A stretch of 64,000 nucleotides of DNA. Source: an uncultured Muribaculaceae bacterium (GTDB lineage: Bacteria > Bacteroidota > Bacteroidia > Bacteroidales > Muribaculaceae). Made by a program: the position numbers and the translations under genes. Within the stretch, counting starts at the first letter, position 1; every line of letters begins with the position of its first letter. The stretch is from NCBI GenBank assembly GCA_934675575.1, contig CAKUQQ010000008.1, positions 87,093 to 151,092 of the forward strand. The letters run 5' to 3'. Shown here in pieces: positions 1 to 64,000 of the stretch. The notes below the pieces were generated by a model that was not told the origin of the DNA, searched no databases, and was given only the letters and a program-made list of their open reading frames with translations.

Positions 1-201
1 CATGATGTTGCACCAGTAGCCCCACGACTTGGCTATGCGCGTGGTGTTGTAGCGAATGCGCGAAGTCTGCACACCCACAGCCTCAAGTGTGGCTGCGTAT
101 TCTGCAAGAAACACAGTCTTTTCTTTTAGGTCGTTGTGAATGTTGTCGGCGTTGCTGCTGCTTTGTGTGTGAACATTTTTTTCCAACGAAATATCTGCCA
201 T
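1..201 (-). CDS. Threonine/serine exporter (ThrE-like) family protein, N-terminal part only
   Basis: Reading on the minus strand from an ATG at 199-201, an open frame runs off the left window edge, so only 67 N-terminal residues are seen. They contain a helix of the form FLAEYAATLEAVGVQTSRI followed by an IAKSWGYW segment. This resembles the N-terminal cytoplasmic part of ThrE/DUF1212 exporters, where a conserved pattern (long helix, Gly-x-x-Thr-x-Arg, then Ala-x-x-x-Gly-Tyr) precedes the membrane domain. No membrane segment is inside the window, so transport function is inferred from this short match only. The gene points away from the rest of the window. Confidence 0.5.
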   Translation of the reverse strand, partial: MADISLEKNVHTQSSSNADNIHNDLKEKTVFLAEYAATLEAVGVQTSRIRYNTTRIAKSWGYWCNIM

Positions 202-391
202 AAGTTTTTTCTTGTTAACTAATGAATTTGAATCTATAAGTTCCCCTAAACGTTTATACTTTTATTTTGGTTTTGCAAAATTACTGAAAAATCAATGAAC
301 GAGCTAAATAACCATTCAAAAAACTGACTTTTCTACCTGAGTGCAGTTTTGCGGGGGCATAAAGCGATGCGCGTTTGCCGGGAAACGTGGG

Positions 392-550
392 TCATTTGTT
401 GTTGTCCGGTTGCTGCTGCTGCTTTTGCTGCTCAAGTTTTTTGCGGTAGGCCACAAGATAGCGGTGCATGCGTTTTTTGCGCTCTTTCTCCTTTTTGGCT
501 TTTTGAGCCTCAAACTCAAGCTGGTGATTTTCAACGTAGTTATCAGCCAT
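392..550 (-). CDS. Small basic, Lys/Gln-rich protein of unknown function
   Basis: A 52-residue frame begins with MADNYVENH and continues as a strongly charged helix full of Lys, Glu and Arg, ending in a Gln run and DNNK. It starts 14 bp after the stop of recR on the same strand, so the two are probably co-transcribed. Very short proteins beginning MADNY are, as I recall, common next to core genes in Bacteroidales and are often given empty or misleading names. No catalytic motif, signal peptide or membrane segment is present. Coding is supported by the tight spacing and the plausible composition; function is unknown. Confidence 0.55.
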   Translation of the reverse strand: MADNYVENHQLEFEAQKAKKEKERKKRMHRYLVAYRKKLEQQKQQQQPDNNK

Positions 551-564
551 AAAAAGTGATGTTA

Positions 565-1197
565 TTATTGGTTTTTAGCGAAAGTGTCGCTGAACAGGGT
601 TCGGTTTTGAATGCTGCGTCCGAGGGTTATCTCGTCGGTGTATTCGATTTCGTTGCCCACGCTCACACCGCGTGCCAGCATGGTGATTTTTACATCGGGA
701 TAGGGTGCGAGGCGTCGGAAAATGTAGAAATTGGTGGTGTCGCCCTCCATAGTGGCACTAAGAGCGAGAATCACCTCTTTCACGTCGCCTTGCTTCACGC
801 GTTGCTCAAGACTGTCGATCTCTATGTCGGCTGGGCCAATGCCGTCCATTGGCGAAATGAGTCCACCAAGCACATGGTAGAGGCCATGGTGAGCGTGGGT
901 ATTCTCTATGCTCATCACGTCTTTCACATTCTCTACCACGCACACCACCGACTTGTCGCGCGATGGATTGGAGCAGATGGGGCACACTTCGCTCTCGCTT
1001 ATGTTGTGGCACACCTTGCAGTAGGTGATGCCTTGGCGCAGCTTGATGATTGACTCGCCAAACTGCACTGCCTCGGTTTCGTTTTGCTTGAGCAGATGCA
1101 GCACAAGACGCAGGGCGGTTTTGCGCCCTATGCCTGGCAGTTTTGCAAATTCGTTTACTGCATTTTCAAGAAGAGATGAAGCAAATTCCTGTTCCAT
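565..1197 (-). CDS. recR: Recombination mediator protein RecR
   Basis: RecR works with RecO (and RecF) to load RecA on gapped DNA. The 210-residue product has the family layout: a helix-hairpin-helix ([12 protein letters not shown], residues ~20-31), a four-cysteine zinc finger (Cys60, Cys63, Cys72, Cys75 in CKVC...CPIC) and a Toprim domain ([15 protein letters not shown] onward). Length is close to the usual ~200 residues. The ATG at 1195-1197 is preferred over an in-frame TTG four codons earlier, because the protein starts properly at MEQEF and the promoter box lies just upstream. A small basic protein gene follows 14 bp downstream. Confidence 0.95.
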
Positions 1198-1206
1198 AAT
1201 CGCCTG

Positions 1207-1238
1207 CAAAGATAATGAAAAAAGCAGGAATGGGGCAA
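1207..1238 (-). promoter_or_regulatory. Bacteroidetes-type promoter of recR
   Basis: On the minus strand a TATCTTTG box (1207-1214) is preceded by a TTG about 21 bp upstream. The box ends only 9 bp before the recR ATG, so the transcript would have almost no leader. Confidence 0.6.
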
Positions 1239-1340
1239 TGTTTTGGCGGCATGATGAGCAAATGTGACGTGGGTGTGTGATAGGGCTTGAAAAGGCGTTG
1301 GTGGATTAGTAAAAATTAAATGTTATATGACGCATTAAAG

Positions 1341-1371
1341 TTTGACTTGTTGAGTAAATTTTTTAATTTTG
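1341..1371 (+). promoter_or_regulatory. Promoter of mdh
   Basis: TTTG at 1341-1344 and TAATTTTG at 1364-1371 are separated by 19 bp, matching the Bacteroidetes sigma-ABfr consensus. About 50 nt of AT-rich leader follow before the ATG of mdh. Confidence 0.75.
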
Positions 1372-1426
1372 CAGAAAATAAGGAAACGTAAATTCAATCA
1401 ATTAATTTTTTAAAAGATTTCAAATC

Positions 1427-2440
1427 ATGGGATATTTAACAGATGAGAAATTGGTCATTGTCGGTGCTGCCGGCATGATTGGTTCTAACATGGTGCAAAC
1501 TGCACTTATGTTGAAGTTGACTTCAAACATTTGCCTGTATGATGTGTTCTCAGCCGAAGGTGTTGCTAAGGAAATGCGTCAATGTGGATTTGACGATGCC
1601 AACATCGTTTCTACTACAGACCCAGCAGTTGCATTCAAAGATGCAAAATACATCATTTCTTCAGGTGGTGCTCCTCGCAAAGAGGGCATGACTCGCGAAG
1701 ACCTCTTGGCTGGCAACTCTAAGGCTGCTCAAGAACTTGGCGACAACATCAAGAAATATTGCCCAGATGCAAAATTCTGCGTTGTTATCTTCAACCCAGC
1801 CGACATTACAGGTTTGGTGACACTCGTTCACTCTGGTTTGAAGCCAAATCAGGTTGCCACTCTTGCAGCTCTCGACTCTACTCGTCTGAAAGAGGCTTTG
1901 TCGCTTCACTTTGGTGTTAGCCAAACTGAGGTTAAGAACGCTTACACATACGGTGGCCACGGCGAGAAGATGGCTGTGTTTGCTTCTCCAACAACTGTTG
2001 CTGGCGTTAAGCTCCTCGACATCATCAACGGTGGTGCAAAGGTTAACGGCAAAGGCTTGAGCAAGGAAGAATGGGCTGAGATGCAGAAAGAGGTTACCCA
2101 AGGTGGTGCCAAGATTATCGAATTGCGTCGTCGCTCTTCATTCCAAAGCCCTGCATATCTTGCAGTGAAGATGATTGAAGCTGCTATGGGCGGTGAGGAG
2201 TTCTACTATCCAGCTGGAACTTATGCTGACACTGCACGCTACAACCACGTTATGATGGCTATGCCAACCCGCATCACAAGCGATGGCGTTTACACTAAGC
2301 CAGTGATGGGTACTGAAGAAGAAGTTGCCGCTCTCGACAAGAGCTATGAGCATCTTGCCGGCTTGCGCGACCAAGTGATTGGCATGGGTGCACTTCCTCC
2401 AGTTGCAGAGTGGAGCAAGCTTAATCCAAACTTGAAATAA
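1427..2440 (+). CDS. mdh: Malate dehydrogenase
   Basis: NAD-dependent interconversion of malate and oxaloacetate; in Bacteroidales it serves the reductive branch from oxaloacetate to fumarate and succinate. The 337-residue protein has a Rossmann glycine motif (VGAAGMIGSN, residues 12-21), an arginine-containing active-site loop (GGAPRKEGMTRED), the LDSTRL segment (Asp150, Arg153) and the catalytic histidine in YGGHGEK (His178). Length fits the LDH/MDH superfamily. It stands alone, with its own promoter and a strong terminator. Codon choice differs slightly from neighbours (more regular, T/A-ending), as expected for a highly expressed gene. Confidence 0.95.
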   Translation: MGYLTDEKLVIVGAAGMIGSNMVQTALMLKLTSNICLYDVFSAEGVAKEMRQCGFDDANIVSTTDPAVAFKDAKYIISSGGAPRKEGMTREDLLAGNSKAAQELGDNIKKYCPDAKFCVVIFNPADITGLVTLVHSGLKPNQVATLAALDSTRLKEALSLHFGVSQTEVKNAYTYGGHGEKMAVFASPTTVAGVKLLDIINGGAKVNGKGLSKEEWAEMQKEVTQGGAKIIELRRRSSFQSPAYLAVKMIEAAMGGEEFYYPAGTYADTARYNHVMMAMPTRITSDGVYTKPVMGTEEEVAALDKSYEHLAGLRDQVIGMGALPPVAEWSKLNPNLK

Positions 2441-2473
2441 GCATAAGAAATAAAATTACTGAGTTTAAGATAG

Positions 2474-2508
2474 ACGAGCAGCAACGTGAGTTGCCGCTCG
2501 TTTTTTTT
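2474..2508 (+). terminator. Rho-independent terminator of mdh
   Basis: A 12-bp stem with one mismatch (ACGAGCAGCAAC against GTTGCCGCTCGT) and a GTGA loop is followed by eight T. Confidence 0.9.
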
Positions 2509-2517
2509 GCGCGTTCT

Positions 2518-2551
2518 TTTGCCGGTGAACAGTCAAAAAGGCGTAACTTTG
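2518..2551 (+). promoter_or_regulatory. Promoter of ysxC
   Basis: TAACTTTG at 2544-2551 with an upstream TTTG at 2518-2521 (22-bp spacing, slightly long). Confidence 0.55.
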
Positions 2552-2601
2552 TAAAACTGCGGAAATTATAGCAGAAAACTATAAATAAAAAGAAAATTGA
2601 C

Positions 2602-3207
2602 ATGATAATCAAGACAGCGGAATACGTAATCAGCAACAGCGATGTTAGGCAATGCCCCGACGGCAATTTGCCGGAGTATGCCTTCATAGGCAGGTCGAAT
2701 GTGGGCAAATCCTCACTCATCAACATGCTTACTGGGCGAAAAGGTTTGGCAAAAACATCGTCGATGCCTGGAAAGACCTTGCTTATCAATCATTTTCTCA
2801 TCAATGGCTCGTGGTATATAGTGGACCTTCCGGGTTATGGCTATGCCAAGCGAGGCAAGGACATGCGCGACAAGTTGCGCCGCATGATAGAGGGCTATGT
2901 GGGGCAGCGCGAGCAGATGACCAACCTGTTTGTGCTGATTGACAGCCGCCACGCTCCGCAGAAGATAGACCTTGAGTTTATGCAGTGGCTTGGCGAGAAT
3001 GGTGTGCCGTTTAGCATTGTGTTCACCAAAATGGACAAAATAGGCAAGGTGGTTGGCATGAAAAATGTGGAGGCCTACAAGAAAATATTGCAGCAAAGTT
3101 GGGAAGAGTTGCCGCCAGTGTTTTTAACGTCGAGCGAGGACAAGCGTGGCCGTGATGAGCTTCTCGACTACATAGGTACTGTGAACAAGTCGTTGAAAAA
3201 CACGTGA
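2602..3207 (+). CDS. ysxC: Ribosome biogenesis GTP-binding protein YsxC/YihA (EngB)
   Basis: EngB-family GTPases assist late assembly of the large ribosomal subunit. The 201-residue protein shows the G motifs: Walker [10 protein letters not shown] (30-38), a switch I threonine in the SSMPGKT segment (~53-59), DLPG (75-78, inside the family-typical DLPGYGYA) and TKMD (142-145). Length matches the family (~200 residues). It follows mdh after a terminator and has its own promoter box, so it is likely a single-gene unit; the next gene, a TonB-dependent receptor, is unrelated. Confidence 0.95.
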
Positions 3208-3330
3208 TTTGATTGCTGGTGCAACGCTCTGTGGCATGGTTTTGCACGGCTAAAAGTGGCGTTGCGCATAATTAAAGCCGTTTTTTGCCGTTAATATAGA
3301 GTATATATGCAAGAAATTTGAGCTAAGTTA

Positions 3331-5745
3331 ATGCAAATGAAGATATATCACAGAACGGCAGTGGCGGTGTGGCTGATGATGGCTTGCTTGCAGGCCGTGG
3401 CCAATGTGACCGTCACCGGAAAAGTGACTGATGAGAAAGGCAACCCAATAGAGTTTGCCACAGTGCGCCTGCAAGGCAGCACACTCGGTGTGAATACCGA
3501 TTTGCAAGGCAAATATGAATTGACTTTTGAGGAACGTGACACGGCGATGGTGGTGTTCTCGTGCCTTGGCTATTCAGAGGTTAAGAGGCAGCTTATAAAG
3601 CCCACAGGTGTGGTGACGCTCAATCCCAAGCTCTATAAAAAAGACGTTGTGCTAAAAGAGGTGGAGGTGACTGACTTCAAAAAGCAGACGAACCAAATGC
3701 AAGCACTCGACCCTCACACCACGAGGCTCGCCCCCGATGCCTCTGGCGGCAGCATAGAGTCGGTGCTCACCACAATGGCTGGCGTTAGCTCAAAGAATGA
3801 GCTCAGCACGCAATATATGGTGCGTGGTGGCAGCTATGACGAAAACAGCGTGTATATCAACGGAATTGAAATCTACCGTCCGCAGCTCATCACGTCTGGT
3901 CAACAAGAGGGCTTGAGCATAATAAACCCAGACTTGGTTAGCTCGGTGAATTTCTCAACTGGAGGATTTAATGCCGAATACGGCGATAAAATGTCGTCGG
4001 TGCTCGACATCACCTACAAGGAGTCAAAGTCGTTTGAGGGAGCTGTTTCGGCAAGTTTGCAGGGTGGCAGCCTATCGCTTGGCCAGAGCAGCAAGAAATT
4101 CTCACAGTTGCACGGTGTGCGCTACAAGCGCAACTCCTCGCTGCTTGGCTCGCTTGAGTCGAAAGGCGAATACGACCCTCAATATTTAGACTATCAGACC
4201 ATACTCTCATTTAAGCCAAGTCAAAAATTCAAGATGTCGTTTCTGGGCAACGTGTCGGTCAATGACTATCGCTTCACACCAGAAAACCGCGAGACGAGTT
4301 TCGGAACATCTACCGACGCCAAGAAATTTCTTGTTTATTTTGACGGTCACGAAAAAGATAAATTTCAGACCTATTTTGGTGCGCTGTCACTCAACTATAG
4401 GCTGAACAAGAGCGTTGACTTCACACTGCTTGGCTCTGGTTACCAGACAAATGAGCTTGTGGCCTATGACATACACGGAGAATACTGGCTTGATGAGGCC
4501 GGCACCAGCGGAAGCGGAGGCTCGTCGGTGGGCGGTGAGCTTGGTGTGGGCAAATATCACGAGCACGCGCGCAACCGCTTGAAGATAGGGGTGTATGACT
4601 TGGCCCTAAAAGGTAACGTGTCGCTTAACCACAACAACATAAGCTACGGCGTGGCATTTAAGCGCGAGAGCATCTACGACCGCTCGCGCGAGTGGCAGTG
4701 GCGCGACTCTGCCGGTTACTCGCTGCCACACTTGCCAGGCGAAGTGAATGTGATTTACAGCCAGACATCGCGGCACGACCTCAACACCACACGCATTGAG
4801 GGATATGTGCAGGACACTTATCGCCTTGTCACTGGGGCAGGACTAATGGTGTTTAATGGTGGCATAAGACTGTCGCACTGGGATTTCAACAAAGAAACGC
4901 TTTTTTCGCCACGCTTCAGTCTTGGATTTCTGCCGGAGCGAAACAGCCGCCTGTCGCTGCGACTGGCAGGAGGATTGTATTACCAAGCGCCGTTTTACAA
5001 AGAATATCGTGTGGAAAAGAAAGATGATGCCGGCAACAGCTACATCGACCTCAACAAGGACATAAAATCGCAAAAAAGTGTGCATTTCATTCTTGGCGGT
5101 GATTACACATTCCGCACAATGAGCCGTCCGTTTAAGTTCACCACCGAGATTTATTATAAGCGTTTGAGCGACCTCATACCATACGAAATCGACAACTTGA
5201 AACTTGTGTATTCTGGCATTAACGAGTCAAACGGATATATAGGCGGAGTGGATTTCAAGTTATTCGGGCAGTTTGTAGAAGGCACCGACTCGTGGCTTAG
5301 TTTCTCGCTCATGAAGACTCAAGAAACGTTGAATGGTGTGAAGGTGCCGCGACCCACCGACCAGCGTTACAGCGTGGCATTGTTTTTCACCGACTATTTT
5401 CCGAATAATCCGCGCATCAAGTTCAGTCTGCGTGGCATATTGTCTGACGGTCTGCCCACCACATCACCCCGCATGACACGCGCACAAAAATATTTCCGTC
5501 AACCAGCCTATAAGCGTGTTGACATAGGCGTGTCGTATGCTTTGGTAGATGAAAATCACAAGCCGGCGAGCGGCTTGTTGAGCCATTTCAAGGACATTTG
5601 GCTGGGTGTTGACGTGTTCAACCTGTTTGACATATCAAACGTGAGCAGCTATTACTGGATAACTGACGTTAACAACATTCAGTATGCCGTGCCAAACTAT
5701 TTGACACGCCGCCAAATCAACGCCAGACTGTCAATTTCATTCTAA
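3331..5745 (+). CDS. TonB-dependent receptor with carboxypeptidase-regulatory-like N-terminal domain
   Basis: Outer-membrane active transporter; substrate not determinable. The 804-residue protein has a signal peptide (hydrophobic stretch ending ...QAVAN), a CarboxypepD_reg-like Ig-fold domain (VTVTGKVTDEKGNPIEFATVRL, residues ~25-110), a plug domain (YMVRGGSYDENSVYINGIEIY... up to GGFNAEYGDKMSSVLDI), then a long beta-barrel ending in ...ARLSISF with the expected terminal aromatic residue. There is no SusD partner next door, so it is not a classical SusCD pair; shape and length fit the smaller receptors of Bacteroidetes (siderophore, vitamin or peptide import). It begins 123 bp after ysxC. 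Confidence 0.9.
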   Translation: MQMKIYHRTAVAVWLMMACLQAVANVTVTGKVTDEKGNPIEFATVRLQGSTLGVNTDLQGKYELTFEERDTAMVVFSCLGYSEVKRQLIKPTGVVTLNPKLYKKDVVLKEVEVTDFKKQTNQMQALDPHTTRLAPDASGGSIESVLTTMAGVSSKNELSTQYMVRGGSYDENSVYINGIEIYRPQLITSGQQEGLSIINPDLVSSVNFSTGGFNAEYGDKMSSVLDITYKESKSFEGAVSASLQGGSLSLGQSSKKFSQLHGVRYKRNSSLLGSLESKGEYDPQYLDYQTILSFKPSQKFKMSFLGNVSVNDYRFTPENRETSFGTSTDAKKFLVYFDGHEKDKFQTYFGALSLNYRLNKSVDFTLLGSGYQTNELVAYDIHGEYWLDEAGTSGSGGSSVGGELGVGKYHEHARNRLKIGVYDLALKGNVSLNHNNISYGVAFKRESIYDRSREWQWRDSAGYSLPHLPGEVNVIYSQTSRHDLNTTRIEGYVQDTYRLVTGAGLMVFNGGIRLSHWDFNKETLFSPRFSLGFLPERNSRLSLRLAGGLYYQAPFYKEYRVEKKDDAGNSYIDLNKDIKSQKSVHFILGGDYTFRTMSRPFKFTTEIYYKRLSDLIPYEIDNLKLVYSGINESNGYIGGVDFKLFGQFVEGTDSWLSFSLMKTQETLNGVKVPRPTDQRYSVALFFTDYFPNNPRIKFSLRGILSDGLPTTSPRMTRAQKYFRQPAYKRVDIGVSYALVDENHKPASGLLSHFKDIWLGVDVFNLFDISNVSSYYWITDVNNIQYAVPNYLTRRQINARLSISF

Positions 5746-5751
5746 TATATG

Positions 5752-5950
5752 TTAGTTGTGTGTTAGCCCAACGGCATGATACACGTCGATTACTGCAGTG
5801 TTCACGGTGTAGCAGCCAAGTATGTCCACACTGTCGTTAATGTTGCTGAACACATTCACGAGGTCGGCAAACCTGTATTGTTGTTAAAGCCTATCCCTTT
5901 GGCAACACAAGCTTTCAATGCATTAATGTGGCCCGCGGCTTGAAAACCAC
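5752..5950 (-). pseudogene. Decayed 3' end of a TolC/OprM-like outer-membrane efflux protein
   Basis: Minus-strand translation gives GFQAAGHINALKACVAK in one frame and, after a one-base shift near 5880, RFADLVNVFSN...ending VIDVYHAVGLTHN before a stop at 5752-5754. The second piece resembles the last helix of TolC/OprM-type efflux channels, which ends in a pattern like NLYKALGG. No 5' part is present. I read it as a frameshifted remnant of an RND-type outer-membrane component. The homology is by eye only. Confidence 0.35.
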
Positions 5951-5970
5951 GCAGAAAAATTATAAATTTG
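5939..5970 (+). promoter_or_regulatory. Promoter of the propeller glycosidase gene
   Basis: CTTG at 5939-5942 and TAAATTTG at 5963-5970, spaced 20 bp; the start codon follows 34 bp after the box. Confidence 0.6.
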
Positions 5971-6004
5971 CTTTGCAAAACAAAAAACAAAAACTGAACA
6001 ACAA

Positions 6005-7717
6005 ATGAAAGTTAATAACAAAATTGCTGCTACTTTGTGTGCAGTTGCCTTGTGCGGAAGTGCTTTGACAGCTGTGGCACAGACAGAGCAGCCTGGTTTG
6101 AAATCGATTACTGCCGGTGACGGCTGGACTGTGTATGATGGCGGTGTGTATCGCTATGGGCCGTCAATGATTATAAATGCCGACGGCTCCATGGACGCCT
6201 ACTTCGCTGCTCCCGGTGCCAACTACACCAAGGCCGACTTGGATTATGGGACATACACAACCGATGTGTCGAAGTCGCCCACGAGTTATTATTTGGCCGA
6301 CATTGGCGTGGCTGCACAGATGATAAGTTCTGACACACCATTCTATGCTATAGCAATCAACACGTTTAATGAGAAATCATACGGTCACGATGCACTGAAC
6401 GTGAAGGTGTATAAGTGGAACAATGACTACGCCACCACAGTGAGCGGCTCGCCAATGTATAATAAGAACTACACCTCAGTGAAAAACGATGGCTGGGTGT
6501 ATGCTTACTGCAACTTGGCTGCCGAAAACAATAAGGAAAGCATGTTTCCTGCTGGCAAATATCTGTGGGTGGTGACCTCAGAAAGCACATCGTTGGGCTT
6601 GTGGTATGGCCACAAGTCTGGTTATCTGGAAACCACGAGCTTTGCGGACCAGGCAGAAACCGACAAGGTGTGGGTGTCGAGAGTGTGCTATACCTCCAGC
6701 CAAGTCAGCCCTGTGGTGATGGGCAGCTATTGGGACCAGTTGGCCTACAGACACAGCGACGACGGCGGCAAGACCTATGGTCTTGAAAGCATGACGGTGA
6801 AACCGACATATGGTAGCCGCGACGCATACTCGTGTTGTGACCCAGGCGTGTGCCGCTGGGGCGGATATTACTATATAGGCTATACCTCCACGGAGAATTC
6901 TGGCGGCATAGACAACCACGTGTATATGGCCCGCAGCAAGAATCCCAATGGCCCGTGGGAGAAGTGGAATGGCACAGGGTGGGGCGGAAGCAATCCGCAG
7001 CCTGTTATAGAATACACCGGTGACCATACCAAGTGGGGTGCAGGAGAGCCGAGTATGGTGGTTGTGGGCAACACAGTGTATCTCTACTACACCTGGGACG
7101 ACAACAACCTGCACTGTACAAAACTCTCAACAGCTCCTGCCGACGACCCCAACTGGCCTGCAAAACTTGAGAGCAAGGGCGTGGTGATAAACAAAAACCG
7201 AATCAGTGGTTCTGACTCGGGCGACTTTAAGTATGTGGACGCCATAAAGAAATTTATCTGCGTGTTCACGGCAAGCCGCATGACAAACGATTCGTATATG
7301 CTTGTGTATGAGTCGGCTGACGGTGTAAACTTTACAAGTGTGGGCCAGGTGCAAGGCATAGCCAAGAAAGGCATACACAACTGTGGCATAAGCGGTGACG
7401 AGCGTGGACATATCGACGTGACCAAAAATAATGTGATTGCTTATGCCTGGGGCGTTGACAGTTGGGCTTCGTGGCAAACGTTTATGCAGCCAATAACACT
7501 GGACTATGTGGCGGCTGCAGTTGACGACATATCTGCTGACAGCAAACTCAACGTGCGTGTGGAAGGAAACAGCATAGTGATTGACGGAGATGAGGCTGCC
7601 ACGGTGTTCAATCTGCAAGGACAAGTGATTGGCACTGGCGTTGGGCGAGTGGCTGTGGCTCCAGGCATTTATGTGGTGAAGGCCGGCAACCGTGTGGCAA
7701 AAGTTGTGGTGCGCTAA
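6005..7717 (+). CDS. Secreted beta-propeller glycosidase-like protein with C-terminal sorting-type domain
   Basis: A 570-residue protein with a signal peptide (...ALTAVAQ) and propeller-type repeats with RYGPSMI, DGGKTYG, CDPGVCRWGGYYYIGYTS, GAGEPSMVVVGNTVYLYYT and SDSGDFKYVD. These acidic blades resemble five-bladed GH43/GH117-like glycosidases, in which Asp/Glu side chains do catalysis, so action on a plant- or host-derived glycan is likely but the substrate is unknown. The last ~70 residues (VDDISADSKL...VFNLQGQVIG...APGIYVVKAGNRVAKVVVR) form a beta-rich module like type IX secretion sorting domains. The nearby TonB receptor and sugar kinase suggest, but do not prove, carbohydrate use. Confidence 0.75.
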   Translation: MKVNNKIAATLCAVALCGSALTAVAQTEQPGLKSITAGDGWTVYDGGVYRYGPSMIINADGSMDAYFAAPGANYTKADLDYGTYTTDVSKSPTSYYLADIGVAAQMISSDTPFYAIAINTFNEKSYGHDALNVKVYKWNNDYATTVSGSPMYNKNYTSVKNDGWVYAYCNLAAENNKESMFPAGKYLWVVTSESTSLGLWYGHKSGYLETTSFADQAETDKVWVSRVCYTSSQVSPVVMGSYWDQLAYRHSDDGGKTYGLESMTVKPTYGSRDAYSCCDPGVCRWGGYYYIGYTSTENSGGIDNHVYMARSKNPNGPWEKWNGTGWGGSNPQPVIEYTGDHTKWGAGEPSMVVVGNTVYLYYTWDDNNLHCTKLSTAPADDPNWPAKLESKGVVINKNRISGSDSGDFKYVDAIKKFICVFTASRMTNDSYMLVYESADGVNFTSVGQVQGIAKKGIHNCGISGDERGHIDVTKNNVIAYAWGVDSWASWQTFMQPITLDYVAAAVDDISADSKLNVRVEGNSIVIDGDEAATVFNLQGQVIGTGVGRVAVAPGIYVVKAGNRVAKVVVR

Positions 7718-7750
7718 TCGCCCTGTAAACCTGATATAAAGATATTGCAA

Positions 7751-7782
7751 TGCCGCCGACACACATAGTGTGTGCCACGGCA
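7751..7782 (+). terminator. Hairpin after the glycosidase gene
   Basis: TGCCG and ACACACA pair with TGTGTG and CGGCA around a short loop. No T-run follows, so termination is uncertain. Confidence 0.4.
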
Positions 7783-7812
7783 TTGTCAATTAAATATAAA
7801 ACATTATATTTG
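7783..7812 (+). promoter_or_regulatory. Promoter of the ROK kinase gene
   Basis: TTG at 7783-7785, 19 bp, TATATTTG at 7805-7812; the ATG is 44 bp further on. Confidence 0.7.
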
Positions 7813-7856
7813 TAAGAGAGATTACTGAACGATTAACTTTAAAAAACATTAATAAA

Positions 7857-8825
7857 ATGGTAAAACCTTATGTAGTAGGTATCGACATCGGTGGAACTAA
7901 CACCGTGTTTGGAATTGTAGATGCTCGTGGCAACGTGATTGCAAGTGACTCAATCAAGACGGCAAAGCACGCGAATATTAACGATTATGTAGATGAACTT
8001 CATACAGAACTGAACCGCATCATCGTGGCAAACGACGCTGTGGGCAAGATTAACGGTATAGGTGTGGGCGCCCCTAATGCCAACTACTATACTGGCGTGA
8101 TAGAAAATGCCCTCAACTTGCCTTGGCATCAGCACGACATTCCGTTTGCCGACATGCTTTCAAAGCGTTTTGGCATTCCTTGCCTCATCACCAACGACGC
8201 CAATGCGGCAGCCATAGGTGAAATGACTTATGGCGCAGCACGCGGCATGAAGGACTTCATCATGATAACACTGGGCACTGGTGTGGGCAGCGGTATCGTG
8301 GTCAACGGTCAGATGGTGTATGGTCACGACGGTTTCGCCGGTGAGCTTGGCCATGTGATTGTGAAGCGTGGCAATGGCAGACTGTGCGGCTGTGGCCGTG
8401 CCGGCTGTCTGGAGGCCTATTGCTCGGCAACAGGCGTGGCGCGCACAGCTCGTGAATTTTTGGAAATCAGAAAAGACGACTCATTGCTTCGTAACTACGA
8501 CATGTCTGCCATCACGTCGAAAGATGTGTATGACTGCGCAGTGCAGGGCGACAAACTTGCCAAGGAGATTTTTGAATACACTGGCACTATTTTGGGTGAG
8601 GCTTTGGCTGACTTCACTGCATTCTCAAGCCCGGAGGCATTTGTGCTGTTTGGCGGCTTGACCAAGTCGGGCGACCTTATCATGAATCCAATTAAGGAGG
8701 CATACGAGAAAAATGTGCTGGGCTGCTACAAGGGCAAGACCAAGATTATATTGAGCGAACTCAAGGAAAGCGATGCTGCCGTGCTTGGCGCTTCGGCTCT
8801 CGGTTGGGAAGTGAAAAACTTGTAA
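7857..8825 (+). CDS. ROK-family sugar kinase (glucokinase-like)
   Basis: Phosphorylates a hexose, most likely glucose, with ATP in the cytoplasm. The 322-residue protein shows the sugar-kinase phosphate motif DIGGTNT (residues 9-15), the catalytic region TNDANAAAIGE, a second glycine-rich motif TLGTGVGSGIV, the ROK signature region with GELGH, and the zinc-binding CGCGRAGCLEAYC cluster. C-terminal FGGLTKSGD and VLGASALGW are usual for ROK kinases. Which sugar is used cannot be read from sequence; N-acetylmannosamine or fructose are alternatives. Own promoter upstream and a long hairpin downstream suggest a single-gene transcript. Confidence 0.9.
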   Translation: MVKPYVVGIDIGGTNTVFGIVDARGNVIASDSIKTAKHANINDYVDELHTELNRIIVANDAVGKINGIGVGAPNANYYTGVIENALNLPWHQHDIPFADMLSKRFGIPCLITNDANAAAIGEMTYGAARGMKDFIMITLGTGVGSGIVVNGQMVYGHDGFAGELGHVIVKRGNGRLCGCGRAGCLEAYCSATGVARTAREFLEIRKDDSLLRNYDMSAITSKDVYDCAVQGDKLAKEIFEYTGTILGEALADFTAFSSPEAFVLFGGLTKSGDLIMNPIKEAYEKNVLGCYKGKTKIILSELKESDAAVLGASALGWEVKNL

Positions 8826-8855
8826 TCAGTTATCAGGTTATAAATAATAACGCTA

Positions 8856-8897
8856 TGGAGCGGAGATGTGCCAAAGTTGCGGCATATCTCCGCTCCA
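8856..8897 (+). terminator. Long hairpin downstream of the ROK kinase
   Basis: A 17-bp stem (TGGAGCGGAGATGTGCC against GGCATATCTCCGCTCCA, one mismatch) with an 8-nt loop. No long T-run follows, so it may act as a terminator or an RNA stabiliser. Confidence 0.6.
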
Positions 8898-8992
8898 CTA
8901 TTTAGGGGTGTAGTGTGGCGCGTGTTTTTTTTTTGCGTGGGGTGGAGCGAAAAATGAGTCACCATTGCGCTTACTTTGCAGCGTAAACAATC

Positions 8993-9166
8993 ATGAAAAC
9001 CACAGAAAGCACCCATGAAACTCAGCAGTGCCATAGGAAAACGATGAAAAGCTCGGAGAGAGAGACTGCCAATGCTAAAGCAGGCAAAACTCCTCCCGGA
9101 GCTTTTTTGTTTTTTTACTTCATGCTTGTGGGTATTTTACTTTACGCTTGCGGACATTCGGCCTAA
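8993..9166 (+). CDS. Possible 57-aa single-span membrane protein, or a small RNA in the same place
   Basis: An ATG at 8993 opens 57 codons: a polar N-terminal half (KTTESTHETQQCHRK...) and a hydrophobic end (FLFFYFMLVGILLYACGHSA) that could span the membrane. A weak promoter-like TTACTTTG lies just upstream. Part of the hydrophobic stretch is encoded by a T-rich run directly after an imperfect hairpin (AGCTC...GAGCT, ~9052-9107), which is also how a small RNA terminator would look. The frame overlaps the 3' end of the convergent hydrolase gene by 30 bp. Either reading is possible; coding is unproven. Confidence 0.25.
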   Translation: MKTTESTHETQQCHRKTMKSSERETANAKAGKTPPGAFLFFYFMLVGILLYACGHSA

Positions 9167-9766
9167 AATGGTGATTTGGCTGCGGTGCAGCAGTTCGTTG
9201 GGGTTAGTGCCAGGCTCACCTTCGGGCACATGCTTGCCATGGGCTGCATAGCGGCGCACCCAATAGTCGAGGATTTTGCCGTCGGGGCCGTGAAACGACA
9301 TGGCTATTGTGCCAAACAACGGCTTGCCGCTGGGTGTGACATAGGATTTCTGCACCAGCTCGCTGCAATAGAGCGCACTGTCAGAAGGCTCAAAATAGAA
9401 ATCGTATGGTCGGCCTACGAAACTTAATGCCTTGGCAATGGTGGCGGTGGTGTTGAAAGGCACGTTGACGCGTGCCAGTGTGGTGCATGGGTTTTGCGTG
9501 AGGAAAGTGTCGAGTGGGGTGATGCACACCTTGGGTGGTGTGGCTTCGACAACACAAGGCACTGCGCCGCCTATCAAGTGGAATATGCCAACGTGGTCAT
9601 AGCCAGTGTCGGCGCTGCTGCCGGCCTGGCTTGTGGATTGTGTTATGGCATTTGGCTTTGGTGGCAAAACAAACAGCAAATCGCCCTCTTGTGGCAGCAC
9701 CGACTGTGCGCCAAGCACTAAGGCTGCCGTGGCTGCTATTATGGCAAACAAAACTCGCATTGACAT
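9137..9766 (-). CDS. YiiX/permuted NlpC-P60-like cysteine hydrolase, exported
   Basis: A 209-residue protein with a signal peptide (MRVLFAIIAATAALVLGA) followed by a permuted papain-like fold. His58 in GYDHVGIF and Cys134 in LYCSELV occupy the places of the catalytic pair in YiiX/YebB-type hydrolases, where the order of His and Cys is reversed compared with NlpC/P60. Members of this group may cleave amide or ester bonds in cell-wall peptides or lipids; the true substrate is unknown. It is convergent with the ROK kinase and followed upstream by the rpsO terminator and a repeat fragment. The start could be Met1 or Met3. Confidence 0.8.
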   Translation of the reverse strand: MSMRVLFAIIAATAALVLGAQSVLPQEGDLLFVLPPKPNAITQSTSQAGSSADTGYDHVGIFHLIGGAVPCVVEATPPKVCITPLDTFLTQNPCTTLARVNVPFNTTATIAKALSFVGRPYDFYFEPSDSALYCSELVQKSYVTPSGKPLFGTIAMSFHGPDGKILDYWVRRYAAHGKHVPEGEPGTNPNELLHRSQITILGRMSASVK

Positions 9767-9810
9767 GAAAAATAAATGGGTTTAACCTTAAAAGTGGCTG
9801 TGTTAGTTAG

Positions 9811-9838
9811 TGTGATACGCGCGTATCTGCGGCACACC
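9811..9838. repeat. Fragment related to the intergenic repeat arm
   Basis: GATACGCGCGTATC is a perfect 14-bp palindrome followed by TGCGGCACACC. The combination (palindrome with TACGCG core, then a CTC/CTG-CGGCAC segment) matches the left arm of the repeats at 19.55, 25.3 and 25.5 kb, so this looks like a solitary end of the same family. Confidence 0.4.
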
Positions 9839-9860
9839 CTCCTTCGTTTTAAGTAACGAA

Positions 9861-9895
9861 AAGAGGCTGCGCCTATTTTTTGGACACAGCCTCTT
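9861..9895 (-). terminator. Terminator of rpsO
   Basis: An 11-bp stem (AAGAGGCTGTG against CGCAGCCTCTT, one wobble) followed in the minus direction by a T-rich TTTTCGTT. Confidence 0.8.
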
Positions 9896-9919
9896 ATCTT
9901 TTTTCGTTGTCTTGAAAAA

Positions 9920-10195
9920 TTACTTGCGGATACCAAGCTCTTTCTTGGCGATGATGGCACGGTAACGCTCAATGTCAACCTTGATTAAGTAATCGAGCAG
10001 GCGACGACGCTTACCTACAAGCATTTTAAGAGCACGTTGAGTCGTATGATCTTTTTTATTGACCTTCAAGTGTTCGGTCAAATGGGCAATACGAACCGAG
10101 AATAATGCAATCTGAGCTTCTGGAGAGCCAGTATCAGTATTGCTCTTACCGTAAGTGCCGAAGATCTCTTTCTTCTTTTCTGAATCTAAATACAT
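9920..10195 (-). CDS. rpsO: 30S ribosomal protein S15
   Basis: S15 binds the central domain of 16S rRNA and nucleates the small-subunit platform. The 91-residue product has the family signature region ([23 protein letters not shown]) and the basic C-terminal helix ([20 protein letters not shown]). Length and motif spacing are standard. It is transcribed alone from a clear promoter and closed by a hairpin terminator; typA is divergent on the other side. Confidence 0.97.
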
Positions 10196-10231
10196 TCTTG
10201 TTAAAAATTATTAGTTATAAAATTCGACGTG

Positions 10232-10260
10232 CAAAGATAGACATAATTTTGTTACTGACA
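10232..10260 (-). promoter_or_regulatory. Promoter of rpsO
   Basis: Minus-strand TATCTTTG (10232-10239) with TTG 18-19 bp upstream (10258-10260); a ~30-nt leader precedes the start. Confidence 0.75.
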
Positions 10261-10330
10261 ATGCTTTTGCAGTTAGTTTTTTACAATGAGCGGTGAAGAA
10301 ATTTTTCATGTAGAAAATTTAATGTTTTTT

Positions 10331-10360
10331 TTGATATGCGGCTAACTTGGAGTAAATTTG
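10331..10360 (+). promoter_or_regulatory. Promoter of typA
   Basis: TTG at 10331-10333, 19 bp, TAAATTTG at 10353-10360, 23 bp before the ATG. Confidence 0.75.
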
Positions 10361-10383
10361 CACTCTGAAATAGGTGAAATTTT

Positions 10384-12201
10384 ATGCAGAATATTAGGAA
10401 TGTTGCCATTATTGCCCATGTTGACCATGGGAAGACAACGCTGGTTGACAAGATGCTTGCTGCAGGAAAGCTGTTCCGCGACAATCAAGTTGTGGGCACT
10501 CAAATCTTGGACAGCAACGACATCGAGAGAGAAAGAGGTATCACTATCTTGTCGAAAAACGTTTCGATTAATTACAAAGGTTACAAAATCAACATTATCG
10601 ACACTCCAGGACACTCCGACTTTGGTGGAGAAGTGGAGCGTGTGCTCAACATGGCAGACGGTTGTCTGCTGCTGGTTGACGCATTTGAGGGCCCGATGCC
10701 ACAGACGAGGTTTGTGCTGCAAAAGGCTCTTCAGATTGGTTTGAAACCAATTGTTGTTGTCAATAAGGTTGACAAGCCTAACTGCCGTCCGAGCGAGGTT
10801 CAAGAGCAAGTGTTTGAACTTATGTGCAACCTCGATGCCAACGAAGACCAGTTGGAATTCCCCACAGTGTTTGGTTCGGCAAAAGAGGGCTGGATGAGCG
10901 AGGACTACACCAAAAAGACCGATAACATCAATATTGTGCTTGATGACATCATAAAATATATACCTGCTCCACAGCAAAACGACGGCGACCCTCAAATGCT
11001 TATCACATCGCTCGACTACAGCAGCTATGTGGGTCGTATCGCAGTGGGCCGTGTGCACCGTGGTGTGTTTAAAGACGGCATGGAGATAGGTCTGTGCAAG
11101 AAAGACGGCACGGTGGAGCGTCAGCGCATCAAGGAACTGCACACCTTTGAGGGAATGCAGCAGAAACACGTGGACAGCGTGCAGTGCGGTGATATTTGCG
11201 CACTGGTGGGTCTTGTGGATTTTGAGATTGGTGACACCGTTACCATGCCCGACAATCCAGAACCGCTGCCACGCATTGCCATCGATGAGCCAACAATGTC
11301 GATGCTATTCACTATCAACGACTCACCGTTCTTTGGCCGCGATGGCAAATTTGTGACTTCGCGCCATATTTATGAGCGTTTGCAGAGAGAGTTGCAAAAG
11401 AACCTTGCACTGCGTGTTGAGAAAACCGACCGTGAAGATGCCTGGGCCGTGTATGGCCGTGGTGTGTTGCACTTGTCGGTGCTCATAGAGGAAATGCGCC
11501 GTGAGGGCTACGAGCTTCAGGTGGGTCAGCCACAGGTAATCGTCAAGACCATTGACGGTGTGAAATGCGAGCCATTTGAAACATTGACAATCAATGTGCC
11601 TGAGGAGTTCTCAAGCAAGATGATTGACCTTGTGACACGCAGAAAAGGTGAAATGACCTCAATGGAGCAGCAAAACGACCGCATCCACATGGAGTTCAAG
11701 ATACCGTCGCGAGGCATCATAGGTCTGCGCACAAACATTCTCACCGCTTCGCAGGGCGAGGCCATCATGGCACACCAGTTGCTCGACTATGAGCCATGGA
11801 AGGGCGACATAGTGCGCCGCACAAATGGTTCGATAATAGCCATGGAGAGCGGCACTGCCTATGCCTATGCAATCGACAAACTGCAAGACCGCGGCAAATT
11901 CTTCATTTTCCCACAAGAAGATGTGTATGCCGGTCAGGTGGTGGGCGAGCACACCAAGGAGAAAGACTTGGTGGTGAACGTGACAAAATCGAAGAAACTC
12001 TCGAATGTGCGTGCCGCTGGTTCTGACGAAAAGGCAAAGATTGTGCCACCGGTGGTGTTCAGCCTTGAGGAGGCTCTTGAATACATCAAGACCGACGAAT
12101 ATGTGGAAATCACACCAAACCACTTGCGTATGCGTAAGATAATCCTCGACGAGAACGAGCGTAAGCGACAGAGCAAGTCGGGTGGTGAAGACGATGCATA
12201 A
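10384..12201 (+). CDS. typA: Ribosome-associated translational GTPase TypA/BipA
   Basis: An EF-G-like GTPase that binds 70S ribosomes and supports growth under stress and ribosome assembly. The 605-residue protein shows G1 AHVDHGKTT (11-19), G2 ERGIT, G3 [16 protein letters not shown]4 NKVDKP, then the beta-barrel and the BipA-specific C-terminal domain ([22 protein letters not shown] and [21 protein letters not shown]). Length fits the family (about 600). It is monocistronic with its own promoter and terminator. Confidence 0.96.
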
Positions 12202-12252
12202 CACAAGCGCGTGACCACACAACGAAACTTTGTTTCATAATTTATATTTTTG

Positions 12253-12295
12253 CAGCAGGAGAGCCCCACTATCGTGGCTTTCCTGCTGATTTTTT
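12253..12295 (+). terminator. Terminator of typA
   Basis: CAGCAGGA-AGCC pairs with GGCT-TCCTGCTG around a short loop; ATTTTTT follows. Confidence 0.85.
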
Positions 12296-12351
12296 GCTGT
12301 GTCGGCACTGCAAAATGCACAAAGCGAGCAGTTTTAATGGAAATAAATTGC

Positions 12352-12359
12352 TATATTTG
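12352..12359 (+). promoter_or_regulatory. Promoter box upstream of tamB
   Basis: TATATTTG at 12352-12359; a TTTT-rich segment ~20 bp upstream replaces the usual TTTG. Confidence 0.5.
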
Positions 12360-12396
12360 AAAAATATAATCAAGTTGTGAATTAAATCATTGGGAT

Positions 12397-15300
12397 TTGT
12401 CCGATAATAAAGGAAATATAGTGGGAAAATGGGTGCTTTGGACTCTCGGTGCACTGTTGTTTTTGGCATTGCTGTTGCCGTTAACGCTCTATGTGCCGTG
12501 GGTGCAAAACTTGGTCAAGGACGTTGCCTGCGAGTATGCTTCGCACAAAACCGGCATGCAGATAAGCGTTGACCGCATTTTGCTTAAATTCCCCATTGAC
12601 TTGAGTGTTGACGGAGTGCTTGTAATCGATGAGCATAAGGACACTATGGTCAATGCCGAGAACCTCACGGCACAACTTGCCGTGCGTCCGCTTTTTGACA
12701 AAGTGGTGAGCATGGATCACGCCTATCTCACACGCGGCTATTACCGCATGATAAGCGAGGACTCGTCAATGCTGCTCAAGGCGCATGTGAACCTGTGCAA
12801 GGTGTCGGGCATCAACGTAAATCTCAACAGAAATGAAGTGGAGGTGCTCGACGGAACACTCAGCGGCGGCAATGTGGCTCTGAGCTATCTGCCATATAAA
12901 GTGAAAGCCAAGGCCGACACCACAAAGCCGGCGCCATGGCACGTGAAGGCTGTGAGGCTTGCGCTGAGTGATGTGCGCTACACGATGGATATGCTGCCAA
13001 CGATTGACAACCTGAGTGTGTTTCTGCGCAAGGCAGAGCTTCGCGACGGCGATGTGAACATGGCGAGTCACACGGTTGACGTGGGCAGTCTTGCAGTTGA
13101 CAGCATAGATTGCACATATCTGTATCCGTCGGCAAAATTTGCCGCAAAATATAATGCCGAGCACCCATTGCCAGTTGACACCCTGCCCAAAGACACAGCC
13201 ACATGGCAAGTGAGAGGCAAAACGGTGAAATTGTCAAACTCTGCCGTGACCTATGCGCTTAAGGGGGCAAAGCCCAGAACGCGTGGCCTTGACATGGATT
13301 ACATGGCTCTAAGTGGCGTTAATTTTGAAATAGCAAACCTCTATAACCGAGGCACAATGGTGGACGTGCCGCTGGTGGCGCTTAGCGCCAAAGAGCGTTG
13401 CGGCATAGAGCTGCGGTCGGCTTCGGGTCGCTTCAGCATGAATGACGAGCAGATGAAGGCCGATAATTTTGTGATTTCGACCATGCTGAGCAAGCTGAAA
13501 GTAAATGCTCAAGCAGATAATGACTTCCTCGCCGGCAAGCCAACTGGCCGCGCACGGGTGGAAACTGACTCCAAGATTGCTTTGCAAGAGGTGCTTAAAG
13601 CGTTTCCGGAATATCGCACCATGCTCAAAATGGTGCCGATGAACTATCCTGTTGAGGTGCATGGGGCTGTGTCGGGCACCACACGGCAGCTCACTCTCAG
13701 CGGTGTGACGGCAAGCATGCGACGTTATGCCAAGGTGGCGGTGTCGGGCAAGATTGTGAACCCAATGGACACGAAACGCATGGGAGGAAACGTGGATTTT
13801 GATGCGCGTTTCGATAATATCAACTTCATAAAGCCCACTCTCATGGACAAGGCTATGTGCCGCAATGTCAACATTCCGCCCATGACGGTGAAAGGCACTG
13901 CCAAGTTTGGCGGTGACAACTATTCCGGCAACCTCGCCATGAGGCTCGCCACCGGTCAAATGGTGGGCAAGGGCAGCTTCAGCGGTCGCTCAAATGCATA
14001 CGGTGTAGATGTCACATTCAGTCATTTCCCTGTTAAGGCAATATTGCCGCTGGTTGGAATTGGCGATTTGACTGCGCATGTCAAGGCATCGGGGCGCGGG
14101 TTCGACTTCAGCAGCCCACACACCGCAGTGAGCGGCAACGTGGATTTGGCGAGTGTGCGATATGTGAACGACACATACAAAAACATCAAGGCAAACGTGA
14201 GCTTGAGCGGCGGAAACTTCAACGCGGTGTTAAGCTCTGCAAATGCCGGCTGCGACTTGGCCGTGAACTGCAAGGGCGCACTGGGCAAGGAGCACTATGC
14301 CTTCAACGCCGACGGCCAGATTAATGACCTTGATTTGCAGCGACTGAAACTCTATGACGGCGTGTGCCGTGGCCGTGTTGGTTTTGTGGCTTCGGGTGAC
14401 TTTAACCTAAAAACGCAGAAATGCGATGCGGCCGTAAACCTCACTGGGCTTAAATGGGAACTCGACAGCGACATGCTTGTGACTGACAAACTGGAAGGCA
14501 CATTTGCCTCGACCGACAGCACTGTGACGCTTGACTTCAACAATGAGCAGACGCAGCTTGCCTTCAACTCCACGTTTGGGCCAAAGAAACTGATGCAGTG
14601 CTTCAAAAACAGCACCGACATAGCCATGCTGCAATACAAGAAACGCTCGCTCAACATCGACACCCTGCAAGATGCCTTGCCGCCATTCACTCTGAAACTC
14701 AATGTGGGGCCTGATGGCTTGGTGCCACGCTATCTTGAAAAATATGACATTGATTTCAGAAGCATAAATTGCGATATACGCAACGACAGCAACATATTTA
14801 TCGACGGCAAAGTTAATGCGTTTAGCTATGGCGAAACGGCAATCGACACCATCACGCTCCATGCAAGCGAATGGAACCGCTGCTTGCGCTTTGACGCCCA
14901 CATGGGCAATCGGCCTGGCACATGGGACGAGTTTGCCAGTGTTGACGTGAAGGGTGGCGTGGTGCGCTCCACGCTCAACATGCTTGTGAGCCAGCGCAAC
15001 ATACACAACGAGACCGGCTATCGCGTGGGAGTAGATGCCACGTTAACCGATTCGGTGGTGAAGGCACGCTTTTTCCCCAAGAATCCAATAATAGGCTACC
15101 GCAAGTGGAGTGTTAACGATAGCAACTATGTGTCGCTCAACTATAAACGGCGAGAAATGCTTGCCGACCTGCAACTGCAGACCGACTCCAGCCGCGTGTC
15201 GCTTATGTCGAACTCACTTGACCACACCGGCAAGTCGGACATATTGCTGAAAATTGATAATCTGAAAATAGAAGAATGGCTCAAGTTCTTCCCATTTGCT

Positions 15301-17217
15301 CCAGAGGTGTCGGGCAGCCTTAGCGCCAATATGGGTGTGGCATACGACGGCAAGAACATCTGGGGCGACGGCACGGCCTCGCTAAAAAATTTCGTGTATG
15401 AGCGTCAGCGTGTGGGCGACATAGATTTGTCGGCAAACTTGAGTGTGGACCCGTCAACATCAAGCACCAACTTAAAGGCTGACGTTGACCTCGACGGCTC
15501 AAAGGTGGCATTTGCCTACGGCTCGCTCAACGACTCGACAAAGAAAAATCCGTTTGACGTGTCGCTAAAACTCGACCGCTTCCCACTGTCGAAGGCAACG
15601 CCGTTCATTCCCGGAAACTTAGTGTGGCTGCGAGGCTATCTTAACGGCGACTTGACAGTGACAGGCTCAATGTCGAAACCAATATACAACGGCTATGTGG
15701 TGCCAGACTCCGCAAACATTTACGTCCCCCGCTATGGCAGCCAGCTGCGCCTCACTGAGACCAAGATACCTGTGGATTCGGGTGTGGTGAAATTTAAGGA
15801 CTTTGGCATAGTGGGCATAAATAACCGCCAAGTGACGGTTAATGGTAGCGTGGACATATCAGACATGAACAACATGACGATAAAACTCGGCATGGCAGGA
15901 AGCAATGTGCAGTTTATAGGCTCTACACAAAAGCGCTATTCCGACTTGTTTGGCAAGGGTTTTGCCGATGTGAACTGCTCTATTAGCGGACGCGGCAACT
16001 TTATGTCGGTGAATGCAGACCTGGCCTTGCGTTCCGGCTCAAACTTGACTTATGTGCTGCAAGACAACATAAATGACCTGGGCACAGGAGCAGACCGCAG
16101 CATGGTGACGTTTGTAAACATGAACGACTCCACCCAGACGGTTGACTCGCTCATGACATCGGCCACTGGATATGCGATGAACATAGCCGCTAACCTCAAC
16201 ATACAGCAAGGGGCTGTTATCAACGCATTTTTGTCGGCCGACGGCAAAGACCGTGTCACAATCAACGGCAGCGGCAGGCTGCGCTACACTATGGATTTTG
16301 CAGGGAAGGACAACCTTGTGGGCAGCTACACGATAGAGTCGGGCAGTGTGCGCTACTCTCCACCCGTCATTTCGCAAAAGATTTTTGAATTTGAGAGCGG
16401 AAGCTCAGTGGTGTGGTCGGGCGACATGATGAACCCTCAACTCAACGTGTCGGCCACACAACACACCAAGACCACTGTGACCGGCAGCGACAATGGCAGC
16501 CGACTTGTGGATTTCCTCGTCACTGCCAAGCTCGGCAACTCGCTTAACAATGTGGACTTGACGTTTGACCTAAGCACAGACAATGACATAAGTGTGGAAA
16601 ATGAGTTGCAGTCAATGACGGCACAGCAACGCTCCACTGCGGCAATCAATCTGCTGCTCTATGGCACATATTCGGGCGTGACCGGTAACGGCGCTCCAGG
16701 ACTGTCGTCAACAGGTGCGCTCTACTCATTCTTGCAGTCGCAAATCAACAGTTGGGCGGCAAGCACGCTCAAAGGTGTTGACCTGACCTTTGGCATCAAT
16801 TCATATCAGGACGGCTCAAATGGCCACTCGCAAAACGAGACGAGCTATTCTTACCGCTTGTCGAAATCGCTATTCAACGACCGCTTCAAGATAGTGGTGG
16901 GCGGCGAATACAGCACAGATGCAACAAGCGAGCAAAACTTCTCAAACAACTTGGTCAACGACATATCGTTTGAATATTACCTTAACAAGAGCGGAACAAA
17001 ATATTTGCGACTTTTCCGCCATACAGGCTATGAGAGTGTGCTTGAGGGCGAGATAACAGAAATGGGCGTTGCCTATGTGCTTAAACGCAAGATTTCGGAC
17101 TTGAGGCACTTGTTCCGCTACAAATCAAAAGAACGCTTGCAGCGCGACTCGATTGCTGCCCAGGAAGAAAAGACAAGGCGCGAGAAAGAAGCGGCATTAA
17201 AGGCTGATGACAAATGA
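12397..17217 (+). CDS. tamB: Translocation and assembly module protein TamB (DUF490)
   Basis: A very large inner-membrane-anchored periplasmic protein (1606 residues) of the AsmA/TamB group, thought to form a long beta-groove that bridges the envelope and helps lipid transport or outer-membrane protein assembly. Seen: an N-terminal membrane anchor (WVLWTLGALLFLALLLPLTL), hundreds of residues of alternating beta-strand pattern, and a C-terminal DUF490 region (MRQY-like segments such as YTIESGSVRYSPPVISQKIFEFESGSSVVWSGD). The frame has no ATG near its beginning; a stop lies at 12367-12369 and TTG at 12397 is the best start. Its last 4 bp overlap the start of the tamL-like gene, a typical translationally coupled pair. 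Confidence 0.9.
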   Translation: MSDNKGNIVGKWVLWTLGALLFLALLLPLTLYVPWVQNLVKDVACEYASHKTGMQISVDRILLKFPIDLSVDGVLVIDEHKDTMVNAENLTAQLAVRPLFDKVVSMDHAYLTRGYYRMISEDSSMLLKAHVNLCKVSGINVNLNRNEVEVLDGTLSGGNVALSYLPYKVKAKADTTKPAPWHVKAVRLALSDVRYTMDMLPTIDNLSVFLRKAELRDGDVNMASHTVDVGSLAVDSIDCTYLYPSAKFAAKYNAEHPLPVDTLPKDTATWQVRGKTVKLSNSAVTYALKGAKPRTRGLDMDYMALSGVNFEIANLYNRGTMVDVPLVALSAKERCGIELRSASGRFSMNDEQMKADNFVISTMLSKLKVNAQADNDFLAGKPTGRARVETDSKIALQEVLKAFPEYRTMLKMVPMNYPVEVHGAVSGTTRQLTLSGVTASMRRYAKVAVSGKIVNPMDTKRMGGNVDFDARFDNINFIKPTLMDKAMCRNVNIPPMTVKGTAKFGGDNYSGNLAMRLATGQMVGKGSFSGRSNAYGVDVTFSHFPVKAILPLVGIGDLTAHVKASGRGFDFSSPHTAVSGNVDLASVRYVNDTYKNIKANVSLSGGNFNAVLSSANAGCDLAVNCKGALGKEHYAFNADGQINDLDLQRLKLYDGVCRGRVGFVASGDFNLKTQKCDAAVNLTGLKWELDSDMLVTDKLEGTFASTDSTVTLDFNNEQTQLAFNSTFGPKKLMQCFKNSTDIAMLQYKKRSLNIDTLQDALPPFTLKLNVGPDGLVPRYLEKYDIDFRSINCDIRNDSNIFIDGKVNAFSYGETAIDTITLHASEWNRCLRFDAHMGNRPGTWDEFASVDVKGGVVRSTLNMLVSQRNIHNETGYRVGVDATLTDSVVKARFFPKNPIIGYRKWSVNDSNYVSLNYKRREMLADLQLQTDSSRVSLMSNSLDHTGKSDILLKIDNLKIEEWLKFFPFAPEVSGSLSANMGVAYDGKNIWGDGTASLKNFVYERQRVGDIDLSANLSVDPSTSSTNLKADVDLDGSKVAFAYGSLNDSTKKNPFDVSLKLDRFPLSKATPFIPGNLVWLRGYLNGDLTVTGSMSKPIYNGYVVPDSANIYVPRYGSQLRLTETKIPVDSGVVKFKDFGIVGINNRQVTVNGSVDISDMNNMTIKLGMAGSNVQFIGSTQKRYSDLFGKGFADVNCSISGRGNFMSVNADLALRSGSNLTYVLQDNINDLGTGADRSMVTFVNMNDSTQTVDSLMTSATGYAMNIAANLNIQQGAVINAFLSADGKDRVTINGSGRLRYTMDFAGKDNLVGSYTIESGSVRYSPPVISQKIFEFESGSSVVWSGDMMNPQLNVSATQHTKTTVTGSDNGSRLVDFLVTAKLGNSLNNVDLTFDLSTDNDISVENELQSMTAQQRSTAAINLLLYGTYSGVTGNGAPGLSSTGALYSFLQSQINSWAASTLKGVDLTFGINSYQDGSNGHSQNETSYSYRLSKSLFNDRFKIVVGGEYSTDATSEQNFSNNLVNDISFEYYLNKSGTKYLRLFRHTGYESVLEGEITEMGVAYVLKRKISDLRHLFRYKSKERLQRDSIAAQEEKTRREKEAALKADDK

Positions 17218-19535
17218 GCAGACACGGAAATGGCAATAACATATTATCGGTGATTTTGACTGTGCTGCTGGGCATGGCTCTGAGCGCATGCTCCACAACC
17301 AGCAGGATAGGCGAGGGCGAGACACTCTACACCGGCGTGAAGAAACTCAACTATGTGTTTCCTGACACGGTGGAGGTGGAAGACGGCGTGAAAGACCAGA
17401 TTTTTGAAGCAATCAATGTGAAACCAAACAATCCGCTCTACTCGCCATATTACCGTACGCCGCTGCCAATAGGCTTGTGGGTGTATAATCACTGGAACGA
17501 GAAGTCAAAAGGCATAAAGGGGTGGTTCTACAAGAAACTGGTGGCCTATCCGGTGCTGATAAGCCGTGTGAGGCCTGAGACGCGTGTCGATATGATTAAG
17601 ACCCTGCTTGAGGACAACGGCTATTTCGGGTCGTCGGCAAGCTATAAGCTCAATTATAGCAGCGAGCAGAAGCGCAAGGCTTCGGTTAGCTATGAGGTGA
17701 AGGTGAAGAAGCCTTATCTCATAGACAGCGTGATTTACACAGGCATAGCCACTCCAATAGGCCGCTTTATCGACTCGGTGGCACGTGCCGATCGATACTT
17801 GAAGCCGGGCAGCCGTTATTGTCTTGACTCGCTTAACAACGTGCGCATCAACATAACCAATGCCTTGCGAAACAATGGCTACTACTTCTTTAGGCCGGAA
17901 TATATAGAGTATCTGGCCGACAGCACTGCCCACAAGGGCAGCATTGCTGTGAAGATAGTGAAGGCGTCGAATGTGCCTAACATGGCTCTGGTGAAATATA
18001 TGGTCAACAATGTGGTGGCTACTGTGAGCGGAAATCATGGCGGAGGCACGCCAGACACCCTGCAATTCCGCAACTGCACGCTTGTGAAAATGGTGCCTGT
18101 GCACATCAATGACAACACCATACCTGGCTGCATAAGGTCGCGCAAAGGGCGGCCGTTCAGAGTGGGAAACATGGATCGCACGCAGATGTATCTGTCGCAG
18201 CTTGGCATTTTCAGCAACATAAATATGCGTGTGCTGCCAGTTGATTCCACAACAGCCGATGGCAACGGGCTGGTGGATTTGCACATAGATTGCACGCTCG
18301 ACAAGCCATACGAGGTGAAATTTGAGGCGCAAGGCACGTCGAAGTCAAACAGTTTCATCGGACCGAGTTTGGGTGTGGGGCTTGAGCATAAAAATCTGTT
18401 TGGCGCAGGCGAGCAGCTCAGTGCCAAGCTCAATGCCTCATACGAGTGGCAAACTGGCAATGGCGGGCGCAAGAGCAACCGCGACATCAATTCCTATGAG
18501 TTTGGGGCAGAAGTGTCACTTGCCATACCACGGCTGCTTGCACCTAAGTTCATTGACCGCAACCGCCGTTACCGTAACTGGACGCGTTTCTCGCTTAACG
18601 GCGACATAATGAACCGTCCTGACTTTTTCAAGATGTATCAGGTGGGCACAAAATTCAGCTGGGAATGGCATGCGAGCAAGAAGTCGCTCATAGAGTACAC
18701 GCCATTTATGCTCACCTACTCAAAGCTGCTGTCAACAACCCATGCGTTTGACTCGGCAATGACGGCAAACCCGGCGATAGCGTTGAGTTTCCGTAACACA
18801 TTTATTCCCAAGATGCAGTATTCTTACACCTACGACACTCCTCTGGGCATGAAAGACAACATCACATGGACGTCGATGGTGGCTGAGGCCGGCAATATTT
18901 TTGCCGGCGTTTGGGAGCTTGCCGGAAGCAAACACACCAAGCGTCTGTTTGGCACACCGTTCTCGCAGTTTGTAAAGGCACAAACGCAAGTGGTGTGGAA
19001 TCACACGTTGACAGGTGAACACCGGATAGTGGGCAGAATGTTTGTGGGTGCGGCTCATGCCTATGGCAACTCGTCGCAGGTGCCATATAGCGAGCAATTC
19101 TACATAGGCGGAGCAAACTCAGTGAGAGCTTTCACGGTGCGAACCATAGGACCTGGCAAATATCACGCGGCGCAGCGCAATGCCAGCGCCTATTATGACC
19201 AGACTGGTACATTTAAGTTTGAAACTAACTGGGAATACCGTTTTCCGCTGCTTGGCTACTTTAAGGGAGCTTTGTTTGTTGACGCCGGAAATGTGTGGTT
19301 GCTCAAGAATGATGAGTATCGACCAGGCGGCAAGCTGAAGATGAAGAACTTCTTTGATGAGTTGGCTCTTGGCACAGGTGCCGGCATAAGGTTCGACATG
19401 GATATGCTTGTGATTAGGGCTGACCTCGGCATAGGAATACATGCTCCTTACGACACCGGCAAGCGTGGCTACTACAATTTGCCAAGGTTCAAAGACGGCC
19501 TTGCATTCCACTTGGCAATAGGTTATCCATTTTGA
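17214..19535 (+). CDS. tamL: BamA/TamA-family outer-membrane lipoprotein (TamL-like)
   Basis: A 773-residue outer-membrane protein with a lipobox (ALSACS, Cys26), POTRA-like modules (for example SVIYTGIATPIGRFID, RPFRVGNMDRTQMYLSQLGIFSNINMRVLPVD) and a C-terminal Omp85 barrel ending in FHLAIGYPF. The barrel contains GGANSVRAF near residue 637, the counterpart of the conserved VRGF/Y lid-loop motif of Omp85 proteins. A lipidated TamA homologue is the form described as TamL in Bacteroidetes. The ATGA overlap with tamB shows that both are made together, so this is the outer-membrane half of the same envelope bridge. Confidence 0.9.
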   Translation: MSRHGNGNNILSVILTVLLGMALSACSTTSRIGEGETLYTGVKKLNYVFPDTVEVEDGVKDQIFEAINVKPNNPLYSPYYRTPLPIGLWVYNHWNEKSKGIKGWFYKKLVAYPVLISRVRPETRVDMIKTLLEDNGYFGSSASYKLNYSSEQKRKASVSYEVKVKKPYLIDSVIYTGIATPIGRFIDSVARADRYLKPGSRYCLDSLNNVRINITNALRNNGYYFFRPEYIEYLADSTAHKGSIAVKIVKASNVPNMALVKYMVNNVVATVSGNHGGGTPDTLQFRNCTLVKMVPVHINDNTIPGCIRSRKGRPFRVGNMDRTQMYLSQLGIFSNINMRVLPVDSTTADGNGLVDLHIDCTLDKPYEVKFEAQGTSKSNSFIGPSLGVGLEHKNLFGAGEQLSAKLNASYEWQTGNGGRKSNRDINSYEFGAEVSLAIPRLLAPKFIDRNRRYRNWTRFSLNGDIMNRPDFFKMYQVGTKFSWEWHASKKSLIEYTPFMLTYSKLLSTTHAFDSAMTANPAIALSFRNTFIPKMQYSYTYDTPLGMKDNITWTSMVAEAGNIFAGVWELAGSKHTKRLFGTPFSQFVKAQTQVVWNHTLTGEHRIVGRMFVGAAHAYGNSSQVPYSEQFYIGGANSVRAFTVRTIGPGKYHAAQRNASAYYDQTGTFKFETNWEYRFPLLGYFKGALFVDAGNVWLLKNDEYRPGGKLKMKNFFDELALGTGAGIRFDMDMLVIRADLGIGIHAPYDTGKRGYYNLPRFKDGLAFHLAIGYPF

Positions 19536-19545
19536 TTAACAGCAT

Positions 19546-19757
19546 GGTTGGTGCTGTACGCGTACCTCCGGCACGCTGCTTTTTGTGGTGTGGCTTGTAC
19601 CGCCGACCGGAGCTGTCGCTCCTTAGTCAGCGGTTATCTATATACTTGCCCCTCCGGGGCAGTTCCTGTGTGGGGTGGCTGCATGATGGAGGTAGTGTGG
19701 TGTGGCTGACTGCCTGCTTGCATGGCTTGTGCTGCGTGCCTGAGGTACGCGTATAGG
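19546..19757. repeat. Intergenic structured repeat, copy A, with terminal inverted repeats
   Basis: About 210 bp between two convergent genes. The outer 24-bp arms (19555-19578 and 19732-19755) are inverted copies with 21 of 24 positions the same, each with a TACGCGTA core. Inside are ACCGC...GCGGT enclosing GGAGC/GCTCC (19600-19634), the conserved segment GTCAGCGGTTATCTATATAC, and a GCCCCTCCGGGGC hairpin. The same inner block recurs twice near 25.3-25.6 kb. No transposase is present, so a MITE-like or regulatory repeat is the best description. Confidence 0.8.
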
Positions 19758-19795
19758 GTGTGTGGTGGAGAGGCGTTGGGTGTTGCTGGTAAGGG

Positions 19796-20353
19796 TTATT
19801 CTGGGTTGGCCTCGCTGCAGAGTTTAGTTTTTTCTTCTATTTGCTTTTTGAGCAGTTCCTGCTGTTCACCCACCTTGCGTTTAGCTTCGTTTTCATCGAA
19901 ATCTTCATGGTAGCGGTGGTGACGGCGGTGCTTGTGGCTTGATGTGCGCAACAAATATTTGCGGAAGATGTGCATGAACCAGAAATGTATGGTTGCCCAA
20001 CCGGCGAGTGCACCGAAAATGTTGGCAAACCAGTCGCTTACTTCAAATGAGCGTCCTTGTGCCATCACAAGTTGCGCGATTTCCATCAATCCGCCAAGCA
20101 GAATGGCAAACGTAGTCAGTGCCAGCTCGCTGTTGAGCTTTGTGTGGTGAGGCATCTTGAAATTGGCCCAGTCGAGAATAAACACGCAAGTTGCGCCAAA
20201 ATACATTATCACATGTGCCAGCTTGTCGAAACCAGGAAACAGACATATGTCGTTGATGTCAAGCGGATTGCTTGCAAGTGACAGGTATGTGATTAAAATT
20301 ATAATTATTGATGATGGAACTCCCACAGGAATTGCCAATATGAACTTTTTCAT
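19796..20353 (-). CDS. VanZ-like family membrane protein
   Basis: A 185-residue integral membrane protein with about four hydrophobic segments: VPSSIIIILITYLSLAS, DKLAHVIMYFGATCVFILDW, LALTTFAILLGGLMEIAQLV and WFANIFGALAGWATIHFWF. The FDKLAHVIMYF and LMEIAQ...FEVSDWFANIFGALAG patterns are those of the VanZ-like family, whose role is poorly known (linked to teicoplanin resistance in enterococci). The C-terminal ~55 residues are cytosolic and highly charged, rich in His, Arg, Glu and Lys. It stands between the repeat and an unrelated small gene. Confidence 0.8.
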   Translation of the reverse strand: MKKFILAIPVGVPSSIIIILITYLSLASNPLDINDICLFPGFDKLAHVIMYFGATCVFILDWANFKMPHHTKLNSELALTTFAILLGGLMEIAQLVMAQGRSFEVSDWFANIFGALAGWATIHFWFMHIFRKYLLRTSSHKHRRHHRYHEDFDENEAKRKVGEQQELLKKQIEEKTKLCSEANPE

Positions 20354-20590
20354 GTCGTTGTTAGTGTTCTCTGTTTGTGTTTATTTTTGATTTAAATATT
20401 TGGCGCTATGCAAACATTGGTTTTGTGTGCTTGATTGCGCGGCAAAGAAATGGTATGTCCGTGTATTGGTTTTATACTATCTCCTTTTTCATCTGCAAAA
20501 ATAACATATTTTTTGATTACAAAGATTGTTTAGCACGAAAAATTGAAAATTTGAGGCGAGAAAGTGGAGCATGATATGGCCAATTCGTTT

Positions 20591-20908
20591 TCAAAATTGC
20601 GGCACAGGCTCAATGCGCCGGTCTGGGTGTGGCTTGGGTGCTTTTGGGGGGCGTTTTTTTCGAGACTTGGTGCTGTGACCTTTGTTATGGTGCTTGGAGG
20701 GAGCAAGCGCAGTGCTGCGCTGCAAAGAGTCGGCTTGCTGCATGAATTGCTTGACGGCAGCTTCATCGGTGTGCTGTGCCACGGAGCTGTCGGTGCAGTT
20801 GCGCAATGCGAAAGTGAGAGCTATGACAGCCGCCATGACTATGGCTATCACAATTGACCCTGCACGCTCGTGCCGTGTCATGACAAAATAGTCTTTTATT
20901 CTTGCCAT
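20591..20908 (-). CDS. Small single-span membrane protein with basic Pro-rich tail
   Basis: 105 residues: a short N-terminal segment (MARIKDYFVMTRHERAG), one membrane helix (SIVIAIVMAAVIALTFAL), a helical stretch (DEAAVKQFMQQADSLQ) and a basic, proline-rich tail ending RRIEPVPQF. The N-terminus is reminiscent of the start of Bacteroidetes ComEA-like helix-hairpin-helix proteins (xxKDYFxxxRxER then a membrane span), but no helix-hairpin-helix domain follows before the stop, so it is either a short free-standing relative or a truncated one. Function unknown. A 237-bp gap with a TATTTTTG box on the minus strand (20496-20503) separates it from the vanZ-like gene. Confidence 0.6.
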   Translation of the reverse strand: MARIKDYFVMTRHERAGSIVIAIVMAAVIALTFALRNCTDSSVAQHTDEAAVKQFMQQADSLQRSTALAPSKHHNKGHSTKSRKKRPPKAPKPHPDRRIEPVPQF

Positions 20909-21046
20909 AATGCTGCTGTGAGTGCGGTTTGCTTGGTTTTAAACGCACGGTAAACCTCTTGTGGCTCAAAGATAAAGACAATGTGCTTAATCTGCAATAG
21001 TGGTGCAAAAGTTTTATGCAAAGAAGTGGTAAAATGGGTGTCGTGT

Positions 21047-21096
21047 TAAAAAAAAGTTCAGGGCTGTGCAGCACACTTTGCCGCACAGCCCTGAAC
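21047..21096 (-). terminator. Terminator of the six-hairpin glycosidase gene
   Basis: In the minus direction GTTCAGGGCTGTGC pairs with GCACAGCCCTGAAC (14 bp) and a run of T follows. Confidence 0.9.
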
Positions 21097-21139
21097 TTGG
21101 TGGAAAATCATATTATTGCTTTATTGCTTTTGGTGGCTG

Positions 21140-23143
21140 TTAGAGAGTCACTGAAATGGATTGCCCGGACTTGATGACCTTGTTGGCCACGACGCATTTG
21201 CCATCTTTAACGGTGACTTTAACCTTGCCTGCCGAGACACGCGAAACCTCAACGTCGAACTTGCTCTCGAATGCACAAATTTTGCGCATAGCCATGTTGT
21301 TCCAGGCATCGGGTAGGTGGGGTGTTAGTGTGAATGAGCGGAAACCTGTGGGGCGAATGCCAAACAGACCTTCTGTAATCACGCGGCCATACAGACCGCT
21401 TTCGGCAGAGAGGTGACGCTGCTCGCCCTCGGGCCAAGCCTCGATGGCGTAGGGCACATGCTCGCCAAGCAGGCGTGTGGTGGAGTAGTTGTGCAAGAAG
21501 TTTGTGGCTTGGGCAGTCTCGTTGGCAGCATAGATGCCACGCAAGGCATAGAGCGTGGAGCGGTCCCAGAATGTTTTGTCGCCTGCCAAGGTGAGCAGGC
21601 CGTCTTTTGTGAGCAGGCGTGGCGACAGCAGTGCCTTTATGGTGCCTTGTGCACGGTCTTCTATGCCCATGGTGAGTGGAATACATATCCAGGAGCGCAA
21701 TGTGTCGTTGCCTTTATAGTAGGCGTAGGTGTCGAAACCCTCGACTTTTGCACCGAAATATTTGTTGATGTTCTTTCGCATGGCAATGGCCATGTCGCGA
21801 TAGCTCTTTGACAGTGCTGCCGGTTCACCAAGCTCTTTGGCGATATACGAGGCAGAGAGCAGAGCGTCGTAGTAGAGCGACGATGTGCATAAGTTGGCTT
21901 TGCCCGACGGGAAACGGCCTTCAAGTTCATCGGTGTCGGAGGCCACAACGCCTTCAGGAGTGAGTTTGTGGCGGCAATACTCCAGGCACCATGCTATCAA
22001 ATCCCAGAGTTGTTTTGCCTCACTCTTGCTGCCACGAGCCAAGACATAGCGTGATGCCCCATAGGCAATCATGGCAGCATCGCCGCGGTCGCCGCAACCG
22101 TTCCAAATGTCTTTGCCCTCGGCAATGATTGAGCTTGGTATTGGTGTCCAGTCTTTGTTGATAAACCGAGCAAAGTGCTTGAAAGAATTGAGCGCTGATT
22201 TGCAACCATAATCATAGCCGGTGAATGGGAAATAAGGGTTGATATACTCGGCTTGGTCGTTAGCCCAAATGGCAGCGTAGTAGGATTCACCGCCCGGGCC
22301 GTGCATTGGGCCACCGGCGGTTTCGTAGATGCTCTCGCAAGCTCTGAGTTTTGAGAAAGCAAATATGGTGTTGATTATCGTGTCGGGGGTTTCGAGCACG
22401 AGTTGCTGCGACAGCTCATTAATCAGGGCTCGGCGCGCGGCAAGCTCGCTGTCGGCATTGATGGCCTGCACCTGCTCGCCTGCTTTGTAGCCAGCTATGG
22501 CCGACGAGAATGTGAGCGAGTCGGCGGGTGCGATGACAAACACGCCAGCCTTGTCGATGGTAGCTTTGAGCGTGTAGCTGCCGTCAACGCCTTGTGCCGC
22601 GTCGGTGCGGTAGGTGATGTCGGTGCTCGGAATCTCAATGGCGAGCGGACGGCCGCAAGAGTTTATCAGAGTGTATTTCTCGACCGATGCCGGTTGCGTG
22701 GTTGACGGGAAAAAGCGTCGCGTGAGCCTCACGTTCATGCCGTAGCCCCAGTCAAGCAAACTCTCCACTTCGAGAGTGCCGTTGAGTCGGACTGCGCTTA
22801 TGGTTTCCTTGGGGTTAGAGAGTCCGTTGACCACAAGCAGGCTTATGGGATTCCAGTCGAACCTGCGCATGAGGCTTGCGTGAGTATTGTTGGGAATGGT
22901 GCGGAGCATAGGCCACACCATGCTTTTATTGATGCAGAAGCGGCCGTCGTGGTCAATTCCGTAGCGATAAACCACCGAAACTTTCTTTCCGCTCATCTCA
23001 ATGTGGTCGAAATGCGAGTCGCCCGAAGGCTTCCACTCTATTTCGCTATTGCTCTTGATGCTCCACCTGTTTTGCGCAAAAGAAGGCGATGCGAGAGCCG
23101 CAGATGCAAGCAAAGTGCATAGCGCAATCTTTGATTTCTTCAT
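21140..23143 (-). CDS. Exported six-hairpin (alpha/alpha barrel) glycosidase-like protein
   Basis: 667 residues with a signal peptide (MKKSKIALCTLLASAALASPSFA). The N-terminal half is a beta-sandwich; the second half has the features of a six-hairpin glycosidase: GGPMHGPGGESYYAAIWANDQAEY, GCGDRGDAAMIAYGASRYV, SSLYYDALLSASYIAKELG and AIEAWPEGEQRHLSAESGLYGRVITEGLFGI. The closing beta domain (GFRSFTLTPHLPDAW) is typical of GH78/GH95/GH127-like enzymes. Exact family not assigned by me; acidic residues in WANDQAE and WPEGEQ are candidate catalytic positions. Likely periplasmic glycan breakdown; the GH78-like protein at 57-59.7 kb may share this trade. Confidence 0.75.
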   Translation of the reverse strand: MKKSKIALCTLLASAALASPSFAQNRWSIKSNSEIEWKPSGDSHFDHIEMSGKKVSVVYRYGIDHDGRFCINKSMVWPMLRTIPNNTHASLMRRFDWNPISLLVVNGLSNPKETISAVRLNGTLEVESLLDWGYGMNVRLTRRFFPSTTQPASVEKYTLINSCGRPLAIEIPSTDITYRTDAAQGVDGSYTLKATIDKAGVFVIAPADSLTFSSAIAGYKAGEQVQAINADSELAARRALINELSQQLVLETPDTIINTIFAFSKLRACESIYETAGGPMHGPGGESYYAAIWANDQAEYINPYFPFTGYDYGCKSALNSFKHFARFINKDWTPIPSSIIAEGKDIWNGCGDRGDAAMIAYGASRYVLARGSKSEAKQLWDLIAWCLEYCRHKLTPEGVVASDTDELEGRFPSGKANLCTSSLYYDALLSASYIAKELGEPAALSKSYRDMAIAMRKNINKYFGAKVEGFDTYAYYKGNDTLRSWICIPLTMGIEDRAQGTIKALLSPRLLTKDGLLTLAGDKTFWDRSTLYALRGIYAANETAQATNFLHNYSTTRLLGEHVPYAIEAWPEGEQRHLSAESGLYGRVITEGLFGIRPTGFRSFTLTPHLPDAWNNMAMRKICAFESKFDVEVSRVSAGKVKVTVKDGKCVVANKVIKSGQSISVTL

Positions 23144-23321
23144 TTTGTTTTAATGTTGTGTTACTGTTTTTTTATTATAAAAAGTTGAATGTTCCTGCCA
23201 TAGATGTTGCTGTGCAGGAAAAATTAATGGTTTTGTACAAAAATACAGCGAATTGGGCATAAATGACACAAATTTGTCTGTTTTTTTTGTCGTGATTGCA
23301 CGGTGAAATGCCAGGTGGGGG

Positions 23322-23352
23322 TTGGGCGAAAAGCAGAAAAGATGTAAATTTG
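23322..23352 (+). promoter_or_regulatory. Promoter of the PurF paralog gene
   Basis: TTG at 23322-23324, 20 bp, TAAATTTG at 23345-23352. Confidence 0.65.
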
Positions 23353-23409
23353 TAGTATCAAATTGTTGCAACACAAAAGTATCATAATATAAATTCAAAA
23401 TAGCAATTA

Positions 23410-24819
23410 ATGGCTGGTTTTTTTGGAACTGTCTCAAAGACAGCATGTGTGACCGATTTGTTCTACGGCACTGACTATAATTCACATCTTGGCACACGCC
23501 GCAGCGGCTTGGCCACCTACGACCAGGAGCAAAAGACGTTTTTGCGGTCGATTCACAATCTTGAAAGTTCTTATTTCCGCACAAAATTTGAGAGCGAGTT
23601 AGGCAAGTTTACAGGCAATTCTGGCATAGGGATAATCAGTGACACTGATTCGCAACCCATAATATTCAACAGTCATTTGGGCAAGTTTGCCATTGTGACT
23701 GTGGCAAAGATATGCAATCTTGAGTCGCTTGAGCAGCGTTTGCTCGAAAAGAACCACCATTTTGCAGAATTAAGCAGCGGGGCCGTCAACCAAACTGAGT
23801 TGGTGGCCTTGCTTATTACTGAGGGCAATGATTTTGTTGAGGGCATAGAGAATGTGTTCCGCCTGGTGGAAGGCTCGTGCTCCATGCTGATTTTGACTGA
23901 AAACGGCATAATAGCAGCGCGCGACAAACTTGGCCGCACGCCGGTGGTCATAGGTAAAAAAGATGGGGCATACGCTGCCACAAGCGAAACAACCTCGTTT
24001 CCAAACCTCGACTATGAGATAGACCGCTTTTTGGGCCCGGGCGAAATAGTGAAGTTCACTGCCGACGGCGTGGAGCAGCTGCGCAAGCCCAATGAGGACA
24101 TGCAGATATGCTCGTTTTTGTGGATATATTACGGTTTTCCAACGTCGGATTACGAGGGCATAAACGTGGAGTCGGTGCGCTTCAAGACCGGTAAGGCAAT
24201 GGGTGAGTCAGACGACTCAGACGTGGATTGCTGCTGCGGAATACCGGATTCGGGCACAGGCATGGCGCTGGGCTATGCCGAAGGCAAAGGTGTGCCTTAT
24301 CACCGTGCCATAGCGAAATACACGCCCACATGGCCGCGCAGCTTCACACCGAGCAATCAGGCCATGCGCTCACTTGTGGCAAAGATGAAGCTGATTCCGA
24401 ATCGTGCCATGCTTAAAGACAAACGTGTGCTGTTTTGCGACGACTCTATAGTGCGTGGCACACAGCTGCGCGACAACACCAAGGTGCTTTATGACTATGG
24501 TGCCAAGGAAGTACACATGCGTATTGCATGTCCGCCGTTGATATATGGTTGCAAATACATAGGTTTCACCAACTCGAAGTCAGACCTTGAGTTGCTGTCG
24601 CGCCGCGTGATAGGCGAGTTGGAGGGCGACCCAAACAAAAACCTCGACAAGTATGCCAAAACCGGTTCGCCGGAATATGAGGCTATGGTGGAGGTGATGC
24701 GTAAGCGTTTTGGCTTGACATCGCTTAAATTCACCAAAATCGAGGACTTGGTGAAGGCAGTAGGATTGCCAAAGTGCAAGCTGTGCACGCATTGCTTTGA
24801 TGGCAGTTCGCATTTTTAA
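23410..24819 (+). CDS. Amidophosphoribosyltransferase (PurF) paralog lacking the N-terminal nucleophile cysteine
   Basis: 469 residues with two PurF domains: an N-terminal nucleophile-type glutaminase fold and a C-terminal phosphoribosyltransferase with an intact PRPP motif (VLFCDDSIVRGTQ, ending at residue 352). Genuine PurF proteins expose a Cys at the N-terminus after processing (CGI/CGV). Here the protein begins MAGFFGT, so the expected nucleophile position is Ala; HLGTRRSGLATYD replaces the QHRGQESAG region. Cys456, Cys459 and Cys462 close to the C-terminus could bind metal. I infer loss of glutamine hydrolysis: either ammonia-dependent phosphoribosylamine synthesis or another PRPP-linked role. 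No other purine gene adjoins it. Confidence 0.85.
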   Translation: MAGFFGTVSKTACVTDLFYGTDYNSHLGTRRSGLATYDQEQKTFLRSIHNLESSYFRTKFESELGKFTGNSGIGIISDTDSQPIIFNSHLGKFAIVTVAKICNLESLEQRLLEKNHHFAELSSGAVNQTELVALLITEGNDFVEGIENVFRLVEGSCSMLILTENGIIAARDKLGRTPVVIGKKDGAYAATSETTSFPNLDYEIDRFLGPGEIVKFTADGVEQLRKPNEDMQICSFLWIYYGFPTSDYEGINVESVRFKTGKAMGESDDSDVDCCCGIPDSGTGMALGYAEGKGVPYHRAIAKYTPTWPRSFTPSNQAMRSLVAKMKLIPNRAMLKDKRVLFCDDSIVRGTQLRDNTKVLYDYGAKEVHMRIACPPLIYGCKYIGFTNSKSDLELLSRRVIGELEGDPNKNLDKYAKTGSPEYEAMVEVMRKRFGLTSLKFTKIEDLVKAVGLPKCKLCTHCFDGSSHF

Positions 24820-24864
24820 GGGACAAATAGGCACATTTGTGTGCCAGACACGGATAACAGCAGG

Positions 24865-24904
24865 GGCTCAGTTGATAAAAACTTGAGCCTCTTGCATTTT
24901 TTTT
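24865..24904 (+). terminator. Terminator of the PurF paralog gene
   Basis: GGCTCA-GTT pairs with AAC-TTGAGCC; eight T follow at 24897-24904. Confidence 0.75.
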
Positions 24905-24981
24905 GTGGCGCCTAAAAGGCTTGAACCCAAAACTCTAATGTGTAGCTCTGATGAAAGTGGTGGCAGAAAACACTGAATTTT

Positions 24982-25012
24982 TTTGTCAGAATGTAAAAAA
25001 TGCCTACCTTTG
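24982..25012 (+). promoter_or_regulatory. Promoter of the SRP RNA/tRNA-Thr unit
   Basis: TTTG at 24982-24985, exactly 19 bp, TACCTTTG at 25005-25012. The predicted RNA 5' end (25018) lies 6 nt after the box, as expected. Confidence 0.8.
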
Positions 25013-25017
25013 TGCTC

Positions 25018-25113
25018 GGGTTAGTCCTACACGGCCAGCTCCTTGTAAATCCCCCAGGTCTTGACCGAAGCAAGGGTAGCAGGTCGTAGCGGCGCGATGT
25101 AGATCGCTAGCCC
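25018..25113 (+). ncRNA. ffs: Signal recognition particle RNA, small bacterial (4.5S) type
   Basis: About 96 nt that fold back on themselves: GGGTTAG (25018-25024) pairs with CTAGCCC (25107-25113). The middle holds the SRP domain IV core: CCCCCAGG on the 5' side, an apical loop, then GAAGCAAGGG, the same arrangement as CAGG...GAAGCAG in E. coli 4.5S RNA. Aligned with E. coli the tetraloop reads TGAC, which fits the URRC loop class instead of GGAA. The 3' part GCGATGTAGATCGCTAGCCC resembles the E. coli GGGATGTAGCTGGCAGGG. It binds Ffh for membrane targeting of nascent proteins. tRNA-Thr begins 5 nt later. Confidence 0.85.
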
Positions 25114-25118
25114 TCTTC

Positions 25119-25192
25119 GCCTCTTTAGCTCAGTTGGCCAGAGCACGTGATTTGTAATCTCGGGGTCGTTGGTTCGAATCCGACAAGAGGCT
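25119..25192 (+). tRNA. tRNA-Thr (anticodon TGT)
   Basis: 74 nt without an encoded CCA. Acceptor GCCTCTT/AAGAGGC with discriminator T; D arm GCTC...GAGC; anticodon loop TTTGTAA, giving TGT, which reads Thr ACA and related codons; T arm GTTGG/CCGAC with TTCGAAT loop. The anticodon stem CGTGA/TCTCG has a T-T mismatch at its third pair, whereas related tRNAs have full pairing. It sits 5 nt behind the SRP RNA and shares its promoter. Confidence 0.95.
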
Positions 25193-25195
25193 CGA

Positions 25196-25230
25196 AAAAG
25201 AGTTGTGTCATCTGACACAGCTCTTTTTTT
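25196..25230 (+). terminator. Terminator of the SRP RNA/tRNA-Thr unit
   Basis: AAAAGAGTTGTGTCA pairs with TGACACAGCTCTTTT (one mismatch), then a T-run. Confidence 0.95.
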
Positions 25231-25280
25231 ATTCCCAAATTACAATATTGCTGGTGGTGCGGGTGTGGTGCTGTTTGATA

Positions 25281-25486
25281 CTTGTTGTGGCGTGGTTGGT
25301 GTTGTACGCGTACCTCTGGCACGCCAGTATGCTGGGTGGGGCATTGTACCGCCGACCGTCGCTGTCGCTCCTTAGTCAGCGGTTATCTATATACCTGCCC
25401 CTTGGGGCAGCCGCTGGGAGTGGTGGCTGGCTGGGTTGCTGTCTGGCGTGGTGTGGTGCAGTGCTGTTATACGCCTTGTGATGTGG
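25281..25486. repeat. Intergenic structured repeat, copy B (first unit of a tandem pair)
   Basis: Starts CTTGTTGTGGCGTGGTTGGTG, then the GTACGCGTAC palindrome, CTCTGGCACGCC, the ACCGCCGAC...GTCAGCGGT hairpin block (25348-25383), TTATCTATATAC and the GCCCCTTGGGGC hairpin with flanking CAGCGG/CCGCTG. The same opening words return at 25487, so B and C are a direct duplication with a ~206-bp period. Confidence 0.8.
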
Positions 25487-25650
25487 CTTGTTGTGGCGTG
25501 GTTGGTGTTGTACGCATACCTCTGGCACGCCAGTGTGCTGGGTGGCAATGTACCGCCGACCGGAGCTGCGCTCCTCAGTCAGCGGTTATCTATATACCTG
25601 CCCCTCGGGGCAGCCGCTGGCTGCGGTGGCTGGCTGGGGGTGGCTGTGTT
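25487..25650. repeat. Intergenic structured repeat, copy C (second unit of a tandem pair)
   Basis: Same order as copy B: opening CTTGTTGTGGCGTGG, a slightly diverged palindrome (GTACGCATAC), GGCACGCCAG, the ACCGCCGAC/GTCAGCGGT block with GGAGC/GCTCC, TTATCTATATAC and the GCCCCTCGGGGC hairpin. The right boundary is unclear because the sequence grades into GTGGCTG-rich low complexity up to the stop of the next gene at 25739. Confidence 0.75.
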
Positions 25651-25738
25651 GCTGCATTACTGTCGTTGGCTGCGGTGGTGGCGATTGTGGTGGTGGCGTG
25701 GCATTGTGATGTGTGTATTGGTGGGGCGTGTGGGGGGA

Positions 25739-26941
25739 TTAGTGGAGGAGGTCGGTGACTTCGGTGAGGTCGCCGTCGTTGGGGCTTGGGGTGATTCCGA
25801 GCAGGTGGCACAGCAAAGGATAGATGCTGACGTTGCGGAACTCACCAGGCTTGGTGTAGCCGTGCTTGAAGGCGACTCCTATGGCACGGAATCCCACTTG
25901 CATGTCGCATGCGGTGTTGTCGAAGCCGTGGTTGCCTGTGCCTGGCTTTATGGGAGCGTCGGTGAACAGCCAGCCCACATCGGGCAGCACCACCACATCG
26001 CCCACATTGGGATTGGTGCCATAGTCTAAGTAGGGCGGCACGTCTTGACGCTTCCAGGCGCGCACGTGGTCAACCTTTGACAGAGCATTGACTACAGAGT
26101 CGGCATACTCTGGGCGGCGGACATTGACAAATGCCGGCAGACTGCCTAACACCTCGCTCACCCATTCGTCTTTGAGGTAGCGTTTTACTGGTACGGCTCT
26201 TGCGGAGTCGAGCCACGCCATGCCATGATCACCAGTAACAATTAGATTGACCTTGCCGGCAATCGGCAGCTTGGATATGCGTTGCCACAGGTTTTGCAAC
26301 AAGCTGTCAACGTGCTCGAAAGACTTGCGTGTGGTGGCAGAAATGGGACCGAAGCGGTGTCCGCTTGCGTCGGGCTCCTCAAAATATGCCATTATGAGGT
26401 TTGGCCGCTTGTTGGCTGGCATTTTAAGGTAGCTGATGATTTTGTCAACACGTTGCTCAAGTGTGAGCAAAGGACGCTTCTGGTAGTCTTCCCAATAGTT
26501 GGGGTGGCTGCCCTTAACAGCCACGTCAGACCCCACCCAATAGACGGTGGCGACTTTCAATCCCTGATTGCGGGCGGTAAGCCACACTGGGTCGCCGCCA
26601 TAGTATTTGGGATCGGTGCGAGTAGCCGCATCTTTGAGGGTGAACAGTGCGCCTGTGGCACGGTCGCGGAATTCGTTTGCCACTATGCCGTGGTGGTCGG
26701 GGCGCAAGCCGGTGGCAAGAGTGTAGTGGTTGGGGAAAGTCTTGCTTGGGAATGACGGCTGCATCACGGCTTTCACGCCGTTGTCGGCCATATATTTCAT
26801 GAAAGGTGCGTTGAAAGCCTCGGCGTAGTCCCACCTGAAGCCGTCAAGCGACACGATGATTGTGATGTTGCCTGTGGCGGCATGGGTGCAGAGCATGGTT
26901 GCCAGCATGGCAAATGCAAACATCAAAACAGATTTTTTCAT
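25739..26941 (-). CDS. Exported alkaline-phosphatase-superfamily nucleotide pyrophosphatase/phosphodiesterase (ENPP-like)
   Basis: 400 residues with a signal peptide (MKKSVLMFAFAMLATMLCTHA). The metal and nucleophile pattern of ENPP enzymes is clear: SLDGFRWDY (first Asp), SFPSKTFPNHYTLATG with the nucleophile Thr68, EEPDASGHRFGP, TGDHGM, and the late GNHGFDN. The enzyme would cleave nucleotide or other phosphodiesters in the periplasm or at the cell surface. Its stop lies ~90 bp from the tandem repeats; the divergent neighbour is a purine permease, so salvage of released nucleotides is an attractive but unproven link. Confidence 0.9.
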   Translation of the reverse strand: MKKSVLMFAFAMLATMLCTHAATGNITIIVSLDGFRWDYAEAFNAPFMKYMADNGVKAVMQPSFPSKTFPNHYTLATGLRPDHHGIVANEFRDRATGALFTLKDAATRTDPKYYGGDPVWLTARNQGLKVATVYWVGSDVAVKGSHPNYWEDYQKRPLLTLEQRVDKIISYLKMPANKRPNLIMAYFEEPDASGHRFGPISATTRKSFEHVDSLLQNLWQRISKLPIAGKVNLIVTGDHGMAWLDSARAVPVKRYLKDEWVSEVLGSLPAFVNVRRPEYADSVVNALSKVDHVRAWKRQDVPPYLDYGTNPNVGDVVVLPDVGWLFTDAPIKPGTGNHGFDNTACDMQVGFRAIGVAFKHGYTKPGEFRNVSIYPLLCHLLGITPSPNDGDLTEVTDLLH

Positions 26942-27129
26942 TTTTTCTTTTCTTAATTTTCGTGTAGAAGAACAGTAATTCTATGCAAAATTAGCAAAAA
27001 AGCAATAATGCTACATCACGAAATGATGGGGAACACAGAATTTGGGGTATTGCCGGTTTGGGTGAATTTTAGTAACTTTCCAATTTGTTTTAGAGAAGTA
27101 AGTAAAAAATCAACACGACAAACGAATAA

Positions 27130-28431
27130 ATGAATTTTCTTAGGACAGCACTTGGATTTGACGCTTCCAAGACATCACTGCGCACCGAGCTGATAGCCGG
27201 AGCAACCACATTTCTCACAATGAGCTACATACTTGCCGTGAATCCGGCAATTTTGTCAACCACCGGAATGGATAAAGGGGCGCTGTTCACAGCCACGGCA
27301 CTTGCGGCAGCCATATCCACGCTGCTGCTGGCGTTTATGGCCAAGCTGCCGTTTGCCCAGGCACCGAGCATGGGGCTTAATGCCTTTTTTGCGTTCACCA
27401 TGTGCCAAGCCATGCACTTGTCGTGGCAGCAGTCGCTGGCGGCACTTTTTGTGGAGGGCGTGATTTTCATACTCATAACATTCATGAATGTGCGTGAAAA
27501 AATCCTTGACAGCATTCCGCGCAATTTGCGATACTCAATATCGGTGGGAATAGGAATGTTTATCGCATTTATAGGACTTAAAAATGCAGGAATAGTGGTT
27601 GCCAACCCCGACACGTTTGTGGCCTTGGGCAAATTTACGCCCGAAGCCTTGCTTGGCATTCTGGCAATAGTGCTCAGTGGTGTGCTGATAGCACGCCGGG
27701 TGAAGGGCGCATTGTTCATAGCCATAGTCATAGCTACGATAGTGGGCATTCCGATGGGGGTGACAAGCGTGCCGTCGGGGTGGCTGCCTGTGTCGGCACC
27801 ACACTCGGTGGCTCCTATTTTCTGCAAATTTGATTTCACTGGCTTCTTCAACCTCAACATGCTGCTGGTGATTTTCTCGCTGCTCATCATCAACATTTTC
27901 GACACTGTGGGCACGCTTGTGGGGCTTGCCGAGAAGACTGGCGTGGTGAGGGCAGACGGCAGCATACCGCGCGTGAAGGAAGCCATGCTTAGCGATGCCA
28001 TTGGCACAACTTGCGGAACGATATTGGGCAGCAGCACCGTCACCACATACGTGGAGAGCGCGTCGGGCATAGCCGAGGGAGGCCGTACCGGTGTAACTGC
28101 GTTTGTGACGGGAATGCTGTTTGTGGTGTCGTTGCTGCTCTCACCGCTGTTTCTGCTGATTCCGGCTGCCGCCACGAGCGGCGCGCTTGTGATGGTGGGT
28201 GTGCTGATGATTGACTCTGTGAAAAAAATAGAGTTGGGCGATGTGACGGAATCATTTCCGGCATTTATAACCATGATTACGATGGTGCTGTGCTACTCGA
28301 TTGCCGACGGCATTTGCCTGGGCATACTCAGCTATGTGGTGATGAAGGTGTGTACCAACAAATTTTCGCAACTTAACGCCACACTGGTGGTTTTGGCATT
28401 TTTGTTTGTGCTGAAATTCGTGGTGGATTGA
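27130..28431 (+). CDS. NCS2-family purine permease (AzgA/PbuG type)
   Basis: 433 residues, about 12-14 hydrophobic helices. Starts with the AzgA-type segment (RTELIAGATTFLTMSYILAVNPAILS), and has the PSMGLNAFFAF and the later TLVGLAEKTG, GSSTVTTYVESASGIAEGGRTG motifs of the hypoxanthine/guanine/adenine NCS2 subgroup. It imports a nucleobase with protons; which base is not readable. It is divergent to the ENPP-like gene; upstream a near-consensus TAACTTTC box lies at 27073-27080. Confidence 0.9.
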   Translation: MNFLRTALGFDASKTSLRTELIAGATTFLTMSYILAVNPAILSTTGMDKGALFTATALAAAISTLLLAFMAKLPFAQAPSMGLNAFFAFTMCQAMHLSWQQSLAALFVEGVIFILITFMNVREKILDSIPRNLRYSISVGIGMFIAFIGLKNAGIVVANPDTFVALGKFTPEALLGILAIVLSGVLIARRVKGALFIAIVIATIVGIPMGVTSVPSGWLPVSAPHSVAPIFCKFDFTGFFNLNMLLVIFSLLIINIFDTVGTLVGLAEKTGVVRADGSIPRVKEAMLSDAIGTTCGTILGSSTVTTYVESASGIAEGGRTGVTAFVTGMLFVVSLLLSPLFLLIPAAATSGALVMVGVLMIDSVKKIELGDVTESFPAFITMITMVLCYSIADGICLGILSYVVMKVCTNKFSQLNATLVVLAFLFVLKFVVD

Positions 28432-28453
28432 TAGGCTGGGAACAACCAACCAA

Positions 28454-28490
28454 TAAAAAAACAAACCTCACTTGGGGTTTGTTTTTTTAT
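28454..28490. terminator. Bidirectional terminator between permease and glpQ-like genes
   Basis: AAAAAACAAACC and GGTTTGTTTTTT form a stem with A-run on the left and T-run on the right, so it works for both convergent genes. Confidence 0.9.
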
Positions 28491-28543
28491 TATGAAACGG
28501 CGGTGCACAGAGATGCACTTTGCCGGCACTGTCTGGTGGGGGC

Positions 28544-29437
28544 TTAGTGGCGCTTGTGCTTCTTGAGATAATTTATTAACGCTTGCGGTCGGTCGGTCTG
28601 AATCAGGGCTGCGCCTTGCTTTAGAATCCAGCCCCAGGTTTCATCGGGCTCGTTAAGCTCCACGGCGCGGTCGTCGTCGTGGCCGGCGTTGAGCGAAGCC
28701 CACAGCGAGTTAATCCATATCTTAGAGCCATTTTCGTTTACTTTCTTGAGCAAGCGCAGCACGTCGGGCGTCACCTCTGAAAAGCAGCACTCGATGGCAA
28801 CAGGTTTCAGTGCCTTGTAACTGTCAATCATTTTCTCGGCATCGGGTTTGTTGAGATTGACGATGGGCATATATATCACTTTGTTGAGCACGTCGCCGTT
28901 GTCGGCCTTGACTTTGGCATAGTCGTAGCCAGACTTAATCACCACCTGGTCAGTAGTTCCGGTTTTTTCGAGCAGGGCATACACGTCTTTGAAATAGTCG
29001 TAACCTTTGTCGATGTTGATGAGAATTTTGCCTTTCGACAGGTTGAGCACCTCCTCAAGAGTGGGAATCTGGTGAAATGTGACACGACCCATGCCATTGC
29101 GCAGGTGAAATTTCTTGAGCTCGGCGAGAGTGTAGTCTGACACTTTGCCTTTGCCGTCGGTGGTGCGGTTTATGGTGTTGTCGTGCATCAGCACGAGTTG
29201 TCCGTCCTTGGTTTTGTGCAGGTCGATTTCAATCATGTCAACGCCCATGTCGATGCAGTTTTTGAATGCTTGCAGCGAGTTTTCTGGAGCATTACGCCAG
29301 TCGCCGCGATGCGACACCACCAGCACTTTCTTGGATTTGAAATCGTTGAGCTCTTTGACGAGATTTTTGCTTCTCTGCGCACAAACTGTGAGGCTTGTGG
29401 CAAGAAGTACAATCAGAAGAAGAATGTTTTTTTTCAT
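28544..29437 (-). CDS. Exported glycerophosphodiester phosphodiesterase
   Basis: Hydrolyses glycerophosphodiesters to glycerol-3-phosphate and an alcohol. From the ATG at 29435-29437 the product has 297 residues with a signal peptide (MKKNILLLIVLLATSLTVCA). GDPD motifs: HRGDWRNAPENS (His43, Arg44, Glu52), EIDLHKTKDGQLVLMHD (Glu70, Asp72, His85), and late TDRPQ. An in-frame TTG 33 bp upstream would add an unlikely prefix before the signal peptide, so I prefer the ATG. No glpT-like transporter is adjacent. Confidence 0.93.
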   Translation of the reverse strand: MKKNILLLIVLLATSLTVCAQRSKNLVKELNDFKSKKVLVVSHRGDWRNAPENSLQAFKNCIDMGVDMIEIDLHKTKDGQLVLMHDNTINRTTDGKGKVSDYTLAELKKFHLRNGMGRVTFHQIPTLEEVLNLSKGKILINIDKGYDYFKDVYALLEKTGTTDQVVIKSGYDYAKVKADNGDVLNKVIYMPIVNLNKPDAEKMIDSYKALKPVAIECCFSEVTPDVLRLLKKVNENGSKIWINSLWASLNAGHDDDRAVELNEPDETWGWILKQGAALIQTDRPQALINYLKKHKRH

Positions 29438-29564
29438 AAAAACAACAAAATAAAAGTTTGGTTTAATCAATCAATAAATTGATGCAATATTCGTCATTTT
29501 TCCTGACATACGCAAATTGAGAAAATGTATGTAAAAATTCTCTACAAAATTGTGGGCGACGGCA

Positions 29565-29594
29565 TTGCAGAAGCCGAAAAAGTGATTATCTTTG
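29565..29594 (+). promoter_or_regulatory. Distant promoter of the rluB-like gene
   Basis: TTG at 29565-29567, 19 bp, TATCTTTG at 29587-29594. The gene starts 300 bp later, giving a long leader. Confidence 0.7.
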
Positions 29595-29600
29595 CATTTG

Positions 29601-29894
29601 AATAATGCTGTGGTGTGAAAATTTGTTTGGCAGCTCCGCAGCTTAGAAAATTAACCGTTTCGGCCGAGAGGTCGAAGTTGGAAACTGTTTTGATTTATTG
29701 ATTTTGAAAATACTTTGATTATTTTTCTTACAGCAAAAGCAGCACGGAAATATTTTGACGCAACCAGCCCACGCCGCATGGCAGGAGGCGTTGTCGAGAG
29801 GGACTTTGTTGCATAGCTGCAAAAATATTAAGAAACAGTTTCTTGAGAAAAATTAATAATTAAAAAAGAGTTTAATTCTAAAGGTTGAAAAACT
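29601..29894 (+). other. Long 5' leader of the rluB-like gene
   Basis: About 290 nt without a sizeable ORF. It holds a possible 13-codon ORF directly at the 5' end (29605-29646, MLWCENLFGSSAA), several GC-rich islands between T-rich stretches, and a small AAGAAAC/GTTTCTT hairpin near 29830. A long leader is unusual here, as most promoters in the window lie within 60 bp of the start codon. It could carry a regulatory structure or a small RNA. Confidence 0.4.
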
Positions 29895-31253
29895 ATGGAA
29901 GAGAATTTAGAAAAGAAGCCTAAAAGACCGCGTATAAGCGCAATGAAGGCAAATTTGCAAGAAAACGCTAATCCATCACACTTTGAGAAGGTGGACTTTA
30001 ATGATGCCGGAAACGCTCCTGTAGAGGGAGAACATCAACAACGTCCGCAGCAGCCTCGTCAGGGATATGGTCGCCAGCCATATAACCAGGGCTACAATCG
30101 TGGCTACGGTCAGCCTCGTGGAGGTTATCAGCCACGCCAGCAGGGAGGTTACAATCCGAATTATCAAGGCGATGCCGACGGTGGCCGCCAAGCCGACGGC
30201 TACAATGCCCAGGGCGACGGACAAGGCTATCAGCCACGCCAACCACGCGGAGGCTATAACAACCCACGCGGCGGTTACGGCCAGCCTCGTGGCGGATATA
30301 ACCAGCAGCGCGGCGGTTACCATGGCCAACCACAACGTGGCGGTTACAACCAGCAACGCCAACAGGGCGGATATAACCCACAACGCGGTGGCTATCAGGG
30401 TCAGCAGCAACGCTACGGCAAGCCTCATCAGCCTAAGCCGCAACAGCAGTTTGCTCCAGCCGGACCACGACCACAAATGCGATTCACCCCACGTCCAAAA
30501 CCAGTGGAATATGAGCAGGCTCCAATAGACCCAAATGCACAGATTCGCTTGAACAAATTCATGGCAAACGCTGGTGTTTGCTCGCGCCGTGAGGCCGACG
30601 AGCTGATATTGAAGGGGCTTGTTAAGGTGAACGGTACTGCTGTGAATGAGCTGGGTGTGAAAATCACAGCCAAAGACACTGTGGAATATGACGGAAAAAT
30701 CGTGTCGCCAGAGAAGAAGTGCTACGTGCTTCTTAACAAGCCTAAAGACACGGTGACAACAGTTGACGACCCCAACGGCCGCAAGACTGTGATGGACTTG
30801 GTGAAAGGCGCTTGCGAAGAACGCATATATCCAGTGGGCCGTCTTGACCGCAACACCACAGGTGTGCTTCTGCTCACCAACGATGGCGATTTGGCATCGA
30901 AACTCACTCACCCGAAATATGTGAAAAAGAAAATATATCAAGTGTGGACCGACAAGCCAATCAGCGAGGAGGACATGCAACACATAGCCGATGGTGTGGA
31001 GCTTGACGACGGCCCAATACATGCCGACGCAATAAGCTATGTGTCGCCAACCGACCGCAAGCAAGCCGGAATTGAGATACACTCTGGCCGCAACAGAGTG
31101 GTGCGCCGCATTTTCGAGTCGCTTGGCTATCATGTGGTGAAACTTGACCGAGTGTATTTCGCAGGACTCACAAAGAAGAACCTGCCTCGTGGCCGTTGGC
31201 GCTACTTGACTCAGGAAGAGGTTAACTTCTTGAAGCAGGGTTCGTTTGAATAA
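29895..31253 (+). CDS. RluB/RsuA-family pseudouridine synthase with long RGG/QGGY-rich N-terminal extension
   Basis: Converts a specific uridine of rRNA (23S in RluB) to pseudouridine. The 452-residue protein has three parts: a Lys-rich start, ~150 residues of low complexity with repeated RGGY, QQRGGYN and PQRGGY units (residues ~50-180), and a catalytic part from ~215: S4 domain (IRLNKFMANAGVCSRREADELI), then the RsuA signature GRLDRNTTGVLLLTNDG with catalytic Asp318. The Gly/Arg/Tyr/Gln tail resembles RNA-binding, phase-separating RGG domains. Such extensions exist in Bacteroidetes relatives as far as I recall. Gene is followed by asnS after 91 bp. Confidence 0.92.
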   Translation: MEENLEKKPKRPRISAMKANLQENANPSHFEKVDFNDAGNAPVEGEHQQRPQQPRQGYGRQPYNQGYNRGYGQPRGGYQPRQQGGYNPNYQGDADGGRQADGYNAQGDGQGYQPRQPRGGYNNPRGGYGQPRGGYNQQRGGYHGQPQRGGYNQQRQQGGYNPQRGGYQGQQQRYGKPHQPKPQQQFAPAGPRPQMRFTPRPKPVEYEQAPIDPNAQIRLNKFMANAGVCSRREADELILKGLVKVNGTAVNELGVKITAKDTVEYDGKIVSPEKKCYVLLNKPKDTVTTVDDPNGRKTVMDLVKGACEERIYPVGRLDRNTTGVLLLTNDGDLASKLTHPKYVKKKIYQVWTDKPISEEDMQHIADGVELDDGPIHADAISYVSPTDRKQAGIEIHSGRNRVVRRIFESLGYHVVKLDRVYFAGLTKKNLPRGRWRYLTQEEVNFLKQGSFE

Positions 31254-31285
31254 AGCACTGGTCTTAAAAAAGAAGGAATAATTTC

Positions 31286-31327
31286 GCGTTGGGTTTAGTG
31301 GCGCAAACCGCGTTGCGGAGCCAACGC
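31286..31327 (+). promoter_or_regulatory. Structured leader element upstream of asnS
   Basis: GCGTTGG (31286-31292) pairs with CCAACGC (31321-31327); inside, GGTTT/AAACC and CCGC/GCGG can each form a hairpin, giving a compact three-way junction 17 nt before the start codon. No T-run follows, so it is not an obvious terminator. Confidence 0.35.
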
Positions 31328-31344
31328 TAAAAAACACATAACAA

Positions 31345-32751
31345 ATGGCACTTAAAAGAACAAAAATAGTAGATGTGTTCGGTAACTCAGAGCTTGTGGG
31401 CGAGAAGGTGTGTGTGAAAGGCTGGGTGAGAACTCGCCGTGGCAACAAGCACGTTCAGTTCATAGCCCTGAATGACGGCTCTACGATTAACAACTTGCAG
31501 ATTGTGGTGGATTTGGAGAAGTTCAGCGATGAATTTCTGAAACCAATCACAACAGGCTCAAGCCTGCATGTGGAGGGTGAGCTTGTGGCTTCGCAAGGCA
31601 AGGGGCAGAGTGTGGAGATTCAAGCCGAGAGCATTGAAATCTATGGAACTGCCGACCCAGAGGAGTATCCGCTGCAAAAGAAAGGCCACACGCTTGAGTT
31701 TCTGCGTGAAAAGGCTCACCTGCGCATGAGAACCAACACGTTTGGAGCAGTGTTTCGCATACGCCACAACTTGGCTTTTGCAATACACAAGTTCTTCAAC
31801 GACCACGGCTTCTTCTATCTGAACACACCTCTCATCACTGAGAGCGATGCCGAGGGAGCTGGCGACATGTTTCAGGTGACAACGCTTGACCTCAACGACC
31901 TGCCAAAGACAGAGGACGGCAAGGTGGATTACAGCAAGGACTTCTTTGGCAAGCCTACAAATCTCACTGTGTCGGGTCAGCTTGAAGGCGAGCTTGGCGC
32001 TACGTCGCTTGGCGCAATCTACACTTTCGGCCCAACGTTCCGTGCTGAGAACAGTAACACTCCGCGCCACTTGGCAGAGTTCTGGATGATAGAGCCAGAG
32101 GTGGCTTTCATTGACCTGCCGGAGCTTATGGACCTGGAGGAAGAGTTTGTGAAATATTGCGTGAAATATGCACTCGACCACTGCAAGGACGACATAGAAT
32201 TCCTGAACAAGTTTATTGACAACGGACTGATAGAAAGATTGCAGAGCGTGCTTAAAGAGGACTTCGTGCGTCTGCCATACACTGAGGGTGTGAAGATACT
32301 TGAAGAAGCACAGAAAAATGGTGCAAACTTTGAGTTCCCGGTGTCGTGGGGTGTTGACTTGGCAAGTGAGCATGAACGCTACTTGGTGGAGCACCACTTC
32401 AAGCGTCCGGTTATCATGACCGACTATCCTAAGGACATCAAGGCATTCTATATGAAGCAGAATGAGGACGGCAAGACGATGCAAGGCACCGACGTGCTGT
32501 TCCCGCAAATAGGTGAAATCATAGGCGGTTCGGTGAGGGAAGAGAGCTATGAGAAACTCATGGCCGAAATAGACCGTCGCCACATGAAGCACGACAACTT
32601 GTGGTGGTATTTGGAAACTCGCAAGTTTGGCACTGTGCCTCACGGCGGATTTGGACTTGGATTTGAGCGTCTGGTGCTGTTTGTGACAGGAATGCAGAAC
32701 ATACGCGACGTGATTCCTTTCCCACGCACACCAAAGAATGCGGAGTTCTAA
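31345..32751 (+). CDS. asnS: Asparaginyl-tRNA synthetase
   Basis: Class II synthetase charging tRNA-Asn. The 468-residue protein starts with the OB-fold anticodon-binding domain ([27 protein letters not shown]), followed by the catalytic core: motif 1 around [18 protein letters not shown], motif 2 [21 protein letters not shown] and motif 3 [15 protein letters not shown]. Asn-specific features (an insertion after [12 protein letters not shown]) and length fit AsnRS instead of AspRS. It lies 91 bp behind the pseudouridine synthase gene. Confidence 0.97.
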
Positions 32752-32817
32752 CAAAAAGCAGCCGCACACTGCGGCAATGATGAGAATTTTCTAAATTCTA
32801 TTCCATCATAAATCTTG

Positions 32818-32860
32818 AAGGGCGACCTGGCTGATGAAGTCAAGTCGCCTTTTGGTTTTT
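32818..32860 (+). terminator. Terminator of asnS
   Basis: AGGGCGAC pairs with GTCGCCTT, then TTTTGGTTTTT. A second small hairpin (GCCGCACACTGCGGC) is directly after the stop codon. Confidence 0.7.
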
Positions 32861-32899
32861 GAGTGGCTGTTGCGAATGGAGTGGCATGATGACGTATGA

Positions 32900-32937
32900 A
32901 AAATAAAAGGCGGCCTCCGGTGAGGAGGCTGCCTTTA
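32900..32937 (-). terminator. Terminator of rplS
   Basis: On the minus strand AAAGGCAGCCTCC pairs with GGAGGCCGCCTTT (one mismatch) and TATTTTT follows. Confidence 0.9.
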
Positions 32938-32970
32938 TGGTCTTTTCGGTTGTGTTGTGACTTCCGAGAA

Positions 32971-33330
32971 TTACTTCTTGACCAACACACGGCGCTCTTT
33001 GATGCGAGCTTTCTTGCCGGTGAGTTTGCGCAGATAGTAGATTCTTGCACGGCGCACACGACCAAACTTGTTTACAACGATGTTGTCGATGAATGGAGAA
33101 TCCATCGGGAAGATACGCTCAACACCGATGTTGTCGCTAACCTTGCGCACAGTGAAACGTTTCTTGTCGCCTTCGCCGTTGATTTTAATCACAACGCCGC
33201 GGTATTGCTGAATACGCTCCTTGTTACCCTCTTTGATGCGGTAAGCAACTGTGATAGTGTCACCTGGTTGGAAAACCGGAAGTTCTTTTTTAGCAGCAAA
33301 TGCTTGCTCTGCAACTTTAATTAAGTCCAT
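32971..33330 (-). CDS. rplS: 50S ribosomal protein L19
   Basis: L19 lies at the interface of the ribosomal subunits. The ATG at 33328-33330 gives 119 residues beginning MDLIKVAEQAF; an upstream in-frame start would add 22 atypical residues. Signature parts: FQPGDTITVAYRIKEGNKERIQQYRGVVI, ERIFPMDSPFIDNI and VRRARIYYLRKLTGKKARIKE. Length matches the family. It is transcribed alone from a good promoter. Confidence 0.97.
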   Translation of the reverse strand: MDLIKVAEQAFAAKKELPVFQPGDTITVAYRIKEGNKERIQQYRGVVIKINGEGDKKRFTVRKVSDNIGVERIFPMDSPFIDNIVVNKFGRVRRARIYYLRKLTGKKARIKERRVLVKK

Positions 33331-33416
33331 TTTTGTTTTATGTTTTTGTATATATACAATACTTATGCAACATTCGCGGGCCACTCTTTTTCCCACCAGA
33401 GGTTACAAAAGCGGTG

Positions 33417-33446
33417 CAAATTTACGGCTTTTTTCTTAAACAGCAA
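33417..33446 (-). promoter_or_regulatory. Promoter of rplS
   Basis: Minus-strand TAAATTTG (33417-33424) with TTG 19 bp upstream (33444-33446). The leader is ~80 nt. Confidence 0.7.
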
Positions 33447-33494
33447 AATTTCAAGACAATAAGCGTTGTCATGTAGAGTCAACAAGCGAAAAAA

Positions 33495-34088
33495 TCAGTC
33501 TTCAAGATATTGCTTGACATAGAGGTCGCAGCAGGCAGCAAGCTCATCATACCACTCTTGGCCAAAACGGCGGATTAGCGGCTCTTTGAGAAACTGATAT
33601 ATGCGCAGCTTGTTTTTGCGTCCAAGCACCTCGGCGCTCTTGCATATTTTCCATCGGTGGTAGTTGACGGTGGTGACGTTTGGGAACACCTTGACGCGAG
33701 CAGGGTAGAGGTAGCAAGAAATGGGCTTCTGGAAGTCGATGCGCCCTTGGCGGTAGGCGCGGTCGATGGCGCACTCACACACGCCGCCTGGGGCATAGCA
33801 TGTGAACACGCAGTTTTTGCCGTTGACGATAGACGTTACAAGTTCGCCGTCGCTGTCAAGATATGCCACGCCGTTTTCCTTGATCTCCCGTTGTGCCTGC
33901 GGCAGCAAGTCGTCCCATATAGCCGGCAATATCTCTTTGAGTTTTTTGAATTCGTCGTTGGTGATGGGTGCTCCGGCATCGCCTTCAATGCAGCAAGCCC
34001 CCTTGCAGGCATCTATATTGCAGCAAAAGAAGCGTTCGGCCAGCTCGGAGCTGACCACGGTTTCGCCTATTTGAAACATAGTGTTCAA
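33495..34088 (-). CDS. DUF3109 family cysteine-rich protein
   Basis: 197 residues. An N-terminal cluster FFCCNIDACKGACCIEGDAGAP and later FTCYAPGGVCECAIDRAY and KPISCYLYP contain at least nine cysteines arranged like the YkgJ/DUF3109 group, believed to bind zinc or an iron-sulfur cluster. Function unknown. The true start may be MFQIGE at residue 4. It lies ~37 bp after cdaA on the same strand and may be the last gene of the folP-cdaA unit. No membrane segment. Confidence 0.85.
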   Translation of the reverse strand: MNTMFQIGETVVSSELAERFFCCNIDACKGACCIEGDAGAPITNDEFKKLKEILPAIWDDLLPQAQREIKENGVAYLDSDGELVTSIVNGKNCVFTCYAPGGVCECAIDRAYRQGRIDFQKPISCYLYPARVKVFPNVTTVNYHRWKICKSAEVLGRKNKLRIYQFLKEPLIRRFGQEWYDELAACCDLYVKQYLED

Positions 34089-34124
34089 TTCGTTTGTTTA
34101 TTGGATTTTTTGTTATAGAGTCGG

Positions 34125-34904
34125 TCAGCTTTGTGCAATCTCGCTTAGGGCGTGCTCAAGCTCGGTGCTTGTGAGCTTGAGATGAATTTCGCCCTTATGG
34201 GCATAGGAAATGTTGCCAGTTTCCTCCGAAACCACTACAGCCACGGCATCTGTTGACTGCGAAATGCCAAGCGCGGAGCGGTGGCGCAAACCAAGATAGC
34301 GTGGCAGATTTGTGTCGTGCGACACCGGCAGAATGCAGCCGGCACTCATTATCTTGTCGTTGGCTATGATGAGCGCACCGTCGTGGAGCGGACTGTTTTT
34401 GAAAAATATGTTCTCGATGAGGCGCACGTTGACGTTGGCGTCGATTATGTCGCCTGTGTGCTCGTAGTCGTCAAGCGGCATGGAACGCTCTATGACGATG
34501 AGCGCACCTGTTTTTGATTTCGACATGCTCATGCAGGCATACACCACAGGCATAATCCACCGCTTGCGCTCGTCGGCAGCCTCGCGCCGCCATAGCTTGG
34601 CAAGAAATCCCCAGCCCTTGTGCGAGCCAAGCTCGGTGAGAAAACGCTTGATTTGGTCTTGAAACAAAATCACGAGAATGAACAAGCCAATGTCGATGAA
34701 CTTGTCCATGATTGTGCCTATGAGGCGCATGTCGAGAATTTTATACATCACTACCCACGAAATCACAAAGGCGAGCACACCTATGAAGATGTTGATTGTG
34801 CCCGACTCCTTCATTGTGCGGTAGATGTAGAAAAGCAGTGTGGCCACGAGAAGAATGTCTATGACATCTTTTATGCCAAACATGTTGAACAACACGTCGT
34901 CCAT
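34125..34904 (-). CDS. cdaA: Membrane diadenylate cyclase CdaA (c-di-AMP synthase)
   Basis: Makes the second messenger c-di-AMP from two ATP. The 259-residue protein has three N-terminal membrane helices (VIDILLVATLLFYIY, INIFIGVLAFVISWVVMY, IDIGLFILVILF) and the DAC domain with its DGA motif (LHDGALI) and RHR motif (LGLRHRSALG). No CdaR gene is next door, unlike in Firmicutes. It starts 15 bp after folP on the same strand, the arrangement I know from other Bacteroidetes. Confidence 0.93.
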   Translation of the reverse strand: MDDVLFNMFGIKDVIDILLVATLLFYIYRTMKESGTINIFIGVLAFVISWVVMYKILDMRLIGTIMDKFIDIGLFILVILFQDQIKRFLTELGSHKGWGFLAKLWRREAADERKRWIMPVVYACMSMSKSKTGALIVIERSMPLDDYEHTGDIIDANVNVRLIENIFFKNSPLHDGALIIANDKIMSAGCILPVSHDTNLPRYLGLRHRSALGISQSTDAVAVVVSEETGNISYAHKGEIHLKLTSTELEHALSEIAQS

Positions 34905-34919
34905 AGTGCGAGGGGAAAT

Positions 34920-35789
34920 TTAATCGTTTGTTGAACTTAGCGTTTTCATAACTATTGTGCGAGCCTCCACTGCGGCTTTCACATCGTGAACGCGCAAAAT
35001 GTGGGCGCCTTTAGCAAGGGAAATCGTGTTGAGCACGGTGGTGGCATTGAGAGCCTCGGCTGGTGTGCAGCCAAGCAGCTTGTAAATCATTGATTTGCGC
35101 GAAATGCCAACGAGCAGTGGCACATTGAGCGAATGAAACCGCTCAAGGTGGTTCATCATCTCATAGTTTTGGTCGAGCGTTTTGCTGAAACCGAAACCTG
35201 GGTCGGCAATCACATCGGTTGCGCCAAGGTCGCAGAGGGTGGCGATTTTCTGTGCCAGATAGTCGATGACCTCGGTGGTGACGTTGGTGTAATCGGTGAG
35301 CGACTGCATGGTGGTGAAGTCGCCGCGCATGTGCATCAACACGTATGGCACATTGAGCTTTGCCACAGTGGCAAACATTTCGCTGTCGAGAATGCCACCC
35401 GAAACGTCATTGATGATGTCGGCTCCAAGCTCCTCAACGCACCGGCGAGCCACATCGGCACGGAAAGTGTCAATGGAAATGACGGCCTTGGGGGCGTGGC
35501 GGTGCACTGCCTCAATTCCGGCTTTAAGCCGTGCAAACTCCTCGGCTGAAGCAACATCGCTTGCGTTTGGGCGTGATGAGTAGCCGCCTATGTCGATAAT
35601 ATCGGCGTTCTCGTCTAAAAGACGTTTTACTTTGGCTTCAATTTTCTCACTGCTGTCGCAGCGGCTGCCGGCATAGAAAGAGTCGGGAGTGGCATTTAGA
35701 ATGCCCATGACCAAAGGCTGCGAAAATGTCACGTTCTCGCCTTTGATGCGCAGGGTGAATGGCTTGAATGATTGGTTGGTGGTACTCAT
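34920..35789 (-). CDS. folP: Dihydropteroate synthase
   Basis: Joins p-aminobenzoate to hydroxymethyl-dihydropterin pyrophosphate in folate synthesis; the target of sulfonamides. The 289-residue TIM-barrel protein has MGILNATPDSF near the start, IDIGGYSSRPNA, SIDTFRADVA, INDVSGG, DPGFGFSK and GISRKSM, i.e. all conserved substrate-binding loops. Followed directly by cdaA. An upstream TAATTTCG-like box on the minus strand near 35800-35815 may be its promoter. Confidence 0.95.
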   Translation of the reverse strand: MSTTNQSFKPFTLRIKGENVTFSQPLVMGILNATPDSFYAGSRCDSSEKIEAKVKRLLDENADIIDIGGYSSRPNASDVASAEEFARLKAGIEAVHRHAPKAVISIDTFRADVARRCVEELGADIINDVSGGILDSEMFATVAKLNVPYVLMHMRGDFTTMQSLTDYTNVTTEVIDYLAQKIATLCDLGATDVIADPGFGFSKTLDQNYEMMNHLERFHSLNVPLLVGISRKSMIYKLLGCTPAEALNATTVLNTISLAKGAHILRVHDVKAAVEARTIVMKTLSSTND

Positions 35790-35977
35790 CTTATTTATTT
35801 TTTCACGAAATTACTAAAAAAAGCACTAACCCCCAAAAGGTTATTGGAATTGTGTGGCATGGCGGCTGATGACCGGTTTTGCAAGTGTGTGCGAGATGAG
35901 GGCTGAGAAAAAGACGTTTTTTCGGATTTTTCAAATCTAAATGCCACGGTGATAGTGGAAAACTGGCATGGATTTTG

Positions 35978-35985
35978 TAACTTTG
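35978..35985 (+). promoter_or_regulatory. Promoter box of gpmI
   Basis: TAACTTTG, with a weak TGG-type upstream element; ~58 bp before the ATG. Confidence 0.55.
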
Positions 35986-36043
35986 CATACTGAAACAGAG
36001 AAAGGTAAAAAACAACTAAATAGATACATATATCGTAGATATT

Positions 36044-37561
36044 ATGGGAAAGAAAGCGTTATTGATGATTCTTGATGGTTGGGGAATTGGTGACAAAACC
36101 AAAAGTGATGCTATCTATAGCACCCCGACTCCGTATTGGGACAGCTTGTTGAACACATATCCACACTCACAGCTCAAGGCTTGTGGCGAGGACGTGGGTC
36201 TGCCCGACGGCCAGATGGGAAACAGTGAGGTGGGTCACCTGAACATAGGCGGTGGCCGCATTGTGTATCAAGACTTGGTTAAGATTAACCGCGCAATTAA
36301 GGACAAATCAATATTGAAAAATCCAGAGGTGGTGTCGGCATTCTCTTATGCACAAAAGACTGGCAAGGGAATACACTTCATGGGTTTGACATCGACAGGC
36401 GGTGTGCACAGCGAGCTGTCGCACTTGTTTGCTTTGTGTGACATTGCCAAAGAATATGAGCTGAAAAACGTGTATCTGCACTGCTTCATGGACGGTCGTG
36501 ACACCGACCCGATGAGTGGCAAGGGCTTCATAGAGCAAGTGGAAAAGCACTGTGCCGAGAGTGCAGGTGTGATAGCCACAATCACAGGCCGCTACTATGC
36601 CATGGACCGCGACAAGCGTTGGAACCGCATAAAGCTCGCCTACGACCAGCTCGTGAATGGCGAGGGCAAGAAGAGCGACAACATGGTGGCTGCAATGCAG
36701 GAGTCGTATGACGAGGGCGTGACCGACGAGTTCGTTAAGCCAATCGTTAACTCAACCGTTGACGGCCGCATCAAGGAAGGTGATGTGGTGATTTTCTTCA
36801 ACTACCGCAACGACCGCGCCAAAGAGTTGACCATGGTGCTCACCCAGCAGGATATGCCGGAAGAGGGCATGCATACAATCAAAGACTTGCAATATTACTG
36901 CATGACTCCGTATGACGCTTCGTTTACTGGAGTACACATCTTGTTTAAGAAAGAAAACGTGCAGGAAACTTTGGCTGAATACCTGTCGTCGAAAGGCTTG
37001 AAACAACTTCACATAGCCGAGACAGAGAAATATGCACACGTAACATTCTTCTTTAACGGTGGCCGTGAAGCTCCATTTGAAGGCGAGGACAGAATTCTCG
37101 TTCCATCGCCAAAGGTGGCAACTTATGACCTGCAACCTGAAATGAGCGCTTATCTCGTGAAAGACAAGCTCGTGGCTGCAATAAAGGAAGAAAAATATGA
37201 CTTCATTGTGGTTAACTATGCCAATGGCGACATGGTGGGTCACACAGGAGTGTATCCTGCCATACAAAAGGCAGTGGAGACGATTGACGCTTGTGTGAAA
37301 GACACCGTGGAAGCTGCCAAGGCAGCCGACTATGAGGTAATCATCATAGCTGACCACGGCAATGCCGACCATGCCATCAATGCCGACGGCACACCAAACA
37401 CAGCCCACTCGCTTAACCCAGTGCCATTTGTCTATGTCACAACCGACAAGAATGCCACTGTAGAGAATGGCCGTCTGGCCGATGTGGCTCCGTCAATCCT
37501 TAAGATTATGGATTTGCCACAGCCAAAGGAAATGACAGGCAAATGCTTGATTAAGAAATAA
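36044..37561 (+). CDS. gpmI: 2,3-bisphosphoglycerate-independent phosphoglycerate mutase
   Basis: Interconverts 3- and 2-phosphoglycerate in glycolysis. The 505-residue protein is of the alkaline phosphatase superfamily: [10 protein letters not shown], the phosphorylated serine in [12 protein letters not shown] (~residue 62), STGGVHS, DGRDTDP, NYRNDRA, and C-terminal metal motifs [12 protein letters not shown] and ADHGNADH. Length matches GpmI. Single gene with promoter and terminator; regular codon use suggests high expression. Confidence 0.96.
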
Positions 37562-37589
37562 ATCTATTTCATATACTCGTTTTTAACGG

Positions 37590-37626
37590 CGACTTTGCAG
37601 GACGCGTTCTTGCAAAGTCGTTTTTT
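37590..37626 (+). terminator. Terminator of gpmI
   Basis: Perfect 10-bp stem CGACTTTGCA/TGCAAAGTCG with an 11-nt loop, then six T. Confidence 0.95.
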
Positions 37627-37710
37627 GTGCTGAAAAACGACCTTATGTGATTATTTTTTTGTAATTTCGTATGTTTTGTAAATGCAAATAAAACAGCAAA
37701 TTAATTTAAA

Positions 37711-39225
37711 ATGAAATCAATAATGAAAACTGCGTTGGCAGCCATGCTGATTTGTGCTGCCAATTTCACTGCGAGTGCAGAGCACGTGATAATAATGTCG
37801 GCAAACGACACACACAGCCAGATAGAGCCGGCTGCCGACGGACGAGGTGATGTGATGCGCCGCAAAGCTGTGTTCGACAAGATAAGGCGTGAAAACAAAA
37901 ACGTGGTGGCTGTTCATGCCGGTGATGCCGTGCAAGGCACTGTTTATTTCTCCATGTTTGGCGGCGAGGTGGAATATGCACTTATCGACAGCTTGGGCTA
38001 CGACTTCATTACTCCTGGCAATCATGAGTTTGACAACGGACTCGACAGCCTTGCCCACTATTACCGCAACATAAAGAAGGCAAAAATACTATCAGCAAAT
38101 TATGACATGAGCGGCACTAAACTTGCCGGAGTGGTGTGGCCATGGGCAGTTAAGGCCTATGGTGACAAGCGTGTGGGCTTCTTTGCTGTGAATGTGAATC
38201 CGCATGGCATGATTGTTGACAAAAACTATGCTGGCATGCGTTACTTGCGCTCCGATTCGGTGGCAGACGCCACAGCCAAATATTTGAAGACGGTGCAAAA
38301 GGTGGACTATGTGGTGATGATTTCGCACATAGGCTACACATCAATGGACCCGAAAGAACCAAATGACTCCTTGATAGTGGCCAAAAGCCACTACATTGAC
38401 ATAGTGGTGGGCGGACACTCGCACACTGTGATAAATCCCGGCACAGCAAAAAGTCTTGTAGCAAACGCCGACGGCAAAAAAGTGGTTATCGGCCAAAACG
38501 GCAAATCGGGCAAGTATGTGGGCAAATATGACCTTGACCTCGAAACTGGCAATGTGACTTATGAGCTTGTGGCAATCGACAAGTCGCTTGACGCAGAGGT
38601 GAACTATCCAGCCCTGTCGGCATGGCTTGCCAAATATAAGGCAAAAACTGACTCGCTGATGAACACTCCGGTGGCAAAGTCGGCCAGGTATATGAAAAAC
38701 AACAGCTATGCAAGCCAAAACTGGCTGTGCGATGCTGTGATGGAAATAGCTCCCAAGCTAACAAAAGAGAAAGTGCAATTTGCCATTATGAACAAAGGCG
38801 GCATAAGACAAGACATGCCCAAGGGAACGGTGACTGAAGGACTGATAGACGCAATGTTTCCATTTGACAACCGCTTTGTGGTGATGGAGTTGAGCGGCAA
38901 GGATCTGCTCGACGCTTTTGCAGTGATGGCAAACCGTGGTGGTGATGCTGTGAGCAAGGAACTGAAAATCATCTATGACAAGAACCGCAAAATCACATCG
39001 GCAAAGTTCAAGGGCAAAGAAATCAAGCCCAACGCCACCTATAAGTTCATAACGATAGACTACCTTGCAAATGGCGGCGACTATATGGTTTCGCTGAAAA
39101 ACGGCAAGCGGTTGTTTGTTGACGACGTGAAATATGGGTTGCACATACTTCGCTATCTCAGAGGGCTAAATGAGGCAGGGCGTGTGATAAATGCCAGCGA
39201 TGAGCCGCGTATGTTGGAGAAATGA
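37711..39225 (+). CDS. Exported 5'-nucleotidase/metallophosphatase
   Basis: 504 residues with a signal peptide (...CAANFTASA). N-terminal calcineurin-like metallophosphatase: MSANDTHSQIEP, AVHAGDAVQGT, TPGNHEFDNG, ISHIGYT, VGGHSHT. C-terminal 5'-nucleotidase domain: NKGGIRQDMPKG, FPFDNRFVVMELSGKDLL and TIDYLANGGDYM, which bind the nucleoside. It removes phosphate from nucleotides in the periplasm. Both domains are on one polypeptide. Its stop overlaps the start of the next gene by 4 bp (ATGA), so the two are translationally coupled. Confidence 0.92.
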   Translation: MKSIMKTALAAMLICAANFTASAEHVIIMSANDTHSQIEPAADGRGDVMRRKAVFDKIRRENKNVVAVHAGDAVQGTVYFSMFGGEVEYALIDSLGYDFITPGNHEFDNGLDSLAHYYRNIKKAKILSANYDMSGTKLAGVVWPWAVKAYGDKRVGFFAVNVNPHGMIVDKNYAGMRYLRSDSVADATAKYLKTVQKVDYVVMISHIGYTSMDPKEPNDSLIVAKSHYIDIVVGGHSHTVINPGTAKSLVANADGKKVVIGQNGKSGKYVGKYDLDLETGNVTYELVAIDKSLDAEVNYPALSAWLAKYKAKTDSLMNTPVAKSARYMKNNSYASQNWLCDAVMEIAPKLTKEKVQFAIMNKGGIRQDMPKGTVTEGLIDAMFPFDNRFVVMELSGKDLLDAFAVMANRGGDAVSKELKIIYDKNRKITSAKFKGKEIKPNATYKFITIDYLANGGDYMVSLKNGKRLFVDDVKYGLHILRYLRGLNEAGRVINASDEPRMLEK

Positions 39226-42200
39226 GAAAAAGAAATGTTATTGTCAGAATGACTACTGCAATGAATAGATTCAGAAAGTTTACGTTTGCGCTGCTGCTTG
39301 CGGTGCTGCTTGTGCCGTTGTTGTCAGCAACACCGTCGCCATCGAAAAAGAGTGCTGTGAGGGCGCAGAAGCGCATAGTGCCCACAATGCTGTCGAAAGT
39401 TGACAAAAACGAAATGGACACATGGGTCAACAGCACATTTGCAATGCTCACGCCAGAGGAGCGTGTGAGGCAGCTGATAGTGGTTGACATTTTCCCAGAG
39501 TACAGCGAGGTCAACCGCGCGCGTGTCAAGAAACTTGTGGCCGACCAAAAGATAGGCGGACTGATCTATAGCGAGGGTGACATAAGAAACCAGGCTCAAA
39601 TGACCAATTATGCACAGTCGCTTGCCACCATACCGCTGATGATTACCATTGACGGCGAGTGGGGCATTCAGATGCGGTTGAGCGATGCAACTAAATATCC
39701 GCGTAACTTGACACTTGGAGCCATAAGCGACGACCGCCTGTTTTATGACTATGGTCGCGAGGTGGCACGGCAATGCAAGCTGATGGGAATCCAGGTGAAT
39801 TTCGCTCCGGTGATGGACGTGCTCGATAATCCAGACAACAAGGTGATAGGCACACGCGCCTATGGCGAGAGTCCGGAGGCTGTGGCACGCCACGGCATAT
39901 CGTTCTCCAAGGGTATGGAAGACGGCGGCGTGCTCTCGGTGGCAAAGCATTTTCCCGGTCATGGCTCCACTATAGTTGACTCCCACAAGGCAATGCCAAC
40001 GGTGGTAAAGAGCCGCAAAGAACTCAACATGGTGGAACTGCTGCCATTCAGGCAATATGTCAATGCCGGATTGTCGGGCGTGCTGACAGGCCACTTGAGC
40101 GTTCCGGCACTGGAAAAACGCAAAATTCCTGCCACCATGTCGGATAACTGCGTGAATGGCTTGTTGAAGAAAGAAATGGGCTTCAATGGTTTGATATTTA
40201 CCGACGCACTTGTGATGAAAGGCGCAAATGTGAGCGGCTCGGTGTGTGTCAACGCACTGCTTGCCGGCAATGATGTGCTGCTCATGCCACCTACCGTAGA
40301 TGAAGAAGTGGCTGCCATAATGGCTGCCATAAAGAATGGCACGCTGAAGCAAAGTGACATTGACGAGAAGTGCAAAAAGATGCTGCGCTATAAGTTTGCT
40401 CTCGGCCTTAATCACAAGCCTGTGGTAAACCTCAACACAGTTGCTCAAGAGGTGAACTCGCAACAGGCCGCTGTGATGCTGCGCCGCTTGTGTGCCGGAA
40501 CAATCACTGTGGTCAAAAACAGCGGCCAGATTTTGCCAGTGGGCAACTTGCAGAGCCGCAACATTGCTGTGCTGACTATGGGTAACGACAATGGCGTGAA
40601 ATCTATGTTTCAACGTCGTTGCGCCAATTATGCCAAGACCACAGCATATAACTACAAGGCAGGAAGCTCGATTGCGGCTTTTGCCGACAGCATAGCCGCA
40701 CATCATCACGACTTGGTGATTGTGGGTGTGAGCAACGATGATGCCAATTATCGCAACGCTCTGCGAGTGCTTGGCACAAAGTGCAAAAACATAATTCTGG
40801 CTTTGTTTAACAAAACACTTGATGTGAGGCATTTTGCCGCCAATATTGACGATGCGAGTGTGAAAGCCGTGGTTCTGGGGTATGAGTCAAGCTCTATGGC
40901 CGAGGACTATGTGGCACAAACGATTTTTGGCGGCAATGGAGCCAATGGTGTGTTGCCGATAACCATAAAGGCAAGCGGTAAGAACCGCAAAGGCAAGACA
41001 TATCGCGCAGGATACGGAATAAAGTATAAGGCAAATCGCTTGGGCTATGGAATACCGGCAGAGGTGGGGCTTGACGACGGAATGTTGCATAAAATAGACT
41101 CGGTGGCAAATTATGGTGTAAAGGAGCACGCGTTTCCAGGGTGCGAGGTGCTTGTGGCTCGACATGGCAAAGTGGTGTGCAACCGCGCCTATGGAAAAAT
41201 AAGCTATGACTCAAAAGTGCCTGTCACAGAGAACACGCTGTTTGGCTTGGCCTCGGTGTCGAAAGCCACCGGAACGTTGAGCGGACTGATGAAACTTTAT
41301 GATGACGGAAAAATAGGGCTTGACGACAAATTGAGCAAGTTTATTCCGCAACTGCGTGATGGTGACAAAGAAGACTTGACCGTGAGAGAGGCACTGTATC
41401 ATGAGACGGGCATGCAGCCGAGCCTAAATGTGTCGCCTATCGTCTTTGACCGCAGCACCTATCGTGGAGCATTGATTTCGTCTAAGCAAGGTGGAGACTA
41501 CACGATAAAAATTAACGGGAGTGCCTATGGAAACCGTAACGCTAAGCTGCGCACCGACATTTTGTCGCCAGTTAAGACTGATGAGTGCAATGTGGAGATA
41601 GCGAAAGGCATTTGGGGTGGCAAACGGCTTTATGACACAATCATGAACGGAATTTACCACACTCCACTTGGGCAGAAGCGCTACTTGTATAGCTGCCTGA
41701 ATTTCTGTTTGCTTGCCAATGCAGAGCAGAATGTGACCCACTTGCCGCTTAATTATTTTGTGAACAATTATTTCTTTGCTCCACTTGGGGCATATCACAC
41801 ACTTTATCGCCCATTGAGCAAATTTAAGCCCGACGATATAGCCTATACGGAGGTTGACACGTTTTTGCGCCGCCAGCATGTGCATGGATATGTGCACGAT
41901 GAGCTTGCTGCATTTTCGGGTGGAGTGCAAGGCAACGCTGGTTTGTTTTCAAACGCCAACGACTTGGCAAAGCTGCTACAGATGTGGCTTAACCGCGGGT
42001 CGTATGGCGGAGTGAGATATTTGAAGCCTGCAACGGTTGAGACATTCTTGACCGATAAAAGTCCGAATAGCTTTAGGGGACTTGGCTTCGACAAGCCAAA
42101 CGTGAATAATCCGGCAAACTCCTCCACTTGCGATGAAGCTCCTGCCGAGGTGGTGGGACACACTGGATTTACAGGAACATGCTTTTGGGTTGACCCAAAG

Positions 42201-42326
42201 AATGACATGATATACATATTCTTGAGCAACAGGGTTAGTCCTTCGCGCAACAATCCGAACTTCAGGCGAGTGAGCGCAAGAACAAATATACAATCGATTA
42301 TATATAAGTCGATTATAGGAAAATAA
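39222..42326 (+). CDS. Fused glycoside hydrolase family 3 and serine beta-lactamase-like protein
   Basis: 1034 residues, exported. After a signal region (FTFALLLAVLLVPLLSA) comes a GH3 domain like NagZ: FAPVMDVLDNPDN, KHFPGHGSTIVDSHKAMP and TDALVMKGA, with Asp as presumed nucleophile, then a GH3 C-terminal sandwich (~400-600). From ~610 a class C beta-lactamase/penicillin-binding-type domain follows: SVSK (Ser-x-x-Lys), YSC in the place of the YxN motif, and HTG in place of KTG. Combined exo-beta-N-acetylhexosaminidase and peptidase/esterase action on peptidoglycan fragments is inferred from known relatives. Coupled to the 5'-nucleotidase gene. Confidence 0.9.
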   Translation: MRKRNVIVRMTTAMNRFRKFTFALLLAVLLVPLLSATPSPSKKSAVRAQKRIVPTMLSKVDKNEMDTWVNSTFAMLTPEERVRQLIVVDIFPEYSEVNRARVKKLVADQKIGGLIYSEGDIRNQAQMTNYAQSLATIPLMITIDGEWGIQMRLSDATKYPRNLTLGAISDDRLFYDYGREVARQCKLMGIQVNFAPVMDVLDNPDNKVIGTRAYGESPEAVARHGISFSKGMEDGGVLSVAKHFPGHGSTIVDSHKAMPTVVKSRKELNMVELLPFRQYVNAGLSGVLTGHLSVPALEKRKIPATMSDNCVNGLLKKEMGFNGLIFTDALVMKGANVSGSVCVNALLAGNDVLLMPPTVDEEVAAIMAAIKNGTLKQSDIDEKCKKMLRYKFALGLNHKPVVNLNTVAQEVNSQQAAVMLRRLCAGTITVVKNSGQILPVGNLQSRNIAVLTMGNDNGVKSMFQRRCANYAKTTAYNYKAGSSIAAFADSIAAHHHDLVIVGVSNDDANYRNALRVLGTKCKNIILALFNKTLDVRHFAANIDDASVKAVVLGYESSSMAEDYVAQTIFGGNGANGVLPITIKASGKNRKGKTYRAGYGIKYKANRLGYGIPAEVGLDDGMLHKIDSVANYGVKEHAFPGCEVLVARHGKVVCNRAYGKISYDSKVPVTENTLFGLASVSKATGTLSGLMKLYDDGKIGLDDKLSKFIPQLRDGDKEDLTVREALYHETGMQPSLNVSPIVFDRSTYRGALISSKQGGDYTIKINGSAYGNRNAKLRTDILSPVKTDECNVEIAKGIWGGKRLYDTIMNGIYHTPLGQKRYLYSCLNFCLLANAEQNVTHLPLNYFVNNYFFAPLGAYHTLYRPLSKFKPDDIAYTEVDTFLRRQHVHGYVHDELAAFSGGVQGNAGLFSNANDLAKLLQMWLNRGSYGGVRYLKPATVETFLTDKSPNSFRGLGFDKPNVNNPANSSTCDEAPAEVVGHTGFTGTCFWVDPKNDMIYIFLSNRVSPSRNNPNFRRVSARTNIQSIIYKSIIGK

Positions 42327-42367
42327 GCAACGCATTTTTTAAAGAAAGTCAAAATAAGAAATATAAA

Positions 42368-43438
42368 ATGAAACATTTATTATTTGCACTGGCTGTGGGC
42401 GTATGTTTGGCATCGTGCAGCAAAGGCGGTGACTACAAAATTGCAGTGACTTTTGCCGATGACACAATGAATGGCAAAACTGCCTATCTGACAAACTATG
42501 ACAATGGCGACACGATAGACAGTGCCGTTGTGAGCAATATGAGTGTCGCGTTTAAGGGAACGGTTGAGGATTCGTATTTCTCACGCATGATTGTTGACGG
42601 CAAGCGCATGGGATTTGTGGTTGAGCCTGGAGACATATCAATTATATGGGCCGACGGCAAGGCAACTGGCACTAAACTCAATGAGGAGCTTAACAAGAGT
42701 GACGAAGAATTGACAAAAATAGAGTCGGAATATGGCACACTGCAGGAGCAACTTGACAAAGGTGCTATCAATAAAGATCAATTTGATGCCAAGTCTGCCG
42801 CCGTTGATAAAAAAGAAAGCGGCTATTTTCAAGAGCTGTATAAGCGCAACAAGGACAATGGCATAGGTCCATGGGCATTTAACTACTATTTGATGTCGAA
42901 CGACTTCAGTGTAGCAAAAATAGATTCGCTGCTGGCAGAATTGCCCGATAGCTATAAGACATTGAAACGTGTGAATAAGGCCAAGAGTGATGCAAAGCAG
43001 AAGGAACTGACTGCCGTGGGGAAAAAGTTCACGGATTTTGCTATTCGCACAGAATCGGGCAAGACGGAAAAGCTGTCGGATTATGTGGGCAAAGGACAGT
43101 ATGTGGTGGTTGATTTCTGGGCAAGCTGGTGTGGTCCATGCCGCCGAGCCATAAAAGATGAATTGCTGCCAATATATAAGAAATATGCAGGCAAGGGGCT
43201 GACGGTGCTTGGCGTGGCTGTGTGGGACGCTCCTGCCGACACGCATAAAGCCATTGAGGAAATGCAAATTCCTTGGCAAGTTATGATTGGTGACAAAAAA
43301 CTGGAAGAGCCAACTGACTTATACGGAATTTCGGGCATACCGCACATAATGATAGTTGACCCTAATGGTGTGATAGTGTCGCGAGGTCTCGACGGCCAGG
43401 AACTGCTTAACAAAGTGGCAGAAATAATGAAAAAATAA
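42368..43438 (+). CDS. TlpA-like thioredoxin lipoprotein with DUF4369-like N-terminus
   Basis: 356 residues. Lipobox CLASCSKG (Cys17) predicts lipid anchoring. The first ~110 residues form a beta domain like DUF4369; a helical linker follows; from ~220 a TlpA/ResA-type thioredoxin domain has WASWCGPCRR as redox site and the cis-proline region GISGIPHIMIVD. Likely a periplasmic thiol-disulfide oxidoreductase. It lies 41 bp after the GH3 fusion gene and could be the third gene of that unit; the partner protein is unknown. Confidence 0.9.
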   Translation: MKHLLFALAVGVCLASCSKGGDYKIAVTFADDTMNGKTAYLTNYDNGDTIDSAVVSNMSVAFKGTVEDSYFSRMIVDGKRMGFVVEPGDISIIWADGKATGTKLNEELNKSDEELTKIESEYGTLQEQLDKGAINKDQFDAKSAAVDKKESGYFQELYKRNKDNGIGPWAFNYYLMSNDFSVAKIDSLLAELPDSYKTLKRVNKAKSDAKQKELTAVGKKFTDFAIRTESGKTEKLSDYVGKGQYVVVDFWASWCGPCRRAIKDELLPIYKKYAGKGLTVLGVAVWDAPADTHKAIEEMQIPWQVMIGDKKLEEPTDLYGISGIPHIMIVDPNGVIVSRGLDGQELLNKVAEIMKK

Positions 43439-43457
43439 GTCTAATTTTGATAAAGGG

Positions 43458-43506
43458 AAAGGCGGCAAGCGTGGAGTGTGACTCCTGCTTGCCGCCTTTT
43501 GTTTTT
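43458..43506 (+). terminator. Terminator of the TlpA-like gene
   Basis: AAAGGCGGCAAGC pairs with GCTTGCCGCCTTT, then TGTTTTTT. Confidence 0.95.
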
Positions 43507-43651
43507 TGTGGTGAGGGTGAATTGTGTGGTTTCTGCCTATTTTGCAGTTTGGTTGCTTTTTTGCAATTAGTTGGATTTTTGTGATTAGGGCTACTTTTTG
43601 TGATTTTGGTTGATTGTTGTAGGGTTGTTGGTGGCAGAAACTGTGGCGTGG

Positions 43652-44845
43652 TTATACGCGGGGGAGAACGTCGATTTTGAGTTTGGCGGCGGCACGGTCG
43701 GCTTTTGCCATGGCAGACTCAACATCTTTGTCGGTGGCAAGAATCACTGCCATGCGGCGGTGGCCACACACTTCTGGCTTGCCAAATATGCGTATTTGTG
43801 TGCCTGGCTCTTCAAGTGCTTTGTCAACATCGCTGAAAAGAACACGGTTGGAGTCTCCTTCAACAACGATTGCTTTTGAGACAGATGGGCCGTAGAATTT
43901 GATTTCGGGCACAGGGAGACCCATGAGTGCGCGTGCGTGCAGTGCAAACTCGCTTAGGTCTTGTGAAATCATCGTAACCATGCCGGTGTCGTGTGGGCGT
44001 GGCGAAACTTCACTGAAAATCACATCTTCGCCCTTGACGAACATCTCCACGCCGAATATGCCGTAGCCGCCGAGTGCGTCGGTCACTTTTTGGGCTATGT
44101 CGTGCGCTTTGGTTATGGCGGCTTCGCTCATGGCTTGTGGTTGCCAGGAGTAGCGGTAGTCGCCGTCTTTTTGTATGTGACCCACAGGTTGGCAGAAGTT
44201 GGTGCCGGATATGCTGCGCACGGTGAGCATGGTGATTTCGTAGTCGAAGTCAACAAATCCCTCCACAATCACGCGTCCGGCTCCTGCACGTCCGCCTTCT
44301 TGTGATATGTGCCATGCCTGCTCAATTTGCGATGCGTCTTTGATTACGCTTTGACCATGACCTGACGAGCTCATTATGGGCTTGACAACGCATGGAGTGC
44401 CGATTTCACTGACTGCGGCCTTGAACTCCTCGTATGTTGATGCAAAGCGGTAGGGCGAGGTCTTGACACCAAGTTCCTCGGCAGCCAGACGGCGTATGCC
44501 CTCACGGTTCATGGTGAGCAGCGTGGCGTGGGCTGTGGGCGTGACATGAAAACCTTTCTTTTCGAGGGCAACGAGTGCCGGCGTGGCAATCGCCTCAACC
44601 TCTGGAATTATGTGGTCTGGTTTTTCTTCCTCAATTACCTTTGTCAGTTCATCGGCATCGAGCATATTGAGAACATGAAACCGGTTGGCCACTTGCATTG
44701 CCGGAGCGTCGGGGTATCGGTCGCAGGCCACGACTTCCACACCAAGGCGTTGGAGCTCAATAGCCACTTCCTTGCCTAATTCACCACTTCCGAGCAACAG
44801 CGCTTTCTGCCCGATTTCTGTCTTGATAGATCCAATTTTTGTCAT
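43652..44845 (-). CDS. purT: Formate-dependent phosphoribosylglycinamide formyltransferase
   Basis: Adds formate to GAR with ATP in purine synthesis (step 3, folate-independent). The 397-residue ATP-grasp protein has the N-terminal glycine motif [35 protein letters not shown], the ATP-binding loop [11 protein letters not shown], and metal-binding [25 protein letters not shown]. Length fits PurT. No other pur gene adjoins it; the cysteine-less PurF paralog is 19 kb away. Confidence 0.96.
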
Positions 44846-44921
44846 TTGATAAATTAATGTTAAGGCGGCGACCGCTTTTTTGCAGTGGGCGGGGTCGTCG
44901 TTATATGTGTTACGATAGATG

Positions 44922-44929
44922 CAAAGTTA
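44922..44929 (-). promoter_or_regulatory. Promoter box of purT
   Basis: Minus-strand TAACTTTG, ~76 bp before the start codon; the upstream element is weak. Confidence 0.55.
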
Positions 44930-45017
44930 GTCAGAGTTGGCCTAAAAACAAAATGTGGCTTGCTGGCTGTGGCGGTGCTGGAAATGATGGTTGTGGGGTG
45001 TTGCGGAAGAGCGTGGT

Positions 45018-45048
45018 TTTGAGAATAGGGCAGAAATTATTAAATTTG
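45018..45048 (+). promoter_or_regulatory. Promoter of the unknown secreted protein gene
   Basis: TTTG at 45018-45021, 19 bp, TAAATTTG at 45041-45048. Confidence 0.7.
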
Positions 45049-45109
45049 CACTAATTGGTCAAAACCTAAGATTGGCCAGTAAGAACGAAAAATTTTGTTA
45101 ACACTTCTC

Positions 45110-45979
45110 ATGAAAAAAGTATTTTTGCCATTATTGGCATTGACAATAACTTTCTCCATTACAACCCCAAGGCTTAGTGCGGCACAGTTGGCCGACGAAA
45201 AAGACTATGACGAGAGCGTGCGGCTTCCGGTGCGTCGTCTGCACCCTGAGCGACCGACAAAGGAGCAGCAAAAGCAAATGAAGGCCGCAAGTGAAAGAGA
45301 GCAGCAACGCAAGGCTGAAATAGACGATGAAATGCAGGCTGGATTTGGCACTGTGAAGAAAAAGCCTAAGCGGCAATCATCGGGGAAAAAGACGGCTGAG
45401 GAAAAGGCGTTGCTCGACAGGCTGCTCAACGAGGACTACGCAATAACAGACTTGAGGGCAGAGATGATGAAGCCCAAGAAATGGAAAGATGAGCCAGTGC
45501 GCGGCACCAAGGCCTCGCTAATGCCTTATTGCAACCGTGAGGAGGTGGGCAGCGGCAGCATGACGGAATATCGCTATCGTCCAAAGACGGCTCCTAAAGA
45601 TGAGCTGTCGAATGGGCTGTTTCTGTATTTTGACGTGAAAGGCGGAATGCCAGTGAACTTGAGGCTGCGTGGGCAGTATTATGCCGACGACCCTCTGGCT
45701 TTCAAAAAAATAATTTTCACAATAGACGGCTTCAACTATGAATATGTGCCCAACAAGGTGAACACCGGCAAGAAAGGCCGCTTTTGCTGGGAAAACTGTG
45801 ACGAGCCTCTGCGCACCAAAAACAAGGATTTGCTATACGCTCTCACACACTGCACGTGGGTGAGGGTGACATTTGTGGGCACACGCGGATTTAACCATGT
45901 GCGCACGCTTAACGACAATGAAGTGAAAGATTTTTATCACGTGTTTGAATTGTATCGCGTGCTTGGCGGCATAATTTGA
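45110..45979 (+). CDS. Secreted protein of unknown function
   Basis: 289 residues from the ATG at 45110 (an upstream TTG would add five residues). A signal peptide (MKKVFLPLLALTITFSITTPRLSA) is followed by a ~90-residue basic, Gln/Lys-rich, probably coiled region, and from ~135 a globular beta-rich part (LFLYFDVKGGMPVNLRLRGQYYADD, IIFTIDGFNYEYVPN, WVRVTFVGTRGFNHVRTL). I do not recognise a family. The C-terminal half looks like a conserved carbohydrate- or peptide-binding-like fold, but that is only an impression. Promoter upstream is clear; the gene is not in an operon. Confidence 0.75.
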   Translation: MKKVFLPLLALTITFSITTPRLSAAQLADEKDYDESVRLPVRRLHPERPTKEQQKQMKAASEREQQRKAEIDDEMQAGFGTVKKKPKRQSSGKKTAEEKALLDRLLNEDYAITDLRAEMMKPKKWKDEPVRGTKASLMPYCNREEVGSGSMTEYRYRPKTAPKDELSNGLFLYFDVKGGMPVNLRLRGQYYADDPLAFKKIIFTIDGFNYEYVPNKVNTGKKGRFCWENCDEPLRTKNKDLLYALTHCTWVRVTFVGTRGFNHVRTLNDNEVKDFYHVFELYRVLGGII

Positions 45980-46157
45980 TTATAGAGTTTAGCTGTAGCT
46001 TTAATGGTGTGGTGATGAAAGGCACGCCCGACACAGCAGAAAAATGAAAACAAAAAAAAGATAGACTCACAAAATGGTTGAGCTATCTTAAAATGCTGCA
46101 ATAAAATCACCAAATGTGTGTGGTGACTTTGCGTAGAACTCTAATTTCGTAAAAAAA

Positions 46158-46367
46158 TCAGATTAATGTCACGTCAACTTGCTTTTCGGCTTCGTCGGCC
46201 ACAATGTTGACTTTGCCTTCGCGGGCGAGCCACCCGATGGCTGCAAACACTTCTTTTTCTTTCAACTTAGTGGCTTTTTTAAGACCCTTCACGTCGAGGG
46301 AGCCTTTAGCGTCGTTGAGAGCGTTCCAAACAGCGCCAGCCCAAAGTCCGATAGTTTCTACGTTCAT
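46158..46367 (-). CDS. Small winged-helix protein (DUF2582-like)
   Basis: 69 residues: NVETIGLWAGAVWNALNDAKG, then a helix-turn-helix-like SLDVKGLKKATKLKEKEVFAAIGWLAREGKVNI and a short beta wing. This matches the small winged-helix family DUF2582, widespread in Bacteroidetes and archaea, of unknown target. Its short length makes it a stand-alone domain. It is divergent to rsgA, with promoters of the two genes intertwined. Confidence 0.85.
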   Translation of the reverse strand: MNVETIGLWAGAVWNALNDAKGSLDVKGLKKATKLKEKEVFAAIGWLAREGKVNIVADEAEKQVDVTLI

Positions 46368-46457
46368 AGTTTTAAAAATAAATTAAAAATTTAGTGTGAT
46401 TACATGACTGTGTCGCGGCTGTCGAAGCAGCAACTGGCACATGCTTGATAATCACTG

Positions 46458-46488
46458 CAAATGTAATGCTTTTTGCATAATTATTCAA
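46458..46488 (-). promoter_or_regulatory. Promoter of the winged-helix protein gene
   Basis: Minus-strand TACATTTG (46458-46465) with TTG 20 bp upstream (46486-46488). Confidence 0.65.
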
Positions 46489-46499
46489 ATGATTTGCAC

Positions 46500-46507
46500 T
46501 ACCTTTG
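46500..46507 (+). promoter_or_regulatory. Promoter box of rsgA, directly before the start codon
   Basis: TACCTTTG ends 4 bp before the ATG at 46512. With the usual 5-6 nt spacing to the first transcribed base the mRNA would begin at the start codon. Confidence 0.55.
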
Positions 46508-46511
46508 TTGC

Positions 46512-47450
46512 ATGATTAAAGCGTTGGTGATTAAAAATACCGGAAGTTGGTATGTCGTCAGGACAGACGACGGCTCTGTTGTGAACTGCAAGGTTAAGGG
46601 GAAATTTCGTCTTAACGGCTTGCGCTGCACCAATCCTGTGGCTGTGGGCGACTGGGTGGATATAGAGCCGAGAGACGACGGCACTGCGCTTATTGTCAAG
46701 ATTTGTCAACGCAACAATTACATAATCCGCAAGTCGAGCAACTTGTCGAAAGAATATCAGATATTGGCCTCGAACCTTGATGCTGCATTGCTTGTGGTGA
46801 CGCTGGTCAACCCACTGACGAGCACCACATTTATAGACCGTTTTTTGGCCACAGCATGCGCCTATAATGTGCCGGTGGTGCTGGCTTTCAACAAAATAGA
46901 CCTTTTGACAGAAGATGAAGACCGCCAGCTGCTCGACATGATGTGCCAGCTATATGAGTTGATAGGATATGACACGCTTAAGCTGTCGAGCAAAACAGGC
47001 GAAGGCATGGAGGATTTGCGCTTGCGTCTAAAGGACAAGACGACGCTTGTGTCGGGCAACTCCGGTGTGGGCAAAACATCAATTATTAATGGGCTTGTGC
47101 CTGGGGCGTGTCTGCGCGTGGGCGATGTGAGCGATGTGCATCACACCGGCATGCACACCACCACATTCAGCGAAATGCTTGATTTGCCTTTTGGCGGAGC
47201 GATAATAGACACACCAGGAGTGAAAGGTTTTGGCACCATAGACTTCAAAAAGAGCGAGGTGTCGCATTATTTTCCTGAAATATTCAAGATGGGTGAGAAA
47301 TGCCGCTTTGGCGACTGCACCCACACACATGAGCCTGGCTGTGCCGTGAGGGAGGCTGTGGAGAAACACTACATAAGCGAGTCGCGCTATGCGAGCTATT
47401 TGAGCATAATGGAAGACGAGGACGAGGACAAATACCGTAAGGCATTTTGA
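46512..47450 (+). CDS. rsgA: Ribosome small-subunit-dependent GTPase A
   Basis: RsgA (YjeQ) helps late 30S maturation. The 312-residue protein starts at MIKALVIKNTG; a longer frame starting 39 bp upstream would read through the promoter box and is rejected. Domains: OB-fold (GKFRLNGLRCTNPVAVGDWVDIEP), circularly permuted GTPase with NKID (G4) before G1 GNSGVGKTS, G3 DTPGVKGFG, and a C-terminal zinc site CRFGDCTHTHEPGC. Alone on its transcript. Confidence 0.95.
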   Translation: MIKALVIKNTGSWYVVRTDDGSVVNCKVKGKFRLNGLRCTNPVAVGDWVDIEPRDDGTALIVKICQRNNYIIRKSSNLSKEYQILASNLDAALLVVTLVNPLTSTTFIDRFLATACAYNVPVVLAFNKIDLLTEDEDRQLLDMMCQLYELIGYDTLKLSSKTGEGMEDLRLRLKDKTTLVSGNSGVGKTSIINGLVPGACLRVGDVSDVHHTGMHTTTFSEMLDLPFGGAIIDTPGVKGFGTIDFKKSEVSHYFPEIFKMGEKCRFGDCTHTHEPGCAVREAVEKHYISESRYASYLSIMEDEDEDKYRKAF

Positions 47451-47623
47451 GCCAGAGAAAAACACGGCTCCTTGTTGTTAAAACTTTTTTGAGGCGTTGG
47501 CAAGAGATTGTAAGATGCAATTCTTGGCAAGTGCCATGCGCTGTGCGTATAGCTGCCACAGGCGTGAATACTGGGGAAAAACGGGTGGGCTCATTTTTAT
47601 GTGCTCATTTTGCAGTGTTATTG

Positions 47624-47655
47624 TTGGATAAATAAGATTTTTTTTGTTACTTTTG
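47624..47655 (+). promoter_or_regulatory. Promoter of the coiled-coil/zapA unit
   Basis: TTG at 47624-47626, 21 bp, TACTTTTG at 47648-47655; ATG follows 17 bp later. Confidence 0.65.
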
Positions 47656-47672
47656 TAAAAATTTGGACGGAT

Positions 47673-47966
47673 ATGGCATCTGAACTTCAAGATACTTTGT
47701 CGCGAATTTTGAGCAAGAGTAAGATATTGCTTGAAAAGTACCGTTTTCTTGAGACAGAGAAAAGCGAGCTTGAGGCGAGGCTTGACGAAGCAGAGAAAGA
47801 AATTCTGAAACTCAAAGCCGAGAACCAAAAGCTAAGGCAAAGTAAGGAATACTTGGAACTGGCGAGGAACATAGCACCAAGCCCGGAAAAAGTGGTTGAA
47901 GGACGTGCGTTTCTGTCGAAGATAGTGCGAGACATTGACAAGTGCATCTCACAACTGAATGTCTGA
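47673..47966 (+). CDS. Coiled-coil protein upstream of zapA
   Basis: 97 residues from the ATG at 47673 (an earlier in-frame ATG would lie across the promoter). Residues ~5-65 form a long heptad coiled coil (ILLEKYRFLETEKSELEARLDEAEKEILKLKAENQKL). The end, SPEKVVEGRAFLSKIVRDIDKCISQLNV, looks like a helical tail. It overlaps zapA by 8 bp, so translation is coupled. Position and shape suggest a divisome helper that may take a ZapB-like role; the sequence alone does not prove it. Confidence 0.8.
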   Translation: MASELQDTLSRILSKSKILLEKYRFLETEKSELEARLDEAEKEILKLKAENQKLRQSKEYLELARNIAPSPEKVVEGRAFLSKIVRDIDKCISQLNV

Positions 47967-48273
47967 TGAAGGTATGGCTGAAGAAAAGGTTAAACAAAAT
48001 ATTTGGATAGCAATAGCAGACTTAAAGCCCATTCCTTTGAGCATTGTCCGTGACGACGAGCCATCTTACAGAGAGGCTGAAAAGATGGTGAACACGCTGT
48101 GGCAGAAATGGCTGCCGCGATTTAAGGACAGTAGCTCAGAAAAAGAGATAATGGGAAGAATTGCATTTCAATTTGCGCGACTTTATGCACAGGCTTACCG
48201 TGAAAATGCCAATGTCGCTGAATTTCTGAAAGATTTCGAGAACAATCTCGACGATATAGTTGTTAAAGTGTGA
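47959..48273 (+). CDS. zapA: Cell division protein ZapA
   Basis: ZapA binds FtsZ and bundles its filaments. The 104-residue product has the ZapA pattern: a short beta part (VKQNIWIAIADLKPIPLSIVRDDEPSYREAEKMVNTLWQKW), then a helix (EIMGRIAFQFARLYAQAYRENANV). Length fits the family. It follows the coiled-coil gene with an 8-bp overlap and precedes rny by ~155 bp that contain a terminator-like hairpin. Confidence 0.85.
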   Translation: MSDEGMAEEKVKQNIWIAIADLKPIPLSIVRDDEPSYREAEKMVNTLWQKWLPRFKDSSSEKEIMGRIAFQFARLYAQAYRENANVAEFLKDFENNLDDIVVKV

Positions 48274-48352
48274 ACATGAAGGCGGAAAATTGACGTCTGG
48301 AAAACTGGTCTTTGACGACAGCGAAACATAATTAATTAGAAAATAGGTTCCT

Positions 48353-48400
48353 GCACTATGTGTTTAATCTGGAGAAGGGTTAAATGATAGTGCCTTTTTT
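48353..48400 (+). terminator. Terminator-like hairpin between zapA and rny, containing a 9-codon ORF
   Basis: GCACTAT (48353-48359) pairs with ATAGTGC (48387-48393), with TTTAA/TTAAA pairing inside and a GGAGAAGG-type loop, then CTTTTTT. The hairpin encloses a tiny frame MCLIWRRVK (48358-48387). rny starts only 28 bp later, so this may be an attenuator as well as the zapA terminator. The stretch before it (48274-48350) has no other visible feature. Confidence 0.65.
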
Positions 48401-48427
48401 ATTTATATATAAAAACAAAATTAGAAA

Positions 48428-49969
48428 ATGGGCTATATAATAGTAGTAATTGTAGCAATAGTTGCTTTGGCTCTTGGTGCAGTGGGCGCACTCTATGTGT
48501 CGCGCAAAAACGCCAAGTCGCAAGCCAATGCAATTGTGGAAAAGGCCAAAATGGAGGCCGAAGTTTTGAAGAACAATGAGGTGCTGAAAGGCAAGGAAGC
48601 CGGCATGTCGATTAAGGCTGAGGCAGAAAAGCAGGCTAATGCCAGACTGGCAAAAGTGCAGTCGTCGGAAGCCAAGCTGAAACAGCGTGAACTCCAGCTC
48701 AATCAGCAGCAGTCGGAACTTCAGAGAAAGAAAAACGAGACCGACACACTGAAGGTGAACCTCGACAACCAGATGAGTGTGCTTGAGGACAGACAAAAAG
48801 AGGTGGACAAGCTGCAGAAGAGCGTACGCGACACACTGGAGCACGTGAGCGGACTGTCGGCCGAAGAGGCAAAGGCAAAACTTGTGGAGTCGATGAAAGA
48901 CGAGGCAAAGACCTCGGCGCAGTCATACATCAACGACATAATGGACGATGCGAAATTGACCGCCAATAAGGAGGCCAAGCGCATAATAGTGGAAACGATA
49001 CAGCGTGTGGCCACTGAGACTGCCATAGAAAATGCAGTGACGGTGTTTCACATAGACAATGATGAAATCAAGGGTCGCATCATAGGCCGTGAGGGCCGCA
49101 ACATACGTGCTCTTGAAGCTGCTACCGGTGTGGAAATCGTGGTTGACGACACTCCAGAAGCCATAGTGCTGTCGGCATTCGACCCTGTGCGCCGTGAGAT
49201 TGCACGTCTGGCTCTGCATCAGCTTGTGTCGGACGGCCGTATTCACCCAGCAAGAATTGAGGAGGTGGTAACCAAGGTGCGCAAGCAAGTGGAGGAAGAA
49301 ATCATAGAAACCGGTAAGCGCACAGCCATCGACATGGGAATACATGGCTTGCACCCCGAACTTGTGAGACTTATAGGTAAGATGAAATATCGCTCAAGCT
49401 ATGGTCAGAACTTGCTTCAGCACTCGCGCGAAACAGCCAATCTGTGTGCCATTATGGCAAGCGAGCTTGGTTTGAACCCCAAGAAGGCACGCCGTGCAGG
49501 CTTGTTGCACGATATAGGCAAGGTGCCCGACGACGAGCCAGAATTGCCGCACGCACTGCTTGGCATGAAGCTTGCCGAAACCTACAAGGAGAAACCAGAC
49601 ATTTGCAACGCAATAGGTGCTCACCACGACGAGGTGGAAGCAACGAGCATGTATGCTCCAATAGTGCAAGTGTGCGATGCCATTTCGGGTGCACGCCCAG
49701 GCGCACGCCGCGAGGTGGTGGAAGCCTACATCAAGCGTTTGAACGATTTGGAGCACTTGGCACTGTCTTATCCTGGTGTGGTGAAGACCTACGCCATTCA
49801 GGCTGGCCGTGAGCTGCGCGTGATTGTGGGTGCCGACAAGATAAGCGATGCCGAGACCGAGAAATTGTCGAATGAAATAGCTCAGAAGATTCAAGATGAG
49901 ATGACATATCCGGGTCAAGTGAGAATCACCGTGATTCGTGAGACGCGTGCCGTTAGCTTTGCTAAATAA
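48428..49969 (+). CDS. rny: Ribonuclease Y
   Basis: Membrane-anchored endoribonuclease that starts mRNA decay. 513 residues in the classical order: N-terminal membrane helix ([22 protein letters not shown]), long coiled coil (to ~190), KH domain ([40 protein letters not shown]), HD domain ([38 protein letters not shown]) and a C-terminal part ending [18 protein letters not shown]. Followed after 11 bp by ricT, the gene for a known partner in Bacillus. Confidence 0.96.
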
Positions 49970-49980
49970 TTGTTACGCAC

Positions 49981-51462
49981 ATGGATAATGGAGATAAAAT
50001 CAAAATAAAAGACTCCGACAACGAAAAGTGTCTGAACTGTAGCAACAGCTGCTGCTCCGGCGGTTGTGACTCGCGTTGCAACCTGCACAGCACCGACTGG
50101 CTTGAAGATGTGCCCGGCGGCTTTAACGACTACGACATAGTGGAGGTACACTTCAAGAACACCCGCAAGGGGTTTTATCGCAACAGCGCGCACCTCGACC
50201 TGCAAGTGGGCGACATGGTGGCTGTGGAGGCTAACCCCGGCCATGACATAGGCCGTGTGGCAATGACAGGCAAGCTTGTGAAGCTGCAGATTAAGAAGGC
50301 AAATCTTCGCTCGGATTATGAATTTTTGAGGATTTTCAGAAAGGCTAAACCACAGGACCTTGAACGCTTTGAGCAGGCAAAAGCCAAGGAGATTGACACA
50401 ATGATACGCTCGCGCAAGATAGCCACGGAGCTTAACTTGAAGATGAAGATAGGCGATGTGGAGTATCAGGGCGACGGCAACAAGGCAATATTCTATTACA
50501 TAGCCGATGAGCGTGTGGATTTCAGACAGCTCATAAAGGTGCTTGCCGATGTGTTTAAGATAAGGGTGGAGATGAAGCAGATAGGCGCACGCCAAGAGGC
50601 CGGCCGAATAGGCGGCATAGGGCCTTGCGGCCGTCCGCTGTGCTGCTCAAGCTGGATGACAAACTTTGTGTCGGTGTCAACGAGCGCGGCTCGCTATCAA
50701 GACATCTCACTCAATCCTCAGAAATTGGCAGGTCAGTGTGCCAAGCTGAAATGCTGCATCAACTTTGAAGTGGATACTTATGTGGAGGCAAGCAAGAAAA
50801 TGCCGCCAAAAGATGTGCAGCTCGAAACTAAAGACAATGTTTACTATCAGTTTAAGGCCGACTTGTTTAAGCGTGAGATAACGTATTCTACTGATAAATC
50901 GGTGCCGGCAAACCTGGTGGTGCTTACAGCCGACCGTGTGTTTGAGGTAATGGCTCTAAACAAAAACGGTGTGAAGCCAGAGAAGTTGCTGCTTGACGAC
51001 GAGTCGCGCAAACAGGAGCAAAAGGCATTTGGCGACATCATCGGGCAAGACAGCATAAGCCGATTTGACAAGAAAAAGCGCAAGAAAGGTCGTGACAAGG
51101 GCCGTGACAACCGTGACCGCGATAAAGACCGCAATGCCCCACAGGGCAACGGTCAACGCAGGCAGAAGCCACAGGGCCGAGCCAATGCCTCGGATAAGCC
51201 AGCGGCTGAAAATGGCGAGGACAGGAAGTCACGCCGTGGCGGAAAGCCGCAAGGCGGCGACCGCAGGTCACGCCCACAGGCTCAGGCGACACCTGCGCCA
51301 GATGGCGGCAATGCTCCGCAGCAGCAAGGTCAGGGGCAGCCACGCCGAAACAGCAATCAGCAACGCAGGCGTAAACCCAATCATTTGCATAAGGAAAACC
51401 TAAATTCAAATGTCAATGATGGAAATAAGCAACAGCAAGGCGCACAGAAAGACAACCAATAG
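49981..51462 (+). CDS. ricT: PSP1/RicT-family iron-sulfur regulatory protein with RGG-like tail
   Basis: 493 residues. In Bacillus RicT (YaaT) joins RicA and RicF in the Y-complex, which carries Fe-S clusters and steers RNase Y. Here the PSP1-domain is clear (DYDIVEVHFKNTRKGFYRN... and RVDFRQLIKVLADVFKIRVEMKQIGARQEA) with cysteines in GGIGPCGRPLCCSSW and AKLKCCINFE that match the cluster ligands. An extra N-terminal Cys-rich CLNCSNSCCSGGCDSRCNLH and a ~140-residue basic, Gln/Arg/Gly-rich tail are additions. Its end overlaps gldH by 53 bp. Location next to rny supports a Y-complex role. Confidence 0.88.
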   Translation: MDNGDKIKIKDSDNEKCLNCSNSCCSGGCDSRCNLHSTDWLEDVPGGFNDYDIVEVHFKNTRKGFYRNSAHLDLQVGDMVAVEANPGHDIGRVAMTGKLVKLQIKKANLRSDYEFLRIFRKAKPQDLERFEQAKAKEIDTMIRSRKIATELNLKMKIGDVEYQGDGNKAIFYYIADERVDFRQLIKVLADVFKIRVEMKQIGARQEAGRIGGIGPCGRPLCCSSWMTNFVSVSTSAARYQDISLNPQKLAGQCAKLKCCINFEVDTYVEASKKMPPKDVQLETKDNVYYQFKADLFKREITYSTDKSVPANLVVLTADRVFEVMALNKNGVKPEKLLLDDESRKQEQKAFGDIIGQDSISRFDKKKRKKGRDKGRDNRDRDKDRNAPQGNGQRRQKPQGRANASDKPAAENGEDRKSRRGGKPQGGDRRSRPQAQATPAPDGGNAPQQQGQGQPRRNSNQQRRRKPNHLHKENLNSNVNDGNKQQQGAQKDNQ

Positions 51463-51934
51463 CCTGATTGGCTTGTTGGCTGGTTTAATGATAATGATTA
51501 TGAGCTTGGACGGTTGTGCGTCCAAGCCCAATTCATATAGTGAGTTTCATGATGTGCCTGCAAAGGGTTGGCACATAAAGACGCCATTCACGTTCACTCC
51601 GCAATATGGAGACTCCTCTTGCTTGTTTGATGTGAAACTGGTGGTGAGGCACACTAACAAATACAGGTTTCAAAATCTATCGATGATAGTAGATGCCATC
51701 GACACCGCATATAATGTGAAGCGAGAAAAGGTAGATGTGGATATAGCTGACACTTATGGCAACTGGGTGGGGAGCGGCTTTGGCACACTATATCAGCGAG
51801 AAGTGGTGGTGTTTAGAGGCTTGAAACCAGATGAAGCTAAAAGTATAGCGGTGTGGCAACGTATGCCAAACTGCTCGTTTGTTGACGGATTGTCGGAAAT
51901 AGGAGTGATTATGGTGCCAGAACGGCAACATTGA
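51410..51934 (+). CDS. gldH: Gliding motility lipoprotein GldH
   Basis: 174 residues with a lipobox SLDGCASK (Cys36). The rest (YSEFHDVPAKGWHIKTPFTFTPQY..., NLSMIVDAIDTAYNVK..., VGSGFGTLYQREVVVFRGL) matches GldH. In gliding Bacteroidetes it is part of the Gld motility/type IX secretion surroundings; non-gliding gut species also keep it, so here its role is likely in envelope function. It overlaps ricT by 53 bp in another frame. M1, M3 or M4 could be the start. Confidence 0.85.
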   Translation: MSMMEISNSKAHRKTTNSLIGLLAGLMIMIMSLDGCASKPNSYSEFHDVPAKGWHIKTPFTFTPQYGDSSCLFDVKLVVRHTNKYRFQNLSMIVDAIDTAYNVKREKVDVDIADTYGNWVGSGFGTLYQREVVVFRGLKPDEAKSIAVWQRMPNCSFVDGLSEIGVIMVPERQH

Positions 51935-51960
51935 AAAAAACAGATGGATAAATATCGCTG

Positions 51961-52884
51961 ATGGAAATTAAACAGAACCGAACTATTAAAGATTGGTTGA
52001 TAGCCACACGTCCTTGGTCATTTACCACCTCATCGGTGCCAGTGCTGGTAACAATGGCCTATTTGTTTTATTTGTCGAGCCAGGTTGGTGGGGCTGTGAA
52101 CGTAAATTGGCTTAACGCCATGCTTTGCCTGCCCATGTTAATGATAATGCACGCTGGCGGCAATTTGGTTAGCGATTATTTTGATTATGTGCGTGGCATA
52201 GACGGCCCCGATTGTGTGAACGGAGTGACATGGATACGCTCCGGCCTATTTGCGCCACGCGAGATATTAGTGTATGGTTTGACGTTGATAGCCATAGGTG
52301 CTTGCATAGGTGTGCTCTTGCTGTGGAACTCAAGTTTTGCGGCATGGTGGATAGGCTTGCTTGCAGTGGTGTTGCCAGTGTTTTATTATTTTCTCAAGTC
52401 GCATGCGCTTGGTGATATAGACATTTTGCTTTGCTTTGCGCTTTTGCCTGGAGTGGGCACGTGTTTTGTAGCATCGGGCAGCTACCATGCTGAAATGTTG
52501 CTATATTGTTTGCCTTTTGGTTTGCACATAGTGGCTATACTTCACGCCAATAACACGCGCGACATAGAGAACGACAAGCGTGCCGGACTCGACACCGTGT
52601 GTGGCAGAGTTGGGTTCACAACTTCGCAGTGGATATATTTTGCAGAAATAGTGTTGCCATATTTGCTTGTGGCTGCTTTTTGTCTGTACTGCGGATTGAG
52701 TTTTTGGATAATGTTGTCATGGTTATCGCTGCCAGTGGCAATAAAAAACTTGCGTACAATGATGGCAAAGCAGCGCAAAGGTGAGCCTGGCATAAGGTTT
52801 CTTGACCAGAGCACGGCTCAATTTCAGTTTCTTTTCGGCATTTTATATGCAATAGGTTTTGTTGTGGGAGGCATATTGGCTTGA
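51961..52884 (+). CDS. menA: UbiA-family prenyltransferase, menaquinone type (MenA)
   Basis: Attaches a polyprenyl chain to 1,4-dihydroxy-2-naphthoate, the membrane step of menaquinone synthesis. 307 residues with about eight hydrophobic helices. The MenA-like start IKDWLIATRPWSFTTSSVPVLV, the first Asp motif NLVSDYFDYVRGID and the second NNTRDIENDKRAGLDT are present. No other men gene is adjacent. It sits 26 bp after gldH and 2 bp before the CPBP gene. Confidence 0.87.
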   Translation: MEIKQNRTIKDWLIATRPWSFTTSSVPVLVTMAYLFYLSSQVGGAVNVNWLNAMLCLPMLMIMHAGGNLVSDYFDYVRGIDGPDCVNGVTWIRSGLFAPREILVYGLTLIAIGACIGVLLLWNSSFAAWWIGLLAVVLPVFYYFLKSHALGDIDILLCFALLPGVGTCFVASGSYHAEMLLYCLPFGLHIVAILHANNTRDIENDKRAGLDTVCGRVGFTTSQWIYFAEIVLPYLLVAAFCLYCGLSFWIMLSWLSLPVAIKNLRTMMAKQRKGEPGIRFLDQSTAQFQFLFGILYAIGFVVGGILA

Positions 52885-52886
52885 CT

Positions 52887-53522
52887 ATGGGAGACAAGAT
52901 TATCGGACTGAAAAAGGTGTGGCTTGGTGTGGCATTGGCCGCAGCACTGTGGTTTGTGATGTTTGCGCCATGGACAGCACCGCATATTAACTTCTGGTGG
53001 GTGATGACTGGTTCTGCCTTGGTGCTAACCAGTTTCTCGCTGTTAGCTGATAGCGACATCGTGAAAGCCTTGAGGTTTGACTTTAAGCAGATAGTGGCAG
53101 GTTTGTGTATAGCTTTTGTGCTGTGGTGGGTGTTCTGGATAGGCGATAAAGTGTCGCAGGTGCTGTTCAGCTTTGCCAGACCGCAGGTGGATATGATTTA
53201 CTCAATTCGTGACGGTAGCAATCCCACAGTTATAGCATTATTGTTACTTTGCATAATAGGTCCGGCTGAAGAAATATTTTGGCGGGGATTTGTGCAGCGC
53301 CGTTTGATGGCCAGATTTAACCCCAATGTGGGGTTGGTGCTGGCCACTGCGTGCTACACACTTGTGCATATCTGGTCGTTTAACTTTATGCTGGTTATGG
53401 CTGCCATGGTGGTTGGCGGTTGTTGGGGATTAATTTATCGCTTTTTCCCACATAGTCTTGTGGCGCTAATTGTGTCGCATGCCATTTGGGACGCTTGTGC
53501 CTTTGTGCTGTTTCCGTTTTGA
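52887..53522 (+). CDS. CPBP-family intramembrane metalloprotease
   Basis: 211 residues from the ATG at 52887; the TTG at 52881 is less likely. Several membrane helices; the CPBP/Abi motifs are visible: GPAEEIFWRGFVQRRLM (EExxxR), CYTLVHIWSFNF (His) and SHAIWDAC (His). Such proteins are Rce1-like CAAX-processing enzymes or immunity proteins; the substrate is unknown. Located directly after menA on the same strand. Confidence 0.88.
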   Translation: MGDKIIGLKKVWLGVALAAALWFVMFAPWTAPHINFWWVMTGSALVLTSFSLLADSDIVKALRFDFKQIVAGLCIAFVLWWVFWIGDKVSQVLFSFARPQVDMIYSIRDGSNPTVIALLLLCIIGPAEEIFWRGFVQRRLMARFNPNVGLVLATACYTLVHIWSFNFMLVMAAMVVGGCWGLIYRFFPHSLVALIVSHAIWDACAFVLFPF

Positions 53523-53575
53523 AAAATGTCAATATGACAATAGGCAATACACGATATTTAGATTGAATATTTTTG

Positions 53576-53583
53576 TAACTTTG
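53576..53583 (+). promoter_or_regulatory. Promoter box of the TRIC-like gene
   Basis: TAACTTTG, 49 bp before the start codon; no good upstream element. Confidence 0.5.
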
Positions 53584-53632
53584 TGTTTTGACAAGTTAAC
53601 CGATTTTAATAAAAAACTCTGTTTGAAAGCAG

Positions 53633-54286
53633 ATGGATACGTTTGAGTTCATATTGGAAATTGTGGCAACGGCATTTTATGCCATAAGCGGCATACGTTT
53701 GGCTGCAGTCAAGAAATTTGACTGGTTTGGAGCTTATACCATAGGTTTTGTGACAGCTATAGGGGGAGGCACGACACGTGACGTTTTTCTTGGCGTAAAC
53801 CCATTTTGGATGCTTAATCCTGCTTATGTAGTGGCTACAGTGTTGGGATTGGTGGTGGTGCTTGCTTTCAAGAAAAATCTTGTTAAAATAGAGGGCACGT
53901 TCTACATTTTCGACGCATTCGGGCTTGGCTTGTTTGTAGATGTGGGCATATACAAATCGTTGATGATGGGTTATCCGTTTTGGGTGGCCATAATCATGGG
54001 CACAATAACCGGAGCAATGGGTGGCGTGCTGCGTGACATATTCATCAACGAGGTGCCACTTGTGTTCAGAAAAGAAATTTATGCCACCGCGTGCATTGCC
54101 GGCGGTGTTGTGTATTGGCTTTGCGGTGTGTTGGGCTGTACGAGCATCGTGCAGCAGTTGACTTGTGCCGCGGCTGTAATTGCAATAAGATTTTTGGCGG
54201 TGAAATATAACTGGGTGATGCCAGGACCGGTGTTTGACTCGGTTGACGACAAAAAATTTGACAATAACAATGAAGGAAACAGTTAA
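53633..54286 (+). CDS. TRIC/UPF0126-family membrane channel protein
   Basis: 217 residues, seven hydrophobic segments built as two halves. Each half has the glycine-rich TRIC motif: GFVTAIGGGTTRDVFLG and GTITGAMGGVLRDIFINEVP. Bacterial TRIC relatives (YadS/YicG) are trimeric cation channels in structures; some act in glycine uptake. The ion is unknown. The C-terminus is polar (DSVDDKKFDNNNEGNS). The following gene overlaps by 17 bp. Confidence 0.88.
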   Translation: MDTFEFILEIVATAFYAISGIRLAAVKKFDWFGAYTIGFVTAIGGGTTRDVFLGVNPFWMLNPAYVVATVLGLVVVLAFKKNLVKIEGTFYIFDAFGLGLFVDVGIYKSLMMGYPFWVAIIMGTITGAMGGVLRDIFINEVPLVFRKEIYATACIAGGVVYWLCGVLGCTSIVQQLTCAAAVIAIRFLAVKYNWVMPGPVFDSVDDKKFDNNNEGNS

Positions 54287-54725
54287 TTTAGACAAGGACA
54301 ATAATCTATATAAAACAATAATTCAACTGCTGAAATATGGCGTGATAGGCTTGAGCAACACCTTAATCACACTGGTGGTGTTTTATGTGATGAACACGCA
54401 GTTGGGCATATCTTATGGCATATCAAATGTGGTGGGCTATGTGCTTGGTGTGATAAACAGTTTTGTGTGGAATCGCACTTGGGTGTTCAAGACCAAGAGT
54501 AACATAGGTCGTGAGGCTGTACTTTTTGTGGTGGGGTTCTTGCTGTGCATGGGCTTGCAGCTCGCCGTGAGCTGGCTGCTGCTTGAGGAATTGGGCATGA
54601 AGAACATGACGATTTCGTGGCTGCCTATGAAAAATACCGGTCAAAATGTGGTGATGCTTATTGCCATGGTGTGCTACACACTTGCCAACTATGTGTATAA
54701 CCGCTTGGTGACATTTCGCAAATGA
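54270..54725 (+). CDS. GtrA-family membrane protein
   Basis: 151 residues from the ATG at 54270. Four membrane spans: LLKYGVIGLSNTLITLVVFYV, ISNVVGYVLGVINSFVWNRTWVF, LFVVGFLLCMGLQLAVSWLLL and VVMLIAMVCYTLANYVYNRL. This is the GtrA pattern, a small flippase-like protein in the modification of O-antigen or teichoic acid. No glycosyltransferase is next to it. An upstream TTG start is rejected. Confidence 0.88.
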   Translation: MKETVNLDKDNNLYKTIIQLLKYGVIGLSNTLITLVVFYVMNTQLGISYGISNVVGYVLGVINSFVWNRTWVFKTKSNIGREAVLFVVGFLLCMGLQLAVSWLLLEELGMKNMTISWLPMKNTGQNVVMLIAMVCYTLANYVYNRLVTFRK

Positions 54726-54755
54726 GCAAGGACTGAAATAGATATACATGAACAA

Positions 54756-54803
54756 TTAACGATAGCGGAGCAACCCAGCATAGGGTTGCTCCGCTATCGT
54801 TAA
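54756..54803. terminator. 21-bp perfect inverted repeat between convergent genes
   Basis: Two 21-bp arms (54756-54776 and 54783-54803; TTAACGATAGCGG... outward) match exactly around the 6-nt loop AGCATA. It lies between gtrA and the CCA-enzyme fusion gene, so a two-way terminator is likely although no T-run longer than three follows. Confidence 0.7.
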
Positions 54804-54813
54804 TAAATGCTGT

Positions 54814-56781
54814 TTAATCTTTATGGGGCTCTTGTTTCAGCTCGCTTTGTGATGCAAGAGTGGCTTTTTCGAGTGCAAGAAGCTGTTTTTTGATCTTAAT
54901 GCCTCCGCCAAATCCGCCCAAACTGCCGTCGGCGTTAATCACGCGGTGACACGGAATGACGATGCACACCTGGTTGGCATTGTTGGCCATGCCCACGGCT
55001 CTGAAAGCCTGCGGACTGCCGGCGAGCTCGGCTTCGCGCTTGTAGGAAATGGTGGTGCCGTAGGGAATGGTGCGCAGAGCTTGCCATGTCTTTTTCTGAA
55101 AGTCGGTTCCAACGATAACTATTGGCAAGGAGAAGTGGATTAGTTTGCCAGCGAAATAGTCGTGCAGCTGAGCTGCGCAATGGTCAAGCAGAGGACAGGG
55201 GGCGGTGGAAGGTGTGAGCTGCAGTTTCTTGGCCAGCTTGTTAATCTTGTCGCTATCAAAACCAAACTCCACCATGGCTATGCCCGATGGTGCGGCGGCA
55301 AGTCCGAGAGTGCCTATAGGTGACTCGATTGACGTGTAGCACAGCAGGCCATCGTAGGTGGGAGCGAAGCCACACTCACGAGCTGTGGCAAGCATAAATG
55401 TGTAGGCTTGCTCATAGGTGTTGGTGATTTTGCCGTCGAGAATGGCATCTTTGATGGCGTCTTTAATTTTACCCACGGCAGCCGACGGTGGCAGATTGAA
55501 GGTCTTCATGATTTCGAGACCGTCGATTGGCGGCTGGAAGTTGCGGATTTTGTCTTTTTCTTCAATAGCCACCAGTTTCTGCTTCACAAGCTCAAAATTG
55601 TCGTGGAAGCGTTTCACCTTTTCCTGATTTTTTGATGTGATGTCGGCGTTGCAAAGGGTCATTAGGTCGTCGATGTCGTCGCCGGCGTCGAAAAGCAGCC
55701 TTCTCACGGCAGAGTCGGTGACCACGTCCTCCACAAGGGCTATGGGGCGCATGTGCAGCCCCACGAGCTTCTTGACATATTTCATGTGCTCGTTGAGTGG
55801 CAGACGCATCTTGGTGAAGATGCGCGGCACCATTTTCTCGCCTATGAAATTGTGGTTGTGAAAGGTCCAGCCTGCGGCATTGTCCCATTTCTTCGTGGCA
55901 GGCTTGCCTATGTCGTGAAATATGGCAGCCCAGCGCAGCCACACGTTGTCGCTTTTGAGAGCCACGGAGTCGAGCACCTGCATGGTGTGCTTGAAGTTGT
56001 CTTTGTGGCCGCGGCCGTTCACCACATCAATGCCCGACAACGCATCAAGCTCCGGGAAAATAATAGGCAGCAAGCCGCACTCCTTGAGCAGGAAGAAACC
56101 TATGGACGGCTGCTTGGACTTGACAATCTTCATCAACTCATCGGCTATGCGCTCTTTGGTGATGATTTTTATGCGGTTGCAGTTGCGTTTTATGGCCGCA
56201 AGCGTGTCGGGGTAAATCTTGAAATTGAGTTGTGTGGCAAAGCGCACTGCGCGCATCATGCGTAGAGGGTCGTCACTGAAAGTGACATCGGGGTCGAGAG
56301 GTGTGCGGATTATTTTGGCCTGCAGGTCGCCGATGCCGTTGAAAGGGTCGAGAAGTGTGCCAAAACTGCTTGCGTTGACCGATATTGCCATGGCGTTGAT
56401 GGTGAAATCACGCCTTTTTTGGTCGTCGTCGAGAGTTCCGTTCTCCACCACTGGATTTCGGCTGTCTTTGCTGTAAGATTCTTTGCGTGCGCCCACAAAC
56501 TCCAGTTCCATTCCGCGAGTTTTTACTTGTGCTGTGCCATAGGTCTTAAACACGGCGAGAGTTGACTTTTTGTTTCCAATTTTGGCTGCTACGGCCTTGG
56601 CCACGTCAATGCCGCTGCCTATGGTCACGAAGTCGAGGTCGTTGGAGTGGCGACCGAGCAGCTTGTCGCGCACGAAGCCCCCCACAACGTAAGTGTCCTG
56701 ACCCAGAGTGTCGGCCACATCGCCAACCAAATGGAATATTGGGTTGGCAATATATTGTTTGGTGTTGATATTCGCTGTCAT
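54814..56781 (-). CDS. Fusion of CCA-adding tRNA nucleotidyltransferase (HD type) with O6-alkylguanine-DNA methyltransferase
   Basis: 655 residues in one uninterrupted frame. Residues 1 to ~475 are a class II CCA-adding enzyme/poly(A) polymerase-like protein: nucleotide-binding GGFVRDKLL (34-42), catalytic DLD (48-50), RRDFTINAMA (~123-132), DPLRMMRAVRFA and an HD phosphohydrolase domain with FHDIGKP (His289, Asp290). From ~485 a complete MGMT/Ogt domain follows: YTSIESPIGTLGLA (small fold), FQKKTWQALRTIPYGTTISY, RAVGMANNANQVCIVIPCHRVI with the alkyl-acceptor Cys611, and GSLGGFGGGIKIK. CCA enzymes of related bacteria normally stop near 475; adding a DNA repair domain is unusual. Both parts keep their active residues. 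Confidence 0.92.
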   Translation of the reverse strand: MTANINTKQYIANPIFHLVGDVADTLGQDTYVVGGFVRDKLLGRHSNDLDFVTIGSGIDVAKAVAAKIGNKKSTLAVFKTYGTAQVKTRGMELEFVGARKESYSKDSRNPVVENGTLDDDQKRRDFTINAMAISVNASSFGTLLDPFNGIGDLQAKIIRTPLDPDVTFSDDPLRMMRAVRFATQLNFKIYPDTLAAIKRNCNRIKIITKERIADELMKIVKSKQPSIGFFLLKECGLLPIIFPELDALSGIDVVNGRGHKDNFKHTMQVLDSVALKSDNVWLRWAAIFHDIGKPATKKWDNAAGWTFHNHNFIGEKMVPRIFTKMRLPLNEHMKYVKKLVGLHMRPIALVEDVVTDSAVRRLLFDAGDDIDDLMTLCNADITSKNQEKVKRFHDNFELVKQKLVAIEEKDKIRNFQPPIDGLEIMKTFNLPPSAAVGKIKDAIKDAILDGKITNTYEQAYTFMLATARECGFAPTYDGLLCYTSIESPIGTLGLAAAPSGIAMVEFGFDSDKINKLAKKLQLTPSTAPCPLLDHCAAQLHDYFAGKLIHFSLPIVIVGTDFQKKTWQALRTIPYGTTISYKREAELAGSPQAFRAVGMANNANQVCIVIPCHRVINADGSLGGFGGGIKIKKQLLALEKATLASQSELKQEPHKD

Positions 56782-56884
56782 AATGTGAGTGCAAAGTTAA
56801 TTGATTTTGGGCAAAGGCTTGTAACAATCAACTTTGTAAAGCTTGATTTTGGCATAATATTATGTGACTAATGGCGTGAAGCGG

Positions 56885-56915
56885 TTGTTTTGAAGCGGCA
56901 AATTTTGTAACTTTG
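56885..56915 (+). promoter_or_regulatory. Promoter of the GH78-like gene
   Basis: TTG at 56885-56887, 20 bp, TAACTTTG at 56908-56915; ATG 49 bp later. Confidence 0.65.
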
Positions 56916-56964
56916 GTTGGTGTTAAGACATGGCATAAACAAATAATCATTAATAAATATCAAC

Positions 56965-59658
56965 ATGCTAAAAAAAATCTTCTCGATTTTCACAATCGCA
57001 ATGTTGGCGGGAGGTGCGCTGCAGGCGTTTGCCGGCGACATAACCCCTACGAAACTGCGATGTGAATATCAACAGAACCCTGGACAAGTAGATGTGACAT
57101 CGCCGCGGCTTTCGTGGGTTAACTCGCCAAAGGCCGGCAAGCAGAACATCAAACAAACATCTTATGAGCTTTGCGTTGCATCGTCGAAAGAACAGCTTGA
57201 GAAGGGCAAAGCTGACGTGTGGAAAGTGAAAATGAATGATGCCAACTCGGTTCTTATCCCTTATATGGGCAAGAAACTTGAGAGCGGAAAAACCTATTAC
57301 TGGCGCGTGAGAGTGTGGGACCAAGACAAAAAGGAGTCGAAGTGGAGCGAAACCGCACAATGGACCATGGGCATGCTCAACGCATCGGACTGGAAATGCC
57401 AGTGGATAGGCGCTCCTTGGCAAGGCGAACAAGCCATAAAATATAGTGGTCAGAAATTCCCTGCACCACTGTTCCGCAAAGAGTTTGACGTGAACAAGCC
57501 CATTAAGTCGGCAAAGTTCTTTGGAACCGGTCTGGGCTACTTTGAAATGTATTGCAATGGCAGCAAGGTGAGCGACGACGTGCTTGCGCCAAACCAGGCA
57601 AACTGGGGTAAACGTCCGGGCATTGAAACGGCTTCGATTGCCGTGCAAGACAATTTCACTGACTACCGCGTGCTTTATCTGGGCTATGACATAACGGCAT
57701 TGCTGAAGCAGGGCAAAAATGCTGTGGGTGTGGTTCTTGGTAACGGATTTTATGACCCAATCAACTCTGGCAGCCCGGAGCCTTATGGCTCTCCGCGCTT
57801 GTTTGGCCAGATTGTGATTGAGTATGCCGACGGCACGAGCGACGTGATAGCCACCGACACTTCGTGGAAGGCTGCCAAGAGTGCGATTGTGGAAGATGGA
57901 ATATATGTGGGTGAGGTGTATGACGCTCGCCTTGAGCACGATGGTTGGGCAACTGCCGGTTACAACGACTCTTCGTGGCAAAACGTAGTGACGCGCAAAG
58001 CTCCATACGGCCATCTTGTGGCTCAAAGCGGACCAGCTGACCGCGTTACCGAGACATTCAAGCCAATCAAAATAGAGAAACTTGGCGATGGACACTTCAA
58101 GGTGTCGTTCCCGGTGGAGATTGCAGGTTGGGCTCACTTAAAGAAAATAAACGGTGCAAAAGGCGACACGATTGACATTAAATATATCTGTGAGTCGCGT
58201 CTTGGCATCAACAAATATGTGCTTAGCGGAAAAGGCAACGAGGACTACCGCACACATTTCTCTTGGTTTGTGTTCAGCCAACTTGAGGTTAAAGGCTGGA
58301 CTGGTGAGATGACTGAAGAAAACATTACTGCCGAGGCTGTGAACTCAAATGTGCCAATTTCTGGAAAATTTGAGTGCTCAAACGATTTGTTCAATAAGAT
58401 AAACAACGCATACGTGCGCAGTCAGCTCGACAACATGCACGGCTCAATAGCCAGCGACTGCCCGCACCGTGAGCGTCTGGCCTACACAGGCGACGGTGAG
58501 GTGGCTTGTCCGGCCGCAATGGCAAACTTGGACGCAGCCTCATTCTACAACCAGTGGATTGCTGAAATCAGGGCTTCGCAAAACAAGACGACTGGTTTTG
58601 TGCCAAATGCTGCGCCATGGGAGCCTGGAGCCGGAGGCGGTGTGCCCTGGGGTGCTGCCATGAACATCATGCCGTGGGAGTTCTATAAGTATTATGGCGA
58701 CAAGAAGATGCTGGAGGACAACTACGATGCCATGAAGCACCACATATCGTATATGCAGACATGGGTTAAGGACAACATCATGGAGAAGTGCGACCCACAA
58801 TACTGGCAGACACTCGGAGAGTGGGTTCCTCCTTATGAACTTTTGTCGCGTCCGTTGGTTCACACATGGTATTACTGGTATTGCTCAGAAATCACAGCCA
58901 AGACGGCAAAAATTCTTGGCAAGACAGAGGAAGCAAACAAATATTTCCGTTTGGCAGAAGACATAAAAGCAGCATTCCACAAAAAATTCTATGATGAAAA
59001 AGCTGGCTCTTATGGAGCATACGGCGGCAACATATTCGCTCTGGCAATGGGTGTGCCTGCCAGTCAAGAGGCTAATGTGAAAGCTGCTCTTAAAAAGGAT
59101 ATTGCTGCCAATGGCGGCCACCTTGACACCGGTATCTATGGCACATCGCTGTTTTTCCAGACTTTGGCAAAATATGGCATGAACGAGGTGGCATACGAGG
59201 CCATGAACAAGACTGATTTCCCAAGTTTCGGCAACTGGATTGCGCGTGGCGCAACTGTGACTTGGGAGCAATGGGACGGTAACTACTCAAGAAATCACCC
59301 AATGTTTGGCGGTGGCTTGGTGTGGTTCTACCGCCAAGTGGCTGGCTTGAGCTACGATGAGAACGCTCCAGGCTTCAAGGAAATGGTTGTAGCTCCAATT
59401 ATTCCTGAAAAACTCAACTCGGCTTCTTATGGATATGAGACTCCATTCGGCTTTGCAAAAGTGGGCTGGAAACGTGCCGAGAACGGTAAGATTGACTTTG
59501 AGGTGACAATACCGGTTGGCTCTACCGCAAAATTGTCGTTGCCAGGTAGCACTGCTGAAATCAAGAAAGGCAGCAAGCTTGCAACCGACATGAAGACTGC
59601 GGACGGCAAGGTGTCGTTTACATTGCCTCAAGGCACATACGAAATCACCACAAAATGA
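56965..59658 (+). CDS. Exported GH78-family alpha-L-rhamnosidase
   Basis: 897 residues with a signal peptide (...ALQAFA). Order of domains: fibronectin-like (KLRCEYQQNPGQVDVTSPRLSW), N-terminal beta sandwich (GLGYFEMYCNGSKVSDDVLAP), Bac_rhamnosid segment, alpha/alpha six-barrel, and a C-terminal beta domain. The catalytic region holds DCPHRERLAYTGDGEV with general acid candidates Asp and Glu, and the later TVTWEQWDG with the base Glu. It splits terminal rhamnose from plant pectic or other glycans. Promoter and terminator make it a single unit. Confidence 0.92.
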   Translation: MLKKIFSIFTIAMLAGGALQAFAGDITPTKLRCEYQQNPGQVDVTSPRLSWVNSPKAGKQNIKQTSYELCVASSKEQLEKGKADVWKVKMNDANSVLIPYMGKKLESGKTYYWRVRVWDQDKKESKWSETAQWTMGMLNASDWKCQWIGAPWQGEQAIKYSGQKFPAPLFRKEFDVNKPIKSAKFFGTGLGYFEMYCNGSKVSDDVLAPNQANWGKRPGIETASIAVQDNFTDYRVLYLGYDITALLKQGKNAVGVVLGNGFYDPINSGSPEPYGSPRLFGQIVIEYADGTSDVIATDTSWKAAKSAIVEDGIYVGEVYDARLEHDGWATAGYNDSSWQNVVTRKAPYGHLVAQSGPADRVTETFKPIKIEKLGDGHFKVSFPVEIAGWAHLKKINGAKGDTIDIKYICESRLGINKYVLSGKGNEDYRTHFSWFVFSQLEVKGWTGEMTEENITAEAVNSNVPISGKFECSNDLFNKINNAYVRSQLDNMHGSIASDCPHRERLAYTGDGEVACPAAMANLDAASFYNQWIAEIRASQNKTTGFVPNAAPWEPGAGGGVPWGAAMNIMPWEFYKYYGDKKMLEDNYDAMKHHISYMQTWVKDNIMEKCDPQYWQTLGEWVPPYELLSRPLVHTWYYWYCSEITAKTAKILGKTEEANKYFRLAEDIKAAFHKKFYDEKAGSYGAYGGNIFALAMGVPASQEANVKAALKKDIAANGGHLDTGIYGTSLFFQTLAKYGMNEVAYEAMNKTDFPSFGNWIARGATVTWEQWDGNYSRNHPMFGGGLVWFYRQVAGLSYDENAPGFKEMVVAPIIPEKLNSASYGYETPFGFAKVGWKRAENGKIDFEVTIPVGSTAKLSLPGSTAEIKKGSKLATDMKTADGKVSFTLPQGTYEITTK

Positions 59659-59696
59659 TGATGTGATTTAGAAAAAAAAGTGCGGATAACAGGGGT

Positions 59697-59735
59697 AGAT
59701 GGGTGTTGCCAGTGCGGCAGCGCCCATCTGTTTTT
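59697..59735 (+). terminator. Terminator of the GH78-like gene
   Basis: AGATGGG..TTGCC pairs with GGCA..CCCATCT, followed by GTTTTT. The rest of 59736-59955 before the next ORF shows no feature I can name. Confidence 0.8.
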
Positions 59736-59955
59736 ATGGTATGAGAGGCATGGTTTATCGAAAAAACATGTATGAAAAATGTCTCTAAAATGTCCTTTAT
59801 GGGTGAAAAGGTGTTCTTAAATGGAAAAGTTGCACTTTGCCGTTAAACTAAATGGAGGGTTGAATGGTCAAAAGGTCGTGATTTGAGAAATGGCGGAAGT
59901 CGGCCTTGCGCTCAAATCTCGATAAACTTTAATATTAATTTAATTTATTTGAAAA

Positions 59956-60564
59956 ATGAAAAAGTTTTTTACATTGGCGCTTGTGGCTCTTATGGGAGTT
60001 AGCGCATCGTTTGCACAAGTGAAATTTGGAGCTAAGGTAGGTTTTGACATGACCAACTTCTGGGGTGAGGACGTGAATCACGGCATGAAGCCAGCATATC
60101 AGGCAGGTGTGTTCATGGAATACAAGTTCAACTCAAGCTTTGGTGTGGCTCCTGAAATTGTGTTTGCATCGCAAGGTGGCAAGTTCAAGATTTCTGATAA
60201 GAAAACAGGCGTAGGCTTGATAGACCAATATCTCGACAAAAAACAAACCTATACCACAAACTACATCAACATTCCAGTGATGTTTAAGTGGTATGCTACA
60301 CCAAACTTCTCAATCGACTTTGGTCCACAACTCGGCATCAACGTTTACAGCAAATATTCGATTGAGGACGTTGACAAGTCAGTTGACCTCAAGGACAACA
60401 CAAAGGCTGTGGATTTCGGTCTTGGCTTGGGCGGCACATATAACTTGGCTGAAAATGTGTTCCTGCAGGCTCGCTACACAATGGGTTTGACTAAGACTTT
60501 CGACATTAAAGACTATGACTGCAAGAACGGCAATATCCAAATCTCTTTTGGCTATCGCTTCTAA
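59956..60564 (+). CDS. PorT-family outer-membrane beta-barrel protein
   Basis: 202 residues with a signal peptide (MKKFFTLALVALMGVSASFA) and about eight amphipathic strands: FGAKVGFDMTNFW, QAGVFMEYKFNSSFGVAPEIVFASQGG, TTNYINIPVMFKWYATPNFSIDFGPQLGINV, FGLGLGGTYNLAENVFLQARYTMGL, ending IQISFGYRF with a terminal Phe. This is the outer-membrane-beta-barrel (PorT-like) family; role unknown, perhaps structural. Codon use shows strong expression bias. Confidence 0.88.
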   Translation: MKKFFTLALVALMGVSASFAQVKFGAKVGFDMTNFWGEDVNHGMKPAYQAGVFMEYKFNSSFGVAPEIVFASQGGKFKISDKKTGVGLIDQYLDKKQTYTTNYINIPVMFKWYATPNFSIDFGPQLGINVYSKYSIEDVDKSVDLKDNTKAVDFGLGLGGTYNLAENVFLQARYTMGLTKTFDIKDYDCKNGNIQISFGYRF

Positions 60565-60597
60565 GCAGAGAGTATAAAATCTGAATGATAATATTGT

Positions 60598-60630
60598 GGC
60601 TGTATCGTAATAATATGTTATGATACAGCC
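60598..60630 (+). terminator. Terminator of the beta-barrel gene
   Basis: GGCTGTATC-TAA pairs with TTA-GATACAGCC; TTTAGTATTT follows. Confidence 0.75.
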
Positions 60631-60834
60631 TTTAGTATTTAAGTTCTAAGAATTAGATTTGCTTTTAAAGGAAAAGAACTTGATTTTATTGTTTTTTCAG
60701 CACTGCTTTTCCTAATTTTTTAATAGAAACATGATAGATTATTAAAAAAAGATTTAACTTTGTGAAGTTTCTATCCAAGTAAATTATTGATGTTTTGGGT
60801 GGATAGGGACAGACATAATAAGGCGTAACTGTAC

Positions 60835-60891
60835 GCTTTGGTTTTGACTTGTTAGAACTTCGCAAACTCTATGGATTGTCAAAAACAAAGC
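60835..60891. repeat. 14-bp inverted repeat
   Basis: GCTTTGGTTTTGAC (60835-60848) pairs with GTCAAAAACAAAGC (60878-60891), 13 of 14 pairs, around a 29-nt loop. Upstream a small GCGTA/TACGC hairpin adjoins. Confidence 0.6.
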
Positions 60892-60984
60892 AACGGAAAC
60901 GTCTCATGAGATGTATTTATATGTTTTTATTTGCTCTTGACTTTTATGTCAGCCATTAGCAAGGAAAACCTTATATACTTGCAT

Positions 60985-61086
60985 CAACGTGGGGCTTTTG
61001 CGTTGCTCGTTTCGACAATCCGGGCAATGCGAAGGCCTTAACAAGTGGAACGAGTGACAGACAGGCTCCACGCTTTTTTATATAAC
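60985..61086 (+). ncRNA. Candidate structured small RNA
   Basis: CGTGGGGC near 60988 pairs with GCTCCACG (ends 61062; one G-U), closing ~60 nt that hold a second stem GCGTTGC/GCAATGC with GGC/GCC extension. A run of T follows at 61063-61070, like an intrinsic terminator. TATACTTG (60974-60981), one base off the promoter consensus, is just upstream. Size and layout fit a short non-coding RNA of unknown type. Confidence 0.35.
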
Positions 61087-61126
61087 ATTGCCTACAGGAG
61101 CCATGGGCAAATAAAAATCATGTATA

Positions 61127-61282
61127 ATGGCTCCAAAACCTATAGACCACTGTACCACAATAGAGTTTTTATTCTCAATATTAAATGGAATTGAGATTGA
61201 AGAAGAATGTTTGAAATTTAGATTGTTCCATATCGCACATATAGATGGTATTATAGAATTACATTTTTACAAAATGCCTTGA
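61127..61282 (+). CDS. Possible short protein or gene remnant
   Basis: 51 codons: MAPKPIDHCTTIEFLFSIL..., acidic middle, ending HFYKMP. No signal peptide, no family seen. The surrounding decay and lack of a promoter suggest a fragment; kept only as a possibility. Confidence 0.2.
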   Translation: MAPKPIDHCTTIEFLFSILNGIEIEEECLKFRLFHIAHIDGIIELHFYKMP

Positions 61283-61683
61283 AACAATATTGTATATCAA
61301 TTAGAACATGATTAAAGTTTTTTGAAAATCTACGACAAAAAATCATGTTGATGAAAAAAATTGCATACCAATTAAAGGAAAACAGAGCAGATTGTGCTAT
61401 TACTTCAAAAGATAAGATGAATGAAGAATATCGGATTGTGATTTTATAGAGGCTATCGCCTAAATTCAAATGTCACAAATATAAAGATATAAACTTTTCA
61501 GTTTCTGCTAGAATAGTAGTACTTGGTGTTCTAAATGTTATGTTTGAAAAATGTTGTACTAAGTTCTGCAATTATTTGTTTATTGGAAATGGAATAATGT
61601 GCTTTGAATCTTTATAGTATCAAAAATAAAATGGTCATTAATGACATTAAAGTGAAATCGTCTAACATTAAAATATAACGGTA

Positions 61684-63471
61684 ATGAAAAAAGTATTTGT
61701 GTTGTTACTGCTATCTTTCGTAGCAGTTTCTTGTTTTTGCCAAGTTAAAATAATGATGGAGAAAAATGGCAATGTATATTGTGTTCAGGGAAAAGTAAAT
61801 GGCCTTCCTATGAAATTTATCTTTGATACAGGAGCAAGCAAAGTGAGTCTATCTCTGACAGAAGCTATCTTTATGTTGAAGAATGGTTACATTAAGAAAG
61901 CAGACCTTGGAGAACGAGAGTATGCGCAGATTGCTAATGGAGATATAGAAGCAAATACAAAGGTTATTCTTCGCAAAATTGAAATTGGAGGCATAACTAT
62001 AAATGATGTTGAAGCTGTCATATCCAATAGTCTCGATGCTCCATTGTTATTAGGTCAGTCTGCTATTCAAAAGCTTGGACCAATTCAGCTTGATGGCAAT
62101 ACTCTTGTTATTTCTAATGGCAAAAATATGCCATCAGAAAAAATGGCGATAAAATTGTATAAGCAAGCATACCAACAAGTAGAGGCTGGGGAGTATGCCA
62201 AAGCTATTAAAAGCTCATTGGAAGCAATAAGTTATACGAATGAAGCAGATTTGCGAGCTATGTTATATGACAATTTGGGGATAGCATATTATAACAATGG
62301 CGACAAAGAAAAGGCCATAGAAAGTCTAAATCTTGCTTTGGAGGAAAACATGAACTACATTCAAGCAAGGTATAATCTTGGGGTATTTAGCTATGAAATG
62401 AAACTATACGAACAGGCATCACGAGCTTTTCAATTGGTTATATCCAGCCCTGTAAGCGACAAAACAGATTATGTATATCCAGCATACTCATATTTAGGAC
62501 TAATACAAAGTCAACAAGGATATTATAAAGAAGCTGAGGAAAATTTCCTAAAAAGTATTCAATTGTGTTCAAGTTCAATGGCGTATTTTGGATTGGCAGA
62601 CCTTTATTACACAAAAGAAGATTTCGGTAAAGCTGCAGAAAATTACGAAAAAGGAATAGAATTTCAGCCAGATAGACCAAGTAATATTAAGCGTTACTTT
62701 CAACTTGGTATATGTCTAATTCGTACAAAGAAGCAAAAAGAGTCATATGATGCATTTAATAAATGTGTCGAAACGGCTTATCTGTACAGGGATTTTATCA
62801 ATGAAGGGGTAAGTAAACATGATAGTATAGATGAGCAATTTGCCAAAATTACCTTTGAGGCTGAATTATGGGCAGCTAGGACTGCACCTAATACGAAAGA
62901 GGCAATTAAAAGATACAATTATGTTATGAGCATTAATAGAATAAATATTAGCATAAATGACTATTTGTTCTTGTGTGGTGCCTATAAAGGTTTAGGTGAA
63001 GAAGAAAAAGCAATTGGAGTATTGGATATTGGATTGAAAAAATATATTGATAATCCAGATTTGCTTTTTGCAAAATCGTTTGAAATAAAGGACGAGCAAC
63101 AGAGAATTGAGTTATTAAAAAAAATACTAACCACCGAATACCAATATAGCCCTATTAGCTTTGACTATGGAACAGTATATAACAACATCGCTTGGGCATA
63201 CTGTCTTTTGAAAAGATATAATGAAGGATTACCTTATTCATTAAAAGCTACACAAAGGAATCCAGAACATGGCTATAGTTGGGAAACACTTGGAGAATTA
63301 TATTTTTATCTCGGTCAGTATCAAAACTGTATTAACGCTATGACAAAATGTATCTCGTGTGACGATTTGTCACAATACAAGTCTGCTTATAGATTTAGAG
63401 GACAATCTTATATTCAAATAGGAAAATCAAAAGAAGGCAAAATTGATATGAAGAAATCTCAAAGCTTGTAA
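61684..63471 (+). CDS. Exported retropepsin-like aspartic protease with TPR repeats
   Basis: 595 residues. A signal peptide (MKKVFVLLLLSFVAVSCFCQ; SCFC could also be a lipobox-like site) is followed by a single-domain retroviral-type aspartic protease with FDTGASKVSLSL (Asp48) and the later flap and LLLGQSAIQKLG segment; residues ~20-150. From ~155 to the end are about ten TPR units (AIKLYKQAYQQVEAGEYAKAIKSSLEA, YDNLGIAYYNNGDKEKAIESL, ARYNLGVFSYEMKLYEQA and so on). Retropepsins act as dimers, and TPRs may bring partners together. Codon use is AT-rich, unlike most neighbours, suggesting transfer. Confidence 0.85.
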   Translation: MKKVFVLLLLSFVAVSCFCQVKIMMEKNGNVYCVQGKVNGLPMKFIFDTGASKVSLSLTEAIFMLKNGYIKKADLGEREYAQIANGDIEANTKVILRKIEIGGITINDVEAVISNSLDAPLLLGQSAIQKLGPIQLDGNTLVISNGKNMPSEKMAIKLYKQAYQQVEAGEYAKAIKSSLEAISYTNEADLRAMLYDNLGIAYYNNGDKEKAIESLNLALEENMNYIQARYNLGVFSYEMKLYEQASRAFQLVISSPVSDKTDYVYPAYSYLGLIQSQQGYYKEAEENFLKSIQLCSSSMAYFGLADLYYTKEDFGKAAENYEKGIEFQPDRPSNIKRYFQLGICLIRTKKQKESYDAFNKCVETAYLYRDFINEGVSKHDSIDEQFAKITFEAELWAARTAPNTKEAIKRYNYVMSINRINISINDYLFLCGAYKGLGEEEKAIGVLDIGLKKYIDNPDLLFAKSFEIKDEQQRIELLKKILTTEYQYSPISFDYGTVYNNIAWAYCLLKRYNEGLPYSLKATQRNPEHGYSWETLGELYFYLGQYQNCINAMTKCISCDDLSQYKSAYRFRGQSYIQIGKSKEGKIDMKKSQSL

Positions 63472-63510
63472 CAAAATGAACAGAAATTTAACATATAACG
63501 ATTTTAACAA

Positions 63511-63870
63511 ATGAAACAAATGAAACAAATGAAACAAAAGCCTATTGCATTATTAGCAATGATATTCATTTTTACATTACAGTCATGTTACACCACTCAA
63601 CGCGTAGATAATTTTGTATCTGTCATAAATGATTTAAACAATATGTATATAGGCAAGACTAAAGATTATATTATAGAAAACTTTCCGATGCCGCCAAAAG
63701 AAGTTAAACATATAGATACTCAATATGAGGTACTTATATTTGAAAGATACCGAAATCAACTTGTCGGTTATGGGAGAACAGAATTTCTTCTGAAAAATGG
63801 AATATGCTATAAAATAGAAACGAATGAGTATAAAATGGAATCGCGATTAGAGAAGGTGAAAATTTTTTGA
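63511..63870 (+). CDS. Small lipoprotein, SmpA/BamE-like fold possible
   Basis: 119 residues. Three ATG codons in a perfect tandem repeat of ATGAAACAA (63511, 63520, 63529) precede a signal peptide with lipobox TLQSCYT (Cys26). The middle (MYIGKTKDYIIENFPMPPKEVKHIDTQYEVLIFERY) resembles SmpA/BamE-like small domains, which begin with an IGxTxxxIxxxFG-type pattern. It lies 40 bp after the retropepsin gene on the same strand and has the same AT-rich composition, so both may be co-transcribed. Function unknown. Confidence 0.7.
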   Translation: MKQMKQMKQKPIALLAMIFIFTLQSCYTTQRVDNFVSVINDLNNMYIGKTKDYIIENFPMPPKEVKHIDTQYEVLIFERYRNQLVGYGRTEFLLKNGICYKIETNEYKMESRLEKVKIF

Positions 63871-64000
63871 TAATTTCTTTCTGGTGAAACTTTGACAGGA
63901 TACAAATTAGACTATATAGTAATTTGAATTAAATCAGTGAATATTTTATTTGTCCAATTGGACGATGATTGATAAAATTGACATACTGCATAAAGGTCAT
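63871..64000. other. AT-rich end of window without a gene
   Basis: Contains a 12-bp palindrome GTCCAATTGGAC (63952-63963); nothing else seen. Confidence 0.5.

Follow-up and report, generated by a model that had tools for sequence, protein, structure and literature searches.

A tRNA nucleotidyltransferase fused to an O6-alkylguanine-DNA alkyltransferase in a subclade of Muribaculaceae

Results

One reading frame carries two complete enzymes

The window analysed here, a stretch of 64,000 nucleotides from an uncultured Muribaculaceae bacterium, contains on its minus strand (54814-56781) an open reading frame that starts with ATG, encodes 655 amino acids and has no internal stop. It joins a complete class II, HD-type CCA tRNA nucleotidyltransferase (approximately residues 10-472) to a complete O6-alkylguanine-DNA alkyltransferase (MGMT; approximately residues 480-640). 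A reading of the DNA sequence alone had suggested just such a continuous fusion, with both halves complete and neither stop nor frameshift between them, and domain searches bear this out. Five Pfam domains, all on the minus strand, score above their gathering cut-offs: the PolyA_pol head, which is the nucleotidyltransferase catalytic domain (residues 30-159, 56305-56694; PF01743, 95.9 bits), the PolyA_pol_RNAbd neck (residues 186-247, 56041-56226; PF12627, 70.2 bits), the HD domain with His289-Asp290 (residues 263-348, 55738-55995; PF01966, 35.3 bits), the N-terminal ribonuclease-like domain of MGMT, Methyltransf_1N (residues 481-554, 55120-55341; PF02870, 37.8 bits), and the DNA-binding/catalytic domain, DNA_binding_1 (residues 560-639, 54865-55104; PF01035, 109.8 bits). 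PolyA_pol, HD and DNA_binding_1 are the domains that the sequence-only reading had proposed to look for. The acceptor cysteine it had picked out in a PCHRV motif is Cys611 (54949-54951, minus strand), and the lengths it had quoted as usual for the separate enzymes, ~475 and ~160 residues, fit the two halves. A further match, to tRNA_NucTran2_2, is weak and below cut-off (18.1 < 27), and no Pfam match up to E 1 was found for an endonuclease V domain, an AraC HTH or an Ada metal-binding domain.

Family-level models agree with this assignment in part. The alkyltransferase half passes TIGR00589 (106 bits against a cut-off of 46.4). The best CCA equivalog, TIGR02692, is matched at 354.8, below its cut-off of 438.8; as three unfused Bacteroidales CCA enzymes likewise miss that cut-off (340.7, 336.9 and 374.0), the miss reflects the range of the model rather than the fusion. 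The cut-off of NCBIfam pcnB is not reached either (120.8 < 305.65 bits, partial match). In a sequence search of solved structures the first half finds nucleotidyltransferases, deposited as poly A polymerase or CCA-adding enzyme, and the second half methylated-DNA--protein-cysteine methyltransferases. Just 3' of the fused gene, between convergent genes, lies a terminator-like stem-loop of 20 bp (54757-54802, minus strand), called from a consensus match only; it has the longest stem among the predicted sites of this kind, of which there are six where shuffles give 2.7 on average.

An AlphaFold2 model built from 48 aligned fused proteins has a mean pLDDT of 86.4 and a pTM of 0.62, a moderate value that leaves the relative placing of the two halves uncertain. 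In the model, helix 456-469 of the CCA enzyme runs almost straight into MGMT strand 479-487, so that the predicted linker is close to zero, and block means of pLDDT are 92-93 over residues 461-490, which span the join. Together with the alignment, this places the junction at residues 470-480 (55342-55374, minus strand), where the last helix of the CCA enzyme gives way to the first strand of MGMT. Among the best 50 of 84 Foldseek matches with E up to 0.001, the CCA half of the model finds tRNA nucleotidyltransferases (best 3wfr, E 1.5e-18; the Thermotoga maritima CCA enzyme 5hc9, 5.8e-17), and the MGMT half finds Mycobacterium tuberculosis Ogt (4wxc, TMt 0.83) and the C-terminal part of Escherichia coli Ada (1sfe, TMt 0.82).

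The fusion is a trait of a Muribaculaceae subclade

Both sets of Pfam domains are present in all of the best 120 of 8000 scored homologues, at lengths of 638-698 aa. We then searched 101 genomes of the genus of G001, the Muribaculaceae MAG (locus L001) that is the nearest fused genome, with the window protein and counted the outcome classes by hand. An intact fusion, with a single match running through the end of MGMT, is present in 77 of these 101 genomes; in five more (G021, G034, G038, G043, G089) a contig end or frame break interrupts the fusion; and 11 carry a complete CCA enzyme alone, ending near residue 475. The remainder comprise one gene cut by a contig end (G099), one genome with only a distant paralogue (G073) and six without a match, where it should be borne in mind that the genomes are mostly drafts, so that absence from any one of them is weak evidence. 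In each of the 77 intact cases the open frame that holds the PF01035 match is 639 aa or longer, and stops flagged in some fused rows were for this reason called as overrun beyond the gene end. In G089, a frame break near residues 353-365 splits the CCA part of the fused gene (L169:2922-4815), which may be real decay or an assembly error.

Sampling more widely, we find 74 full fusions among the 150 rows listed from a family sample of 397 genomes, eight of them in genomes beyond the genus set. The survey of Bacteroidales that had been proposed from the sequence thus shows the fusion recurring in a Muribaculaceae subclade but not across the order: in a sample of 295 genomes, G001 is the only fused genome among the best-scoring 150 rows, one row per genome. 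Across 80 loci from Bacteroidota, an MGMT match lies inside the stretch at one only, L001. The fusion is genuine and clade-wide. That an assembly or sequencing error joined two genes, a concern raised with the original observation, is ruled out by the 120 listed homologues with both domain sets and by the 77 separate genomes that carry the fusion in a single frame; we put its probability at practically nil.

Catalytic residues are conserved in both halves

To describe conservation we used 159 fused proteins, made up of 39 loci (including the window) and 120 database proteins, and scored residues whose functional importance we take largely from what is known of the two families. The MGMT partner residues Tyr, Arg finger and Asn, which we take to correspond to human Y114, R128 and N137, are present in the fused protein, as are His and Glu. 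The latter two are named as H146 and E172 in PMC10779285. In the MGMT half, Cys611, His612, Asn603, Tyr580, Glu638 and Pro610 are invariant (159/159) and Arg594 is present in 158/159; in the CCA half, R38, D39, D50, R123, R124, D125, E210, R211 and the HD pair H289-D290 are all invariant (159/159). By its residues and domains, the MGMT half resembles an ordinary Ogt.

Purifying selection acts on both halves, with the MGMT half evolving faster. Across 741 pairs from the 39 fused loci, median identity is 52% for the MGMT half versus 78% for the CCA half, and among the 79 of 741 pairs that pass a divergence filter median dN/dS is 0.23 versus 0.14, with MGMT values above 0.5 in nine of the 79.

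Each enzyme is mostly the only copy found

PF01035 is matched in 90 of the 101 genus genomes. In all 82 with an intact or broken fusion there is exactly one match, the fused gene, whereas among the 11 unfused genomes eight have a separate MGMT and three have none that we could find. Seven of the eight fused family genomes beyond the genus show the fused match alone, and the eighth (G133) has an additional match, in a short frame, so that the fused domain is the sole PF01035 match in 89 of 90 fused genomes overall. Of 13 genomes in another unfused set, 11 encode MGMT separately, at a different site. Single absences count for little in drafts, but the single-copy pattern as a whole is strong.

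A comparable picture holds for the other half. PF01743 has one match only, the fused head, in all 20 genomes tested out of the 90 fused ones. Five fused genomes out of the 82 in the genus (G019, G031, G043, G063, G094), all outside those 20, have an additional nucleotidyltransferase with 35-37% identity to the query. Taken over the whole genus set, a nucleotidyltransferase of 33-37% identity in a frame of 472-492 aa occurs in six of 101 genomes (the same five and G073), accompanying the fused gene in five of the six; it may be a paralogue or a contamination of draft genomes. The single tRNA gene of the window, a tRNA-Thr, does not encode CCA, nor do the genes of three distinct tRNAs from other Bacteroidota loci, so that for these tRNAs CCA must be added enzymatically. 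Judged by sequence, the fused head is the best candidate for this task.

A probable history of fusion and loss

In a quick tree of the CCA enzyme (71 rows), fused and unfused proteins are interleaved within a clade (support 89) of 56 rows, 41 of them fused and 15 unfused, which entails six changes between the fused and unfused states, at least three of them forced. For a more careful tree we removed seven long-branch unfused rows, leaving 64 of the 71. Here, an AU test rejects monophyly of the 33 fused rows of the window's group (group A) apart from nested unfused rows (p 0.0065), a question that we settled on with the quick tree already in view.

For the MGMT domain, a quick tree of 115 rows (58 fused) was later pruned to 78, leaving out L159, L111 (fused), L210, L205, L182, P0127, P0122 and P0123, thinning group A to 20 of its 50 rows and keeping all eight rows of a second fused group, group B. 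P0122 and P0123 resemble cut fused genes, and L111 had been oddly placed beside L159 in the quick tree, with weak support (58). In the pruned tree group A forms one clade (100/92) and lies within a mostly unnamed database pool, while group B (99/96) stands apart and adjoins standalone Bacteroidales proteins with weak support (76/91). The tree is biased, since the pool was picked for closeness to the window domain. Moreover, although it separates A from B, an AU test does not reject holding the two together (p 0.376), so that the two groups may stem from one fusion event or from two independent ones. Searching for long proteins with a group-B MGMT end, we find that the best 120 of 411 matches consist of 112 CCA-MGMT fusions and eight others; the 112 are 99 of 107 newly listed proteins (97 with a full CCA part) and 13 already among the homologues, and the eight have partners such as AraC/Ada or CYTH. 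Among long MGMT proteins with other partners, P0347 carries a CYTH domain (PF01928) and P0346 carries PF04304.

Given that the 20 sampled group-A MGMT domains form one clade and that the CCA tree rejects a single fused clade, the simplest reading for group A is a single fusion followed by at least two losses. Could the separate MGMTs of unfused relatives have been derived from the fused gene by fission? This is not supported. In five unfused members of the genus (L155, L156, L157, L158, L160) the standalone MGMT groups with Bacteroidales standalones, outside A, and, being of another lineage, is a retained or regained gene rather than a fission product; the other three unfused genus MGMTs are absent from the careful tree (L159 was dropped, G056 and G058 were left out). 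Inspecting by eye, in three frames, ~700 bases 3' of the unfused CCA genes at seven loci, we saw no MGMT remnant. We also considered whether MGMT might be started separately from an internal ATG at M463, which is invariant in the 48 aligned fused proteins. This turned out to be uninformative, as unfused tails that reach this position also have Met there.

As for the source of the MGMT domain, the few named standalone relatives among the best 120 of 6816 come from Paenibacillus, Treponema, Listeria and Clostridia, which might be taken as a hint of foreign origin.

Discussion

What does the fused protein do? We consider it probable that it is a bifunctional housekeeping protein that stems from an ancient gene fusion within one subclade of Muribaculaceae, repeatedly lost since. 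Its N-terminal ~472 residues would be the cell's main, and usually only, class II nucleotidyltransferase, adding or repairing the 3'-CCA of tRNAs, and its C-terminal ~160 residues would be the usual, mostly only, O6-alkylguanine-DNA alkyltransferase, a one-shot enzyme on which the alkyl group ends up at Cys611. The arrangement would go back to one event, or a few, within Muribaculaceae in which an MGMT gene was attached at the 3' end of cca; it would replace a separate MGMT gene and would have been lost again in several lineages. A likely benefit is a steady supply of MGMT from an essential gene, and no obligatory coupling between the halves need be supposed. One chain carrying two enzymes is the most economical mechanism and, among the options put forward in the sequence-only reading, that two repair jobs are simply kept together fits best. 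Against this account stand the weaker conservation of the MGMT half, with its nine pairs of dN/dS above 0.5, the missed TIGR02692 cut-off and the second nucleotidyltransferase in five of 82 genomes.

A narrower form of the same account, whose probability overlaps with that of the broader one, holds that a rearrangement accident has been kept by drift and inheritance, with the halves independent and perhaps even cut apart. We give this close to an even chance. Separate MGMTs in eight of 11 unfused genus members, the five placed in the tree belonging to another lineage, are consistent with it, as is the fact that CCA enzymes elsewhere carry other partners (an HAD phosphatase in two genomes, HD/HD_assoc_2 in one). 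However, across most of a species-rich clade the fused gene persists and is the sole MGMT found, which speaks against this narrower account. At the other extreme, alkylation of Cys611 might destabilise or inhibit the whole chain, so that heavy damage slows tRNA maturation and translation in the manner of a suicide-type sensor. The near-absent linker and confidently modelled junction would suit such coupling, as would retention of the fusion in 82 of 101 genus genomes (five of these broken) and the solitary PF01743 match in 20 of 20 genomes, on account of which loss of the CCA enzyme would bite. According to the review PMC10779285, alkylation makes AGT less stable and perturbs the contacts of its N-terminal with its C-terminal domain, the melting temperature of the Sulfolobus solfataricus protein being 20-35 degrees lower once alkylated. 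Yet the 11 genus genomes with an intact CCA enzyme and no MGMT half imply that coupling is not essential, the AU rejection of a single fused clade in group A fits losses of the MGMT half, that half is the less conserved of the two, and a pTM of only 0.62 leaves domain orientation unsure in the model. We regard coupling of this kind as very unlikely. A translation brake, whereby, MGMT being a suicide enzyme that alkylation destabilises, each repair event or saturation of Cys611 would alter the stability or activity of the CCA enzyme and alkylation damage would be read out directly as slower tRNA maturation, likewise strikes us as very unlikely; an influence of the halves on each other is possible but unsupported.

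The joining to a tRNA-binding enzyme also invites the idea that the MGMT half acts on alkylated guanine in RNA, with the CCA enzyme steering it to tRNA. Nothing beyond that physical joining speaks for this idea, and the literature consulted, PMC4437013 included, yielded no test of it. The catalytic residues and fold of the MGMT half look ordinary, and, since 89 of 90 fused genomes have no other PF01035 match, this half presumably serves DNA. Action on RNA is in our judgement highly unlikely. A further point against the bifunctional account is that the fused state itself is dispensable: an unfused CCA enzyme is what 11 of the 101 genus genomes carry, and in three of these no MGMT was found.

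Each half has close counterparts among known proteins. With bacterial class II HD CCA enzymes of the TIGR02692-like type, the ordinary Bacteroidales enzyme, the N-terminal half shares head, neck, HD domain, motifs and length, and it is 73-77% identical to the 11 unfused genus enzymes and 54-69% identical to those in the listed order rows; ordinary CCA enzymes, however, end near residue 475, whereas the window protein continues for ~180 residues with the MGMT domains. With Ogt/MGMT the second half shares both domains, the PCHRV cysteine, the partner residues and the fold matches to 4wxc and 1sfe, but ordinary members are short (mostly 150-190 aa among the listed relatives) and here the MGMT lies C-terminal to a tRNA enzyme.

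MGMT domains are also known from other longer proteins. The review PMC10779285 names three such fusions, AGT-EndoV, ATL-EndoV and AGT-2. AGTendoV of Ferroplasma acidarmanus and ATL-EndoV likewise join an alkyltransferase to a nucleic-acid enzyme, but there the partner is an endonuclease in DNA repair and, according to the review, only the C-terminal AGT part is used, whereas the window protein has an RNA nucleotidyltransferase as partner and retains the N-terminal MGMT domain; in Caenorhabditis elegans AGT-2, the MGMT catalytic part sits in a larger eukaryotic protein with a histone-like partner. The word tRNA is absent from the main text of that review. Ada, an AraC regulator joined to MGMT, and proteins of the Ada-AlkA type (P0340, P0344) also carry MGMT inside a longer chain, but the window protein has neither AraC HTH nor Ada metal-binding domain. 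As to whether the fusion has been described before, within the open-access literature searched no paper was found on a fusion of a CCA enzyme with an alkylguanine or methylguanine enzyme or on a Muribaculaceae tRNA nucleotidyltransferase. The CCA-MGMT architecture, composed of two known families, is apparently undescribed.

CCA enzymes with other additions turned up alongside. Two unfused Muribaculaceae enzymes (L152:2280-4319 and L153:766-2805, in G139 and G158) carry an N-terminal HAD phosphatase in a 680-aa frame (HAD_2, 76.4 and 80.9 bits), which, going by the domain matches, is a putative second kind of CCA fusion in this family. In G430, a Bacteroidales CCA enzyme (L211:63-2723) occupies a frame of 887 aa in which another HD stretch and HD_assoc_2 follow; this may represent a third fusion, or else a stop has been missed. 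The unfused enzymes at L141:3035-5203 (G018) and L212:1721-3631 (G634) have N-terminal extensions of ~240 and ~150 residues that are without a Pfam match and possibly reflect only the choice of start site.

Product names among the 120 listed homologues ('methylated-DNA--...' in three, 'poly(A) polymerase' in one) track one half only, so that surveys relying on them may miss either the CCA enzyme or MGMT in this clade. More generally, two universal activities reside on one chain in a species-rich gut clade, each of them mostly the sole copy found, and the fusion is a naturally occurring case in which to ask whether an essential partner can be affected by a suicide repair enzyme.
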